Translations under genes and position numbers: made by a program
Shown: positions 1 to 50,137 of the stretch, piece after piece
Layout of the letters: each line of letters opens with the position of its first letter
How positions within the stretch are numbered: position 1 is the first letter of the stretch
Source of the DNA: Lachnospiraceae bacterium
GTDB lineage: Bacteria > Bacillota_A > Clostridia > Lachnospirales > Lachnospiraceae
NCBI GenBank assembly: GCA_009911175.1
Contig: QXWX01000054.1
Coordinates: 1-50,137 of the forward strand
DNA length: 50,137 bases
Reading direction: 5' to 3'
The notes under the pieces: model-generated
Database searches by the model: none
What the model saw: the letters and a program-made list of their open reading frames with translations, nothing else
What the model was told of the DNA's origin: nothing

Positions 1-72
1 CGGCTGTATCCTTCCCACTGCCGGGCGGATTGGGGACTTTCACCCGTTAGAACGTGTGCCCACCGGGCACAC
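1..72 (-). mobile_element. 5' end of a bacterial group II intron (probably class C), cut by the window edge
   Basis: Read on the minus strand, the segment starts at 72 with GTGTG, matching the GUGYG 5' consensus of bacterial group II introns. It forms an 8-bp hairpin (54-61 with 65-72) and continues with ACGGGTGAAAGTCCCC, resembling early domain I of these introns. The boundary lies directly after a rho-independent terminator hairpin and the bases GTTTTG, which is the insertion preference known for class C introns. The body, any reverse transcriptase and the 3' end lie left of the window. Family assignment is from memory of consensus features, not from a search. Confidence 0.68.
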
Positions 73-109
73 CAAAACGGGGGCAGGCACCAAGGATCGT
101 GCCTGCCCC
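73..109 (-). terminator. Rho-independent terminator of the alcohol dehydrogenase gene
   Basis: A perfect 11-bp stem (80-90 with 99-109) with an 8-nt loop lies 8 nt past the alcohol dehydrogenase stop. On the minus strand it is followed by CGTTTTG and then the intron start, so the T tract was probably interrupted by the insertion. On the plus strand the stem is followed by GCGG and five T, so it could also work in that direction. Confidence 0.8.
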
Positions 110-116
110 GCGGTTT

Positions 117-1298
117 TTAAAAATCAACCTCTGTTCCGTAATATGTACATGTGAATAATTTTTCCATTGCTGCCGGGTCGATGGAGCGCGGATTGGATCC
201 GGTACATGCATCGCCTACTGCCAGCTCCGCGATCTTGGCTACCTTCTCCTTAAACTCGTCCTCATTGATGCCGAAGTCCTTCAATGTTTTGGGGATATTC
301 AGCTCAACGTTGAATGCGTCGATCTTTTCGCACAGGCTGTTAATCAGAGCCTTCTCCGATGCTCCCGGCAGACCCATTCTGCGCGCGATGTCCGCATAGC
401 GGCTTGCCGCGACGGAATCCTTTGCGTTATATTTGATCACATAAGGCAGATAGATCGCGTTTGCGCAGCCGTGCGGGATATGTCCTGTGGAGAATGCCGC
501 GCCGGTCTTGTGCGCCATGGAGTGAACGATTCCAAGCAAAGCGTTGGAAAATGCCATTCCCGCAAGGCACTGTGCGTAGTGCATCTGTTCCCTGGCATCC
601 ATATCGCAGTGATAGGAAGCCGGAAGGTAATCCAGAACCATCTCGATTGCCTGGAGCGCCAGAGGATCCGTAAACGGTCCGTTCAATGTGGACACATATG
701 CTTCGATGGCATGCGTCAGAGCATCCATACCGGTGTAAGCAACCTGCTTTACCGGGAGTCCGGTTACCAGATCCGGATCTACGATCGCTACATCCGGAGT
801 AATGTTAAAGTCCGCCAGGGGATACTTCACGCCCGTGCTGTAATCCGTGATCACGGAAAACGCGGTCACTTCCGTCGCGGTTCCTGATGTGGACGGGATC
901 GCGCAGAATTTTGCTTTCTGTCTCAATTCCGGGAAATTAAACGGAATACAGAGATCCTCAAAGGTCACATTCGGGTACTCATAGAATGCCCACATTGCCT
1001 TTGCGGCATCAATCGGAGAACCGCCGCCCATGGATACGATCCAGTCAGGCTCAAACGCGCGCATCGCCTCCGCGCCCTTCATAACGGTCTCAACGGACGG
1101 ATCCGGCTCAACGCCCTCGAACAGCTCCACTTCCATGCCTGCTTCCTTCAGATAATCCACTGCCTTATCCAGAAATCCCTGGCGCTTCATGGAACCGCCG
1201 CCGACAACGAGGATAGCCTTTTTCCCTTTCAGGTTCTTCAGTTCTTCCAGACATCCTTTTCCGTGGTAAACGTCTCTTGGTAATGTAAATCTGCTCAT
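117..1298 (-). CDS. Iron-containing alcohol dehydrogenase
   Basis: NAD(P)H-linked reduction of aldehydes to alcohols (or the reverse) in the cytoplasm by a group III, iron-dependent dehydrogenase. The product is about 393 residues, usual for the family. The nucleotide-binding glycine cluster MGGGSPIDAAKA is near residue 93, followed by IPSTSGTATEVT and metal-ligand histidines in the regions MDALTHAIEAY and HSMAHKTGAAF...HGCAN. The ATG at 1298 is preferred because AAGGAG lies 9 nt upstream; an in-frame ATG at 1307 would abut that site. It is monocistronic, with its own TATAAT promoter and terminator. A Rex-like imperfect inverted repeat overlaps the -35, suggesting control by NADH/NAD. Substrate (ethanol, butanol or other) cannot be read from the sequence. 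Confidence 0.93.
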   Translation of the reverse strand: MSRFTLPRDVYHGKGCLEELKNLKGKKAILVVGGGSMKRQGFLDKAVDYLKEAGMEVELFEGVEPDPSVETVMKGAEAMRAFEPDWIVSMGGGSPIDAAKAMWAFYEYPNVTFEDLCIPFNFPELRQKAKFCAIPSTSGTATEVTAFSVITDYSTGVKYPLADFNITPDVAIVDPDLVTGLPVKQVAYTGMDALTHAIEAYVSTLNGPFTDPLALQAIEMVLDYLPASYHCDMDAREQMHYAQCLAGMAFSNALLGIVHSMAHKTGAAFSTGHIPHGCANAIYLPYVIKYNAKDSVAASRYADIARRMGLPGASEKALINSLCEKIDAFNVELNIPKTLKDFGINEDEFKEKVAKIAELAVGDACTGSNPRSIDPAAMEKLFTCTYYGTEVDF

Positions 1299-1349
1299 GT
1301 TACACATCTCCTTATGTATGATCTATGTGTTATTATTTAAACAGCTTTT

Positions 1350-1378
1350 ATTATAGCACTGTGAAACTTTTAACACAA
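1350..1378 (-). promoter_or_regulatory. Sigma-A promoter of the alcohol dehydrogenase with a Rex-like inverted repeat
   Basis: On the minus strand TTGTGT (1373-1378) is followed by a 17-bp spacer and TATAAT (1350-1355). TTGTG and CACAG arms flank 10 nt here (1359-1378). The Rex consensus has TTGTG and CACAA arms 8 nt apart, so the site is imperfect. The promoter is well supported; the operator is an inference. Confidence 0.6.
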
Positions 1379-1430
1379 GCATATTTACTAAAAATTTCAA
1401 AAAAGATTTATAAAAAATATACGAAATATC

Positions 1431-3206
1431 CTACTCAAACTGCAGGGTATAATTCCGTTTTGTGACCGGAGTCATCTTTCCGGTATCACTGATCAGCACA
1501 GCCGAGAAGATCAGGCTGCCACCTCCTTCCGTTACGTCGATCGGCCCGCCGTATATCTGAGACGCGGCCGACGGCGTAGTGCCGTCTACGGTATAATACG
1601 CAGTATAGCCTTCCGGCACCTGAATGGTAATCTGGAAGGGCGCGCTGTATTTTCCGGTGGAGGGCGTCACCGCAGGCGCTCCTTCGCCCTGCAGCTCGAC
1701 CGTATAGGTCCTGGTGGAAACAAGGCTTGGGATCCCCTTTTTATTGATGCAGACCGCCTTTAAGACTGTAGTCCCCTCGCTGAGCAGAATGGGTTCGGTA
1801 TACTCGGTGCTGGATTCGTCAGGGGTACTTCCGTCCTCCGTAAAATAGATCGTTCCCTCTCCCGTTAGAGAAGTCTCCTGCACTTCCTGGTAGCTTCCCT
1901 CATCCAGGCTGAATACAGGCGCCTCCGACACATAATCCGACACTCTGGACAATACGGCAGAATCACACCCCTCCAGCAGCGGGGAGATCTTTTCCGGCTG
2001 CTCAGACTCGATATAGAACCGGATCGCCGCCTCATACAAATCTCCGTTTTCCGGCTGAGAATCAATTGCCGCAATGAAAACTCCCTCCGCTTTTTCCAGA
2101 TTTTTCTGCTGGATATACACCTTTGCCAGCCCGGCATAGGCATCTGGCTTTTTCACATCCTTTTTCAAGGCACGTTCAAAATAAGTCTCCGCGGCAGAAT
2201 AGTCCCCGGTCTGGAGCGCTTTCTGTCCCTTCCCTACTGCGCCTGCATAGGAATTCTGGTACAGAAGAAAGCCCACTGCCGCACAGAGGATGAGGATCAC
2301 GCAAAAGACAGTGACCATCTTCTGGAAACGCTTTTTCGCGGAACGCTTTTTTCGCTCTCTCTGCAGGCGTCTCCGCTCCTGGGAATCCCGGATCTCACCT
2401 GTTCCCTGTCTCCTGCCCTCCGGATCCTGCCGCAGGTTTCCCGTATACTGGGACCCGGAGTTTTCCCGCCGGATATTGCCGGTACCGCGGCGGGCCTCCG
2501 AAGCCCCCCGGTCATACCCTGTCTCCCGCGGAGGATTCCCGGTATCCCTTCTGGAAAAGCCTGACTCCCGTACAGCACCTCCGGGATCTCTCCCTGCATA
2601 GCCGGTTTCCCATCCGCTGTTCCCGGAATCTCTTCTGACATAGCCGGATTCCCGCGCGGAATTCCCCGTATTTCTTCCGATATAACCGTTTTCCCGTACG
2701 GAATTTCCGGGAGTCCTTCCGGTATAGCCGGTCTCCCGCGCGGAGCCTCTGGCAGTCCCTCTGTTCGCATAGCCGGAATCCCGCCGGACATAATCGCCTT
2801 CCCACGGATTACTCCTTCTGGTATAACCGGTTTCCGGATTCCCCGGAGCATATCCGGTGCCCCGAACAGACGTTGTGCCGCCTCCACGGGAGGACGACGG
2901 CGTCCTGGTATACTGGGAACGGATTCGGCTCATCTCACCCTGACTGAGCACCCGCGTGGAACTTCTGTACTCCCCCTGGTTCAGTACGCGGGTGGCATAG
3001 TCATTTTCACGTTCCTCACGGCTCCGGTAGCGTCTCAGGTCCTGAGAATCAATGGGACGAGTCGCATATTCCACAGAACCCTTGACCTCCCGCGCAAGCA
3101 CATCCTGCAGCGGATCATAGTCAGGAACGATCTGCACTTCCATATGGCAGGACGGACAGATCAGCTGGCCCTCCGGAATCTCGGCGCCACAATTTCTACA
3201 TCTCAT
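1431..3206 (-). CDS. Zinc-ribbon, repeat-rich, TPR membrane protein with two C-terminal chitobiase-like domains
   Basis: Function unknown. In order: an N-terminal zinc ribbon with Cys3, Cys6, Cys17 and Cys20; a long Arg/Gly/Tyr-rich disordered segment to about residue 295, including five 14-residue repeats at 157-226; a basic stretch and one membrane helix at about 297-316; TPR-like helices at about 320-430 (GDYSAAETYFERALK, NLEKAEGVFIAAI); then two beta-rich repeats with YFTEDGSTPD and YYTVDGTTPS, typical of chitobiase/beta-hexosaminidase C-terminal-type domains. The expected topology is an N-terminus inside and the TPR and beta domains outside. AGGGGGAGC precedes the ATG. It starts 19 bp after folD, so it may be co-transcribed with fhs-folD, but nothing in it suggests folate chemistry. 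Confidence 0.75.
   Translation of the reverse strand: MRCRNCGAEIPEGQLICPSCHMEVQIVPDYDPLQDVLAREVKGSVEYATRPIDSQDLRRYRSREERENDYATRVLNQGEYRSSTRVLSQGEMSRIRSQYTRTPSSSRGGGTTSVRGTGYAPGNPETGYTRRSNPWEGDYVRRDSGYANRGTARGSARETGYTGRTPGNSVRENGYIGRNTGNSARESGYVRRDSGNSGWETGYAGRDPGGAVRESGFSRRDTGNPPRETGYDRGASEARRGTGNIRRENSGSQYTGNLRQDPEGRRQGTGEIRDSQERRRLQRERKKRSAKKRFQKMVTVFCVILILCAAVGFLLYQNSYAGAVGKGQKALQTGDYSAAETYFERALKKDVKKPDAYAGLAKVYIQQKNLEKAEGVFIAAIDSQPENGDLYEAAIRFYIESEQPEKISPLLEGCDSAVLSRVSDYVSEAPVFSLDEGSYQEVQETSLTGEGTIYFTEDGSTPDESSTEYTEPILLSEGTTVLKAVCINKKGIPSLVSTRTYTVELQGEGAPAVTPSTGKYSAPFQITIQVPEGYTAYYTVDGTTPSAASQIYGGPIDVTEGGGSLIFSAVLISDTGKMTPVTKRNYTLQFE
2529..2738 (-). repeat. Five in-frame 42-bp tandem repeats in the zinc-ribbon protein gene
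   Basis: The repeats encode 14-residue units such as RENGYIGRNTGNSA and RESGYVRRDSGNSG (residues 157-226), with partial units on either side. They explain the long open frames in the other minus-strand phases here. Repeat number could vary between strains. Confidence 0.85.
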
Positions 3207-3225
3207 ATTGTGCTCCCCCTTATTT

Positions 3226-4062
3226 CTACCTCACTGTCTGCACACAATTATTCATCAGCATGGCGATCGTCATCGGTCCTACTCCTCCCGGAACCGGTGT
3301 GATCGCAGATGTCTTTTCACATATCTGGTCAAATGCCACATCGCCGCAGAGCTTGTTATGTTCATCCCGATGCATCCCCACATCAATCACAACAGCCCCG
3401 TCTTTTACATATTCTGCCCCGATAAACTGCCGTTTTCCCATGGCAACGATCAGGATATCCGCCCGTTTTGTAATCTCCCTCAGATCCTTTGTATGGGAAT
3501 GGGCAACCGTCACCGTGGCATGCTCCCGCAGAAGCAGCGCCGCCATCGGCTTGCCTACGATATTGCTCCTTCCCACGATCACGCATTCCTTCCCGTCTAT
3601 GGAAATCCCTGAGCGTTTTAAGAGCTGGATGATCCCGGCCGGCGTACAGGAAAGGAACCCCGGCTCCCCGATCCAGAGTCTCCCTACACTGACCGGATGG
3701 AACCCATCCACATCCTTATCCGGTGAAATAGCCCGGATCACCTTATCCTCATCAATGTGGGCCGGGAGAGGAAGCTGCACCAGGATCCCGTTTACATGTC
3801 CGGCCTGATTCAGCTTTTCCACCAGCGCAAGCAGTTCCTCTTCCTCCACGGTCTCCGGAAGCTCATAGGCCTCCGAGCGGATCCCGATATAGGCACAGGC
3901 TTTCTTTTTATTGTTCACATACACGCAGGACGCGGGATCCTGCCCTACCTGCACCACTGCAAGGCAGATCTCCTTTCCCTGCCTTTTAAGTGCTTCCACT
4001 TCTGCTTTTAATTCTTCTTTAATCTCATTGGAAATCTTCTTTCCGTCTATCAACTGTGCCAT
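3226..4062 (-). CDS. folD: Bifunctional methylenetetrahydrofolate dehydrogenase / methenyltetrahydrofolate cyclohydrolase
   Basis: Interconverts 5,10-methylene-, 5,10-methenyl- and 10-formyl-tetrahydrofolate in the cytoplasm. At 278 residues it is the usual FolD length. Tyr48 and Lys52 in YVNNKKK match the catalytic Tyr/Lys pair. VGRSNIVGKPMA is the dinucleotide-binding loop and PGGVGPMTIAML the C-terminal family signature. AAGGAGA overlaps the stop codon of fhs, and only 14 bp separate the two genes, so they form an operon making and using 10-formyl-tetrahydrofolate. Confidence 0.97.
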   Translation of the reverse strand: MAQLIDGKKISNEIKEELKAEVEALKRQGKEICLAVVQVGQDPASCVYVNNKKKACAYIGIRSEAYELPETVEEEELLALVEKLNQAGHVNGILVQLPLPAHIDEDKVIRAISPDKDVDGFHPVSVGRLWIGEPGFLSCTPAGIIQLLKRSGISIDGKECVIVGRSNIVGKPMAALLLREHATVTVAHSHTKDLREITKRADILIVAMGKRQFIGAEYVKDGAVVIDVGMHRDEHNKLCGDVAFDQICEKTSAITPVPGGVGPMTIAMLMNNCVQTVR

Positions 4063-4076
4063 ATCTTACTTCTCCT

Positions 4077-5747
4077 TTAAAACAGTCCGGTGATCTTTCC
4101 GTCATCAGATACGTCAATGCTGTTTGCCGCGGGAACCTTCGGAAGCCCCGGCATAGTCATGATCGCTCCGGTCAGGGCCACAACAAAGCCCGCGCCTGCA
4201 CTGACATAGACTTCCCGGATATGGATATCAAAGTTCTCCGGCCGCCCCAGCTTCGACGCGTCGTCGGAAAGGGAATACTGGTTCTTCGCCATGCAGATCG
4301 GGAACTCTCCGAAGCCCAGCGCTTCGATCCTGGCAAGCTGCTTTTCGGCTGCCGGCTCATAGATCACCTTTCCCGCGCCGTAAATCTCCCGGGAAATGGT
4401 CTCGATCTTTTCTTTCAGGGAAAGGCTGTCCTCATACAGCGTATGGAAGCGGCTCTCCTTTGTCTCCAGTGTTTCCAGCACCTTTTCCGCCAGGGCGATG
4501 CCGCCCTCTCCGCCTTTTTCCCATACCTCCGAAAGGGCAAATTCACAGCCCTTCTCCTCACAGAACCGGCGGATGTATTCATTTTCCGCATCCGTGTCCG
4601 TGACAAAGGAATTGAGAGTCACGACTACCGGAACTCCGTATTTCTGTATATTTTCGATATGCTTTTCCAGATTCACAATGCCCTTTTCCAAAGCATCCAG
4701 ATTTTCCCTGGACAGCTCTGACTTGGGTACTCCGCCGTTATACTTCAAAGCGCGTACGGTTGCCACCAGGACCACCGCGTCCGGCTTCAGTCCGGCCTTT
4801 CTGCACTTGATATCCAGGAACTTTTCCGCGCCCAAATCCGCTCCGAATCCGGCCTCTGTGATCGTAATGTCGCTCATCTTCAATGCCGTCTTGGTTGCCC
4901 GGACGCTGTTGCACCCATGGGCAATATTGGCAAAAGGCCCGCCATGTACCAATGCCGGCGTATGCTCCAGCGTCTGGATCAGGTTGGGCTTAATGGCATC
5001 CTTCAAAAGTGCCGTCATAGCCCCGGTTGCATGGAGCTGATCCGCAGTCACCGGCTCTCCGGCAAAATTATATGCCACAATGATCCTGCCCAGCCTTTTT
5101 TTCAGGTCCTGCAGATCGTCCGCCAGGCAGAGGACCGCCATGATCTCGGAAGCCACGGTGATGACAAAGTGATCCTCCCGGACCATCCCGTCCATTTTAT
5201 TGCCCAGTCCTACGACAAGATTGCGGAGTACCCGGTCATTCATATCCAGGCATCGCTTCCACACCACCTGTCTGGGGTCGATCCCAAGCTCGTTCCCCTG
5301 CTGGATGTGGTTGTCCAGCAGGGCTGCCAGCAGGTTATTGGCAGAGGTAATGGCATGGAAATCCCCGGTGAAATGCAGGTTCAGATCCTCCATCGGCACA
5401 ACCTGCGCATAACCGCCGCCTGCCGCTCCGCCCTTGATCCCGAAGCAGGGTCCAAGAGACGGCTCACGGAGCGCGATGACCGCGTTTTTCCCAAGCTTTG
5501 CCATGGCCTGTCCCAGTCCGATGGTAGTGGTCGTCTTGCCCTCTCCCGCGGGGGTAGGGTTGATGGCTGTCACAAGGACCAGCTTTCCGTTCTCGTTGTC
5601 CTTTATCTTCTCCCAGAAGTCATCGGAAAGCTTTGCTTTGTATTTTCCGTAAAGCTCCAGATCCTCTTTCTCGATCCCCGCTTTTTCTGCAACCTCTGTA
5701 ATGGGCAGCATTGCCGCTTCCTGTGCAATCTGAATATCTGTCTTCAT
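4077..5747 (-). CDS. fhs: Formate-tetrahydrofolate ligase
   Basis: ATP-dependent ligation of formate to tetrahydrofolate, giving 10-formyl-tetrahydrofolate for purine synthesis or for the methyl branch of the acetyl-CoA pathway. It has 556 residues, the family length. The P-loop [18 protein letters not shown] is near residue 65, and [24 protein letters not shown] is the conserved substrate-site region. AGGAGGG lies 7 nt before the ATG. folD follows directly. Together with metF and metH elsewhere in the window this gives most of a formate-to-methyl route, although no CO dehydrogenase gene is present here. Confidence 0.97.
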
Positions 5748-5863
5748 TCGTATCCCTCCTGTTGATCACGGTCAATCCGCAGGGCGGATCGACTGCCTGC
5801 CGCCCGTCCCGCAAAGCACGGGCGCCTGTTTATGGTTACGCTTTTTTACAAGCCGCATGGATT

Positions 5864-8419
5864 TTACAGCAGCTCTTCAAATTCCTCCGCCGTCATCAGG
5901 ACCTTCCTCGGCTTGGTTCCCTCTTCCGGCCCTACCACGCCGGCCTCCGAAAGCTGATCCATGATCCGCGCGGCACGGTTGAATCCGATCTTGAACATCC
6001 TCTGCAGCATTCCAATGGAAGCCTTGTCCTTATCAATGATCAGCTTTCCTGCTTCCACAAAATACTGATCCCGGGCGTTTCCACCCTCTCCCTCTCCGTC
6101 GGAGACCGGTATGGAATCTCCTCCGATGTCTGCATTCATATGTTCTTCCAGCTCATTGCTGTAATCGGCATTTCCATGATTCTCGATCAGGTAATCTACC
6201 ACCTTCTGGACTTCCTTATCGGACACAAAGGAACCCTGCACACGCATGGGCTTGGGAACTCCTGTAGGGTAGAACAGCATATCGCCCTTGCCCAGGAGCT
6301 TTTCCGCGCCGGACATATCGATGATGGTTCGGGAATCCACTCCGGAGGACACCGCAAACGCGATCCGGGACGGCATGTTGGCCTTGATCAGTCCGGTGAT
6401 GACATTGACGGACGGACGCTGAGTCGCCAGGATCAGGTGGATCCCCGCCGCTCTTGCCAGCTGCGCCAGACGACAGATCGCGCCCTCCACGTCTTTGGGC
6501 GCCACCATCATCAGGTCCGCCAGCTCGTCCACGATGATAACGAGCTGGGGCATCTTCTTCGGCGCGTCCTCTTCCTCCAGATTCTCCACTTTTTCATTAA
6601 AGCCCTTCAGGTCTCTTACATTATATTTCGCAAAGAGGTCATACCTCTTCATCATCTCTGCTACGGCCCAGTTCAGCGCGCCGGCCGCCTTCTTCGGGTC
6701 GGTCACGACCGGGATCATAAGGTGCGGGATGCCGTTGTATATGCTCAGCTCCACCACCTTGGGATCCACCATGATCAGCTTCACATCCTCCGGATCCGCC
6801 TTGTAGATGATGCTCATGATCATCGTATTGATGCAGACCGATTTTCCGGAGCCTGTAGATCCGGCCACCAAAAGATGGGGCATCTTGGCGATATCCGCAA
6901 CCACCGTTTTTCCGGCAATGTCCTTTCCTACCGCCACCGTGATCCTGGATTTGCTCTGCTGGAACTCGGATGACTCCAGCAGGTCACGGAGCATCACCGC
7001 CGTCGTCTCACTGTTGGGCACCTCGATCCCCACCGCGGCCTTGCCGGGGATCGGCGCTTCGATCCTCAGATCGGTGACCGCCAGGTTTAGCTTGATATCA
7101 TCCGACAGGCCCACGATCTTGCTGACCTTGACACCCTGCTCCGGCTGCAGTTCATAGCGGGTCACGGAAGGACCGCAGCTTGCGTTGGTCACATGCACCT
7201 TCACGCCGAAGTTCTGCAGAGTCTGTTCCAGCTTGCGGGCCGTAGCGCGAAGCTGGGTATCCGAGTCTCCCCCGGATTTTTTCCCTTTCTTCAGCAGATT
7301 GAACGGCGGCACATGGTATTCCTTCGGCAAAGCCTCCTGCTGCATGCGGATACTCTCCTCCACTGCCGCCGCCTCGGTTTCCACGTCTGCCGCACTGTCT
7401 TTTTCATTCTTTTTCGGACTGCTCTTTTCCGGCGTCGGCCGGACCGTCTCTTTTTTCGCCGGCTTCTCTTCCGCCGGGAAGCGCTCCGGCTCTTCGGCCG
7501 CTTCTTCCCATCCGTCCTGTTCCTCCAAATCCGGCTGGGCCCGGTTGATCACAAATTCCTCCGCAGGCGCTTCAAAAACAGCTTCCCGGGACTTCTCCAG
7601 AGGTGCAGGATCCGTGGTCTTATCCTCCAGATCCAGGGATACCGCCGGATCCGGAGACATTCCGTCCACCGTCAGTTCATGGACCTCTGGCGATTTTCTG
7701 CCCTCGGACAGGGTCGTGGCAAAGGAAACACCGGATATCTTCTGCCGCCTCCGTGAAGACTTCCGAGGCCGGTCCTCCTCCCGGCGCTGCCTCTTCTCCT
7801 GCATCCGCTCCTCCCGGCGGATCACAGAAGTCTCGTGGCGCTGTCTTGCGCCCTCATACATCTTCCGGCTGCTGTTTCCCAACGGTTTAAGAAGAGATCG
7901 CTCCGTGATCAGAATAGCACAGATAACCGCCAGCACGATGAGGACCACGTAGCTGCCCACCACTCCGATGATGGGGCACAGCAACATAACCAGACAGCCT
8001 CCCAGAAGGCCGCCGGAATTTTTATGAATACTTGCCTGCTTATAATAGGTCATAAGACCCATCCCTGGCGTATAGGGATTCATGATCAGCTCCAGAAGCG
8101 CACAGAGCACCACCAGCAGGACCAACAGAGCGGCCGCCTTTATGTAAGCATGGGCATTGCCTCTGTTGGAAACGAGAAATGCCGCTGCTCCGAACATCAG
8201 GACCGGGATCAGATAGGCCATCCAGCCAAAGATCCCGAACAGGACTGCCGAGCAGACCTCCCCTGCCAGCCCGCCGAGTCCGAAGTTACTGATCAGCATC
8301 AGGATACAGACTGCCAGCACGCAGAGGATGATGATCTCCTCCTGCAGTGCCGGGCTTCCCTGTGCTTTTTTTGCCCTTTCATTTGTTGATTTTTTCTTTT
8401 TGGTTGACTTTGCAGCCAT
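5864..8419 (-). CDS. ftsK: FtsK/SpoIIIE-type DNA translocase
   Basis: Membrane-anchored hexameric ATPase that pumps chromosomal DNA through the division or sporulation septum. The 851 residues comprise a basic N-terminus, four membrane helices (about residues 25-170), a charged linker (about 200-390) and a RecA-like motor. The motor has Walker A VAGSTGSGKSVCIN and Walker B LVIIVDELADLMM. A C-terminal gamma domain (about 785-851, GMLQRMFKIGFNRAARIMDQL) should read polar DNA motifs. AAGGGGGAAG precedes the ATG. The tepA-like gene lies just upstream, as beside spoIIIE in Bacillus subtilis. FtsK versus SpoIIIE role cannot be separated by sequence alone. Confidence 0.95.
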   Translation of the reverse strand: MAAKSTKKKKSTNERAKKAQGSPALQEEIIILCVLAVCILMLISNFGLGGLAGEVCSAVLFGIFGWMAYLIPVLMFGAAAFLVSNRGNAHAYIKAAALLVLLVVLCALLELIMNPYTPGMGLMTYYKQASIHKNSGGLLGGCLVMLLCPIIGVVGSYVVLIVLAVICAILITERSLLKPLGNSSRKMYEGARQRHETSVIRREERMQEKRQRREEDRPRKSSRRRQKISGVSFATTLSEGRKSPEVHELTVDGMSPDPAVSLDLEDKTTDPAPLEKSREAVFEAPAEEFVINRAQPDLEEQDGWEEAAEEPERFPAEEKPAKKETVRPTPEKSSPKKNEKDSAADVETEAAAVEESIRMQQEALPKEYHVPPFNLLKKGKKSGGDSDTQLRATARKLEQTLQNFGVKVHVTNASCGPSVTRYELQPEQGVKVSKIVGLSDDIKLNLAVTDLRIEAPIPGKAAVGIEVPNSETTAVMLRDLLESSEFQQSKSRITVAVGKDIAGKTVVADIAKMPHLLVAGSTGSGKSVCINTMIMSIIYKADPEDVKLIMVDPKVVELSIYNGIPHLMIPVVTDPKKAAGALNWAVAEMMKRYDLFAKYNVRDLKGFNEKVENLEEEDAPKKMPQLVIIVDELADLMMVAPKDVEGAICRLAQLARAAGIHLILATQRPSVNVITGLIKANMPSRIAFAVSSGVDSRTIIDMSGAEKLLGKGDMLFYPTGVPKPMRVQGSFVSDKEVQKVVDYLIENHGNADYSNELEEHMNADIGGDSIPVSDGEGEGGNARDQYFVEAGKLIIDKDKASIGMLQRMFKIGFNRAARIMDQLSEAGVVGPEEGTKPRKVLMTAEEFEELL

Positions 8420-8448
8420 TATACTTCCCCCTTGGTATTTTTGAACAT

Positions 8449-8476
8449 ACTATAAACTAGTATAGCATTATTTCAA
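8449..8476 (-). promoter_or_regulatory. Probable ftsK promoter
   Basis: On the minus strand TTGAAA (8471-8476), a 16-bp spacer and TATAGT (8449-8454) lie about 30 bp upstream of the ftsK start. The match is moderate. Confidence 0.45.
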
Positions 8477-8536
8477 AATACTGTCATCAAAAAATTTTGG
8501 AATTCTGATTTTCGGTCCTGTTTTCCGAATTTATTT

Positions 8537-9229
8537 TTACTCCTTTTTCCGCTTTTCGTCAATCATTTCATGGAGTTTTTTCATCGCCTGACTGATACCT
8601 CCCACTTCATCAATCAGGCCCTCCCGGACCGCGTCCTCCCCGTCTAACATGGTGCCCACGTCCTTCACAAGCTGGGTCGGATCCAGCATCAGCTCCTCCA
8701 GTCTTTTCTGGCTGATCCGGGAATGCTCCGCAATAAATCCGGTGATCCGATCCTGAGTCTTTTCCATATTCCGATAGCTCTGATAGACCCCGATGAACAT
8801 ACCGCTGGAACGCACCGGATGGACGATCATGGTCCCGCTTGGTACGATAAAGGAATAATCTGCCGATACCGCCAAAGGTCCGCCGATGGAATGGCTTCCG
8901 CCAAGCACCAGGGAAACCGTCGGTTTGCTCAAAGAGGCGATCATCTCCGCAATGGCAAGACCGGCTTCGACATCCCCTCCGAGTGTATTCAGAAGGATCA
9001 GGACGCCTTCCACTTCCTCGCTGTCCTCCGCCTCCGCAAGCCTGGGCAGCAGATGCTCATACTTGGTGGCCTTCGTATTGCCGGACACCGCCTCATGGCC
9101 CTCGATCTCCCCGATGATCGTCATCAGCTGGATCCGGTGTCTGTCCGGATTCTGATGCAGATCCAGCGTCCCGGTCTCCTTGATCTCCTCCCGCTCAGCT
9201 TCCTTTTTTTCCTGCGTCTCTCCCATCAT
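8537..9229 (-). CDS. tepA: TepA-like ClpP-class serine protease
   Basis: Member of the ClpP/crotonase-fold protease group resembling Bacillus TepA/YmfB. The 230 residues start with a charged tail, followed by the ClpP fold. NTLGGDVEAGLAIAEMI contains the oxyanion-hole glycines; GGSHSIGGPLA carries the expected nucleophilic serine; VHPVRSSG the histidine; and LDGEDAVREGLIDEVGG the terminal helix region. In Bacillus, TepA has been linked to protein translocation and sporulation; the role here is inferred. GAAAGG lies before two adjacent ATG codons (9229 and 9226), so the exact start is uncertain by one residue. The pairing with ftsK/spoIIIE is conserved synteny. Confidence 0.85.
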   Translation of the reverse strand: MMGETQEKKEAEREEIKETGTLDLHQNPDRHRIQLMTIIGEIEGHEAVSGNTKATKYEHLLPRLAEAEDSEEVEGVLILLNTLGGDVEAGLAIAEMIASLSKPTVSLVLGGSHSIGGPLAVSADYSFIVPSGTMIVHPVRSSGMFIGVYQSYRNMEKTQDRITGFIAEHSRISQKRLEELMLDPTQLVKDVGTMLDGEDAVREGLIDEVGGISQAMKKLHEMIDEKRKKE

Positions 9230-9342
9230 TTCACAACCTTTCTCGTATATTGATCAGAGGTAGTATGTGAAAAAAGGCTTAGAATTATACAACGGACATT
9301 ATTTTGTTTCTTAATTCACTTTTCCAAAAATCCCCTTTCACC

Positions 9343-9381
9343 AAAAATGGTATGGATGCAAATTGTATACATCCATACCAT
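9343..9381 (-). terminator. Rho-independent terminator of metY
   Basis: A perfect 12-bp stem (9347-9358 with 9370-9381) is followed on the minus strand by a T run at 9346-9343. It begins 6 nt after the metY stop codon. Confidence 0.85.
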
Positions 9382-9386
9382 CTTAG

Positions 9387-10661
9387 TTAAAGCAGTGCCT
9401 GCTCTACATCCGCAATAATATCCTCTACATTTTCAATTCCCACGCTGAAACGGATCAGATCCGGCTGAACTCCTGCCTCTACCAGCTCCTGTTCGTTCAT
9501 CTGACGGTGGGTATGGCTGGCCGGATGGAGCACGCAGCTCCTTGCGTCCGCAACATGAGTCACGATGGCAACCAGCTTCAGCTTATCCATCATCTCTACC
9601 GCTGCCGCCCTTCCGCCTTTTAAGCCGAATGTGAGTACGCCGCAGCTTCCGTTCGGCATGTATTTCTGCGCCAGGTCATAGTACTTGTCGTCCGGCAGGG
9701 ACGGACAGGATACCCATGCCACCTTTTCGTGGTTTTTCAGGTACTTCGCAACCGCCAGCGCATTTTCACAATGGCGCGGCATCCGCAGATGCAGGGTTTC
9801 CAATCCCAGATTCAGCAGAAATGCGTTCTGGGGCGACTGGATGGAACCCAGATCCCGCATCAGCTGTGCGGTAGCCTTGGTGATATATGCCAGCTTTCCA
9901 AACTTCTGTGTATAGACGATCCCGTGATAGGTCTCGTCCGGTGTGGTCAGCCCCGTAAACTTGTCGCTGTGCGCTTCCCAGTCAAAATTCCCGCTGTCTA
10001 CGATGGCGCCGCCCACGCAGGACGCATGGCCGTCCATATACTTTGTGGTAGAGTGGATCACGATGTCCGCTCCCCACTCAATGGGCCGGCAGTTGATCGG
10101 TGTCGCAAAGGTATTGTCCACGATAAACGGAACCCCGTGGGCGTGGGCCGCCCCGGCAAACTTTTCCAGATCCAGGACAACCAGCGCCGGATTGGCAATA
10201 GTCTCACCGAATACGGCCTTGGTGTTCTCACGGAATGCCCCTTCCAGCTCCCCGGGAGTACAGTCCGGATCTACAAAAGTAGCTTCTACGCCCATCTTTT
10301 TCAGCGTATGCGCATAAAGGTTATATGTACCGCCGTAAAGCGCGGAGGAACAGATGATATGGTCCCCTGCTCCGGCTATATTCATCACAGAATAAAAGCT
10401 GGCAGCCTGCCCGGAGGATGTCAGCATGGCCGCCGCTCCCCCTTCCAGGTCACAGATCTTTGCCGCTACAGCATCATTTGTCGGGTTCTGGAGCCGGGTA
10501 TAAAAATAACCGGACTCCTCCAGATCGAACAGACGTCCCATCTGCTCACTGCTCGTGTACCGAAATGTGGTACTCTGGTAAATTGGCAGGACCCGCGGTT
10601 CCCCATTGCCCGGCTCGTATCCGGACTGGATGCATTTCGTCTCTATTCTGAAGTCGCTCAT
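9387..10661 (-). CDS. metY: O-acetylhomoserine sulfhydrylase (PLP-dependent Cys/Met metabolism enzyme)
   Basis: Forms homocysteine from O-acetylhomoserine and sulfide (or methionine from methanethiol) in the cytoplasm, using pyridoxal phosphate. At 424 residues it matches the OAH-sulfhydrylase branch rather than the shorter cystathionine synthases. SSALYGGTYNLYAHTLKKMG is a family region, and VIHSTTKYMDGHASCVGG carries the PLP lysine. ATG 10661 is preferred because AGGAGG sits 8 nt upstream; the open frame extends to 10721 without a good ribosome site. The homocysteine produced would be the substrate of MetH, also in this window. A diverged 37-bp hairpin module lies in its leader, and no SAM riboswitch is evident. 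Confidence 0.92.
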   Translation of the reverse strand: MSDFRIETKCIQSGYEPGNGEPRVLPIYQSTTFRYTSSEQMGRLFDLEESGYFYTRLQNPTNDAVAAKICDLEGGAAAMLTSSGQAASFYSVMNIAGAGDHIICSSALYGGTYNLYAHTLKKMGVEATFVDPDCTPGELEGAFRENTKAVFGETIANPALVVLDLEKFAGAAHAHGVPFIVDNTFATPINCRPIEWGADIVIHSTTKYMDGHASCVGGAIVDSGNFDWEAHSDKFTGLTTPDETYHGIVYTQKFGKLAYITKATAQLMRDLGSIQSPQNAFLLNLGLETLHLRMPRHCENALAVAKYLKNHEKVAWVSCPSLPDDKYYDLAQKYMPNGSCGVLTFGLKGGRAAAVEMMDKLKLVAIVTHVADARSCVLHPASHTHRQMNEQELVEAGVQPDLIRFSVGIENVEDIIADVEQALL

Positions 10662-10690
10662 GTTCATTTCCTCCTGTTGTCTCTGTTCTG

Positions 10691-10727
10691 ATGACTGATC
10701 ACACACTGACCGGATGCTCACAGTAAC
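10691..10727 (-). repeat. Diverged copy of the 37-bp hairpin module
   Basis: Aligned without gaps to the module at 11585-11621 (both minus orientation), most of the 37 positions match, including CTGACCGG and GCTCACAGTAAC. The outer stem is partly eroded and no 8-bp flanking duplication remains visible. It lies 30 bp upstream of the metY start. Confidence 0.5.
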
Positions 10728-10747
10728 GGGGTTCGGCCTGTAAACGC

Positions 10748-11482
10748 TTAATCTTCGTTCCAGTTGTGGTATACGTCCTGAACGTCGTCATCCTCTTCCA
10801 AAAGGTCCAGGGTTTTCTGGATATTCTTGATATCCTCCGGACTGGTCAGATCCACATAGGTCTGGGGGATCATGGTCACTTCCGCCTCTGCCATGGGAAT
10901 CCCTGCCTCCTCCAGTTTCAGGCGGACCTCACTGAAATCCGCCGGGGCTGTAAGGATCTCGAAGCTCTCCTCTTCCTCCGAAAAGTCCTCCGCGCCTGCG
11001 TCTAAAGCCAGCATCATCAGCTCATCGGCATCCATCTCACAGTCTTCCTTTGCAACGAAGATCTGTCCCCTCTCGTCAAACATAAAGGAGACGCAGCCCG
11101 GTGTGCCTACGTTACCGCTGCCCTTGGTAAAGGCATTTCTCACATTGGAAGCCGTGCGGTTCTTGTTGTCTGTCAGCGTCTTCACGATGATGGCCGTCCC
11201 GTTGGGACCGTAGCCTTCATATGTAATGTGCTCGTAATTGTCCCCGGCACCCTCTCCCGCCGCCTTTTTGATGTTCCTGTCTATGGTGTCATTGGGCATG
11301 TTGTTAGATTTTGCCTTGGCAATGACGTCGCGGAGCCTGCTGTTGTTCGATGGATCCGGACCACCGCCTTCCTTGACCGCAACGGCCAGCTCACGTCCGA
11401 TCTTGGTAAAGATCTTCCCCTTTGCCGCATCGTTTTTTTCTTTTTTATGTTTGATATTTGCGAATTTTGAATGTCCTGACAT
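10748..11482 (-). CDS. yebC: YebC/PmpR/TACO1-family protein
   Basis: YebC-family proteins were long annotated as transcriptional regulators, and later work ties them to translation of difficult motifs. The 244 residues begin with the signature [25 protein letters not shown] and carry the conserved [18 protein letters not shown] and YEGYGPNG motifs; the acidic C-terminus is typical. GAGGAG lies 8 nt upstream of the ATG. It has its own promoter and is 86 bp upstream of metY with no clear terminator between, so read-through into metY is possible. Confidence 0.95.
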
Positions 11483-11515
11483 TTTTCAAATCTCCTCTTT
11501 TTTCGTGCTTTGTTT

Positions 11516-11544
11516 AGTTTACCACGCTTTTTTCTATCTGTAAA
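11516..11544 (-). promoter_or_regulatory. Probable yebC promoter
   Basis: On the minus strand TTTACA (11539-11544), a 17-bp spacer and TAAACT (11516-11521) lie about 33 bp before the yebC start. Confidence 0.5.
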
Positions 11545-11576
11545 GCTATTTTACCGGCCGGAAGCACAGCAACGGT

Positions 11577-11629
11577 TCCGGATCGTTACTGTGAGCGCCC
11601 GGTCAGGGTGTGAACAGTAACTCCGGATC
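11577..11629. mobile_element. Minimal 37-bp hairpin element with 8-bp target duplication
   Basis: The core is 11585-11621: GTTACTGT and ACAGTAAC form the outer stem around GAGCGCCCGGTCAGGGTGTGA. It is flanked on both sides by the direct repeat TCCGGATC (11577-11584 and 11622-11629). The core is homologous to the right-hand 37 bp of the 147-bp elements at 26711, 30710 and 34259. It lies between ndoA and yebC, 21 nt beyond the ndoA stop, and may affect the ndoA 3' end. Confidence 0.75.
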
Positions 11630-11642
11630 TGGCGCGTTCTTT

Positions 11643-11990
11643 TTATGTATTCAGCTCCAGACTGATCCGAATCGCTTCATTGACTTTGCACATCAGTCGG
11701 CTGTCTACATGGCAGACGAACTCCCGAAGACGCTGCTTGTCGATGGTCCGAATCTGTTCCAGCAGGATGACCGAATTTTTTATGATATGATATTTCTGCG
11801 CACTGATCTCAATGTGCGTAGGCAGCTTCGCCTTGTTCATCCGTGACGTGATGGCGGCGCAGATCACCGTCGGGCTGTGCCGGTTGCCTACATCGTTTTG
11901 TATGATCAGCACTGGACGGACTCCTCCTTGTTCCGAACCTACCACCGGGCTTAAGTCTGCATAATAAATATCTCCACGTTTGATCGTCAA
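11643..11990 (-). CDS. ndoA: Type II toxin endoribonuclease, MazF/NdoA (PemK) family
   Basis: Sequence-specific mRNA endoribonuclease. At 115 residues it is the size of NdoA/Endo[30 protein letters not shown] is the hallmark N-terminus, and [20 protein letters not shown] holds the conserved catalytic Arg/Thr region. The frame opens with a TTG codon (MTIKRGD), as is common for these genes. It lies downstream of alr, matching the Firmicutes alr-ndoAI-ndoA order, but no antitoxin reading frame is seen in the 150 bp between alr and ndoA. The antitoxin is therefore missing here, encoded elsewhere, or too short or degenerate to recognise. Confidence 0.93.
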
Positions 11991-12142
11991 AATTTTTCAC
12001 ACTCCGATTTTACCTCTTTTCCAATCTCTGTTTTCGGGAGCTGTGAAAAAGCTTGCGCCTCCCGCGCAGGATATCAGATCCACAGTTCCTTACATCGAAT
12101 GGTACTTAAAGTATTTCCACGTTTCGCAGAAATATACAAGAT

Positions 12143-13273
12143 TCATCGGATATAAACCCTGGGGATCCGCTTTCCGAGACAGCAGACAAATTCATAGTGG
12201 AACCGTCCGCTCAAAGCGCCCAGCTCCTCCACCGTGATCTGCTCCTCCCCGTCCCGACCGATCAGCGTGACCGGATCCATAAATGCCGCGCCCGGGATGT
12301 CTGTCACATCAACCATAAACTGATCCATACAGATCCGCCCCAGGATTTTGGCCCGTTTCCCCCGGATCAGAACCTCCCCTTTGTTGGAGAGGCTCCTGGG
12401 ATAACCGTCCCCGTATCCCACCGGGATCGTAGCGACCCGCATGCTTTTTTCCGCCGTAAAGGTTCCCCCGTAGCTGATAGGTGTCCCCGCCTCCACATCC
12501 TTTACATAGGAAATGTGGCTGATCAGCTCCAGGGCCGGTTTTAAGGGAACCGCCTTTTGATCCACCTCATCCGACGGGTACATTCCGTACAGCGCGATCC
12601 CCGCGCGGACAAGGTTGTGCCTGTATTCCGGAAAATCAATGATCCCCGCACTGTTGTCGCAGCTGAGACAGGGAATCCGCAGCTTCCGTCGTTCCAAAGC
12701 CTGCCGCATCCATACAAACCGCTCATGCTGCTCCCGGGTAAACGCAGGATCTGTCTCATCCGCTTTCGCGAAGTGGGTAAACATCCCTTCCGGCACCACA
12801 CCCGGAAGCTTACCAATCTCCGCGATGGTATCCGCGCTGTCCTCCGATACCGGGAACCCGATCCTGCCCATGCCGGTGTCGATCTTAATGTAGAAATACG
12901 CAGTCTTACGGAGTTTTACGGCTGCCCGGGACATCTCTTCTGCCATTTCCTTTGTATAGACGGTCGGCCGGATCTCCAGGGAAACCATTTCCTCATACTG
13001 ATCCGGAAAGACACATCCCAGGACCAGGACGGGCTTTTTCACCTCCGCTTCCCGAAGGCTGACCGCCTCCTCCAGGGTTGCGACCGCATACCCCCATACA
13101 TAGTCCGTATGCTCAAATAACTGTGCAATGGGAACCGCTCCATGCCCATAGCCGTCGGTCTTGATCACGGCCGCCAGCTGCGCGCTGTCGCCGATCCGAA
13201 GCTTCATCTGTTTCATATTATATGCAATGGCCTGCAAATCTATTTTTGCATACACCCGATTGTGTTGACTCAC
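12143..13273 (-). CDS. alr: Alanine racemase
   Basis: PLP enzyme interconverting L- and D-alanine for peptidoglycan. AAVIKTDGYGHGAVPIA contains the PLP-binding lysine, and the C-terminal domain carries MRVATIPVGYGDGYPRSLSN and GRICMDQFMVDVT with the catalytic tyrosine region. The GTG at 13273 is preferred: GGAGG lies 10 nt upstream and the product is 376 residues, the family size. An ATG at 13300 overlaps the stop of nnr as ATGA but lacks a ribosome site. The gene follows nnr closely and precedes ndoA. Confidence 0.93.
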   Translation of the reverse strand: MSQHNRVYAKIDLQAIAYNMKQMKLRIGDSAQLAAVIKTDGYGHGAVPIAQLFEHTDYVWGYAVATLEEAVSLREAEVKKPVLVLGCVFPDQYEEMVSLEIRPTVYTKEMAEEMSRAAVKLRKTAYFYIKIDTGMGRIGFPVSEDSADTIAEIGKLPGVVPEGMFTHFAKADETDPAFTREQHERFVWMRQALERRKLRIPCLSCDNSAGIIDFPEYRHNLVRAGIALYGMYPSDEVDQKAVPLKPALELISHISYVKDVEAGTPISYGGTFTAEKSMRVATIPVGYGDGYPRSLSNKGEVLIRGKRAKILGRICMDQFMVDVTDIPGAAFMDPVTLIGRDGEEQITVEELGALSGRFHYEFVCCLGKRIPRVYIR

Positions 13274-13296
13274 TTTTTTATTTCCTCCATGGTTTA

Positions 13297-14817
13297 TCAT
13301 TCCGTGATTCTCTGCCGCCTGCTGTTTCCTTCGGCTTCTTTCAGGCATTCCCTGATCCCGCCGATCAGGTCCTCTGCCAGCAGAGAGTAGCTTCCCAGCC
13401 TTTCTCTGGCCGCGTCTCCCCCGCATGCATGGAGGTACACGCCCAGCACCGCGCTGTCATACGCATCAAGCCCGCCGGCCAAGAGTCCGGTGATCACTCC
13501 CGCCAGCACGTCTCCGGAGCCCGCCTTTGCCATTCCGTGATTGCCTGCCGTATTGACAAAGTCCTGCTTTCCGCGCTGTGCCACAATGGTACAGGAATCC
13601 TTCAGCACACAGACCGCCGGACAGGTCTGTATAAACGCGCGCAGGCGGCTCATCCGGGATTGCCGCAGCTCTGCCACGGAGCATCCCAGCAGTCCTGACA
13701 TTTCCTTCATGTGAGGTGTCAGGATGAGCGGATACCCCATCTCCTTTAGAAGCTCCGGATGGCAGGCCAGCAGATTGATGCCGTCCGCGTCCACCACACA
13801 GGGCACACGGCATCCCAAAAGCGTTCCCTTGAGCAGGCTTTCGGAGGTCCGGTTCTGTCCCAGCCCGCAGCCGATGCACACCACGTCCGCCCAGCGCAGC
13901 AGAGACGTAAGCTGTTCCTGATCATATTCCTCGTACACGGAAATAATGGCCTCCGGAAGAAGCTGCTGCAGGATGGCCCGGTTGGATTCCTCGGTATAGA
14001 TCTGCACCAGCCCGGCACCGCTCGTGTAAGCCGCTTTGGCGCTTAAATAAGCCGCACCTGCCATGCCTCTGCTTCCGGTGATCATAAGCACCTTTCCGTA
14101 AGTCCCTTTATGGGAATCCGGCTTCCGCATCGGAAGCCGACGGGAAAGGTCGCTTTTCTCCAAGGTATAACAGATATCCGGAATCGTTTCGTAAAAGGAG
14201 GTATCGATCCCAATCTCCGCAGGGATCACCTTTCCTGCGTATTCCCTGCCCGGATACAGCGCCGTACCCAGCTTTTCGCACTGGAACGCAACCGTCAGAT
14301 CCGCCCGGAAGGCGCATCCCAGCACCCTTCCCGTGGCAGAGCAGATGCCGGAGGGAATATCGACTGCCACCTTTGCGCCCGGCAGCTCATTCAGTTTTTT
14401 TAGAAGTTCCGCATAGGCTCCGCTCACATCCCGGCTCAGTCCCACCCCCAGCAGGGCATCCACCACAGCCGTATACCGGCCTTCCGGAAGCTCCGAAACC
14501 ACCGGGATTCCCAGATTTTCCACAATCTGCATCTGGATCCGGCATTCCGGAGTCAGAGAAGCCTCCCGCCCCGCAAATACAACAGTCACCGCGCTGCCCT
14601 TCCCGGCCAGAAGCCTTGCGGCGGCAAATCCGTCTCCGCCGTTATTGCCAGAACCGCAGACCACCAGAACCCGGGAGCAGTCGATCTTTTCCTGCTCCAT
14701 GGCCTCTACGGTCCGCAGCGCCGCGTGTTCCATCAGGACTACGGATGGAATTCCGATCTCCTGGATCGTATGGGCATCCGCCTGCCGCATTCTTGTTCCG
14801 TCTGGTAAATAACGCAT
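13297..14817 (-). CDS. nnr: Bifunctional NAD(P)H-hydrate epimerase / ADP-dependent NAD(P)H-hydrate dehydratase
   Basis: Repairs hydrated NAD(P)H. The N-terminal YjeF-type epimerase domain (about residues 1-215) shows VVCGSGNNGGDGFAAARLL, and the C-terminal ribokinase-like dehydratase (about 225-500) ends with NHGMAKAGSGDVLAGVITGLLAGG, the nucleotide-binding and catalytic-Asp region. The 506 residues match full-length fusions. GGAGGG lies 7 nt before the ATG. It is the first gene of an nnr-alr(-ndoA) cluster. Confidence 0.95.
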   Translation of the reverse strand: MRYLPDGTRMRQADAHTIQEIGIPSVVLMEHAALRTVEAMEQEKIDCSRVLVVCGSGNNGGDGFAAARLLAGKGSAVTVVFAGREASLTPECRIQMQIVENLGIPVVSELPEGRYTAVVDALLGVGLSRDVSGAYAELLKKLNELPGAKVAVDIPSGICSATGRVLGCAFRADLTVAFQCEKLGTALYPGREYAGKVIPAEIGIDTSFYETIPDICYTLEKSDLSRRLPMRKPDSHKGTYGKVLMITGSRGMAGAAYLSAKAAYTSGAGLVQIYTEESNRAILQQLLPEAIISVYEEYDQEQLTSLLRWADVVCIGCGLGQNRTSESLLKGTLLGCRVPCVVDADGINLLACHPELLKEMGYPLILTPHMKEMSGLLGCSVAELRQSRMSRLRAFIQTCPAVCVLKDSCTIVAQRGKQDFVNTAGNHGMAKAGSGDVLAGVITGLLAGGLDAYDSAVLGVYLHACGGDAARERLGSYSLLAEDLIGGIRECLKEAEGNSRRQRITE

Positions 14818-14837
14818 CCTGTTTCCCTCCTCCTCTT

Positions 14838-14879
14838 AAAAACAGGATGCCATGCAAGCCTTCTGCATGGTATCCTGTT
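14838..14879 (-). terminator. Rho-independent terminator of rex
   Basis: Arms 14841-14856 and 14864-14879 pair over 16 positions (one A-C mismatch on the minus strand) around a 7-nt loop. The stem ends in TT and is followed on the minus strand by TTT (14840-14838), giving five T. Confidence 0.8.
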
Positions 14880-14951
14880 CGCTACCTGATGCATTCTTGC
14901 ATGAATACACGCAAAATGAATGCAGGAATAAATACAATGATGTACGATCTC

Positions 14952-15596
14952 TTATTCGCCATGTTCCTTTTGATAGCTGGTAATATTGTAGGACAGTCTC
15001 ATCAGGCTGTCTGAAAGATGGACGCTTTCCACGATCACATCCTCCGGCAGGTTCAGATCCGTATGCGCGAAATTCCAGATCGCCTTGATCCCGCATTTTA
15101 CCAGGATGTCGGAGACCCGCGGCACTTCTGATTTTGGGATCGTAAGCGCCGCGATCTCGATGGGATTCTCCTTCAAAAATACTTCCAGCTCATCCAGCAT
15201 ACGGATCGTAACCCCCCTGACCTCCCTGCCGTCCAAGCTGGGATTCACATCAAACAACCCTTTTATCACGAATCCATTTTTCTCAAAAGAAGCATAATTG
15301 GCCAGCGCCTGTCCCAGATTCCCCATACCGACTATGATCATGCTATGGCTCTGGTTCAAGCCTAAGATCTTACCGATCTCTGTCCGGAGGTACTTTACAT
15401 TGTATCCATACCCCTGCTGTCCAAATCCGCCGAAATTATTCAGATCCTGCCGGATCTGGGATGCGGTCACCCGCATCTTCTGGCTCAGGTCATTGGATGA
15501 TATCCGCTCCACCCCCGCGTCTGTCAACTCGCCCAAATATCGATAATATCTTGGCAGCCTGCTGATCACCGCTTTTGATATTTCTTTCTCTTCCAA
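14952..15596 (-). CDS. rex: Redox-sensing transcriptional repressor Rex
   Basis: Dimeric repressor that senses the NADH/NAD ratio and controls fermentation genes. The 214 residues contain an N-terminal winged helix (ISKAVISRLPRYYRYL, SSNDLSQKMRVTASQIRQDL) and a Rossmann domain with VGMGNLGQALANY, ending with the domain-swapped helix near LSDSLMRLSYNI. The start codon is TTG with GGAGG 10 nt upstream. It has its own promoter divergent from the ABC-F gene. A candidate target in this window is the alcohol dehydrogenase at 117-1298. Confidence 0.96.
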   Translation of the reverse strand: MEEKEISKAVISRLPRYYRYLGELTDAGVERISSNDLSQKMRVTASQIRQDLNNFGGFGQQGYGYNVKYLRTEIGKILGLNQSHSMIIVGMGNLGQALANYASFEKNGFVIKGLFDVNPSLDGREVRGVTIRMLDELEVFLKENPIEIAALTIPKSEVPRVSDILVKCGIKAIWNFAHTDLNLPEDVIVESVHLSDSLMRLSYNITSYQKEHGE

Positions 15597-15626
15597 TTTT
15601 AATCAACCTCCAAATAAACTATTTTT

Positions 15627-15655
15627 ATTATATAGAATAGTCTGCTTAAAGTCAA
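15627..15655 (-). promoter_or_regulatory. rex promoter
   Basis: On the minus strand TTGACT (15650-15655), a 17-bp spacer and TATAAT (15627-15632). It is arranged back to back with the ABC-F promoter, with 19 bp between the two -35 hexamers. No clear Rex box is seen in the shared region. Confidence 0.85.
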
Positions 15656-15674
15656 TTTAAAGTCATTTTTTTGT

Positions 15675-15703
15675 TTGATACAATCAAAGGAATGTAGTAT
15701 AAT
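15675..15703 (+). promoter_or_regulatory. Promoter of the ABC-F gene
   Basis: TTGATA (15675-15680), a 17-bp spacer and TATAAT (15698-15703), 32 bp before the start codon. Confidence 0.85.
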
Positions 15704-15735
15704 AATTGTCAATGCGGTTTTACAGGAGGTTTCAT

Positions 15736-17721
15736 ATGATACTTGCATGTCATAATCTGAATAAATCATTTGGAGAAAGAGTCATTGTAAGGGATGGCTC
15801 CTTTCATATTGAGGAGCGGGAAAAAGCCGCTTTTGTCGGGGTCAACGGTGCCGGAAAATCTACGGTCCTGAAAATGATCATCGGCGAGGAGCCTCTCGAC
15901 GGCGGCAATGTGATCCTCACCAGGGGAAAACAGCTCGGATATCTGGCCCAGCAGCAGAACCTGGAAAGCGGAAATACCGTTTATGAGGAGCTGAAAACGG
16001 CAAAGTCCGACATCATTTTGCTGGAACAGCAGATTCGTTCCATCGAGCAGGAATTGAAATCACTGAGCGGTGAGGCTCTGGAGGCCAGGCTTGAGACCTA
16101 CAACCGCCTCATGTCCGAATTTGAATCGAAAAACGGATACGCCTACGAGAGCGAGATCGTCGGGGTTTTAAAGGGATTGGGATTTCAGGAGGAGGAGTTC
16201 GAAAAGCCTGCCGATACCCTTTCCGGCGGCCAAAAAACCCGGGTATCCCTGGGAAAGCTGCTCCTGACCAACCCGGATATCCTGCTTTTGGACGAGCCCA
16301 CCAACCACCTGGACTTAAACTCCATCTCCTGGCTGGAGACCTATCTGCTGAACTATCCGGGCGCCGTGTTCATCGTCTCCCACGACCGCTTTTTCCTGAA
16401 CAGGGTGGTGACAAAGGTGGTGGAGATCGAACACGGCAGCATCCGCATGTACAGCGGCAATTATAAGGCATACTCGGACAAGAAACGGCAGATCCGGGAC
16501 GCGCAGATGAAGGAATATCTGAATCAGCAGAGGGAAATCAGCCGCCAGGAGGCTGTCATCGAGAAGCTGCGCTCCTTCAACCGGGAAAAATCCATTAAGC
16601 GCGCAGAGAGCCGGGAAAAAATGCTGAACAAGATGACCGTAGTCGAAAAACCATTAAGTGACGTGCAGGAGATCCATTTTTCACTGGAGCCTTCCTGCGT
16701 CAGCGGAAATGATGTTCTCTCCGTAGATGAGCTGTCCAAGCAGTATGACGGGCAGACCCTGTTTTCCAGCGCTTCCTTTGAGATCAAACGTGGGGAGCAT
16801 GTGGCGGTCATCGGCGGCAACGGAACCGGCAAGACCACACTTTTGAAAATTTTAAACGGCCTGGCCGACGCGGACAGCGGCTCTTTTTCCCTGGGTACAA
16901 AGGTACATATCGGGTATTATGACCAGGAGCATCATGTACTTCACGACCGGAAAAATATATTCGATGAGATTTCCGACGATTATCCATCCCTCAACAATAC
17001 GGAGATCCGCAATACGCTGGCTGCCTTTCAGTTTACCGGGGACGATGTATTCAAGCTGGTGGGGGACTTAAGTGGCGGGGAGAAGGGACGGGTCTCCCTT
17101 GCGAAGCTGATGCTCTCGGAGGCGAATTTCCTGATCCTGGACGAGCCCACCAACCACCTGGATATCACCTCCAAGGAAATCCTGGAACAGGCGCTGAACG
17201 ATTATACCGGAACCGTCCTCTATGTCTCCCATGACCGGTATTTCATCAATCAGACCGCAAGCCGGATCCTGGAGCTCTCCGACCAGACCTTTGTGAACTA
17301 TATCGGAAATTATGACTACTATCTGGAAAAGAAGGAAGAACGGACCGCCGCCCTGTCCACCGCCGGGCCGCAGGAGGTAAAAGGAACTTCAAAAGGGACT
17401 TATTTTCAGGCAGAACGCCCGGCAGCGGGGCCTTTGGCAGCAGAAACCGGCGCGGCTTCCGTGAATAAGCAGAACTGGCTGGAGCAAAAGGAGGCACAGG
17501 CCCGGGAGAGGAAGCGAAAAAATGAACTGAAGCGGACGGAGGAAACGATTTCTATGTTGGAGGCACGCAATCAGGAGATCAATGAGCTCATGATCCATGA
17601 AGATGTCTACTCCAATTCCGTCAAGTGCCAGGAGCTTGCCGAGGAAAAGACAGCCAATGACGCCAAGCTGGAGGAGCTGTACGAGCTGTGGGCGGAGTTA
17701 GAGGAGCCAAATACCCCGTAG
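15736..17721 (+). CDS. ABC-F family ATP-binding protein
   Basis: Soluble tandem ABC ATPase, probably acting on ribosomes (translation factor or antibiotic protection group); no membrane segment is present. The first ABC domain has GVNGAGKSTVLKMI, LSGGQKTRVSLGKLL and ILLLDEPTNHLDL; the second has GGNGTGKTTLLKIL, LSGGEKGRVSLAKLM and FLILDEPTNHLDI. Between them is a charged linker (about residues 230-310), and the last 100 residues look like a coiled coil, as in YdiF/Uup-like members. The ATG at 15736 follows AGGAGG; the open frame extends to a TTG at 15706, but this overlaps the promoter spacing. The subfamily is unresolved. Confidence 0.93.
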   Translation: MILACHNLNKSFGERVIVRDGSFHIEEREKAAFVGVNGAGKSTVLKMIIGEEPLDGGNVILTRGKQLGYLAQQQNLESGNTVYEELKTAKSDIILLEQQIRSIEQELKSLSGEALEARLETYNRLMSEFESKNGYAYESEIVGVLKGLGFQEEEFEKPADTLSGGQKTRVSLGKLLLTNPDILLLDEPTNHLDLNSISWLETYLLNYPGAVFIVSHDRFFLNRVVTKVVEIEHGSIRMYSGNYKAYSDKKRQIRDAQMKEYLNQQREISRQEAVIEKLRSFNREKSIKRAESREKMLNKMTVVEKPLSDVQEIHFSLEPSCVSGNDVLSVDELSKQYDGQTLFSSASFEIKRGEHVAVIGGNGTGKTTLLKILNGLADADSGSFSLGTKVHIGYYDQEHHVLHDRKNIFDEISDDYPSLNNTEIRNTLAAFQFTGDDVFKLVGDLSGGEKGRVSLAKLMLSEANFLILDEPTNHLDITSKEILEQALNDYTGTVLYVSHDRYFINQTASRILELSDQTFVNYIGNYDYYLEKKEERTAALSTAGPQEVKGTSKGTYFQAERPAAGPLAAETGAASVNKQNWLEQKEAQARERKRKNELKRTEETISMLEARNQEINELMIHEDVYSNSVKCQELAEEKTANDAKLEELYELWAELEEPNTP

Positions 17722-17746
17722 CAAGCTGACGGGCATCAAAATTCTA

Positions 17747-17829
17747 GCGAAGCAAGCTGCGGGGGATTTGACCCTCGCGGCAATCGCCAAATATCCATGC
17801 GAGCATGGCTGCTTGGCTCGTTGCTTCGC
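17747..17829. other. Intergenic element predicted to fold as a three-way junction
   Basis: The outer stem is 17747-17755 with 17821-17829 (GCGAAGCAA/TTGCTTCGC, perfect). The second stem is 17759-17765 with 17772-17778. The third is 17786-17790 with 17813-17817 plus 17795-17799 with 17804-17808, capped by a CGAG tetraloop. It lies between the ABC-F stop and the shared terminator, so it would be part of the ABC-F 3' UTR. It could be an extragenic palindromic repeat or an RNA; function unknown. Confidence 0.55.
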
Positions 17830-17875
17830 GGAAATAAAGACTTCCTGCTTTCACACCATACAACGCCTGCGCTGC

Positions 17876-17921
17876 AAAAAAGCACAAAACTGTCTACACA
17901 CAAACAGTTCTGTGCTTTTTT
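17876..17921. terminator. Bidirectional terminator between the ABC-F gene and leuA
   Basis: An 18-bp stem (17876-17893 with 17904-17921, one mismatch) starts with six A and ends with six T, and serves both converging genes. It lies 7 bp beyond the leuA stop. Confidence 0.92.
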
Positions 17922-17928
17922 ACAACTC

Positions 17929-19917
17929 CTAATTCTGATTCCGGAACTGCACCGGTGTCAGGCCGTACATTTTCTTAAAGATCCGATTAAAATGCTCTAC
18001 ATTCTGATAGCCTACGGATTCCGCGATGCTTTCCACTGTCGCATTGCCGCTTTTCAACATTGCCCGGGCTTTTTTCATCCGCACCTTTTTCAGAATATCC
18101 CCGAAGGTCTCCCCGGATTTTTCTTTGATATACTTGGAAAGATAGGGCTTGGAAAGATAAAATTCTTCCGCAAGGTCATCCAGCGTCACGGTCTTATAAT
18201 TTGCGTAAATATAATTGGTGATCTGCAGGAGCCGCTCATCCTTACTCTCCTCCCTGCTTTTGATCTCCTCAATCTTATTTACCGCAACCTCCAGAGCCGC
18301 GATGGACGCTTTGATGATATCCGGGTCGATCCCGACGCCCCAATATTTTTTCCCGTTGCAGATGATCCCCACATAAGCTACCGCCTTGGAGGAAGACCCC
18401 TTTGTCATGGAATGCTCTTCATAGACCGACAGCTCGTAGCTGATATCAAAATAATGCTTGATCGCGTTGCTGACCGCATCCAGGCGTCCGTTTCCCACTC
18501 CGGTAATGACTTGCTGTTTCCCGCCGTGCAGAATGGTCGCGGAAGCCACAATACCGTCCTCCTGCTTGAAATGGCACTCCTCCAGGGTAAACACATTCTT
18601 CGCGTTGATATAGTGGTCCTCGAATATCTGGTAGATCCATTCCGGGGACAGCTCCTTATGCGCTTTGTCGGAGACATCCTTCACCAGATACCCCACTTCC
18701 TCCCGCATCTTCTGCGGCAGGCTGATGCCGAAGTTCTGTTTTAATATGTAATTTACGCCGCCCTTTCCGGACTGGCTGTTGATCCGGATCACGTCTGAAT
18801 CGTATCTTCTGCCCACATCCTTCGGATCAATGGGAAGATAGGGGACGCACCACTGCTCCGTGTTTCCGTCCTCCCTCCATGCCATTCCCTTTGCAATGGC
18901 ATCCTGGTGCGATCCGGAAAATGCAGTGAATACAAGTTCTCCCGCATAAGGCTGACGGGGAGAAACATGCATTCTTGTGAGCCGTTCATAGACCTCGCTG
19001 ATCTCGCTCATGTTGGAGAAATCCAGTCCCGGGTCTACTCCGTGGGAAAACATATTCATTGCCAGCGTGATGATATCCACGTTCCCGGTCCGCTCTCCGT
19101 TTCCAAAAAGAGTTCCCTCGATCCGGTCTGCCCCTGCCAGGATCCCAAGCTCCGCCGTAGCCACGCCGGTTCCCCGGTCATTGTGGGGGTGAAGGCTGAT
19201 GATCGTATTTTCCCGGTATTTCATATACTTGTTGAAATATTCCACCTGGCTCGCAAATACATGGGGAAGGGCATTTTCCACGGTTGCCGGAAGGTTGATG
19301 ATGGCCTTGTTCTCCGGGGTGGGCTGCCATACGTCCAGTACCGCGTTGCACACCTCCATGGCGTACTCCATCTCCGTACCGGAAAAGCTCTCCGGACTGT
19401 ATTCAAAGGTAAAGTTTCCTTCCGTCTCCTCCGCCAGCTCCTTCAAAAGCTTCGCGCCGTCGATGGCGATCTGCTTCACCTGCTCCTGATCCTTCCGGAA
19501 AACCTGCTCCCGCTGCGCTACGGAAGTAGAATTGTATACATGTATCACTGCATGCGGAGCACCCTTGACCGCCTCAAAGGTCCGCTTGATGATATGCTCC
19601 CTGGCCTGGGTCAGCACCTGGACTGTCACATCCTCCGGGATCATATCGCGCTCAATCAGTGTACGCATAAACTGGTACTCTGTCTCCGAGGCCGCCGGAA
19701 ATCCGACTTCGATCTCTTTGAATCCCACATCCACAAGCATCTGGAAAAACTCCACCTTTTCGTCCAGGCTCATGGGCTCAATCAATGCCTGGTTGCCGTC
19801 CCGCAGATCCACGCTGCACCAGGTCGGCGGGTGGTTGATATAGTCCTTTTTCACCCAGTCATAACAGTCTACCGGCGGCATAAAATAAGTCCGTGCGTAC
19901 TTTTCATAATTCTTCAT
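17929..19917 (-). CDS. leuA: 2-isopropylmalate synthase fused to a C-terminal AraC-type DNA-binding domain
   Basis: Residues 1-550 form a LeuA of the longer type: the aldolase-like catalytic domain has LRDGNQAL (38-45), VGFPAAS and the metal-binding HPHND (243-247). The regulatory/dimer domain runs at about 437-550 (ITGVGNGRLDAVSNAIKHYF), the usual leucine-sensing part. After a short charged linker (550-560) come about 100 residues of an AraC/XylS domain: first HTH LDDLAEEFYLSKPYLSKYI, second HTH VESIAESVGYQNVEHFNRIF, and the closing YGLTPVQFR. The frame is uninterrupted from 19917 to 17929, with AAGGAGA before the ATG. The enzyme makes 2-isopropylmalate from 2-oxoisovalerate and acetyl-CoA. 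A DNA-binding tail is unusual and suggests a leucine-responsive enzyme-regulator; that is inference. No other leu gene is adjacent. Confidence 0.93.
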   Translation of the reverse strand: MKNYEKYARTYFMPPVDCYDWVKKDYINHPPTWCSVDLRDGNQALIEPMSLDEKVEFFQMLVDVGFKEIEVGFPAASETEYQFMRTLIERDMIPEDVTVQVLTQAREHIIKRTFEAVKGAPHAVIHVYNSTSVAQREQVFRKDQEQVKQIAIDGAKLLKELAEETEGNFTFEYSPESFSGTEMEYAMEVCNAVLDVWQPTPENKAIINLPATVENALPHVFASQVEYFNKYMKYRENTIISLHPHNDRGTGVATAELGILAGADRIEGTLFGNGERTGNVDIITLAMNMFSHGVDPGLDFSNMSEISEVYERLTRMHVSPRQPYAGELVFTAFSGSHQDAIAKGMAWREDGNTEQWCVPYLPIDPKDVGRRYDSDVIRINSQSGKGGVNYILKQNFGISLPQKMREEVGYLVKDVSDKAHKELSPEWIYQIFEDHYINAKNVFTLEECHFKQEDGIVASATILHGGKQQVITGVGNGRLDAVSNAIKHYFDISYELSVYEEHSMTKGSSSKAVAYVGIICNGKKYWGVGIDPDIIKASIAALEVAVNKIEEIKSREESKDERLLQITNYIYANYKTVTLDDLAEEFYLSKPYLSKYIKEKSGETFGDILKKVRMKKARAMLKSGNATVESIAESVGYQNVEHFNRIFKKMYGLTPVQFRNQN

Positions 19918-19932
19918 GGTAACATCTCCTTA

Positions 19933-20036
19933 TATTTTATCAATCATTTTGTCTTATTTTATCTTCGCTTATACTATCACATCCAGGGTATATAATCCAG
20001 TGACATTTTTAATCATTTTTATTGATGTATTTTATC
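19933..20036. promoter_or_regulatory. Three copies of TATTTTATC upstream of leuA
   Basis: Exact copies are at 19933-19941, 19955-19963 and 20028-20036; the first two starts are 22 bp apart, two helical turns. AATCATTTT precedes the second copy by 4 nt and the third by 8 nt. Spaced direct repeats are typical AraC-family sites, so these could be operators for the leuA fusion protein. The region is AT-rich, so chance is a real alternative. Confidence 0.35.
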
Positions 20037-20049
20037 ATCCCAGTTCACT

Positions 20050-20125
20050 CGTTTATGAACAAAAATAGCCGCAAAGCAGCGGGAAAGCAGCGAAGATGAG
20101 TTTTGCGAATGGCGCAGAGTAAACG
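20050..20125. repeat. Structured repeat, copy A (related to 27779-27860)
   Basis: It shares ATGAACAAAAA, a GC-rich hairpin core and TTTTGCGAATGG with the segment at 27779-27860. CGTTTA and TAAACG arms close it. On the minus strand the core hairpin is followed by CTATTTTTG, so it may act as the terminator of the carboxypeptidase gene ending at 20133. Confidence 0.45.
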
Positions 20126-20132
20126 CCTTCTC

Positions 20133-21485
20133 TCACACCCTCATGAAAAAAATCTCCCCAAGCTTTTCCAGACACCATCGGTAATCGCGAACCTCCACCG
20201 CTTCGTCCGCAATGATCTTCCGGGTGAAAAGCACCTCGTCTCCCAGCATATAGAAGATTTTTCCGACAGGATCGCCTTCTGAGACAGGCGCGTCCAGACT
20301 CTCCTCCTTTTCTACATGAACCAAGATCTCATCGTCATCCCGAAGCAGGATCTTTTTCCCCACTCCCTCAGGACTTTCATCCCCGTCCGTCTGCGTCCCG
20401 CTGCCTTCGCCCTGTCCGGCAATAGTATGTACCGAAGCGGTCCCGTTGAAACGGTTACCATCCGGGATGCCGCCCTGGACAGGCACCGTGCCGGTATCCA
20501 CATCCCTGCATACCTCCTGATAATGAAAGAAATCGATTCCGTAGGTCATCAGCTTTTTGGTGTCCGCCCACTTATAGCCTTTATTGTTGGGCCACCCGCA
20601 TGCCAGAAGACTGACGATAAAGGTGCGGTCATCCCTTTGAAGCGCCCCGATATAGCAGTAGCCCGCCTCCCCAGTAAAACCGGTCTTTCCGGAAAGAGCC
20701 CCTTCCATCATTTTCAGGAATGCATTGTGGTTATTGCAGGAAAAGCCGCGGCTGCCGTCTATGTTGGTAAACTCATAGCTTTCTGTCCGGGTAATCTCCA
20801 GAAACACGCTTTTCTGTGGAGAATCCATAATGCAGTATTTCATGATCCGGGCCAGGTCCTCTGCCGTCGTATGATGGGAGCCTTCCTCATCCGAGGCATC
20901 CAGTCCGTTGGGCGTGACAAAATGGGTCTGGGTGCATCCGGCCTGTCTGGCCTTTTCGTTCATCATGTCCGCGAAGCCCTCCACACTGGTCCCGATATGC
21001 TCCGCAATGACAACCGCCGCGTCGTTATGAGATTCCAGCATCAGGGAATACAGAAGGTGCCTGAGCTGGAACTGCTCCCCTTCCCGGACACCCAGATGGA
21101 CCTCCGGCTGCGACGCCGCCCTGGCGCTGGCAGTCACCGTATCATCCAGATTGCCGTTTTCCAGCGCAAGGATACAGGTCATGATCTTGGTGGTACTGGC
21201 CATGGCCCGCTCCTCCTGTCCATTTTTCGCAAACAAAATACGCCCGCTGTCCGCATCCATCAATACCGCTGACTGGGCGTATAATCCTTCTGGTTCTTTG
21301 ATCTCCTTCTCAGGCTCTGCATGGACCTCCGCAGTTGTAGTTATCCACATCGCCGCGCATAAAATCAGACATATCCCGCACTTTTTCACCATTTTTCGGA
21401 AGTTATCCACACTCTTTTCCGCTTTTTCCACAAGTTTTCCACATTCCAAATTCATTTTCATCCTGCACAAAACTCCGTGATACAC
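20133..21485 (-). CDS. Serine D-alanyl-D-alanine carboxypeptidase (penicillin-binding protein, S11 family)
   Basis: Trims the terminal D-alanine of peptidoglycan stem peptides outside the membrane. The active-site motifs are MASTTKIMT (SxxK), ESHNDAA (SxN) and SGKTGFTGEAG (KTG), followed by a beta-rich C-terminal domain. A signal peptide is clear from MVKKCGICLILCAAMWI to about VHAEP. The start is uncertain: the frame opens at a GTG (21485), ATGs occur at 21461, 21455 and 21392, and only 21392 places the signal peptide at the N-terminus, but without a good ribosome site. It follows scpB; Bacillus subtilis similarly has dacB next to scpAB. Four DnaA-box-like 9-mers lie in the 5' part. Confidence 0.9.
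   Translation of the reverse strand: MYHGVLCRMKMNLECGKLVEKAEKSVDNFRKMVKKCGICLILCAAMWITTTAEVHAEPEKEIKEPEGLYAQSAVLMDADSGRILFAKNGQEERAMASTTKIMTCILALENGNLDDTVTASARAASQPEVHLGVREGEQFQLRHLLYSLMLESHNDAAVVIAEHIGTSVEGFADMMNEKARQAGCTQTHFVTPNGLDASDEEGSHHTTAEDLARIMKYCIMDSPQKSVFLEITRTESYEFTNIDGSRGFSCNNHNAFLKMMEGALSGKTGFTGEAGYCYIGALQRDDRTFIVSLLACGWPNNKGYKWADTKKLMTYGIDFFHYQEVCRDVDTGTVPVQGGIPDGNRFNGTASVHTIAGQGEGSGTQTDGDESPEGVGKKILLRDDDEILVHVEKEESLDAPVSEGDPVGKIFYMLGDEVLFTRKIIADEAVEVRDYRWCLEKLGEIFFMRV
21341..21443 (+). promoter_or_regulatory. Cluster of four DnaA-box-like sequences
   Basis: TTATCCACA, the strict DnaA box, occurs at 21341-21349 and 21403-21411. TTTTCCACA, one base off, occurs at 21424-21432 and 21435-21443. 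All are in the same orientation within 103 bp, inside the 5' end of the carboxypeptidase frame or its leader. No dnaA or dnaN is nearby, so this is not evidence of an origin. Confidence 0.4.
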
Positions 21486-21653
21486 GCTTTATCCTATATG
21501 TATGACTGTCTGTCTTTTCTTAGAACTTATGGAAACAGCATGCATTCATTATGATACAGGCCCCGGCATTTTTATGTATTTCAGATCTGCGATGGTTGCT
21601 TCGGCCCGCCTGCTGTCTGTCACATAATCAGATGTATATGTTACGATGCTTCT

Positions 21654-22256
21654 TCAGATGTCCAGCTGCAGCTGTGCCTCATCCTCCGCCTCTTCCTTAA
21701 AGTGCGCGATCTGCTCCTCATCCAGAGTCGGCAGCTCATCCAGCGACTGCAGGCCGAACCTCCGGAAAAACTCCTGCGTGGTGCCGAACTGGATCGGCCG
21801 CCCCGGCGCATCCAGCCGACCCACCTCTTCGATCAGCCCGTACTCAATCAGCTTATTGACCGCATGATCCGTCTTGACCCCCCGGATCTTGTCGATCTCC
21901 AGCCTGGTCACCGGCTGCTTATAGGCCACGATAGACAGGGCTTCCAGCATCACATCCGTCAGGACATAGCGCTTCGGCTGCTTTGCGATGCGGATCAGAT
22001 ACTCATAGGCATTCTTTTTGGTGCACATCTGAAAGGAGTCGTCCATCTCCAGGATCTGGATACCCCGGTCTTCCTTTTTATATCGGTCCATCATATTGTG
22101 GATCAGCTTTCGGGTCGTTTCCTCATCATGCTCAATCGCAGACGCGATCCTGCTCAATTCCACGGAATCGCCCATCGTAAACAGAATCGCCTCAATGATC
22201 CCCTGCATCTTTCTTATTTCCATCGGCTTCAATTGTTCCTTTCTGTCTTCCGCCAT
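21654..22256 (-). CDS. scpB: Segregation and condensation protein B
   Basis: Winged-helix kleisin-interacting subunit of the SMC-ScpAB condensin. The 200 residues include IRKMQGIIEAILFTMGDSV, the central KRYVLTDVMLEALSIVAYKQPVTRLEI and GRPIQFGTTQEFFRRFGL, all characteristic. It follows scpA after about 104 bp, and the carboxypeptidase gene follows it. The ribosome site is weak. Confidence 0.95.
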   Translation of the reverse strand: MAEDRKEQLKPMEIRKMQGIIEAILFTMGDSVELSRIASAIEHDEETTRKLIHNMMDRYKKEDRGIQILEMDDSFQMCTKKNAYEYLIRIAKQPKRYVLTDVMLEALSIVAYKQPVTRLEIDKIRGVKTDHAVNKLIEYGLIEEVGRLDAPGRPIQFGTTQEFFRRFGLQSLDELPTLDEEQIAHFKEEAEDEAQLQLDI

Positions 22257-22360
22257 CAGCCCACCCGCCTTTGCCTTCTGATATCCGTTCTGTATCTTTA
22301 GAATCTGCCGTGAGTATATTTTTACGCTGATTCTTTAGCAGATACATCGGCAATTCTTTT

Positions 22361-23104
22361 TTATAACGTGGATTCGATCAGGATCTCTCCAAATGTATTT
22401 TCCTGGATTGCCCGGATCGCCCCGGTCTTCATCAATTCCAGGATCGCAAGAAATGTTACGACCAGATGCATGGTACTCTTCTGCCCTTCCAGAAGCTGCC
22501 GGAAGCTGAACTTCCGGTGATGTTTCGCATAGCCCTCCACAAATGCGATCTTGGACGGAAGGGGCACTTCCTCCTTTTCGATCCTGCCGAATTTGCTTCG
22601 GACCGGATCGATCTTGTTATTCTGCCGTTTCATGACATCCCGGAAGATCCTGCCGAGCCGGGAAACCGTCACATCTGCCAGCAGCGCGTCCAGGTCAACC
22701 GGTTCTTCGTACTCCCGGACCTCTTCCGGAATGGTGGATTTCCTGAACAGTACCAGATCCGCGTCAAGCTGCCTGTCCTTCAGTTCAAACGCGATATATT
22801 TGTACATCTTATATTGAAGGAGCTGTTCCACCAGCTCCTGCCTCGGGTCTTCCTCCTCCCCTTCCTCATTGACTTCCTTCGGAAGGAGCATGCGGCATTT
22901 GATATCCAGAAGCGTAGCTGCCATGACAAGAAATTCACTCATCACATTCAGGTCCGCGCGCTGCATCTGCCGGATGTAGTCCATATACTGGTTCGTGATC
23001 TCCACGATCGGTATATCGTAGATGTCTATTTTGTTCTTATCAATCAAATGCAGGAGCAGGTCCAAAGGCCCTTCAAATACTTCCAGTTTTACAGGTATCC
23101 CCAT
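22361..23104 (-). CDS. scpA: Segregation and condensation protein A (kleisin)
   Basis: Kleisin bridging the SMC heads in bacterial condensin. It starts with MGIPVKLEVFEGPLDLLLHLIDKNKIDIYDIPI, the family signature, and ends with a winged helix (AILELMKTGAIRAIQENTFGEI). The product is 247 residues. ATG 23104 is chosen because AGGGGGAGA lies 6 nt upstream; the frame extends to 23155 without support. It is in an operon-like run metallophosphoesterase-scpA-scpB-carboxypeptidase. Confidence 0.96.
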   Translation of the reverse strand: MGIPVKLEVFEGPLDLLLHLIDKNKIDIYDIPIVEITNQYMDYIRQMQRADLNVMSEFLVMAATLLDIKCRMLLPKEVNEEGEEEDPRQELVEQLLQYKMYKYIAFELKDRQLDADLVLFRKSTIPEEVREYEEPVDLDALLADVTVSRLGRIFRDVMKRQNNKIDPVRSKFGRIEKEEVPLPSKIAFVEGYAKHHRKFSFRQLLEGQKSTMHLVVTFLAILELMKTGAIRAIQENTFGEILIESTL

Positions 23105-23185
23105 GTAAATCTCCCCCTCTATCCATAACTTGTGCCTTTGTCGTTTCCAACGCAAACAGTTCTTTTCACCCGCGCGGTTGGACGT

Positions 23186-24115
23186 CTATATATGGAGCAC
23201 CACGACCTCCGCCGGATTGAACACGCGCAGATTGACGGTATGGGTTCCCAGTCCTTTGCTGACCACCACCGTCGTACCGTCCTCTACGGTCATCTCCCCT
23301 GAGTACTTCGGAAACAAAGTTGCCTGGGGGGTCACAACCCCTCGCCAGCCTGGAATCCGCAGAACGCCTCCGTGCAGATGCCCGCACAGCACCAGGTTGG
23401 CGCCCCACTCCTTATAAGCCGGGACATAGGCCGGATTGTGGGCCAGCAGGATCTGATACCGGCTTTTGTCTGCTGGTCCGGCCAGTTTTCTAATATCTCT
23501 TCCTGTCACAGATGCCTTTCGGGTATCCCATGCCGGGCGAAATCCACCCCTTCCGCAGGAGCAGAAGCCATGGGTTGCCTTATGGGTATAAGTATCCAGC
23601 GGAAGCGCCAGACCGGTAATCCTGATTTTTCTTCCGGACAGCGTAACATCGGCAGATTCATTTTCCAGAAAATGGATACCTGCCGCTGTCAGTTTCTTCC
23701 TATAATAATACAACACATCCCCGTACTTTTCCACCTGGCTTTTCAGCCGCTGCTCATGATTGCCCAGGGCATAATATACCGGAGCGATCTCCGGAAGCCG
23801 ACGGATAAAATCCAAGGCGTGCTCCGGCGAAGCATTCTTTTTCCCGATCAGCATATCCCCGCCGATCAGGATCAGTCCCGGCCTGGCCTTGCGAATCTTT
23901 TCCAGCAAGATGTCATTTTGGCTGCCGTATACCCGGTTATGCAAATCGCTTAAAAATACGATCCTGTTTTCATTCGTGGGTCCATTTGGATGCTGATTAG
24001 AACGTTCCGGATGGTAATGTGTCATCCGGAAGCCGCGGCATTCCCTCGTGCCCTCTCCCAACACCAGGAAAAATAATCCGGCGCCTGAAAGGGCTATTTT
24101 TTTCCACCATTTCAT
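23186..24115 (-). CDS. Membrane-anchored metallophosphoesterase (YkuE-like)
   Basis: Calcineurin-fold dimetal phosphoesterase. The 309 residues begin with a short hydrophobic segment (MKWWKKIALSGAGLFFLVLG), giving a membrane anchor or signal. The metal-binding motifs are in order: FLSDLHN, LIGGDM, ALGNHEQR, LLAHNPAY and LCGHLHGG. The substrate is unknown; relatives act on phospholipid precursors or nucleotides. It ends 81 bp before scpA in the same direction. Confidence 0.9.
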   Translation of the reverse strand: MKWWKKIALSGAGLFFLVLGEGTRECRGFRMTHYHPERSNQHPNGPTNENRIVFLSDLHNRVYGSQNDILLEKIRKARPGLILIGGDMLIGKKNASPEHALDFIRRLPEIAPVYYALGNHEQRLKSQVEKYGDVLYYYRKKLTAAGIHFLENESADVTLSGRKIRITGLALPLDTYTHKATHGFCSCGRGGFRPAWDTRKASVTGRDIRKLAGPADKSRYQILLAHNPAYVPAYKEWGANLVLCGHLHGGVLRIPGWRGVVTPQATLFPKYSGEMTVEDGTTVVVSKGLGTHTVNLRVFNPAEVVVLHI

Positions 24116-24239
24116 ACAGATTCCTCATTTTTCGTTACCGCTGTATTCTGACCGGAGCCCACAGCAACAGCAGCTGATTCCTTAAGGCCAATCGTACGAT
24201 CGGCCCTTTTACTGTATTGTTCCTGCCTTTGAATTCTGT

Positions 24240-24890
24240 TTATTCCTGTCCCTGCACGATTGCCGCGCCGGAGCTTGTACCCAATCTGTTGGCGCCGGCT
24301 TCCACCATGGCTCTGGCATCCTCCAGAGTACGGATCCCGCCGGAGGCCTTCACTCCCATATCGTGCCCTACGGTCCTACGCATCAGGGCCACATCCTCCG
24401 TCGTTGCTCCGCCCTTGGAAAATCCGGTGGATGTTTTCACAAAATCAGCTCCGCATTCTCTGCAGATCCGGCAGGCTTTGATCTTCTCTTCGTCCGTAAG
24501 CAGACAGGTCTCCAGGATCACCTTGACCTTCGCCCTACCCTTTGCCGTTTCCACAACCGAGGAAATGTCCTGCTTTACATATTCCCAATCTCCGCTCTTG
24601 ATCATTCCGATATGGATCACCATATCCAGCTCCGCGGCGCCATCCCGGATCGCCTGCTCTGCCTCCGCCGCCTTACCGGCCGTAGACATGGCGCCCAGCG
24701 GAAATCCGATCACCGTGCATACCGCCACATCACTGTCCTTCAAAAGCCGGGCACAATAATAGACAAAGCTGGAATTTACACAGACCGAATGGAAGCCGTA
24801 CTTCATCGCTTCTTTACATAGCTGCTCCACCTGTTCCTTGGTTGCCTGGGGGGCCAGTATCGTATGATCAATCAAAGCTCCGTAATCCAT
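24240..24890 (-). CDS. deoC: Deoxyribose-phosphate aldolase
   Basis: Cleaves 2-deoxyribose 5-phosphate to glyceraldehyde 3-phosphate and acetaldehyde in deoxynucleoside catabolism. [18 protein letters not shown], the Schiff-base lysine in [15 protein letters not shown] and the second lysine in [14 protein letters not shown] are all present. The length is about 216 residues, normal for the short family. ATG 24890 is 9 nt from GGAGG and is preferred to the ATG at 24896. No deo operon partners are adjacent. The acetaldehyde formed could feed the alcohol dehydrogenase, but that link is inference. Confidence 0.95.
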
Positions 24891-25113
24891 CTTCATTTTC
24901 CTCCGTATTTTTATTATTTTATGTATGGTCTGCGCAAATTGTATACACGCATACTTTGTTGTGTTTTTTCCATATTATAAGCCGAATTCATATCTGCTCC
25001 CGCCTGCAGTCCACAATCAGACCGTAAACAGCAATGTGCGAATCAACTACTATATCCTACCATTTTTTCCCCATAAAGTAAAGAACCCTTTTATTTTTCC
25101 CGTTTTCCGCCTC

Positions 25114-25160
25114 AAAAAGCAGAGTGTGCTCTTTTATTTGCAGAGCACACTCTGCTTTTT
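25114..25160. terminator. Strong terminator downstream of the second carboxypeptidase gene
   Basis: A perfect 18-bp stem (25114-25131 with 25143-25160) begins with five A and ends with five T, so it works on both strands. It starts 17 bp past the stop codon at 25178. The remaining 24897-25113 stretch is AT-rich and should hold the deoC promoter, which I could not place. Confidence 0.92.
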
Positions 25161-25177
25161 ATAATATATTTAATCTC

Positions 25178-26509
25178 CTATGCCCGGAACTGCCCCATCA
25201 TTTTGATCAGATAATCCAGAAATCCTGCTTTTTCCACATCCTCGCTCACCAGAATATCAATACTGCCGATCTCCTTTCCATTAAGGATATAGGAAACGCA
25301 ACCTGCTCGGTCTCCTTTTTTCACAGGCGCCTGCACGGATTCTTCCATTTTATATTCTTTGGTGATGGCCGATAAATCTGCCCCTTCCGTATCCAGCCAG
25401 GTAAAGATCCCTCCGTATTCACAGGACACGGTATCCTCCGCTCCCCCTGCCACCGCGACTTCTCCCAAAGGCTCTAAGTCTTCATCCCTGTAGATCTGGC
25501 ATTTCCCAAATCCATGATTCAGAAGCGCGGTAGCGTCTTTAAATCTGGTCTTGGAATCATCCGCCGCCATGATAACGGCGATCAGCTCCACATCCCCTTT
25601 CTTTGCGGTGGCTGAAACACAGAATTTTGCCAGTCCGGTGGACCCTGTTTTCAGGCCGGTCGTATACTCATACTGGCGGACCAGCTTATTCGTGTTGGTA
25701 AGCCCAAATTCGCTGCTGCCCTTCCTGGTGGTATGGGTGATATTTTCCATCCAGATCATACAGTAATCATGGATCTGGGGATATTTTGTGATCAGCTCCC
25801 GGGACATCAGGGCTATATCCCGCGCGGTGGTCACATGTCCGTCCGTATCCAGGCCGTTGCAGTTGACAAACTGAGTATTTTTCATGCCCAGCCCCTTCGC
25901 CCGTTCATTCATCTGCCGGACAAACTCTTCTTCGCTGCCGGCTATGTATTCCGACATGGCCACACAGGCATCGTTCGCGCTCGCTACGGAAATACATTTC
26001 AGCATCGTATCCACAGTCTGCGTCTCTCCCGGCTCCAGATAGACCTGGGAGCCCCCCATGGAAGCCGCGTATTCCGAAACCGTCACCTCATCCTCCAGCT
26101 TGATCTTCCCGCTTTCCAATGCGTCAAAAATCAGGAGCATGGTCATGACCTTTGTCACGCTTGCAGGAGGCCGTGCGGTATCCGCATCCTTTTCATAGAT
26201 CACGCTTCCCGTGGACGCCTCCATCAAGATTGCCGATGGGGCGCTGATCTGCGGCCCTCCTGTATGTTCCGCCGTATCCGCCTCCGCATTGGTTTCCGTC
26301 CCCGCATCTGCGTCTGCTTTCTGCTCCTCGCTGTCTGACGCCGTGTCCTGCTTTGCATCCCTCTCTACTGTCTCTTCATGAAGAATATGTACATCCTGCG
26401 CATACACGTCTGTATTGCCGCTGTTTTGTCCTGATATCAGGTATCCTGTAAATGATACGTCTCCTGTCACCGTCAGCAAACTCAACAGTACTGCCAGAAA
26501 TGCTTTCAT
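25178..26509 (-). CDS. Serine D-alanyl-D-alanine carboxypeptidase (S11 family), second copy
   Basis: A secreted or membrane-attached peptidoglycan carboxypeptidase of 443 residues. The signal peptide is MKAFLAVLLSLLTVTGDVSFTG, then an acidic Glu/Asp/Ala-rich linker (about residues 45-85) not usual in the family, then the catalytic domain. That domain has PPASVTKVMT (SxxK), SVASANDA (SxN) and GLKTGSTGLAKF (KTG), followed by a C-terminal domain ending in an amphipathic stretch (FLDYLIKMMGQF) that may attach to the membrane. GGAGGGAG precedes the ATG. Only moderately similar to the 20133-21485 protein, so a paralogue rather than a recent duplicate. Confidence 0.92.
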   Translation of the reverse strand: MKAFLAVLLSLLTVTGDVSFTGYLISGQNSGNTDVYAQDVHILHEETVERDAKQDTASDSEEQKADADAGTETNAEADTAEHTGGPQISAPSAILMEASTGSVIYEKDADTARPPASVTKVMTMLLIFDALESGKIKLEDEVTVSEYAASMGGSQVYLEPGETQTVDTMLKCISVASANDACVAMSEYIAGSEEEFVRQMNERAKGLGMKNTQFVNCNGLDTDGHVTTARDIALMSRELITKYPQIHDYCMIWMENITHTTRKGSSEFGLTNTNKLVRQYEYTTGLKTGSTGLAKFCVSATAKKGDVELIAVIMAADDSKTRFKDATALLNHGFGKCQIYRDEDLEPLGEVAVAGGAEDTVSCEYGGIFTWLDTEGADLSAITKEYKMEESVQAPVKKGDRAGCVSYILNGKEIGSIDILVSEDVEKAGFLDYLIKMMGQFRA

Positions 26510-26702
26510 AAAAAGCTCCCTCCGTTATATCGTCTATTCACAATATAGTGTACAGAAACGCTTTTTAGAACATTTTCCTGTTTGTTTCTGTAATTGTCAG
26601 CGTATTTTTAACCAATGCGGCAGCTTTTGATCACGCAACACAGTTTACCCGGATTTTACTGACAACAAACTTCCATATTTTCTATTGCTCTTGCCGCCAT
26701 GT

Positions 26703-26865
26703 TATATATCGTTACATGTCACACCCCGACCAATCACCACGCTGATTGGTCGGGAGGATGCACATAAGAGCTGGTATTCAGGCCGTCCATTGCCGTAGGC
26801 AATTTAAAATGACGGCCTGAGTTACAGGGCACGCCTGGTCAAGGTGTGACCTGTAACTATATATC
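26703..26865 (+). mobile_element. 147-bp miniature element, copy 1, with 8-bp target duplication
   Basis: The element spans 26711-26857 and is flanked by TATATATC on both sides (26703-26710, 26858-26865). Terminal inverted repeats GTTACATGTCACACC and GGTGTGACCTGTAAC match at 14 of 15 positions. Inside are a 12-bp hairpin (26725-26736 with 26743-26754), a second hairpin (26778-26787 with 26811-26820) and the 37-nt right-end hairpin (26821-26857). No coding capacity. It lies between the second carboxypeptidase and the PilZ gene; the rest of 26510-26932 shows only the flanking promoters. Confidence 0.88.
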
Positions 26866-26916
26866 AATGTTTATAAAAAATGCCTTCACAAAGATGTAGA
26901 AATGCCCTCCGGCTTG

Positions 26917-26925
26917 TGATACAAT
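26917..26925 (+). promoter_or_regulatory. Possible extended -10 promoter of the PilZ gene
   Basis: TGATACAAT (TGn plus TACAAT) lies 50 bp before the proposed TTG start. No good -35 is seen. Confidence 0.35.
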
Positions 26926-26974
26926 AGAATTTATGCAAAACAGTGAGGGAATACAAAAGAGGAGGTTGTCTGAT

Positions 26975-27691
26975 TTGAGACTATTTGAAAGATTCGGAAA
27001 AAAATCGGAAAAGAATACACCTGGAAATAAAAAACTGAGCGATACAAGAGAGCTTGAACTCTATTCCGGTATGCGTGTATTGGTGGAGGGTTCTGAGGGA
27101 AATCTGCTTTTTATAGCCAGACTGCAGGATCCCCGAAGCCATATGGCAGAGCTGTTCCAGTACTCTGAAATGGAAATTTCTCAGGATATGGATCCGGAAG
27201 CCCTTCCGAAAACAGCTCCCGTTCCCGTCAGGATCCGCGGTTATAATGACAATACCAGAAAAGCGATTTTTATGGAAGGAAATATGAGTCCCACCAGTCA
27301 GAAGCATATATGGCAGATTGAGGATCTGAACATTACCGCAATCGAGAATGAGCGTTCAGACCCCCGCCTGGATATGGATATGAATGCCGCTGTCATGAGC
27401 TCCAATAAGGCGGATGCCGAAGAACGGGCATGTAAACTTTTAAATATCAGCATCGGCGGGGCCGGGATCAGCCTGGCGCATCGGTATTACAAAGGGGATA
27501 AATTCTTTCTGAAGGCAAGGCTGTTCGGAGAAAAGAAATCCTTCGTGGTGTATTGTGAAGTGCTGCGTGTGATGCAGACAGATACGTCACAATTTGAATA
27601 TGGATGCCAGTTTCTGGAATTGACGGAAACCAGCCAGGAACAGATCACACTTTTTATTACACAGGCAGCCCCTCAAACGTCCCATTTCTAA
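26975..27691 (+). CDS. PilZ-domain (YcgR-like) c-di-GMP receptor
   Basis: Probable cyclic-di-GMP effector. The N-terminal half (to about residue 120) resembles the YcgR-N/PilZN type beta domain. The PilZ domain follows with the RxxxR-type motif in RSDPRLDMD and NISIGGAGIS (D/NxSxxG). The TTG at 26975 is preferred: AGGAGG lies 9 nt upstream and the product MRLFERFGKK is 238 residues. The frame extends to an ATG at 26933 without a ribosome site. YcgR-type proteins brake flagellar rotation; with the nearby chemotaxis receptor this hints at motility, but no flagellar genes are in the window. Confidence 0.8.
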   Translation: MRLFERFGKKSEKNTPGNKKLSDTRELELYSGMRVLVEGSEGNLLFIARLQDPRSHMAELFQYSEMEISQDMDPEALPKTAPVPVRIRGYNDNTRKAIFMEGNMSPTSQKHIWQIEDLNITAIENERSDPRLDMDMNAAVMSSNKADAEERACKLLNISIGGAGISLAHRYYKGDKFFLKARLFGEKKSFVVYCEVLRVMQTDTSQFEYGCQFLELTETSQEQITLFITQAAPQTSHF

Positions 27692-27902
27692 AATATTTGC
27701 CAACTGTACGGTTGCAATCCGAAGTCTCAATTTTATGCAATTTATTGCAATAAAACTGAGATTTTGGATTAGCAATCTACTCATAAATGAACAAAAAAGC
27801 GGCTGCGTTAGCAGACGTTAGAGTGCGTAAGCACGGTTTTTGCGAATGGATGAGTAGGTTGGAGGCTCTTTAGAGCATCCAACCGTACAGTTGGAATATT
27901 TG
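27691..27902. other. Nested inverted repeats of unknown nature
   Basis: A perfect 15-bp inverted repeat (27700-27714 with 27880-27894) encloses a long near-perfect hairpin (27716-27770), a structured repeat copy B (27779-27860, related to 20050-20125) and a further hairpin (27857-27863 with 27878-27884 plus inner pairs). The last hairpin overlaps the right arm of the outer repeat, so the two foldings compete. No coding capacity. It ends where the IS1182-like remnant begins. Confidence 0.5.
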
Positions 27903-28396
27903 TAGAGGTAGAATATGGCGGAAGGGAGCTGAGCCATATCCGGACAGAAAGCAGAGAACAGGCTGGATATGCCCAGACACTTGAGGTATATGAATGCGCA
28001 GGCTGCGGAGGCTGTGAGCGCAAAGCGAAGTGTCTTTATAAATACAATGCCGAAAAGGAACCGGATCGAAGCAAGGTTATGAAATTCAGCGAACGATGGG
28101 AAAAACTGAAAGAAGAATCCAATGCGAACATCCAGAGTGAGACGGATATCCCGAAACGCCAGACACGCTCCATCCAGACGTAAGGACACTTTGGGGACAT
28201 AAAAGAAAACGAGGACTTCCGAAGGTTCTACTACCGTTCAGCGGAAAACGTATATAAAGAGTTTATGCTGTATGCAATCGGTCGAAACATCATGAAATAC
28301 CACCGATTTATACATCATGAAATTGAAAAATATGAAGGGAAAAGGGAGCAGAAAGCAGCAACAATTTGTGAATTTGATGGAGGTAATGCAAAATGA
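27902..28396 (+). pseudogene. C-terminal remnant of an IS1182-like transposase
   Basis: Translating the frame from 27902 gives VYECAGCGGCERKAKCLY, FSERWEKLKEESNANIQSE, then IQT, a TAA stop, GHFGDIKENEDFRRFYYRS and VYKEFMLYAIGRNIMKYHRF. This matches the end of IS1182-family DDE transposases. The stop sits where these proteins usually read QTEGHFGD (GAA to TAA). The N-terminal two thirds are absent and no terminal repeats are visible. The frame ends at a TGA overlapping the ATG of the next gene. Confidence 0.75.
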
Positions 28397-28845
28397 AAAC
28401 AATTTGTGGAATTGACTGCAGCGGATGCGGCTTTAGAGACAACTGTAAAGGATGTACAGAAACAAACGGACGCCCTTTTGGCGGTGATTGTATTGCTGCC
28501 GAGTGTTATAAATCAGGCGGCGAAAGCTGCTTTATTGCAAACAAAAAGCGCTTAATCGAAGAGTTCAATGCTCTTGGAATTTCGGATATGCCCACAATAA
28601 CAACCCTCTCTCAATTGAACGGCGCATATGTTAATTTGGAATATACTCTTTCAAACGGAAAAAAGATAAAATTGCTTGATGATACAAAAATATATCTCGG
28701 TTATCAAGTCGAAAAATCAAACAGTGATAGGTGCTATGGACTTGCTGCAGATAACGACTATTTACTTGTATGTGAATATGGTTGCAATTGCGCAGAGCCT
28801 GAAATCATTGTATACAAAAAGAGAGAATCAAGTTCCAGTTTGTAG
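28393..28845 (+). CDS. DUF3795-type cysteine-rich protein
   Basis: Function unknown. The 150 residues begin with CGIDCSGCGFRDNCKGC and GRPFGGDCIAAEC, a dense cysteine pattern typical of DUF3795 and likely to bind metal. A second, more beta-like part follows. GGAGG lies 8 nt upstream of the ATG. It lies inside an accessory stretch between a dead transposase and antitoxin fragments and looks AT-richer than its surroundings, which fits acquisition by transfer. Confidence 0.75.
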   Translation: MKTICGIDCSGCGFRDNCKGCTETNGRPFGGDCIAAECYKSGGESCFIANKKRLIEEFNALGISDMPTITTLSQLNGAYVNLEYTLSNGKKIKLLDDTKIYLGYQVEKSNSDRCYGLAADNDYLLVCEYGCNCAEPEIIVYKKRESSSSL

Positions 28846-28972
28846 AATTGTAACCGCATAAAAATTCCATATTGCCGCACGCCAACAGCACATCAGAGTC
28901 TTGATAAGACAAAGATAGCAAAAAGGAATTAATTTGGAAATTTTATAGAAATCTGAATATTTCAAATTATGA

Positions 28973-29190
28973 TGTGGAGTTGCGGCAGGTTTCTCTCGTG
29001 GGAATATCAAATATCTTGTAGAGAAAGGCGTGATTGAGAAATCTGCCATAGGTGTTTATATTTTGCCGGAGGTCTGGGAGGATGAGATATTCAATTTGCA
29101 AAATCGATTTAAAAGAAGGTTTTATTCCCATGAAGTGGCATTGTTTCTATGGAACTTAACAGATAGAACACCGAATAGATATCGTATGGC
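28973..29190 (+). pseudogene. Fragment of an AbiEi-like (type IV) antitoxin gene
   Basis: In frame: VAAGFSRGNIKYLVEKG, then VIEKSAIGVYILPEVWEDE, FNLQNRFKRRFYSHEVALF and LWNLTDRTPNRYRMAF. This resembles the winged-helix and following region of AbiEi-family antitoxins. A TGA stop precedes it at 28970, the usual first ~20 residues are missing and the rest of the protein is cut off near 29190. No AbiEii-like toxin is present. Confidence 0.6.
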
Positions 29191-29327
29191 TTTTATATAC
29201 AACAGCATTATAACTGGTCTGACAGAAGCGCTGGAAGATGCGGGCAGTAAAGAAAGAATAAAAAAGACGGGGAGTCTCTGTGATACCTGTAAAAGTCTAT
29301 AATGCAGAAAAAGTTCAAGATATCTGA
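29191..29327 (+). pseudogene. Fragment of an HTH antitoxin-like regulator, frameshifted
   Basis: After the AbiEi-like part the frame reads IYNSIITGLTEALEDAGSKE, like the N-terminus of HigA/NadS-type HTH proteins. In the next phase VIPVKVYNAEKVQDI follows from 29280 and ends at TGA 29325-29327, as expected before the HTH itself. So the piece is frameshifted and truncated, joined to the previous fragment by a deletion. Family assignment is from memory. Confidence 0.45.
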
Positions 29328-29371
29328 AGAAAAGCCGCCATTTATGAGCATACATCAAAAAAAGAAAGGAT

Positions 29372-29839
29372 ATGAAAAAGATGATCAAAATACTATTTGT
29401 CTGCCACGGCAACATCTGCCGTTCCCCAATGGCAGAATTTGTAATGAAGGATATGGTAAAAAAAGCCGGTGCCGAAAAGGACTTTTATATTGCGTCCGCA
29501 GCCACCAGTACGGAGGAGATCGGGAATCCGGTACATCACGGCACCCGGCGGAAGCTAAAAGAATTCGGCATCTCCACAGATGGAAAATATGCAGTTCAGC
29601 TTCGAAGGGATGACTACGAGAAATACGACTATCTGATCGGCATGGAGCACATGAACATCCGGAACATGCTGCGGATCTTAAGAGATGACCCGGAGCATAA
29701 AGTGTGCAGGCTGCTGGATTTTACCGACCATCCCCGGGATATTGCCGACCCCTGGTATACCGGCAATTTTGATGTCACCTACAGCGATATCAAAGAAGGC
29801 TGCGAAGCACTCCTGGAAGACTGCTGGTTGCGCTTATAA
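29372..29839 (+). CDS. Low-molecular-weight protein-tyrosine phosphatase
   Basis: Cysteine-based tyrosine phosphatase of 155 residues. FVCHGNICRSPMAEF is the CX5R active-site loop at the N-terminus and DPWYTGNFDVTY holds the general-acid aspartate. The start may be ATG 29372 or ATG 29381 (MIKILFVC); the AAAGG site suits neither perfectly. Its last 6 bp overlap the convergent J-domain gene. In Firmicutes such enzymes can counter tyrosine kinases of capsule synthesis, but no such genes are here. Confidence 0.93.
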   Translation: MKKMIKILFVCHGNICRSPMAEFVMKDMVKKAGAEKDFYIASAATSTEEIGNPVHHGTRRKLKEFGISTDGKYAVQLRRDDYEKYDYLIGMEHMNIRNMLRILRDDPEHKVCRLLDFTDHPRDIADPWYTGNFDVTYSDIKEGCEALLEDCWLRL

Positions 29840-30538
29840 CGCATAGCTCAGCAGTCTTTTCAGGTTATGATGGAACTGCCTGTTCTGAGACTTTAAGCGC
29901 AGGCGCTCTGTTCCTGACTTATCCCTGTTGACATGTGCGTCATACTGCGCAAACAATGTAAGGTAATTCGCATTTTTGTTGTGCCCCCAGTGAACCAGCA
30001 CCCAGTTCATGGCTTCCGCGTTCCAGTAATCCACAGGAATCTCCGCGTTTTTTAACACCGCTGTATATTCCAGCGCCTCCTGGCAGAGCTCGTCCATCTG
30101 GGTGCGCAGCTCCTTCTCCAGGCGGCTGTTCTTTCCCAGCTTTTCCAGGATCCTTGCGGAAATATTCTTCCGTTTGGATTCCCGCTCTAAGAGCCAGGAG
30201 CTTCTCCTGACCGTTTCCTGGAGCTTCATGGCCGCATTCCAGCAGCTGACAAAGGAAAACTGCTCGTCTGTCTCTTTGGATTCCCCTACGGTAAAGGTAC
30301 GGAATACCCGCGCCTTGCCTCCGCCCAGTTTGCGGTCATAAACTTTCCGCTTTTCCGGATCTGAGAGAACCCGGTAGGCCTCCAGGATCTCCTGCATCTC
30401 CTTCGTTGTATCGATATCATTGTGCATATTGGCATCTGGATGGTAGATCTTCGCCAACGCATTTTTTGCATTCGTAATTTCTTCCGGGGTTGCCTCCCTG
30501 GAAACTCCAAGAACATTGTAATATGTACGACTTGACAT
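29834..30538 (-). CDS. J-domain protein (DnaJ-like co-chaperone)
   Basis: The N-terminal J domain (about residues 4-70) has YYNVLGVSREATPEEITNA and the HPD motif in IYHPDAN, needed to stimulate DnaK. The remaining ~160 residues are helical, without the Gly/Phe region, zinc fingers or substrate domain of DnaJ, so it is a specialised J protein of unknown client. It overlaps the phosphatase gene by 6 bp tail to tail, with no terminator between them. Confidence 0.85.
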   Translation of the reverse strand: MSSRTYYNVLGVSREATPEEITNAKNALAKIYHPDANMHNDIDTTKEMQEILEAYRVLSDPEKRKVYDRKLGGGKARVFRTFTVGESKETDEQFSFVSCWNAAMKLQETVRRSSWLLERESKRKNISARILEKLGKNSRLEKELRTQMDELCQEALEYTAVLKNAEIPVDYWNAEAMNWVLVHWGHNKNANYLTLFAQYDAHVNRDKSGTERLRLKSQNRQFHHNLKRLLSYAL

Positions 30539-30701
30539 TGGAGTCCTCCCTTATATCATCATTGCCTGTCTGTTCTATACTCCCACAGATATGTCCCGCC
30601 CATCCGCGCATATACGGCCGACGGGTTCATACGCAACAATCATATTACGCCACCAGGAAAGAAAAATCAAGACAAATTCCGGTTTTTTATCCGTTCTATT
30701 G

Positions 30702-30864
30702 ACTAATAGGTTACAGGTCACACCTTGACCAGGCGTGCCCTGTAACTCAGGCCGTCATTTTAAATTGCCTGCGGCAATGGACGGCCTGAATCCCAGCTTT
30801 TATGTGCATCCTCCCGACCAATCAGCGTAGTGATTGGTCAGTGTGTGACATGTAACACTAATAG
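30702..30864 (-). mobile_element. 147-bp miniature element, copy 2 (inverted), with 8-bp target duplication
   Basis: The element is 30710-30856, in the opposite orientation to copies 1 and 3. It is flanked by ACTAATAG on both sides (30702-30709, 30857-30864). The 37-nt end module is identical to that of copy 1. It abuts the left end of a related element at 30864-30990. The remaining 30539-30701 shows only J-domain gene leader sequence. Confidence 0.88.
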
Positions 30865-30990
30865 TTACTGTTCTTTCCTGAACCGCGAGCACTATGCCGC
30901 ACGGTTACAGGCAGTACAGTACCGACGCTGGAATCCGGCCTATTGCCGGATTCGTTGCTGTGAGCACCCGGCGAGGGTGTGAACAGTAAT
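30864..30990 (+). mobile_element. Related 127-bp element ending at the chemotaxis receptor stop codon
   Basis: The ends are GTTACTGTTC and GAACAGTAAT. It holds a perfect 9-bp hairpin (30931-30939 with 30945-30953) followed by a 37-nt terminal module (30954-30990) homologous to that of the 147-bp elements. A 6-bp direct repeat CTAATA (30858-30863, 30991-30996) flanks it; the right copy includes the receptor's TAG stop. The left half is not similar to the 147-bp family. Confidence 0.6.
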
Positions 30991-32676
30991 CTAATACTGA
31001 CGCAGCCGGAACTTCTGCACCGATCCTTTCAGGTCATGCGCCTGCTCTAACAGCTCTGACGCGGAGGATGCGGACTTTTCCGCTGTTGCGGCATTGGTCT
31101 GCACCACATTTGAGATCTGCTCCATCCCCTGGGTCAGCTGCCGCAGCGCCTCCACCTGCTGCTCTGCGGATTCCGCGATCCGCTCCACCAGCTCCGTAGA
31201 TCTGCGCGCCCCCAGAACGCCTGCCGAAAGCGCCTCTGTCGTATCCGCCGACAAAGCGGTTCCCTCCTTCACCAGCTTGATGGAGTCCTCGATCAGAGAG
31301 GTGATATTCTGAGCCGCCTCCGAGCTTTTGTTTGCCAGGCTCTGCACTTCATCCGCCACTACAGCAAAGCCTTTTCCTGTCTCACCGGCCCGTGCCGCTT
31401 CTACCGCGGCATTCAATGCCAGGATGTTGGTCTGGAAGGAAATGTCCTCAATCGTCTTGATAATACCGCCGATCTCCGAAGAAGATTTCGAAATATCCTC
31501 CATAGCCCTAGTCAGCTCTTCCATCTTTGTGTTACAGAGCTCCAGCTGCCTTGCCGCGTCCATGGAGCTCTTCCTTGCATGATCCGCGTCTGCAGAGGAA
31601 TTGTCCACCTCTTCCGACAGTTCCTGGATATTTGCCGTCAGTTCCTCCACAGCAGAAGCCTGGTCCATGGCGCCTCTGGACAGGATCTGCGCCCCGTCCG
31701 CCACCTGCTCGGATTCCGCCGTAACCCGTTCCGCCGACTGGTTGATCTGAGAAAGCGCGGAATTGAGCGCCTCCAGAATCTGGCGCATGGCCTTCTGAAT
31801 GGGCTGAAATTCCCCGCGGTAATCATCACCGATCACCAGGTCCATATTTCCCTGAGCCATCTGCGCCAGCTTCATATCAATATCATTGATATACTTTTTT
31901 AATTCCTGCTTCGTCTCATGGATAGACTGTACCAGCATACCGATCTCGGAGGTATCCGGCTCCAGCGCAAACTCCGCGGAAAGATTTCCGCATGAGATCT
32001 CCCGCATCTGATCCCGGACCGCAATGACAGGCTTTAAGATCCGTTTCCGGGTCATGGTCTGATTGGCAATCTGGAACGCCCCTACCATAACAAGTGCCAA
32101 GATCATTGCCAGGCGGATAAAATCCGACCTTCTTCCAAGAGCCTTGACCTTACTCCCGGTCCGCTCATCCAACGCCGATAAAAACTGCTCTTTCAAGGAA
32201 TTGATCTTTGCGATGGCCGTGCTGTACTCTGTTCCATATACATAATCCAGAGCCTTCTCCAGCTCCCCTTCCTGAACCTGATTCATAGCCTCTTCCTCCA
32301 GCGGAACCAGTTCATTGGACAAGGAAGACATCTCGTCAATCATGGCCTGCTCCTGATCCGTAATCCCGATCTCCTGCATGGCCGCGACTCCCTGATCCCG
32401 GTTCTTCAGATTATTAATCTCATTCCAGTAGTTATCATAATGCTCCTGCTCCCCGGTTGACGCGAATGCACGCACCTCGTTGGTCAGATATGAGGAACCG
32501 TTCATAAAACGGTTCGCGTTGTATGTAAGATTAAACCGGTCTTCATTTGCATCGTCAAGCTGACCGCTCACACTCCCGTAAACAAACAGAAGAATGATCA
32601 CGACAGCAAGAGCAAAAATAGAACCCCCGTTTAAAATCATCATCAACGTAGACTGGTTCATAGATTTTTTCATCAC
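30991..32676 (-). CDS. Methyl-accepting chemotaxis protein
   Basis: A membrane chemoreceptor of 561 residues: TM1 at about 13-33, an extracytoplasmic helical sensor (about 35-185, four-helix-bundle type), TM2 at about 185-205, HAMP, and a coiled-coil signalling domain. The hairpin tip reads [35 protein letters not shown] and binds CheA/CheW. The ligand is unknown. GGAGG lies 7 nt before a GTG (32676) and 10 nt before an ATG (32673), so either start is possible. The stop TAG overlaps the direct repeat of the adjoining mobile element. Confidence 0.95.
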
Positions 32677-32883
32677 TATCTCTCCTCCACTTAAAACCTG
32701 CTAATTTTACTTTATTTTTCCCCATCCCCGCAAGACAAGGAGAATAATATCATTCTACATAAAATTCGAAAAAATATCAATAGAATCTGGCATATTCCTG
32801 TGATAAACTAAAATAAGCGCAAAGCGATTATACTGCCTTTTCCGATGCGCAATCCGTACAATAGAAGGAGACAAAAAAACGCT

Positions 32884-34200
32884 ATGGAACAGATGACATT
32901 ATTTGATAACCGAACAGATAGCGCACCTCTTGCCAGCCGCTTAAGGCCCGTATCTCTGGAATATTTTGTCGGGCAGGAGCATCTCCTGGGACCTGGCAGG
33001 ATGCTGCGGCAGCTGATTGAAAAGGACCAGATCTCCTCCATGATCTTCTGGGGACCTCCCGGCGTTGGCAAGACCACCCTCGCCAGCATCATCGCCGGAC
33101 GGACCCAGGCTGATTTTATCAATTTCAGCGCCGTTACCAGCGGAATCAAGGAGATCAAGGAGGTCATGAACCAGGCGGAGCAAAGCCGCCGCATGGGGAT
33201 TCGCACGGTCCTGTTTGTGGACGAAATCCATCGGTTCAACAAGGCCCAGCAGGATGCTTTCCTGCCCTTTGTAGAACGGGGAAGTATCACCCTGATCGGG
33301 GCCACCACCGAAAATCCCTCCTTTGAGGTCAACGCCGCCCTGCTCTCCCGCTGCCGGGTATTTGTCTTAAAGGCATTGGAGGAAGCCGACCTGGTCCGGC
33401 TCCTGGAAAATGCCCTGGAAAATCCTGCCGGCTTCGGCTCCCAGACCATCCGGATCACTCCAGAACAGCTGCGGGCCATCGCCGGATTTGCCAACGGAGA
33501 TGCCAGGACAGCCCTCAACACCCTGGAAATGGCGGTCCTCAACGGGGAGGTCGATGCTAAGGGGATGACGGTCACGGCGGAGGGTCTTTCCCAGTGCATC
33601 AGCCGGAAATCCCTTCTGTATGATAAGAACGGTGAAGAACATTACAACCTGATCTCCGCCCTCCACAAATCCATGCGCAACAGCGACCCGGATGCCGCCA
33701 TATACTGGATGTGCCGGATGCTCGAGGGAGGCGAGAATCCCCTCTACATCGCAAGACGGCTGATCCGTTTTGCAAGCGAGGACATTGGAATGGCGGACAG
33801 CCATGCCCTGCAGGTTGCCGTATCCGTTTACCAGGCCTGCCATTTCCTGGGCATGCCGGAATGCGACGTACATTTGACCCATGCCGTCACCTACCTCTCA
33901 CTGGCTCCAAAGTCCAATGCCCTTTATCGGGCCTGTGAGTCCTGCAAGCAGGATGTAGGAACGCTTCGTGCCGAGCCGGTCCCCCTCCAGCTGCGCAATG
34001 CCCCCACAAGGCTGATGAAGGAGCTGGACTATGGAAAAGGCTATGAGTACGCCCACGATACGGAAGAAAAGCTGACGCACATGGAATGCATGCCGGAATC
34101 CCTGCAGCACCGAACCTATTATCATCCCACGGAAGAAGGTGAGGAAAAAGCCGTGAAAGAGCGCTTTGAGCATATCCGGCACTGGAAGCGGCAGATCTGA
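32884..34200 (+). CDS. rarA: Replication-associated recombination protein RarA (MgsA), AAA+ ATPase
   Basis: Clamp-loader-like ATPase acting at stalled forks. Walker A is GPPGVGKTTLAS, Walker B LFVDEIHRFNKAQQDAFLP and sensor 1 GATTENPSFEVNAALLSRCRVF; the C-terminal MgsA region (RLIRFASEDIGMAD, PEC..HLTHAVTYLSLAPKSN) is complete. The N-terminal MEQMTLF resembles a clamp-binding peptide. ATG 32884 is chosen; AAGGAG lies 13 nt upstream. The open frame extends to 32845. A weak extended -10 (TGATAAACT at 32801-32809) precedes it. Confidence 0.95.
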   Translation: MEQMTLFDNRTDSAPLASRLRPVSLEYFVGQEHLLGPGRMLRQLIEKDQISSMIFWGPPGVGKTTLASIIAGRTQADFINFSAVTSGIKEIKEVMNQAEQSRRMGIRTVLFVDEIHRFNKAQQDAFLPFVERGSITLIGATTENPSFEVNAALLSRCRVFVLKALEEADLVRLLENALENPAGFGSQTIRITPEQLRAIAGFANGDARTALNTLEMAVLNGEVDAKGMTVTAEGLSQCISRKSLLYDKNGEEHYNLISALHKSMRNSDPDAAIYWMCRMLEGGENPLYIARRLIRFASEDIGMADSHALQVAVSVYQACHFLGMPECDVHLTHAVTYLSLAPKSNALYRACESCKQDVGTLRAEPVPLQLRNAPTRLMKELDYGKGYEYAHDTEEKLTHMECMPESLQHRTYYHPTEEGEEKAVKERFEHIRHWKRQI

Positions 34201-34250
34201 CTCAGGAACCCATTTTATTTAAGATCCGCCGCGAATTTGTCGTCATATGG

Positions 34251-34413
34251 CACATCTGATTACATGTCACACCCCGACCAATCACCACGCTGATTGGTCG
34301 GAAGGATGCACATAAAAGCTGGTATTCAGGACGTCCATTGCCGCAGGCAATTTTATATGACGACCTGAGTTACTGGGTACGCCTGGTCAAGGTGTGACCA
34401 GTAACCACATCTG
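34251..34413 (+). mobile_element. 147-bp miniature element, copy 3, with 8-bp target duplication
   Basis: The element is 34259-34405, flanked by CACATCTG on both sides (34251-34258, 34406-34413). It has the same three hairpins as copy 1. The 37-nt module stem here is GTTACTGG/CCAGTAAC instead of GTTACAGG/CCTGTAAC, a compensatory change. It inserted between rarA and the murT promoter, whose -35 begins 39 bp further on. Confidence 0.88.
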
Positions 34414-34443
34414 ACGAAGCTGCGACCTGTAACAATTTATCCC

Positions 34444-34472
34444 TTGTTTTCTCCTGCATCTTCCCGTATAAT
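34444..34472 (+). promoter_or_regulatory. murT-gatD promoter
   Basis: TTGTTT (34444-34449), a 17-bp spacer and TATAAT (34467-34472), 41 bp before the murT start. Confidence 0.75.
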
Positions 34473-34513
34473 ATACAGAGTTACCAAAAATCTACAAAGA
34501 GGATAGAATAACC

Positions 34514-35875
34514 ATGAATTTACGAAGCAAACTGGCCATTACCTGCGCCAAGGCCACCAGTGCCCTGATCAAAAAGCTGAACCGGGGAAGCGGCGTCACC
34601 CTTCCCGGTTACGTTGCGCGCCTGATTGATCCCAAGATCCTCTCCGCCATGTCCGGCATGGTCCGCGAAGAGACCATTGTCACCATGGGGACCAACGGGA
34701 AGACCACCACCAACAGTATCTTGTATCACGCCCTGAAAGCAGAGGGCAAGAAGGTCATCATCAACCGCACCGGAGCCAACATGCTCAACGGCATCATATC
34801 CGCATTCGTCCTGGCTACGGACAGGCATGGTGTGCTGGACGCGGATTACGCCTGCATTGAGTGCGATGAGATCGCATCCGTACGCGTTCTACCCCAGTTA
34901 AAGCCGGACTGCGCCTTGCTGACCAACATTTCCCGTGATCAGCTGGACCGCTTCGGTGAGGTAGACATTACCTTTCAAAAATTAAAAACCGCCGTCACCA
35001 GCGTTCCGGACAGTACCCTCATCATCAACTGCGATGACGTGCTCTCCTACACTCTGGCTGCGGAAAGCAAGAACTCTTATGTCACCTACGGCATCAATGA
35101 GCAGATCTTTGACGAGATCTCCCGCTCAGAGATCCGGGAAAGTATTTTCTGCCGCTCCTGCGGAAAGAAGCTGGATTACGAATTTTTCCACTATGGGCAG
35201 CTTGGCATCTACCACTGCCCTGCCTGCGGGCTCTCACGTCCCGATCCGGATTATACGGCGGCCAATGTGGACTTTCACGATGAGGTTTATTCCTTTGATA
35301 TGGACGGGACGCAAATCAATTCTACCGCTAGGACGCCCTACAACATCTACAATACCCTGTCCGCCTATGCCGCTCTGATGGCGCTTGACGCGCCCACAGG
35401 ACATTTTCAGGAAATGATCGAAGCCTTTGATTACGGCAATAACCGGGAGAGTATCTTTACCATCCACGGCGCCCGGGTCCAGCTCCATCTGGCGAAAAAC
35501 CCCATCGGCTTCCAGCAGAAGATCTCCCTGGTGTTAAAGGATCCGGCTCCCAAGGACGTGATCATCCAGATCAACGACACCTACCAGGACGGTGAAGACA
35601 TTTCCTGGCTGTGGGATGTAGATTTCCAGTACCTGGCAGATGCCAACGCAGCCACCATCACCACCAACGGCACACGCCGGCATGATATGGGACTACGGCT
35701 CAAATACGAGGATATCGACTGCGGTTCCACTACGGATCTGAAAGGTACGATTGAAACACTGACAACGGCTGGCACGAAAAATCTGTATGTGATCGTAAAT
35801 TATTCCGGTCTCTACCGAACCAATCATCTGCTGACCGGAATGGACGACAACCGGAAGGAGGCTGGAGAATCATGA
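34514..35875 (+). CDS. murT: Lipid II isoglutaminyl synthase subunit MurT
   Basis: With GatD it amidates the D-glutamate of lipid II to isoglutamine. It is Mur-ligase-like: GTNGKTTTNSILYHAL is the ATP-binding loop. CRSCGKKL...CPACG at about residues 213-240 is the Cys4 zinc ribbon inserted in the MurT central domain. The C-terminal domain (DUF1727-type) contains NDTYQDGEDISWLWDVDF. The 453 residues match the family. AGAGGATAG precedes the ATG. The stop overlaps the gatD start by ATGA, indicating translational coupling. Confidence 0.95.
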   Translation: MNLRSKLAITCAKATSALIKKLNRGSGVTLPGYVARLIDPKILSAMSGMVREETIVTMGTNGKTTTNSILYHALKAEGKKVIINRTGANMLNGIISAFVLATDRHGVLDADYACIECDEIASVRVLPQLKPDCALLTNISRDQLDRFGEVDITFQKLKTAVTSVPDSTLIINCDDVLSYTLAAESKNSYVTYGINEQIFDEISRSEIRESIFCRSCGKKLDYEFFHYGQLGIYHCPACGLSRPDPDYTAANVDFHDEVYSFDMDGTQINSTARTPYNIYNTLSAYAALMALDAPTGHFQEMIEAFDYGNNRESIFTIHGARVQLHLAKNPIGFQQKISLVLKDPAPKDVIIQINDTYQDGEDISWLWDVDFQYLADANAATITTNGTRRHDMGLRLKYEDIDCGSTTDLKGTIETLTTAGTKNLYVIVNYSGLYRTNHLLTGMDDNRKEAGES

Positions 35876-36633
35876 AAAAGCTGACCATTGGGCATTTATA
35901 TCCCGACCTGCTGAACCTTTACGGAGACCGGGGCAATATCCAGTGCTTCCGCAAGCGTCTGGAATGGCGCGGCATGGAAGCAGAGGTGATCCCGTTCCTC
36001 TCCGGCGACAGCATTGATTTTCACAAGCTGGACATCGTGCTCCTGGGCGGTGGGTCGGATCGGGAGCAGGAGCTGGTATGCCAGTATCTGCAGGGCATCA
36101 AAACTGATTTCCAGGACTATGTAGAAAACAACGGCGTGGTACTGGCTGTCTGCGGCGGCTACCAGCTCCTGGGACGGTACTACAAAACAGAAAAAAAGAC
36201 CATCGAAGGTCTGGAGGTTCTGGACATTTATACGGAATGGGAACCGGAACGGATGATCCGCAATATCATCCTGAACAGCCCCTTATTCGACCGTCCTGTA
36301 GTGGGCTTTGAAAACCACGGGGGACGCACCTATATTGGAAACCACACCCCCTTCGGAAAGGTATTTTTCGGTCTGGGAAATACCGGAAAATCCGGCTGCG
36401 AAGGGGTCGTTTACAAAAATGTGATCGCCACCTACCTCCATGGTCCGCTCCTGCCGAAGAATCCTCACGTATGCGATTATCTGCTGGAAAAGGCACTGAT
36501 CCGAAAATATGGGGCAGAGGTCCGGCTAGAGCCGCTGCCGGATGAACTGGAGCACAAGGCAAACAGCTATATCTTTGACCGGTACAGCGATAAAAAATAT
36601 GTACTCAAGGAGACCATCAAACGGTACACCTGA
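35872..36633 (+). CDS. gatD: Lipid II isoglutaminyl synthase, glutaminase subunit GatD
   Basis: Class I glutamine amidotransferase that supplies ammonia to MurT. The catalytic cysteine is in LAVCGGYQLLG and the histidine in ATYLHGPLLPKNP; IGHLYPDLLNLYGDRGN is the usual N-terminus. The length is 253 residues. It overlaps murT by 4 bp and is followed by a strong terminator, so the operon is murT-gatD. Confidence 0.95.
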   Translation: MKKLTIGHLYPDLLNLYGDRGNIQCFRKRLEWRGMEAEVIPFLSGDSIDFHKLDIVLLGGGSDREQELVCQYLQGIKTDFQDYVENNGVVLAVCGGYQLLGRYYKTEKKTIEGLEVLDIYTEWEPERMIRNIILNSPLFDRPVVGFENHGGRTYIGNHTPFGKVFFGLGNTGKSGCEGVVYKNVIATYLHGPLLPKNPHVCDYLLEKALIRKYGAEVRLEPLPDELEHKANSYIFDRYSDKKYVLKETIKRYT

Positions 36634-36648
36634 CACAGTAAAGTGAAC

Positions 36649-36736
36649 AAAAAAGACTGTCTGGAAATGACGTATTTTTAATATATATCATTCGAAATAT
36701 ATTGTAGAAATACACGATTTCCGACAGTCCTTTTTT
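36649..36736. terminator. Long bidirectional terminator between gatD and the calcium ATPase gene
   Basis: The arms start with six A (36649) and end with six T (36736), with about 17 paired bases including GACTGTC/GACAGTC and GGAAAT/ATTTCC. A second inner stem (GTATTT/AAATAC, ATATAT/ATATAT) caps it. Confidence 0.85.
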
Positions 36737-36824
36737 ATATTGTTTCCGTACCTGGGAACTGTACGGAAATATCCAGTAAGATCTGCACAAGTTATTTTCC
36801 TACAGTTCCCTGCGGCCGCACGAA

Positions 36825-39434
36825 TCACTTCTTCATTTTGATGCGGACCATCTTGATGATCTGTATGATCGGCAGATTCAGCGCCGCCAGTCCATACACG
36901 ATCAGAAGCCGTGTCCCTGTCAGAGTCTGCACCTGAAATACTCCGCTGCACGCCGGGATCATCAAAACTGCCGTGATCAGACACAGCCCCAGAGCAAATG
37001 CCCCCAGAAGATACTTATTATTCCACAATTTCTTCGAAAGCACCACCGGCATGTCAGCCTTACAGTTGAACCCATGGACCAGACGTGCCGTACACAGTGT
37101 CCCGAATGCCATGGTGCTTGCCAGCACCGCATTGCCAAAATGGTTTCCGATATAAAATGCGGCCATGGTAGTTACCGCGATGGATAAGCCCTCAATGCCG
37201 ATCTTCTGCAAAAATGCTTTCGTCAGGATGGATTCCCCGACCGGCCGCGGTTTCTCGTCCATCACGTCCTTCGTATGAGGCTCCAGTCCCAGCGCGATTG
37301 CCGGAAGGCTGTCTGTCAGCAGATTGATGAACAGCAGATGCACCGGCGCAAAGGGAACCGGAAGCGCCGCAACAGACGCATACAGCACCGCAAGGATCGC
37401 TCCGAAATTTCCAGATAGTAAAAACTGGATGGAATTTTTGATATTCCGGTATACATTCCGCCCGTTTTCCACTGCCTTGACTATGGTCGCGAAATTGTCA
37501 TCCGTCAGCACCATAGAGGCCGCATCCTTGGACACCTCGCTCCCGGTGATCCCCATTGCCACTCCGATATCCGCCTGTTTCAGCGCCGGAGCGTCATTCA
37601 CGCCGTCCCCGGTCATGGACACAATATAGCCCTTGTCCTGCCATGCCTTTACGATCCGGATCTTATGCTCCGGCGTCACCCGGGCATAGACCGAGATATC
37701 TTCCACAAAATCCCTCAGCTCCTGATCCGACATGGAATCCATCTCCGAACCCTCACAGGCCTCAGAATCATCCTTTAAGATACCAATCCGTTTTGCAATG
37801 GCCGCTGCCGTCACCTTATGGTCCCCGGTGATCATGATCGGCCGGATCCCGGCCTGCTTACATTGCTTCACAGCCTCTGCTGATTCCTCCCGGGGCGGAT
37901 CCATCATGGCGATCATCCCGATAAAGGTCAGATGATATTCATCCTCCAGTGTAATCTCATGGCCGACCAGAATCTCTTTATAGGCAAATCCCAGCACCCG
38001 AAGCCCTTCTTTGGAAAATTCCTGATTCTGGTTTCGGATCTTTTCCCTGTCCGTTTCCGTCAATGGATGCACCCCCTCATCCGTCTGGATATGGGTCATC
38101 CGTTCAAGCAACACATCGACCGCGCCTTTGACAAGCATGGTGGGTCGGTCCTCCATCACATGCTGGGTGGACATCAGCTTCCGGTCGCTGTCAAAAGGAT
38201 TCTCCCCGAACCGGGGATATTTTTCCCGGACGCCGGACGCATAGAGTCCGAACCGATCTCCCAAGTTGATCAGCGCGATCTCCGTAGGATCCCCGATCTC
38301 CGCCCCTTCCGCGTTGGAGGCGTCGTTGCAGAGGATGCTGCTCAGAAGCAGCATGCTTTCCTGAGGATTTTCCAGATCAATCCCTTCCGCAGGGATCCGG
38401 ATCCCGTTTACACAATAATCTTCCACTGTCATCCGGTTCTGGGTCAGAGTTCCCGTCTTATCGGAACAAATGACAGACACACTGCCCAGCCCTTCTACTG
38501 CCTGCAGCTTCCGGATGATGGCATGCTCTTTGGCCATCTTCTGCGTCCCGAAGGAAAGCACGATGGTCACGATAGAGCTCAATGCTTCCGGGATCGCCGC
38601 TACCGCGAGGGCTACCGCAAACAAAAATGCGTCTCCCGCGTCTCCACCCCGCATCACCTGGATTCCGAACAAAATACCGCAGAAGATCAGGATAAGGATG
38701 GACAGCTTCTTCCCGAACTGATCCAGACTGATCTGCAGAGGTGTCTGCTTCTGAGAGGTCTGGTTTAAAAGTCCCGCGATTTTGCCCACCTCTGTCTCCA
38801 TCCCGATGGCAGTCACCGCAAAGGAGGCTCTTCCATAGGTCGCAAAGCAGCCGGAATAGACCATATTCGTGCGGTCCCCAAGAGAAACCTCCCCCTTCAC
38901 CGGCTCGGTGCTTTTCTCAACTCCAAGGCTTTCCCCGGTGAGGGCGCTTTCATCGGTCTTTAAGCTGGCACACTCCAGGATCCGGCCGTCCGCAGGGATA
39001 TAGTCCCCCGCGTCCAGATATACAATGTCCCCGACCGTCACCTCCGCAGATGGGATTTGGACGAGATTGCCGTCCCGCATGACCTTTGCCTCCGGCGCAG
39101 ACAGCTTTTTCAAACTATCCAGCGACTGCTCCGCCTTCACGGTCTGCAGGGTTCCCAGAACCGCGTTGATGGTAATCACGACCAGGATCACAACCGCGCT
39201 CTCCACATCCCGCAACAGACCGGACACAATTGCCGCGGCGATCAGGATCATGACCAGAAAGTCCTTGTACTGCCCCAGGAAAATGTGCAGGATCGTCTCT
39301 TTTTTCCCTTCCGCCAGTTCATTTCGCCCGTACTTCTCCTGATGCTCCCGGACCTGCTGGGACGTCAGCGGCTCCTCGGAACCATTCAGCTTTTTCAGAA
39401 CCTCCCTGCCCGGTAATTGATAATATTCACTCAT
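36825..39434 (-). CDS. Calcium-transporting P-type ATPase (P2 type)
   Basis: Membrane ion pump of 869 residues. The phosphorylation motif is VICSDKTGTLTQNRMTV, the actuator loop DESALTGESLGVEKS and the hinge MTGDGVNDAPALKQADIGVAMG. M4 has AVAAIPEALSSIV, typical of calcium pumps, and there are about ten membrane helices. Export of calcium (possibly manganese) is expected. AAGGAGG lies before the ATG. It lies downstream of gdhA in the same direction, separated by 357 bp of structured intergenic DNA. Confidence 0.93.
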   Translation of the reverse strand: MSEYYQLPGREVLKKLNGSEEPLTSQQVREHQEKYGRNELAEGKKETILHIFLGQYKDFLVMILIAAAIVSGLLRDVESAVVILVVITINAVLGTLQTVKAEQSLDSLKKLSAPEAKVMRDGNLVQIPSAEVTVGDIVYLDAGDYIPADGRILECASLKTDESALTGESLGVEKSTEPVKGEVSLGDRTNMVYSGCFATYGRASFAVTAIGMETEVGKIAGLLNQTSQKQTPLQISLDQFGKKLSILILIFCGILFGIQVMRGGDAGDAFLFAVALAVAAIPEALSSIVTIVLSFGTQKMAKEHAIIRKLQAVEGLGSVSVICSDKTGTLTQNRMTVEDYCVNGIRIPAEGIDLENPQESMLLLSSILCNDASNAEGAEIGDPTEIALINLGDRFGLYASGVREKYPRFGENPFDSDRKLMSTQHVMEDRPTMLVKGAVDVLLERMTHIQTDEGVHPLTETDREKIRNQNQEFSKEGLRVLGFAYKEILVGHEITLEDEYHLTFIGMIAMMDPPREESAEAVKQCKQAGIRPIMITGDHKVTAAAIAKRIGILKDDSEACEGSEMDSMSDQELRDFVEDISVYARVTPEHKIRIVKAWQDKGYIVSMTGDGVNDAPALKQADIGVAMGITGSEVSKDAASMVLTDDNFATIVKAVENGRNVYRNIKNSIQFLLSGNFGAILAVLYASVAALPVPFAPVHLLFINLLTDSLPAIALGLEPHTKDVMDEKPRPVGESILTKAFLQKIGIEGLSIAVTTMAAFYIGNHFGNAVLASTMAFGTLCTARLVHGFNCKADMPVVLSKKLWNNKYLLGAFALGLCLITAVLMIPACSGVFQVQTLTGTRLLIVYGLAALNLPIIQIIKMVRIKMKK

Positions 39435-39791
39435 ATGAAATCCTCCTTATTACAGAGTTACCCTTTATCTTTTACAATATCATCAAAATTTATAATATGA
39501 TATCAGGGGCAAAAGGTCATTTCAAACGGAAATCCTGCTGCAGGCAGCGTTTCCGCAAGCATTCAATATCAAACATGGCCGTTTGACCCTGATGTCATAG
39601 CCTGTGATCCACAATGCCCTGCACTTTTCTGAAAAGCATTCAGCCGATCAGAGAATGGATTTTGGCATGGCCTGACTATGAAAGAGAGTCAGGCCCGCCC
39701 TATCGAATGAGCAGGTCTGACTCGGTAATGATCCATCAGATTCGTATCGGTTGCACGCTTTCGCGGAAAAACTCAACACACTTCATCCGGA
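39435..39791. other. Structured intergenic region between gdhA and the calcium ATPase
   Basis: A long imperfect hairpin has arms at 39497-39513 and 39582-39598 (ATCAGGG/CCCTGAT core) with an inner GC-rich hairpin. A separate perfect 9-bp hairpin is at 39669-39677 with 39687-39695. Neither is followed by a clear T run on the minus strand. No convincing gene is seen here. Confidence 0.45.
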
Positions 39792-41236
<1,445 letters not shown>

Positions 41237-41318
41237 CAAAAAATCCAACGGTACCACAAAAAAATGTCGTGAAACAGGCTTATGCAACGACTTTCATAAA
41301 ATTTTTGTGAAGAAACAG

Positions 41319-41346
41319 TTGACTGAACGAAAAAATATGTTATAAT
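41319..41346 (+). promoter_or_regulatory. rpsU promoter
   Basis: TTGACT (41319-41324), a 16-bp spacer and TATAAT (41341-41346). Confidence 0.8.
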
Positions 41347-41423
41347 CTTCTGTAGTGCTAAATATACCCGAACAGTCGTATGATGCACAATACAAGGCTG
41401 GAGGGGAGGTTAGGTGTGAGTCT

Positions 41424-41600
41424 ATGTCAAATGTAATCGTGAAAGAAAACGAGACGTTGGATAGTGCTTTACGCAGATTCAAAAGAAACTGTGCGAAAGC
41501 GGGCATTCAGCAGGAAATCCGTAAAAGAGAGCATTATGAGAAGCCGAGCGTAAGACGTAAGAAAAAGTCTGAGGCGGCCAGAAAACGGAAGTATAATTAA
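41424..41600 (+). CDS. rpsU: 30S ribosomal protein S21
   Basis: Small basic ribosomal protein of 58 residues: [19 protein letters not shown], then [30 protein letters not shown]. The ATG at 41424 gives the family N-terminus; GGAGG lies 14 nt upstream and AGGTGTGAG closer. The frame extends to 41355 without support. It has its own promoter and terminator, so it is monocistronic here, rather than in the rpsU-dnaG-rpoD operon of some bacteria. Confidence 0.97.
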
Positions 41601-41613
41601 TATGCGCAAAACG

Positions 41614-41648
41614 ACAGGATGCTGGAATACCAGCATCCTGTTTTCTTT
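41614..41648 (+). terminator. rpsU terminator
   Basis: A perfect 11-bp stem (41615-41625 with 41630-41640), loop AATA, then TTTTCTTT. It may also catch minus-strand transcripts running past alaS. Confidence 0.92.
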
Positions 41649-41730
41649 GTTCTATAGGATATTTCTTCGACTATTCCTATAGAACAGCAGACCCATCTGT
41701 CGTCTGCTGTTCTCCTGTTTTTTCTATCTC

Positions 41731-44370
41731 TCAGCCGATCTGTCCTTCCAGGACCTCTGCCGCCTTTGCCAGCGCGTCCGGGATGCCTGCCGGATCTTTT
41801 CCTCCGGCCTGCGCCATATTCGGACGGCCGCCTCCGCCTCCGCCGACGCAGCCTGCGATCGCCTTGATCAGGTTGCCCGCATGTGCCCCCTTCTTCATAG
41901 TCCCTTCTGTCGCTGTGACCATCAGGCTGACCTTGCCGCCGTTTGCGGATGCCAGAACGACCACGCCCTCTCCCAGCTTCTCCTTGAGCTGGTCACCCAA
42001 GTCGCGCAGTCCGTTCATATCCACTCCGTCCAGCTGAGCCGCAAGGAGTTTCACTCCGGACACTTCCCTTACCTGATCCAGGATATCCCCTGCGGCATCC
42101 TGTGCCATCTTGCTCTTTAAGCTTTCCACTTCCCCGTGGAGCGCCTTATTCTCCGAGAGCAAATGCGCAATCTTGTCCCCAAGATTCTCCGGTGTCGCCT
42201 TTAAAAGCTTCGCCGCCTCCCGCATCTTCTCTTCCAGACTGCCGTAGTATTTCAGAAGCCCTTTGGAGGTCAGCGCCTCTATACGCCGCACACCGGCCGC
42301 CACGCCGGTCTCGCTGATAATCTTCATCGCCATGATCTCCGAGGTATTTCCTACATGAGTGCCGCCGCAGAATTCAATGGAGTAATCTCCCATATTCACG
42401 ACACGCACAATATCCCCGTATTTCTCCCCGAAGAGGGCCTGCGCCCCGGTCTTCCTTGCCTCTTCAATCGGCATATTTCTGATATCCACGGTCAATGCCT
42501 TTGCAATGCTCTCATTGACCAGATTTTCCACCTGTTCCAGTTCCTCCGCAGTCAATGCCGAAAAATGGGTAAAGTCAAACCGCAGCCGTTCTTCGTTGAC
42601 GCTGGATCCGGCCTGCTCCACATGAGTTCCCAGAACCGTTCGGAGGGCCTTCTGGAGCAGATGGGTGGCGCTGTGGTTCCTTGCGGACAGCGCGCGTTTT
42701 TCCGCGTTCACTTCCAGCACCGCCTGGTCACCGGCCTTGATCATGCCCTTTACGACACGTCCTACATGGCCGATCTTGCCCCCTAAGAGCTTGATCGTAT
42801 CTTCCACCTGGAATTCCCCTTCCCCGGTCCGGATGAGGCCGGTATCCGCCTCCTGTCCGCCGCTGGTCGCATAGAACGGTGTTTCCTCTACAAAAACGGT
42901 GCCTGCCTCTCCGTCTGACAGTGCGTCCGCCAACTCGGTCTCTGAGGTCAGGACCGTGATCACAGACTCTGCGCTCAGATGGTCATATCCCACAAAGGTA
43001 CTGGTTACACCGGGGTCGATCGACTCATATACGGTCACGTCCGCTCCCATATAATTTGTAACCTCCCGGGCGTCTCTGGCTGTCTTCCTCTGCACCTCCA
43101 TGGCAGACTGAAAGCCTTCCTCATCCACGGACAGCTTCTTCTCTTCCAGAATCTCCTTCGTCAGATCCAGCGGAAAGCCGTAGGTATCATAGAGCCTGAA
43201 TGCCGAATCTCCGGACAACGTGCTCTCTCCCTTTTTCTCCATCTCCGCGATCAGGTCGGACAGGATTCCCAGCCCCTGGTCAATGGTCTTATTAAACTGT
43301 TCTTCCTCTTTCGCGATCACCTTCAGAATAAAATCCTTCTTCTCCTCCAGCTCCGGATATCCGTCCTTCGAGCCTGCAATGACCGTCTCCGCCAGCTTCG
43401 GAAGAAAGCTTCCTTCGATCCCCAGAAGCCTTCCATGCCGGCAGGCGCGGCGCAGCAAACGGCGCAGCACATATCCCCTTCCCTCATTGGAGGGCATGAT
43501 CCCGTCTGAGATCATAAAAGTCACCGAACGGACATGGTCCGTGATCACCCGGATAGAAACATCCTTCTGATATACGGCTCCGTATTCCTTTCCTGCCAGG
43601 CTGCACACATGGTCGCGCAGTGCCTTGATGGTATCCACATCAAAAATGGACTCCACATCCTGCACGACAGATGCCAGACGCTCCAGTCCCATGCCGGTAT
43701 CAATATTCTTCTGCTCCAGTTCGCTGTAATTGCCGTTGCCGTCATTGTCAAACTGGGTGAATACATTGTTCCAGATCTCCATATAGCGGTCGCACTCACA
43801 GCCTACCGTACAGTCCGGCTTGCCGCAGCCGTACTTCTCTCCGCGGTCATAATAGATCTCCGAGCAGGGACCGCAGGGGCCGGAACCATGCTCCCAGAAG
43901 TTGTCCCCTTTTCCGAATTTGAAGATCCGCTCTGCCGGGATCCCCATTTTTTTGTTCCAGATCTCAAACGCCTCGTCATCTTCCTCATATACGGAAGGAT
44001 ACAGTCTGTCCGGATCCAGTCCCACGACCTCGGTCAGAAACTCCCAGGACCACTCGATGGCTTCCTTTTTAAAATAGTCTCCAAACGAAAAATTCCCCAG
44101 CATCTCGAAAAAAGTACCGTGACGGGCGGTCTTTCCCACATTCTCGATATCTCCCGTACGGATACACTTCTGGCAAGTGGTCACCCTTCTCCTGGGCGGA
44201 ATCTCCTGCCCTGTAAAATACGGCTTCAGCGGCGCCATCCCCGAATTGATGAGCAGCAGGCTCTTATCGTTGTGCGGCACCAGGGAAAAGCTCTTCATAG
44301 CAAGATGTCCCTTACTCTCAAAGAACTCCAAAAACATTTTTCTCAGCTGGTTCACTCCATATTGGTGCAT
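41731..44370 (-). CDS. alaS: Alanine-tRNA ligase
   Basis: Charges tRNA-Ala. The class II catalytic domain begins with MHQYGVNQLRKMFLEFFESKGH and includes GMAPLKPYFTG and FGDYFKKEAIEWSWEFLT. The editing domain has HSATHLLQKAL and CGGTHVGNT zinc ligands. The C-Ala domain ends with a glycine-rich GGGGGGRPNMAQAGG. The length is 879 residues from ATG 44370, chosen because AGGAGG is 9 nt upstream; the ATG at 44379 abuts it. The leader is too short for a T-box (metH ends 78 bp upstream). Confidence 0.97.
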   Translation of the reverse strand: MHQYGVNQLRKMFLEFFESKGHLAMKSFSLVPHNDKSLLLINSGMAPLKPYFTGQEIPPRRRVTTCQKCIRTGDIENVGKTARHGTFFEMLGNFSFGDYFKKEAIEWSWEFLTEVVGLDPDRLYPSVYEEDDEAFEIWNKKMGIPAERIFKFGKGDNFWEHGSGPCGPCSEIYYDRGEKYGCGKPDCTVGCECDRYMEIWNNVFTQFDNDGNGNYSELEQKNIDTGMGLERLASVVQDVESIFDVDTIKALRDHVCSLAGKEYGAVYQKDVSIRVITDHVRSVTFMISDGIMPSNEGRGYVLRRLLRRACRHGRLLGIEGSFLPKLAETVIAGSKDGYPELEEKKDFILKVIAKEEEQFNKTIDQGLGILSDLIAEMEKKGESTLSGDSAFRLYDTYGFPLDLTKEILEEKKLSVDEEGFQSAMEVQRKTARDAREVTNYMGADVTVYESIDPGVTSTFVGYDHLSAESVITVLTSETELADALSDGEAGTVFVEETPFYATSGGQEADTGLIRTGEGEFQVEDTIKLLGGKIGHVGRVVKGMIKAGDQAVLEVNAEKRALSARNHSATHLLQKALRTVLGTHVEQAGSSVNEERLRFDFTHFSALTAEELEQVENLVNESIAKALTVDIRNMPIEEARKTGAQALFGEKYGDIVRVVNMGDYSIEFCGGTHVGNTSEIMAMKIISETGVAAGVRRIEALTSKGLLKYYGSLEEKMREAAKLLKATPENLGDKIAHLLSENKALHGEVESLKSKMAQDAAGDILDQVREVSGVKLLAAQLDGVDMNGLRDLGDQLKEKLGEGVVVLASANGGKVSLMVTATEGTMKKGAHAGNLIKAIAGCVGGGGGGRPNMAQAGGKDPAGIPDALAKAAEVLEGQIG

Positions 44371-44448
44371 TTGTTTCATCCTCCTATTGATCCAATTCGA
44401 CTGTTTTTCATCATATCACAGCGTTTTCTGTTTGTAAACCTTCAAAAA

Positions 44449-46899
44449 TCACAGCAAACTCTTCTGTGCATAGTAAACGGACTGCATGGCGTCCTTCCCA
44501 TAAAAATCCGCCCCGATCATATCGGCATATTCCTGATTCAGCACCGCTCCTCCGACCATGACCCTGCACTCCGGCGCTTCCATTTTCAGAAGCCGGATGG
44601 TCTCCTCCATGCTGACCACAGTGGTCGTCATCAGCGCGCTTAAGCCCACCAGCCGGATGTCCTGCGCCCGGACTGCTTCCAGGATCTGTTCCGGCGGCAC
44701 GTCTTTGCCCAGATCGATCACCTCAAAGCCGTAGTTTTCCAACAGAACCTTTACGATGTTTTTTCCGATATCATGGATATCTCCCTTCACCGTTGCCAGA
44801 ACCACCTTTTCCTTCTTTTCCGCCGCTTCCCCGCTCTCCGCAATCCGCTCCTTCAATACGGAAAATGCCGCCTTCGCCGCCTCCGCGCTCATCAAAAGCT
44901 GGGGAAGGAATACGGTTCCCTGTTCAAAGCCCTTTCCCACATGGTCCAGGGCCGGAATCAGATGGGTATTGATAATATCAAGCGGGGCCTGATCCCGGAC
45001 CAGCGTTTCCGTAATATGGTATGCCTCTTCCTTCAGCCCTTTTTCGATCACCGTCTGGAGGCTCATGTCACCGCCGAGCATATCTGCTCCGCCGCCTGCC
45101 GCAAGGCCCGCCGAAGCCCTGCCCCCGGATTCAAGTGCCGCCATGCTCCCGCCCGGAGCCGACGTCCCCCGAACTTTGCGTCCCGCATATTTTTCCACAT
45201 AACGGCTGCAGTTCTCGTCAAAGCCCATCAGGGCATGGTATGCGTCATAGGCCTCCATCATGGACTCGGAAGAGGGATTCACGATCCCGGCGCTGAGCCC
45301 GGCGTACATGGCCATCATATAGAAGCTGGCATTCAGGATCGGACGGCAGGGAAGCCCGAAGGAAATGTTGGACACCCCCAGTACCGTATGCACCCCCAGC
45401 TCCTGGCGCACCCGCCCGATGGCCTCCAGTGCCGCGGCAGCCCCTTCCGGTTCCGAGCTGATGGTCATGGCCAGCACATCAATGACGATATCCTTCTTTT
45501 CAATCCCGTACTTCGCAGCTTCCCGGATGATCCGCTCTGCCACCCGTACCCGGCCGTCAGCCGTACCCGGAATGCCCTTTTCATCCAGTGTCAGTCCGAT
45601 CACCACACCGCCGTATTTTGCAATGAGAGGAAACACCGCATCCATGGATTCCTGCTTGCCGCTGACCGAATTGACCATGGGCTTTCCGTTGTAGATCCGA
45701 AGCGCCGCTTCCATGGCACGCACATCCACCGTATCGATCTGCAGGGGAAGGCTGGTAACGCTCTGCAGCCCTTCCACTGCCTCTACCATCATGGCCGTCT
45801 CATCGATATCCGGCAGCCCCACATTCACATCCAGGATATGTGCTCCGTTTTCCTCCTGCAAGATGCCTTCCTTCAAAATATAATCCAGGTCATGGTCCTT
45901 CAAAGCCTGCTTGAACTTCTTCTTTCCGGTGGGATTGATCCGTTCCCCTATGATCTTAGATCCCCTTCCCAGGACCACTGCCTGCCCGTAAGAAGAGACC
46001 ACGGTAAACGTTTTTTTCTCCGTCGGTTTAACGGACATTCCCCGGCAGGCTTCGATCATGCTGCCAAGATGTTCCGGCGTAGTCCCGCAGCAGCCTCCCA
46101 CGACAGCCGCCCCTTTTTCCACAATGTCCTTCATGGTCCGCGCAAATTCCTCGGGACTCACATCGTAATATGTCTCATTGCCCCGCTGCTTCGGCAGTCC
46201 GGCATTGGGCTTCACAATCACAGGAATGGACGCGCAGAGCAGCAGCTCTTCCAGAACCGGCATCACCTGAACCGGCCCCAGTCCGCAGTTCACCCCAAGA
46301 GCATCCACCCGCAGGCCTTCCAGCAGGCTGACAACGGCAGGAACATCCGCACCGGTGAGCAGTTTTTTCCGCTCATCAAAAATGGCGGTCACAAACACGG
46401 GCAGCTTCGTATTCTCCTTTGCCGCCAGCACCGCCGCCTTGATCTCATAAGTATCGCTCATCGTCTCGATGTGGATCAGATCCGCGCCCGCCTGTTCCCC
46501 GTAGACCATGGCCTGCTTAAAGGCTTCATATGCGGCCTCAAATTCCAGATCCCCCATGGGCTTTAGCAGCTTCCCGGTGGGGCCTACATCCAGTGCCGTA
46601 TAGACGCCGCGCCCGGCCCGGCGGGCCGCTTCCTTCACGTGGCTGACCGCCTGTTCTATGATCTCCTGCAGCGGATAGCCTCCATCCCGGAATTTCAGGG
46701 CATTGGCGCCAAATGTATTGGTCAGGACAAGGTCGCTTCCGGCCTCAATATAGGCCTGATGGATGCCGATGATCTCCTCCCCGTGTGTTACATTCCATGT
46801 CTCCGGCAGTTCTCCCGGCTTCAATCCCTTTGCCTGGAGCAGCGTGCCCATCCCGCCGTCGAAAAACAGCAGTTTCTTTCCCAAATCATTTTTAATCAT
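44449..46899 (-). CDS. metH: Cobalamin-dependent methionine synthase lacking the activation domain
   Basis: Transfers the methyl of 5-methyltetrahydrofolate to homocysteine via B12. The homocysteine domain (1-310) has zinc cysteines in VNCGLG and GGCCGTTPEH. The pterin domain (about 320-590) has GERINPTGKKKFKQAL and NVGLPDIDE. After a Gly/Ala-rich linker (SGGRASAGLAAGGGADMLGG) come the B12 cap and the B12 domain with DIHDIGKN. At 816 residues it lacks the ~330-residue C-terminal reactivation domain of E. coli MetH; that function is probably supplied by the gene at 46896-47546, whose stop overlaps this start as ATGA. AAGGGA lies 8 nt before the ATG. Confidence 0.96.
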   Translation of the reverse strand: MIKNDLGKKLLFFDGGMGTLLQAKGLKPGELPETWNVTHGEEIIGIHQAYIEAGSDLVLTNTFGANALKFRDGGYPLQEIIEQAVSHVKEAARRAGRGVYTALDVGPTGKLLKPMGDLEFEAAYEAFKQAMVYGEQAGADLIHIETMSDTYEIKAAVLAAKENTKLPVFVTAIFDERKKLLTGADVPAVVSLLEGLRVDALGVNCGLGPVQVMPVLEELLLCASIPVIVKPNAGLPKQRGNETYYDVSPEEFARTMKDIVEKGAAVVGGCCGTTPEHLGSMIEACRGMSVKPTEKKTFTVVSSYGQAVVLGRGSKIIGERINPTGKKKFKQALKDHDLDYILKEGILQEENGAHILDVNVGLPDIDETAMMVEAVEGLQSVTSLPLQIDTVDVRAMEAALRIYNGKPMVNSVSGKQESMDAVFPLIAKYGGVVIGLTLDEKGIPGTADGRVRVAERIIREAAKYGIEKKDIVIDVLAMTISSEPEGAAAALEAIGRVRQELGVHTVLGVSNISFGLPCRPILNASFYMMAMYAGLSAGIVNPSSESMMEAYDAYHALMGFDENCSRYVEKYAGRKVRGTSAPGGSMAALESGGRASAGLAAGGGADMLGGDMSLQTVIEKGLKEEAYHITETLVRDQAPLDIINTHLIPALDHVGKGFEQGTVFLPQLLMSAEAAKAAFSVLKERIAESGEAAEKKEKVVLATVKGDIHDIGKNIVKVLLENYGFEVIDLGKDVPPEQILEAVRAQDIRLVGLSALMTTTVVSMEETIRLLKMEAPECRVMVGGAVLNQEYADMIGADFYGKDAMQSVYYAQKSLL

Positions 46900-47546
46900 A
46901 AGGTATCCCTTCTATAAATACAGTCTATTTTTTCACAGGATTCACAGCCCTGTCTGTGGCATCTGATCACAGTCCGGCCCGCCCCGATGACAGCCGTCAC
47001 CGATTTGGACGGAGCCATCATGCAGCCCTCCGTCAAGGTCAGCCCAATGCTTCTGGCACAATCCAGCACCCGGATCAGATCCCTCTGGCACTCTATGGGA
47101 AAATCCCCGTATCCCGGGCTGAAACGCGGCCGCAGATACCGGCCCTCCAACTCCATCTCCTGCCGGATCCGTTCCTGACATTCATCACAGTACTTCTCCA
47201 AAAGTGCCGCGGCACATGCCTGCGTCACTACGGTTTTTGCCATATCCGTTTTGGATGTCCGGGACAAAAGCTGATCCACCCCGATTCCCAGGGTGGCCCC
47301 GAACAACACGATCTTATCACAGCCCCGGAGGTTTTTCCCCAGGCTTTTGCTCTTTACGGTCAGGCTCCCGAACCGGACGGTCTCCCCGTCCTCCTGCTCT
47401 AAATCAAAGATGCGGTAGACCGACTTTCTGCTGCCGACCGAACGCAGGCTCCCGAAGGAATCCGCGATCAGTCTCAGTGTCTGATCATCTACCGCATGCT
47501 TTCCATATCCCAGGTATCGGACAGCCTCTCTCATCAAATGATCCAT
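46896..47546 (-). CDS. Stand-alone methionine synthase activation-domain protein
   Basis: Resembles the SAM-binding reactivation domain of MetH as a separate protein of 216 residues. RPRFSPGYGDFPIECQRDL is the characteristic SAM-site region, followed by TLTEGCMMAPSKSVTAVIG as in MetH activation domains. The C-terminus carries CHRQGCESCEKIDC, a cysteine cluster not needed for SAM binding. ATG 47546 is chosen (GGGAG 10 nt upstream); the frame extends to 47633 through a hairpin. It is translationally coupled to metH and presumably reactivates oxidised cob(II)alamin by reductive methylation. Confidence 0.88.
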   Translation of the reverse strand: MDHLMREAVRYLGYGKHAVDDQTLRLIADSFGSLRSVGSRKSVYRIFDLEQEDGETVRFGSLTVKSKSLGKNLRGCDKIVLFGATLGIGVDQLLSRTSKTDMAKTVVTQACAAALLEKYCDECQERIRQEMELEGRYLRPRFSPGYGDFPIECQRDLIRVLDCARSIGLTLTEGCMMAPSKSVTAVIGAGRTVIRCHRQGCESCEKIDCIYRRDTL

Positions 47547-47574
47547 GCTCCGCACACTCCCAATACACGTACAG

Positions 47575-47600
47575 AAAGACTGCCTGCGACAGTCTTTTTT
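47575..47600 (+). terminator. Terminator-like hairpin between metF and the activation gene
   Basis: The stem is 47575-47582 with 47590-47597 (AAAGACTG/CAGTCTTT), followed on the plus strand by more T. Both neighbours are on the minus strand, where the T run is short (TTT), so it may be a weak attenuator in that direction or stop antisense transcripts. Confidence 0.5.
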
Positions 47601-47639
47601 GTATCGTGGTTTTTCTGCGTCTCCTGACAGCATCCGGTC

Positions 47640-48509
47640 TCAGCACCGGATGATCTCCGACAGGTTCGACATGATCTTCTCCGCCACCTCCGGCTTGTTC
47701 ATGGAATAAATGTGGATGTTCTTTACTCCGTTTGCCAGCAGATCAATGATCTGATCCGTGGCATATGCGATCCCCGCCTGCATCATCGCCTCCGGGTAAC
47801 TTCCGAACCGATCCAGCAGCGCCAGAAAACGCCGTGGAAATACAGTGCCGGACAACTCCTGGCTGCGTTTCATCTGGGTAGCGCTGGTGATCGGCATGAT
47901 CCCCGGAAGCACGGGAACCGTAATGCCTGCCTCCCGGATCCGGTATAAAAAATTATAATGAATATCATTGTCAAAAAACATCTGGGTCGTCAGAAAATCC
48001 ACTCCGCTGTCTACCTTCTGCTTCAAAAACCGGATGTCATCCGCCTTGTGCTCATTCTCCACATGGCCTTCCGGATAGCATGCCGCGCCGATGCAGAAGT
48101 CGCCGTACTTTTTGATCTCCTCCACCAGCTCCCATGCATAGCGAAAACGATCCTCCGTGGGAAATACCATTCCTTCGGGGATATCTCCCCGAAGTGCAAG
48201 TATATTTTCAATTCCAAGCTGCCGGAGATTTGCGATAACGCTCCTGACCTCCTCCTTGGTGGAAGACGCGCAGGTCAGGTGAGCCAGGCTCAATACGCCC
48301 AGATCGTCCTTGATATGGGACGCGATCCTCGCCGTATTCTTGCTGGTTCCTCCGCCCGCCCCGTAGGTCACGCTGATGTAGGAAGGCTTAAGCGCCGCAA
48401 TCTTGTCCGTGGCGTCCAGTACCTTGTCAAATCCCGCATCCGTCTTGGGCGGAAACACCTCAAAGGAAATGTGTATCTTATCTTCGTTCAGCCTATCAAT
48501 GATCTTCAT
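47640..48509 (-). CDS. metF: 5,10-methylenetetrahydrofolate reductase
   Basis: FAD enzyme making 5-methyltetrahydrofolate, the methyl donor for MetH. The TIM barrel shows ISFEVFPPKTD, SVTYGAGGGTS, LAHLTCASSTKEEV, ALRGDIP and FLTTQMFFDND. The length is 289 residues from ATG 48509, with GGGAG 9 nt upstream inside the end of glgA. The frame extends to 48545 within glgA and is rejected. It lies one base after the glgA stop and upstream of the metH activation gene and metH, forming a methionine methyl branch. Confidence 0.96.
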   Translation of the reverse strand: MKIIDRLNEDKIHISFEVFPPKTDAGFDKVLDATDKIAALKPSYISVTYGAGGGTSKNTARIASHIKDDLGVLSLAHLTCASSTKEEVRSVIANLRQLGIENILALRGDIPEGMVFPTEDRFRYAWELVEEIKKYGDFCIGAACYPEGHVENEHKADDIRFLKQKVDSGVDFLTTQMFFDNDIHYNFLYRIREAGITVPVLPGIMPITSATQMKRSQELSGTVFPRRFLALLDRFGSYPEAMMQAGIAYATDQIIDLLANGVKNIHIYSMNKPEVAEKIMSNLSEIIRC

Positions 48510-48510
48510 A

Positions 48511-49959
48511 TTATTCTCCCAGTAAATCTCTGTAGAGCGCCTCATACTGTCTCGTGGAATTGTTCCATGAGAAGTCCTGTGCCATAGCCCGCTCTATCAT
48601 CTTATTCCAGTCTCTCTTCTTGTCATAGTAAATCTGCTCTGCATAACGGATCGTATTGAGCATCTCGTGTGCATTGTAATTGGTAAAGCTGAATCCGGTT
48701 CCCGTCTTCTCATACTCATTGTATGCCTCTACCGTATCCTTGAGGCCGCCAGTCTCCCGCACGATGGGCAGGGTACCGTATCTGAGGCTCATCAGCTGGC
48801 TCAGCCCGCATGGCTCAAACAGAGACGGCATCAGGAAGGTATCAACGGAAGCATAGATCTTATGGGACAGCTCATCGGAATAGTAAATGTTCGCGGAAAC
48901 CTTTCCGGAGTACTTCCACGCAAAATGGCGGAACATGTTCTCATACTTTGGATCTCCTGTTCCCAGTACCACGATCTGCACCGCGTCCTGGCAGAGCTCG
49001 TCCATCACATAATCAATCAGGTCAAACCCCTTCTGGTCTGTCAGACGGGATACAATACCGATCATCATCACATGGGCATCCTTATCCAGCTCAAGCTCCT
49101 CCTGAAGGGCCAGCTTATTCATCTGCTTCAGCTTACGGAAATTCTCAATATTGAAGTTCTTTGCGATCCGGTTGTCTGTCTCCGGATTCCAGTCCGTATA
49201 GTCCAGTCCGTTGACAATACCGCAGAGATCATTGGACCGCGCGTTCATCAGGCCGTCCAGCGCTTCTCCGTAGAACGGCGTCTTGATCTCCTCGGCATAG
49301 GTCTGGCTGACCGTGGTCACCTTATCGGAATAAACGATACCGCCCTTTAACAGGTTGGCATCCTTATACGCTTCCATCTTATCCGGAACAAAATAGTATT
49401 CCGGAAGTCCTGTGATGCCGCGTACCGTCTTCGTATCCCACACGCCCTGGAACTTCAGGTTATGTATCGTCATGATGGTCTTGATCCCGCGGTAATATTC
49501 TCCCGCATACCGGAAATTATCAAGATATACCGGAATCAGCCCTGTCTGCCAGTCATGGCAGTGGATCAGGTCCGGCCGGAATCCGATCACCGGAAGGATA
49601 CTCAGCACTGCCTTGGAAAAGAAAGCAAATTTTTCGATATTCCATTTCGGATCTCCCTCATAGGGCGCAAATCCGTTGAAATAATGCTCGTTGTCAATAA
49701 AATAGAACTGTACGCCCTCATACTGGCACTTCAAAATTCCTACATAGCGGTCCTGTCCTGCCAGATTCATGTAAAAGTGATCTACATATTCCAGCATGTC
49801 CTTCCACTTCTGGTACATACAGTTGTACTTCGGCAGTACAACGCGCACGTCATATCTTTCCTTGTCAAAATACTTTGGCAAGGATCCTGCTACATCTGCA
49901 AGTCCTCCTGTCTTAATAAATGGTACACATTCTGAAGCTGCAAATAAAATGTTTTTCAT
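48511..49959 (-). CDS. glgA: Glycogen synthase (ADP-glucose type, GT5)
   Basis: Extends alpha-1,4-glucan from ADP-glucose. The N-terminal FAASECVPFIKTGGLADVAGSLP contains the KTGGL motif; HCHDWQTGLIP and, near the C-terminus, PSLFEPCGLSQLMSLRYGTLPIVRETGGL are GT-B donor-site regions. The length is 482 residues from ATG 49959, with AGAGG 10 nt upstream; a TTG at 49968 is less likely. No other glg gene is seen here, and metF follows after one base, so glycogen and methyl-folate genes may share a transcript. Confidence 0.95.
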   Translation of the reverse strand: MKNILFAASECVPFIKTGGLADVAGSLPKYFDKERYDVRVVLPKYNCMYQKWKDMLEYVDHFYMNLAGQDRYVGILKCQYEGVQFYFIDNEHYFNGFAPYEGDPKWNIEKFAFFSKAVLSILPVIGFRPDLIHCHDWQTGLIPVYLDNFRYAGEYYRGIKTIMTIHNLKFQGVWDTKTVRGITGLPEYYFVPDKMEAYKDANLLKGGIVYSDKVTTVSQTYAEEIKTPFYGEALDGLMNARSNDLCGIVNGLDYTDWNPETDNRIAKNFNIENFRKLKQMNKLALQEELELDKDAHVMMIGIVSRLTDQKGFDLIDYVMDELCQDAVQIVVLGTGDPKYENMFRHFAWKYSGKVSANIYYSDELSHKIYASVDTFLMPSLFEPCGLSQLMSLRYGTLPIVRETGGLKDTVEAYNEYEKTGTGFSFTNYNAHEMLNTIRYAEQIYYDKKRDWNKMIERAMAQDFSWNNSTRQYEALYRDLLGE

Positions 49960-50016
49960 AGCTAACAAACCTCTGACCCTTTCTTAGTATCTCCTCAAAA
50001 TAGTATGATTATTGTT

Positions 50017-50045
50017 ATTATAACTCATTTTTCGTACATTGAAAA
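50017..50045 (-). promoter_or_regulatory. Probable glgA promoter
   Basis: On the minus strand TTTTCA (50040-50045), a 17-bp spacer and TATAAT (50017-50022), about 58 bp before the glgA start. The -35 matches at 4 of 6 positions. Confidence 0.6.
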
Positions 50046-50137
50046 GATTTATCTTGCAGGAACAGCTCTGACGCATAAATTTAATTTTATTTTTCTAAGC
50101 TATAAAAACATTACATTTTTAACAGCTTTTTCTTGGT

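Follow-up and report, generated by a model that had tools for sequence, protein, structure and literature searches.

The leuA gene of the Lachnospiraceae bacterium studied here encodes a complete 2-isopropylmalate synthase and an intact AraC-type DNA-binding domain in one chain, and this fusion is real. Sequence comparison suggests that the working enzyme doubles as a transcription factor dedicated to its own gene, gated by leucine and acting as a class II-type activator at a predicted operator (site 1) in its promoter, a reading to which we assign a probability of roughly 0.6. The gene (leuA-HTH) lies in a window of 50,137 nucleotides, the whole stretch of DNA that was analysed, and runs from an ATG at 19917 to a stop codon at 17931-17929, encoding 662 amino acids with zero internal stops. 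The original prediction had the coordinates and the single open frame exactly right and gave no strand, which is minus. The gene and its parts are as follows.

17929..19917, minus strand: leuA-HTH gene, 2-isopropylmalate synthase with an AraC-type DNA-binding domain (open reading frame; Pfam, NCBIfam)
18994..19824, minus strand: catalytic TIM barrel, HMGL-like, residues 32-308 (Pfam, 243.6 bits; conserved motifs)
18739..18939, minus strand: IPMS post-catalytic domain, IPMS_D2, residues 327-393 (Pfam, 114.7 bits)
18271..18654, minus strand: LeuA_dimer, leucine-binding allosteric domain, residues 422-549 (Pfam, 90.9 bits; leucine-site residues of Mycobacterium tuberculosis LeuA partly kept)
18235..18270, minus strand: linker, residues 550-561, variable in sequence and constant in length (alignment of fused proteins)
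17935..18234, minus strand: AraC-type two-HTH DNA-binding domain, residues 562-661 (Pfam; predicted structure; selection)
19924..19931, minus strand: ribosome-binding site AAGGAGAT (direct inspection)
17876..17920, minus strand: terminator-like inverted repeat directly 3' of the stop codon (direct inspection)

All Pfam calls exceed their curated cut-offs and, together with NCBIfam NF002991 (2-isopropylmalate synthase; residues 4-548, 808.9 bits), they agree with the earlier description of a full LeuA, its leucine-sensing domain and a two-HTH AraC domain in one frame. The protein has what defines a LeuA, namely an HMGL-like barrel with its metal and substrate motifs, IPMS_D2 and LeuA_dimer, as well as what defines an AraC/XylS domain, with HTH_18 (residues 582-661, 74.9 bits against a cut-off of 33.6) and HTH_AraC (residues 621-660, 46.5 bits against 26.6) in a two-HTH fold. 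The motifs VDLRDGNQ, HPHNDRG and GNGERTGN are identical in 82/82 non-redundant fused proteins. The upstream neighbour is a D-Ala-D-Ala carboxypeptidase gene on the same strand and the downstream neighbour an ABC-F gene on the opposite strand; given the terminator-like repeat after its stop codon, leuA-HTH is probably transcribed alone.

Could an assembly or sequencing error have joined two genes, a doubt that the original prediction itself had raised? Two other genomes do carry LeuA and the HTH in different frames, but relatives with both parts rule the artefact out, and its probability is negligible. A database search with residues 480-662 returned 5922 matches, and LeuA_dimer and HTH_18 occur together in 120/120 of the matches listed, so that the architecture sought in protein databases is there in number; 119 of these also have the catalytic HMGL-like domain, the exception (P0032) being 369 aa long, and the source names among the matches listed say 2-isopropylmalate synthase and nothing more. 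The fusion occurs in 22/98 genomes around the nearest relative available, counting G004, whose contig ends at residue 639, and leaving out G012, which has an HTH match alone. Among the best 80 of 301 relatives on named genome contigs, 79 reach residue 660 or further, the exception being a gene cut at 639 (L033); these fused loci come from Mediterraneibacter, Schaedlerella, Faecalicatena, Claveliimonas, Merdimonas, Sporofaciens, Dorea and [Ruminococcus] torques, among others, and some of the genomes are complete. The linker is 12 residues long in 81/82 non-redundant fused proteins, a constancy that also speaks against an artefact. The named-contig loci overlap with the genomes around the nearest relative, and counts of loci (102 fused) are not counts of genomes. 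Across the family, the match runs to the end of the HTH in at least 89/397 sampled Lachnospiraceae genomes, counted among the matches listed and excluding a truncated gene (G213). In an order-wide sample of 295 genomes, 12 genomes of other families match at E <= 1e-215, none of them past residue 560. No description of a LeuA-AraC fusion was found in the accessible text of the open-licence PubMed Central literature, which mostly lacks subscription papers and includes PMC10464499 and PMC2704214; within that literature this agrees with the original prediction, which knew of no described case.

The added domain is maintained much like the enzyme. Mean column conservation over the 82 proteins (L003 and L033, whose contigs end inside the HTH, excluded) is 0.855 in the HTH, 0.886 in the catalytic domain, 0.828 in LeuA_dimer and 0.567 in the linker. 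Substitution rates indicate that the HTH is under purifying selection of a strength similar to the enzyme's: median dN/dS is 0.014 for the HTH against 0.020 for LeuA in 25 usable of 27 pairs, where a median dS of about 1.04 places dS near saturation, and HTH dN divided by LeuA dS gives 0.022. Residues 545-662 are predicted (mean pLDDT 89) to form seven helices in a fold that matches the C-terminal domains of AraT and YesN as well as GadX, SoxS, AraC and MarA, an intact AraC-family fold at the point where the original prediction had allowed for the loss of key HTH residues. The full-length model that it had proposed is informative in part: the enzyme portion matches M. tuberculosis LeuA, but with a mean pLDDT of 78 and a pTM of 0.60 the placement of enzyme and HTH relative to each other is not interpretable.

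The fused LeuA is likely to sense leucine, judging from residues that can be matched to the M. tuberculosis (Mtb) enzyme by a hand count from the alignment. PMC2704214 reports that the Y410F change in Mtb LeuA removes leucine inhibition and that G531 and G533 are among the residues whose change abolishes feedback, and its Figure 5 legend places L535, A536, V551, Y554, A565 and A567 around leucine. Y360, the counterpart of Y410, is identical in 82/82 fused proteins, as are G475 and G477, the counterparts of G531 and G533. Around the ligand, L535, Y554 and A567 correspond to L479, Y499 and A512, kept in 82/82, and A536 and A565 correspond to D480 and S510, changed in 82/82; V551 corresponds to V498 in the window's protein, a position that is F in 49/82.

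A shared block lies upstream of the gene in 45 fused loci and in the window, where the promoter region has three elements.

19999..20035, minus strand: site 1, predicted operator of about 37 bp (conservation, fixed spacing, PWM)
19971..19979, minus strand: extended -10 (TGA TAGTAT), at a fixed distance from site 1 (promoter alignment)
19935..19953, minus strand: site 2, a weaker repeat of the motif, 73 bp past site 1 and downstream of the predicted start

Site 1 has the consensus TAAAATAnATCAAnnnAAnTGATTAAAwTyryCACT in 41 non-redundant aligned copies and is followed by a poorly conserved spacer of about 17 bp and then by TrTGnTAGkAT. The distance from the ATCAA core to the extended -10 takes a single value in 41/41 non-redundant promoters (44 blocks; L038 and L105, where the anchor did not fit, were excluded), and the -10 letters (numbered from ATCAA) T45, T47, G48, T50, A51, A54 and T55 are invariant and gap-free in 41/41, with ATCAA 108-202 bp upstream of the ATG across the aligned set. 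Counted from the -10, site 1 spans about -71 to -35 relative to a start predicted near 19964. A PWM trained on 67 non-redundant sites gives it 46.9 bits in the window, the top position window-wide. The best further match to the motif falls 72-77 bp past site 1 on the same strand in 66/71 non-redundant loci and exceeds the 95% null in 61/71 (from 103 fused loci, after removal of 9 in which no site 1 matched within 300 bp and then of near-copies). In most early-branching fused loci, inspected by eye, site 1 is kept and site 2 is unseen.

Site 1 goes with the HTH. The PWM scores 8.6 or more in 102/102 fused loci with enough upstream sequence, a set that includes the training set and duplicate genomes and excludes L100, which has 47 bp upstream; the site is on the coding strand for 28/28 of the rows listed. 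The score is 1.9 or less in 47/47 unfused leuA loci, one of which (L156) offers 241 bp alone. Of 73 extra fused upstreams, 8 were already in the earlier set, and 53 of the 65 held out score above 5 on the coding strand, including two whose sites are oddly near the ATG (L263 and L278, 36 and 64 bp). The remaining 12/65 score 5 or less or lie on the other strand, so in these the site is degenerate or absent, and several degenerate sites are recognisable by eye. Among 27 further, apparently unfused loci, 25 score -1.8 or less; the other two, L284 at 25.7 and L288 at a borderline 5.4, are split genes in which an intact HTH follows immediately on the LeuA stop, in a different frame. HTH-like sequence was found in L284, L288 and L317 alone among the 82 loci treated as unfused, many of which were scanned over 300-400 bp downstream, and L317 is a fused gene truncated where its contig stops. 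By PWM, site 1 is present in 0/72 HTH-less leuA loci (47 + 25). One HTH-less gene within the fused group (L289) has, by eye, TTACCACT at the correct distance from TGTGCTAAGAT, a block that looks like a decayed operator.

The association can also be followed along the LeuA tree. A first tree (82 rows) put the fused proteins in a single clade with an SH-aLRT of 100, an arrangement that was dropped when denser sampling nested HTH-less genes inside. On the denser tree of 63 loci, from which 73 extra fused loci known from upstream stretches alone were left out, HTH state changes 6 times, with at least 5 changes forced by supported branches; the tree is better described by one or a few gains and repeated losses, and multiple gains would also fit. 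L144, whose contig ends within the gene, was excluded from the trees, and L003 from the first tree as well. Operator state equals HTH state in 62/62 rows compared (L305, with 219 bp upstream, excluded). Independent pairs, 4 on supported branches and 6 on the best tree, all agree, an agreement that follows by construction because operator states were entered as a class from the PWM results; with four pairs (p = 0.125) the sign test is unable to reach 0.05.

Two explanations would separate the HTH tail from site 1. In one, the tail has lost DNA binding and has a role in oligomerisation or in controlling the enzyme, with site 1 simply a strong promoter element; this is very improbable, as HTH conservation close to that of the catalytic domain, purifying selection similar to the enzyme's and the fact that site 1 is no general promoter element in these genomes all count against it. 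In the other, site 1 belongs to another transcription factor and the tail has a separate role. Site 1 is known from sequence alone, and a different recurring block occupies the same place in some HTH-less relatives (by eye), observations that leave such a factor some room. However, it fails to explain why the site is absent without the HTH and retained when the HTH is split off, why the site does not rise above background at other genes, or why no common neighbour accompanies it. A conserved neighbour was rejected as the regulator, the largest upstream family being present in 15/74 regions; the close relatives alone could not decide this, since several neighbouring frames recur among them, one family in 39/42 loci. 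Binding of site 1 by another factor is thus quite improbable, if less so than a tail that has lost DNA binding.

If the LeuA-HTH protein does bind site 1, the position of the site favours a class II-type activator, and the end of site 1 is where a -35 box would begin. The 44 fused promoters aligned match the -35 box in 1-4 of 6 letters at best, and 44/44 carry the TG of the extended -10. Among 54 held-out fused promoters the -35 match averages 3.13 against 2.77 in shuffled spacers, three reach 5 of 6, and the TG occurs in 43/54. The missing -35 has nonetheless been weakened as proof of activation, because HTH-less relatives without one exist too: a search anchored on the T-box leader, used in place of a coarse -35 search that was noisy on HTH-less loci, found TTGACA in 15/29 HTH-less T-box promoters and four or fewer matched letters in 12/29. 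Conversely, TTGACA is present in 1/12 fused T-box loci (L272, which has a weak site). A missing -35 therefore marks neither all nor only fused genes, and the sign of regulation rests mainly on position. The second site makes the opposite sign conceivable: with leucine as corepressor, the leucine-bound protein would hold sites 1 and 2 in a loop of about 73 bp and shut the promoter, releasing it without leucine. The recurrence of the further match at 72-77 bp, and its place downstream of the predicted start, fit this, but most early-branching fused loci keep site 1 with no site 2 seen, and a promoter whose -35 is poor would need assistance rather than a block. Repression is doubtful, though it is the most serious of the alternatives.

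AraC-type domains often control several operons, and the HTH might likewise control a wider gene set as a global leucine reporter, with the leuA site as its best-conserved target. A search of 113 genomes (50 + 63) for AAAWWnATCAAn6TGATTAAA with at most one mismatch, controlled by the reversed pattern, found it before leuA in 48/52 fused genomes (19/22 + 29/30), in 2/2 split genomes and in 0/59 others (0/28 + 0/31; the 59 include G014, whose gene runs off its contig, and a split-off HTH was checked in all but 8 of the 31). Exact matches all lie before a fused leuA (33/33; 13 + 20). Away from leuA there are 25 matches (11 + 14), each with one mismatch, near the control level of 16 (10 + 6), and a wide regulon was rejected at this stringency; an extra match in G358 is site 2 itself. 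Nor is leuC a second target: the site scores below 0 in 29/30 leuC-type loci, and the other (L209, 10.6) has its match inside an asparaginase-like coding sequence. Regulon searches of this kind require a near-consensus site, which leaves some room for a global reporter, unlikely as it is. At the stringency searched, a target above background appears only at the enzyme's own promoter. A site seen a single time in each genome, at the HTH's own gene, and missing where the HTH is missing, is the trace expected of a dedicated autoregulator. The original prediction of an enzyme and transcription factor reporting leucine to DNA is borne out as far as one conserved chain with an HTH-linked site, and a dedicated autoregulator is favoured over a general leucine reporter.

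Another leucine-responsive control of this gene, the T-box leader, is found among the relatives. At the Rfam gathering score there is no T-box in the window or in 15 close fused loci (13 genomes), and T-boxes are present in HTH-less relatives of the same clade, in 7/8 (L023-L030), 4/5 (L141-L145, with L144 truncated by the end of its contig) and 18/20 of a further set. Two loci from another family (L170, L171) have none at gathering score, clade B LeuA loci (about 50% identical) have one in 1/24 (L161), and none reaches that score in 20 leuC loci (17 from fused genomes). A T-box and site 1 stand together in 12 fused loci, L014 and L019 of 12 examined and ten of 20 whose sources were mostly picked because a T-box core regex matched. 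In these 12 the T-box begins 0-37 nt past the start that site 1 predicts (7 of them at 0-11 nt), which is independent support for the promoter assignment. A simple regex finds a leucine CTC codon after GAA in 11/21 T-box leaders. In many lineages the predicted protein loop occupies the place that a T-box RNA holds in relatives. A simple swap of T-box for HTH is not claimed, since the presence of a T-box varies along the tree without following that of the HTH (a mean of 0.1 pairs change the same way, 0.4 opposite, and 4.5 show no difference), and replacement is accordingly a tendency and not a rule.

Under the autoregulator reading, the C-terminal AraC-type domain would bind site 1 upstream of the extended -10, and the bound LeuA-HTH would act as a class II-type activator that compensates for the lack of a -35 box. 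By binding in the domain that adjoins the linker, leucine would inhibit the enzyme and also switch off, or change, DNA binding, so that one ligand and one protein would control both the activity and the synthesis of the first enzyme of the pathway. In derived lineages, the window's included, the copy about 73 bp away (about seven helical turns) may let one dimer bridge both sites. That the loop closes in full within one protein, the allosteric domain gating a fused activator at a single genomic site and one leucine-binding event setting activity and synthesis together, has in our view about an even chance of being right.

Several known systems resemble this arrangement. The Mtb/yeast-type LeuA enzymes (NF002991; PDB 1SR9 and the leucine-bound 3FIG) share the enzyme and sensor domains and the motifs and are the nearest solved structures, but LeuA and AraC-domain entries matched in the PDB search are separate molecules, and no chain among the matches listed covers both. 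AraC/XylS regulators (AraC, MarA, SoxS, Rns, XylR and YesN-type response regulators) share the two-HTH, seven-helix fold, and class II activators use sites adjoining the -35 region, as site 1 does; in these regulators the sensor is a cupin, periplasmic-binding or receiver domain, whereas the fusion has an entire biosynthetic enzyme, allosteric domain included, in that place. The leucine T-box leader (RF00230) serves the same gene and the same purpose, matching leuA expression to leucine supply, but there an RNA senses tRNA charging where the fusion would use a protein site, and some fused loci have both. PutA, BirA and NadR are known enzyme-transcription factors, or trigger enzymes, that control their own genes. 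As in these, one chain catalyses a step and, here by prediction, controls its own gene according to pathway state; the fusion differs in enzyme, pathway and DNA-binding domain, in its end-product allostery and in an apparently single target at its own promoter. LeuA-HTH would join the known enzymes that double as transcription factors.

Through gene fusion, a classical enzyme of amino-acid biosynthesis appears to have had its allosteric feedback domain wired to DNA, and the fused form is common among gut Lachnospiraceae. T-box-only, T-box-plus-operator, operator-only, split-gene and nested HTH-less forms are all extant, and with several evolutionary stages at hand, RNA- and protein-based control of one gene become directly testable side by side. 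Together with its defined operator, LeuA-HTH may also offer a modular leucine sensor.

At two of the leuA loci from related genomes, the DNA-binding domain (HTH) lies in a different frame from LeuA. One of these, L284 in genome G111, carries an intact HTH domain in its own frame after the LeuA stop, about 61% identical to the HTH of the window's fused gene and possibly provided with an ATG of its own, and the predicted operator is retained upstream of the split gene. At the other, L288 in G128, a run of eight A residues (TTTAAAAAAAACG) precedes the LeuA stop, and the HTH carries on in the -1 frame. The frame break could have arisen by mutation or through faulty assembly, or it could serve programmed frameshifting that yields both forms of the protein.

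Three genomes with a fused LeuA (G021, G026 and G034) each encode a second LeuA that lacks the fusion and shares about 50% identity with the fused one. Elsewhere in the window, domain matches place a methionine synthase and its activation domain in separate proteins:

44449-46899, methionine synthase, no activation domain matched
46896-47633, the following, separate protein, which carries this domain (PF02965)

Genome G007 is listed in the genus of the window's nearest relative among the genomes examined, and most members of that genus have the LeuA-HTH fusion; in G007 (L141) a 6S RNA adjoins, on the upstream side, a leuA that is unfused and has a T-box. At L287 and L297, a Clostridiales-1 RNA (Rfam) lies between the leuA T-box leader and leuA.

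Inspection of leuA upstream regions by eye revealed the site 1 (predicted operator) motif twice in tandem at L016 (G059). A block, approximately AAATTwGGGnyTT, was likewise recognised by eye as common to the HTH-less loci L285, L292, L293 and L298, lying 5' of the T-box. It differs from site 1 and occupies the place expected for it, and is perhaps the site of another factor.
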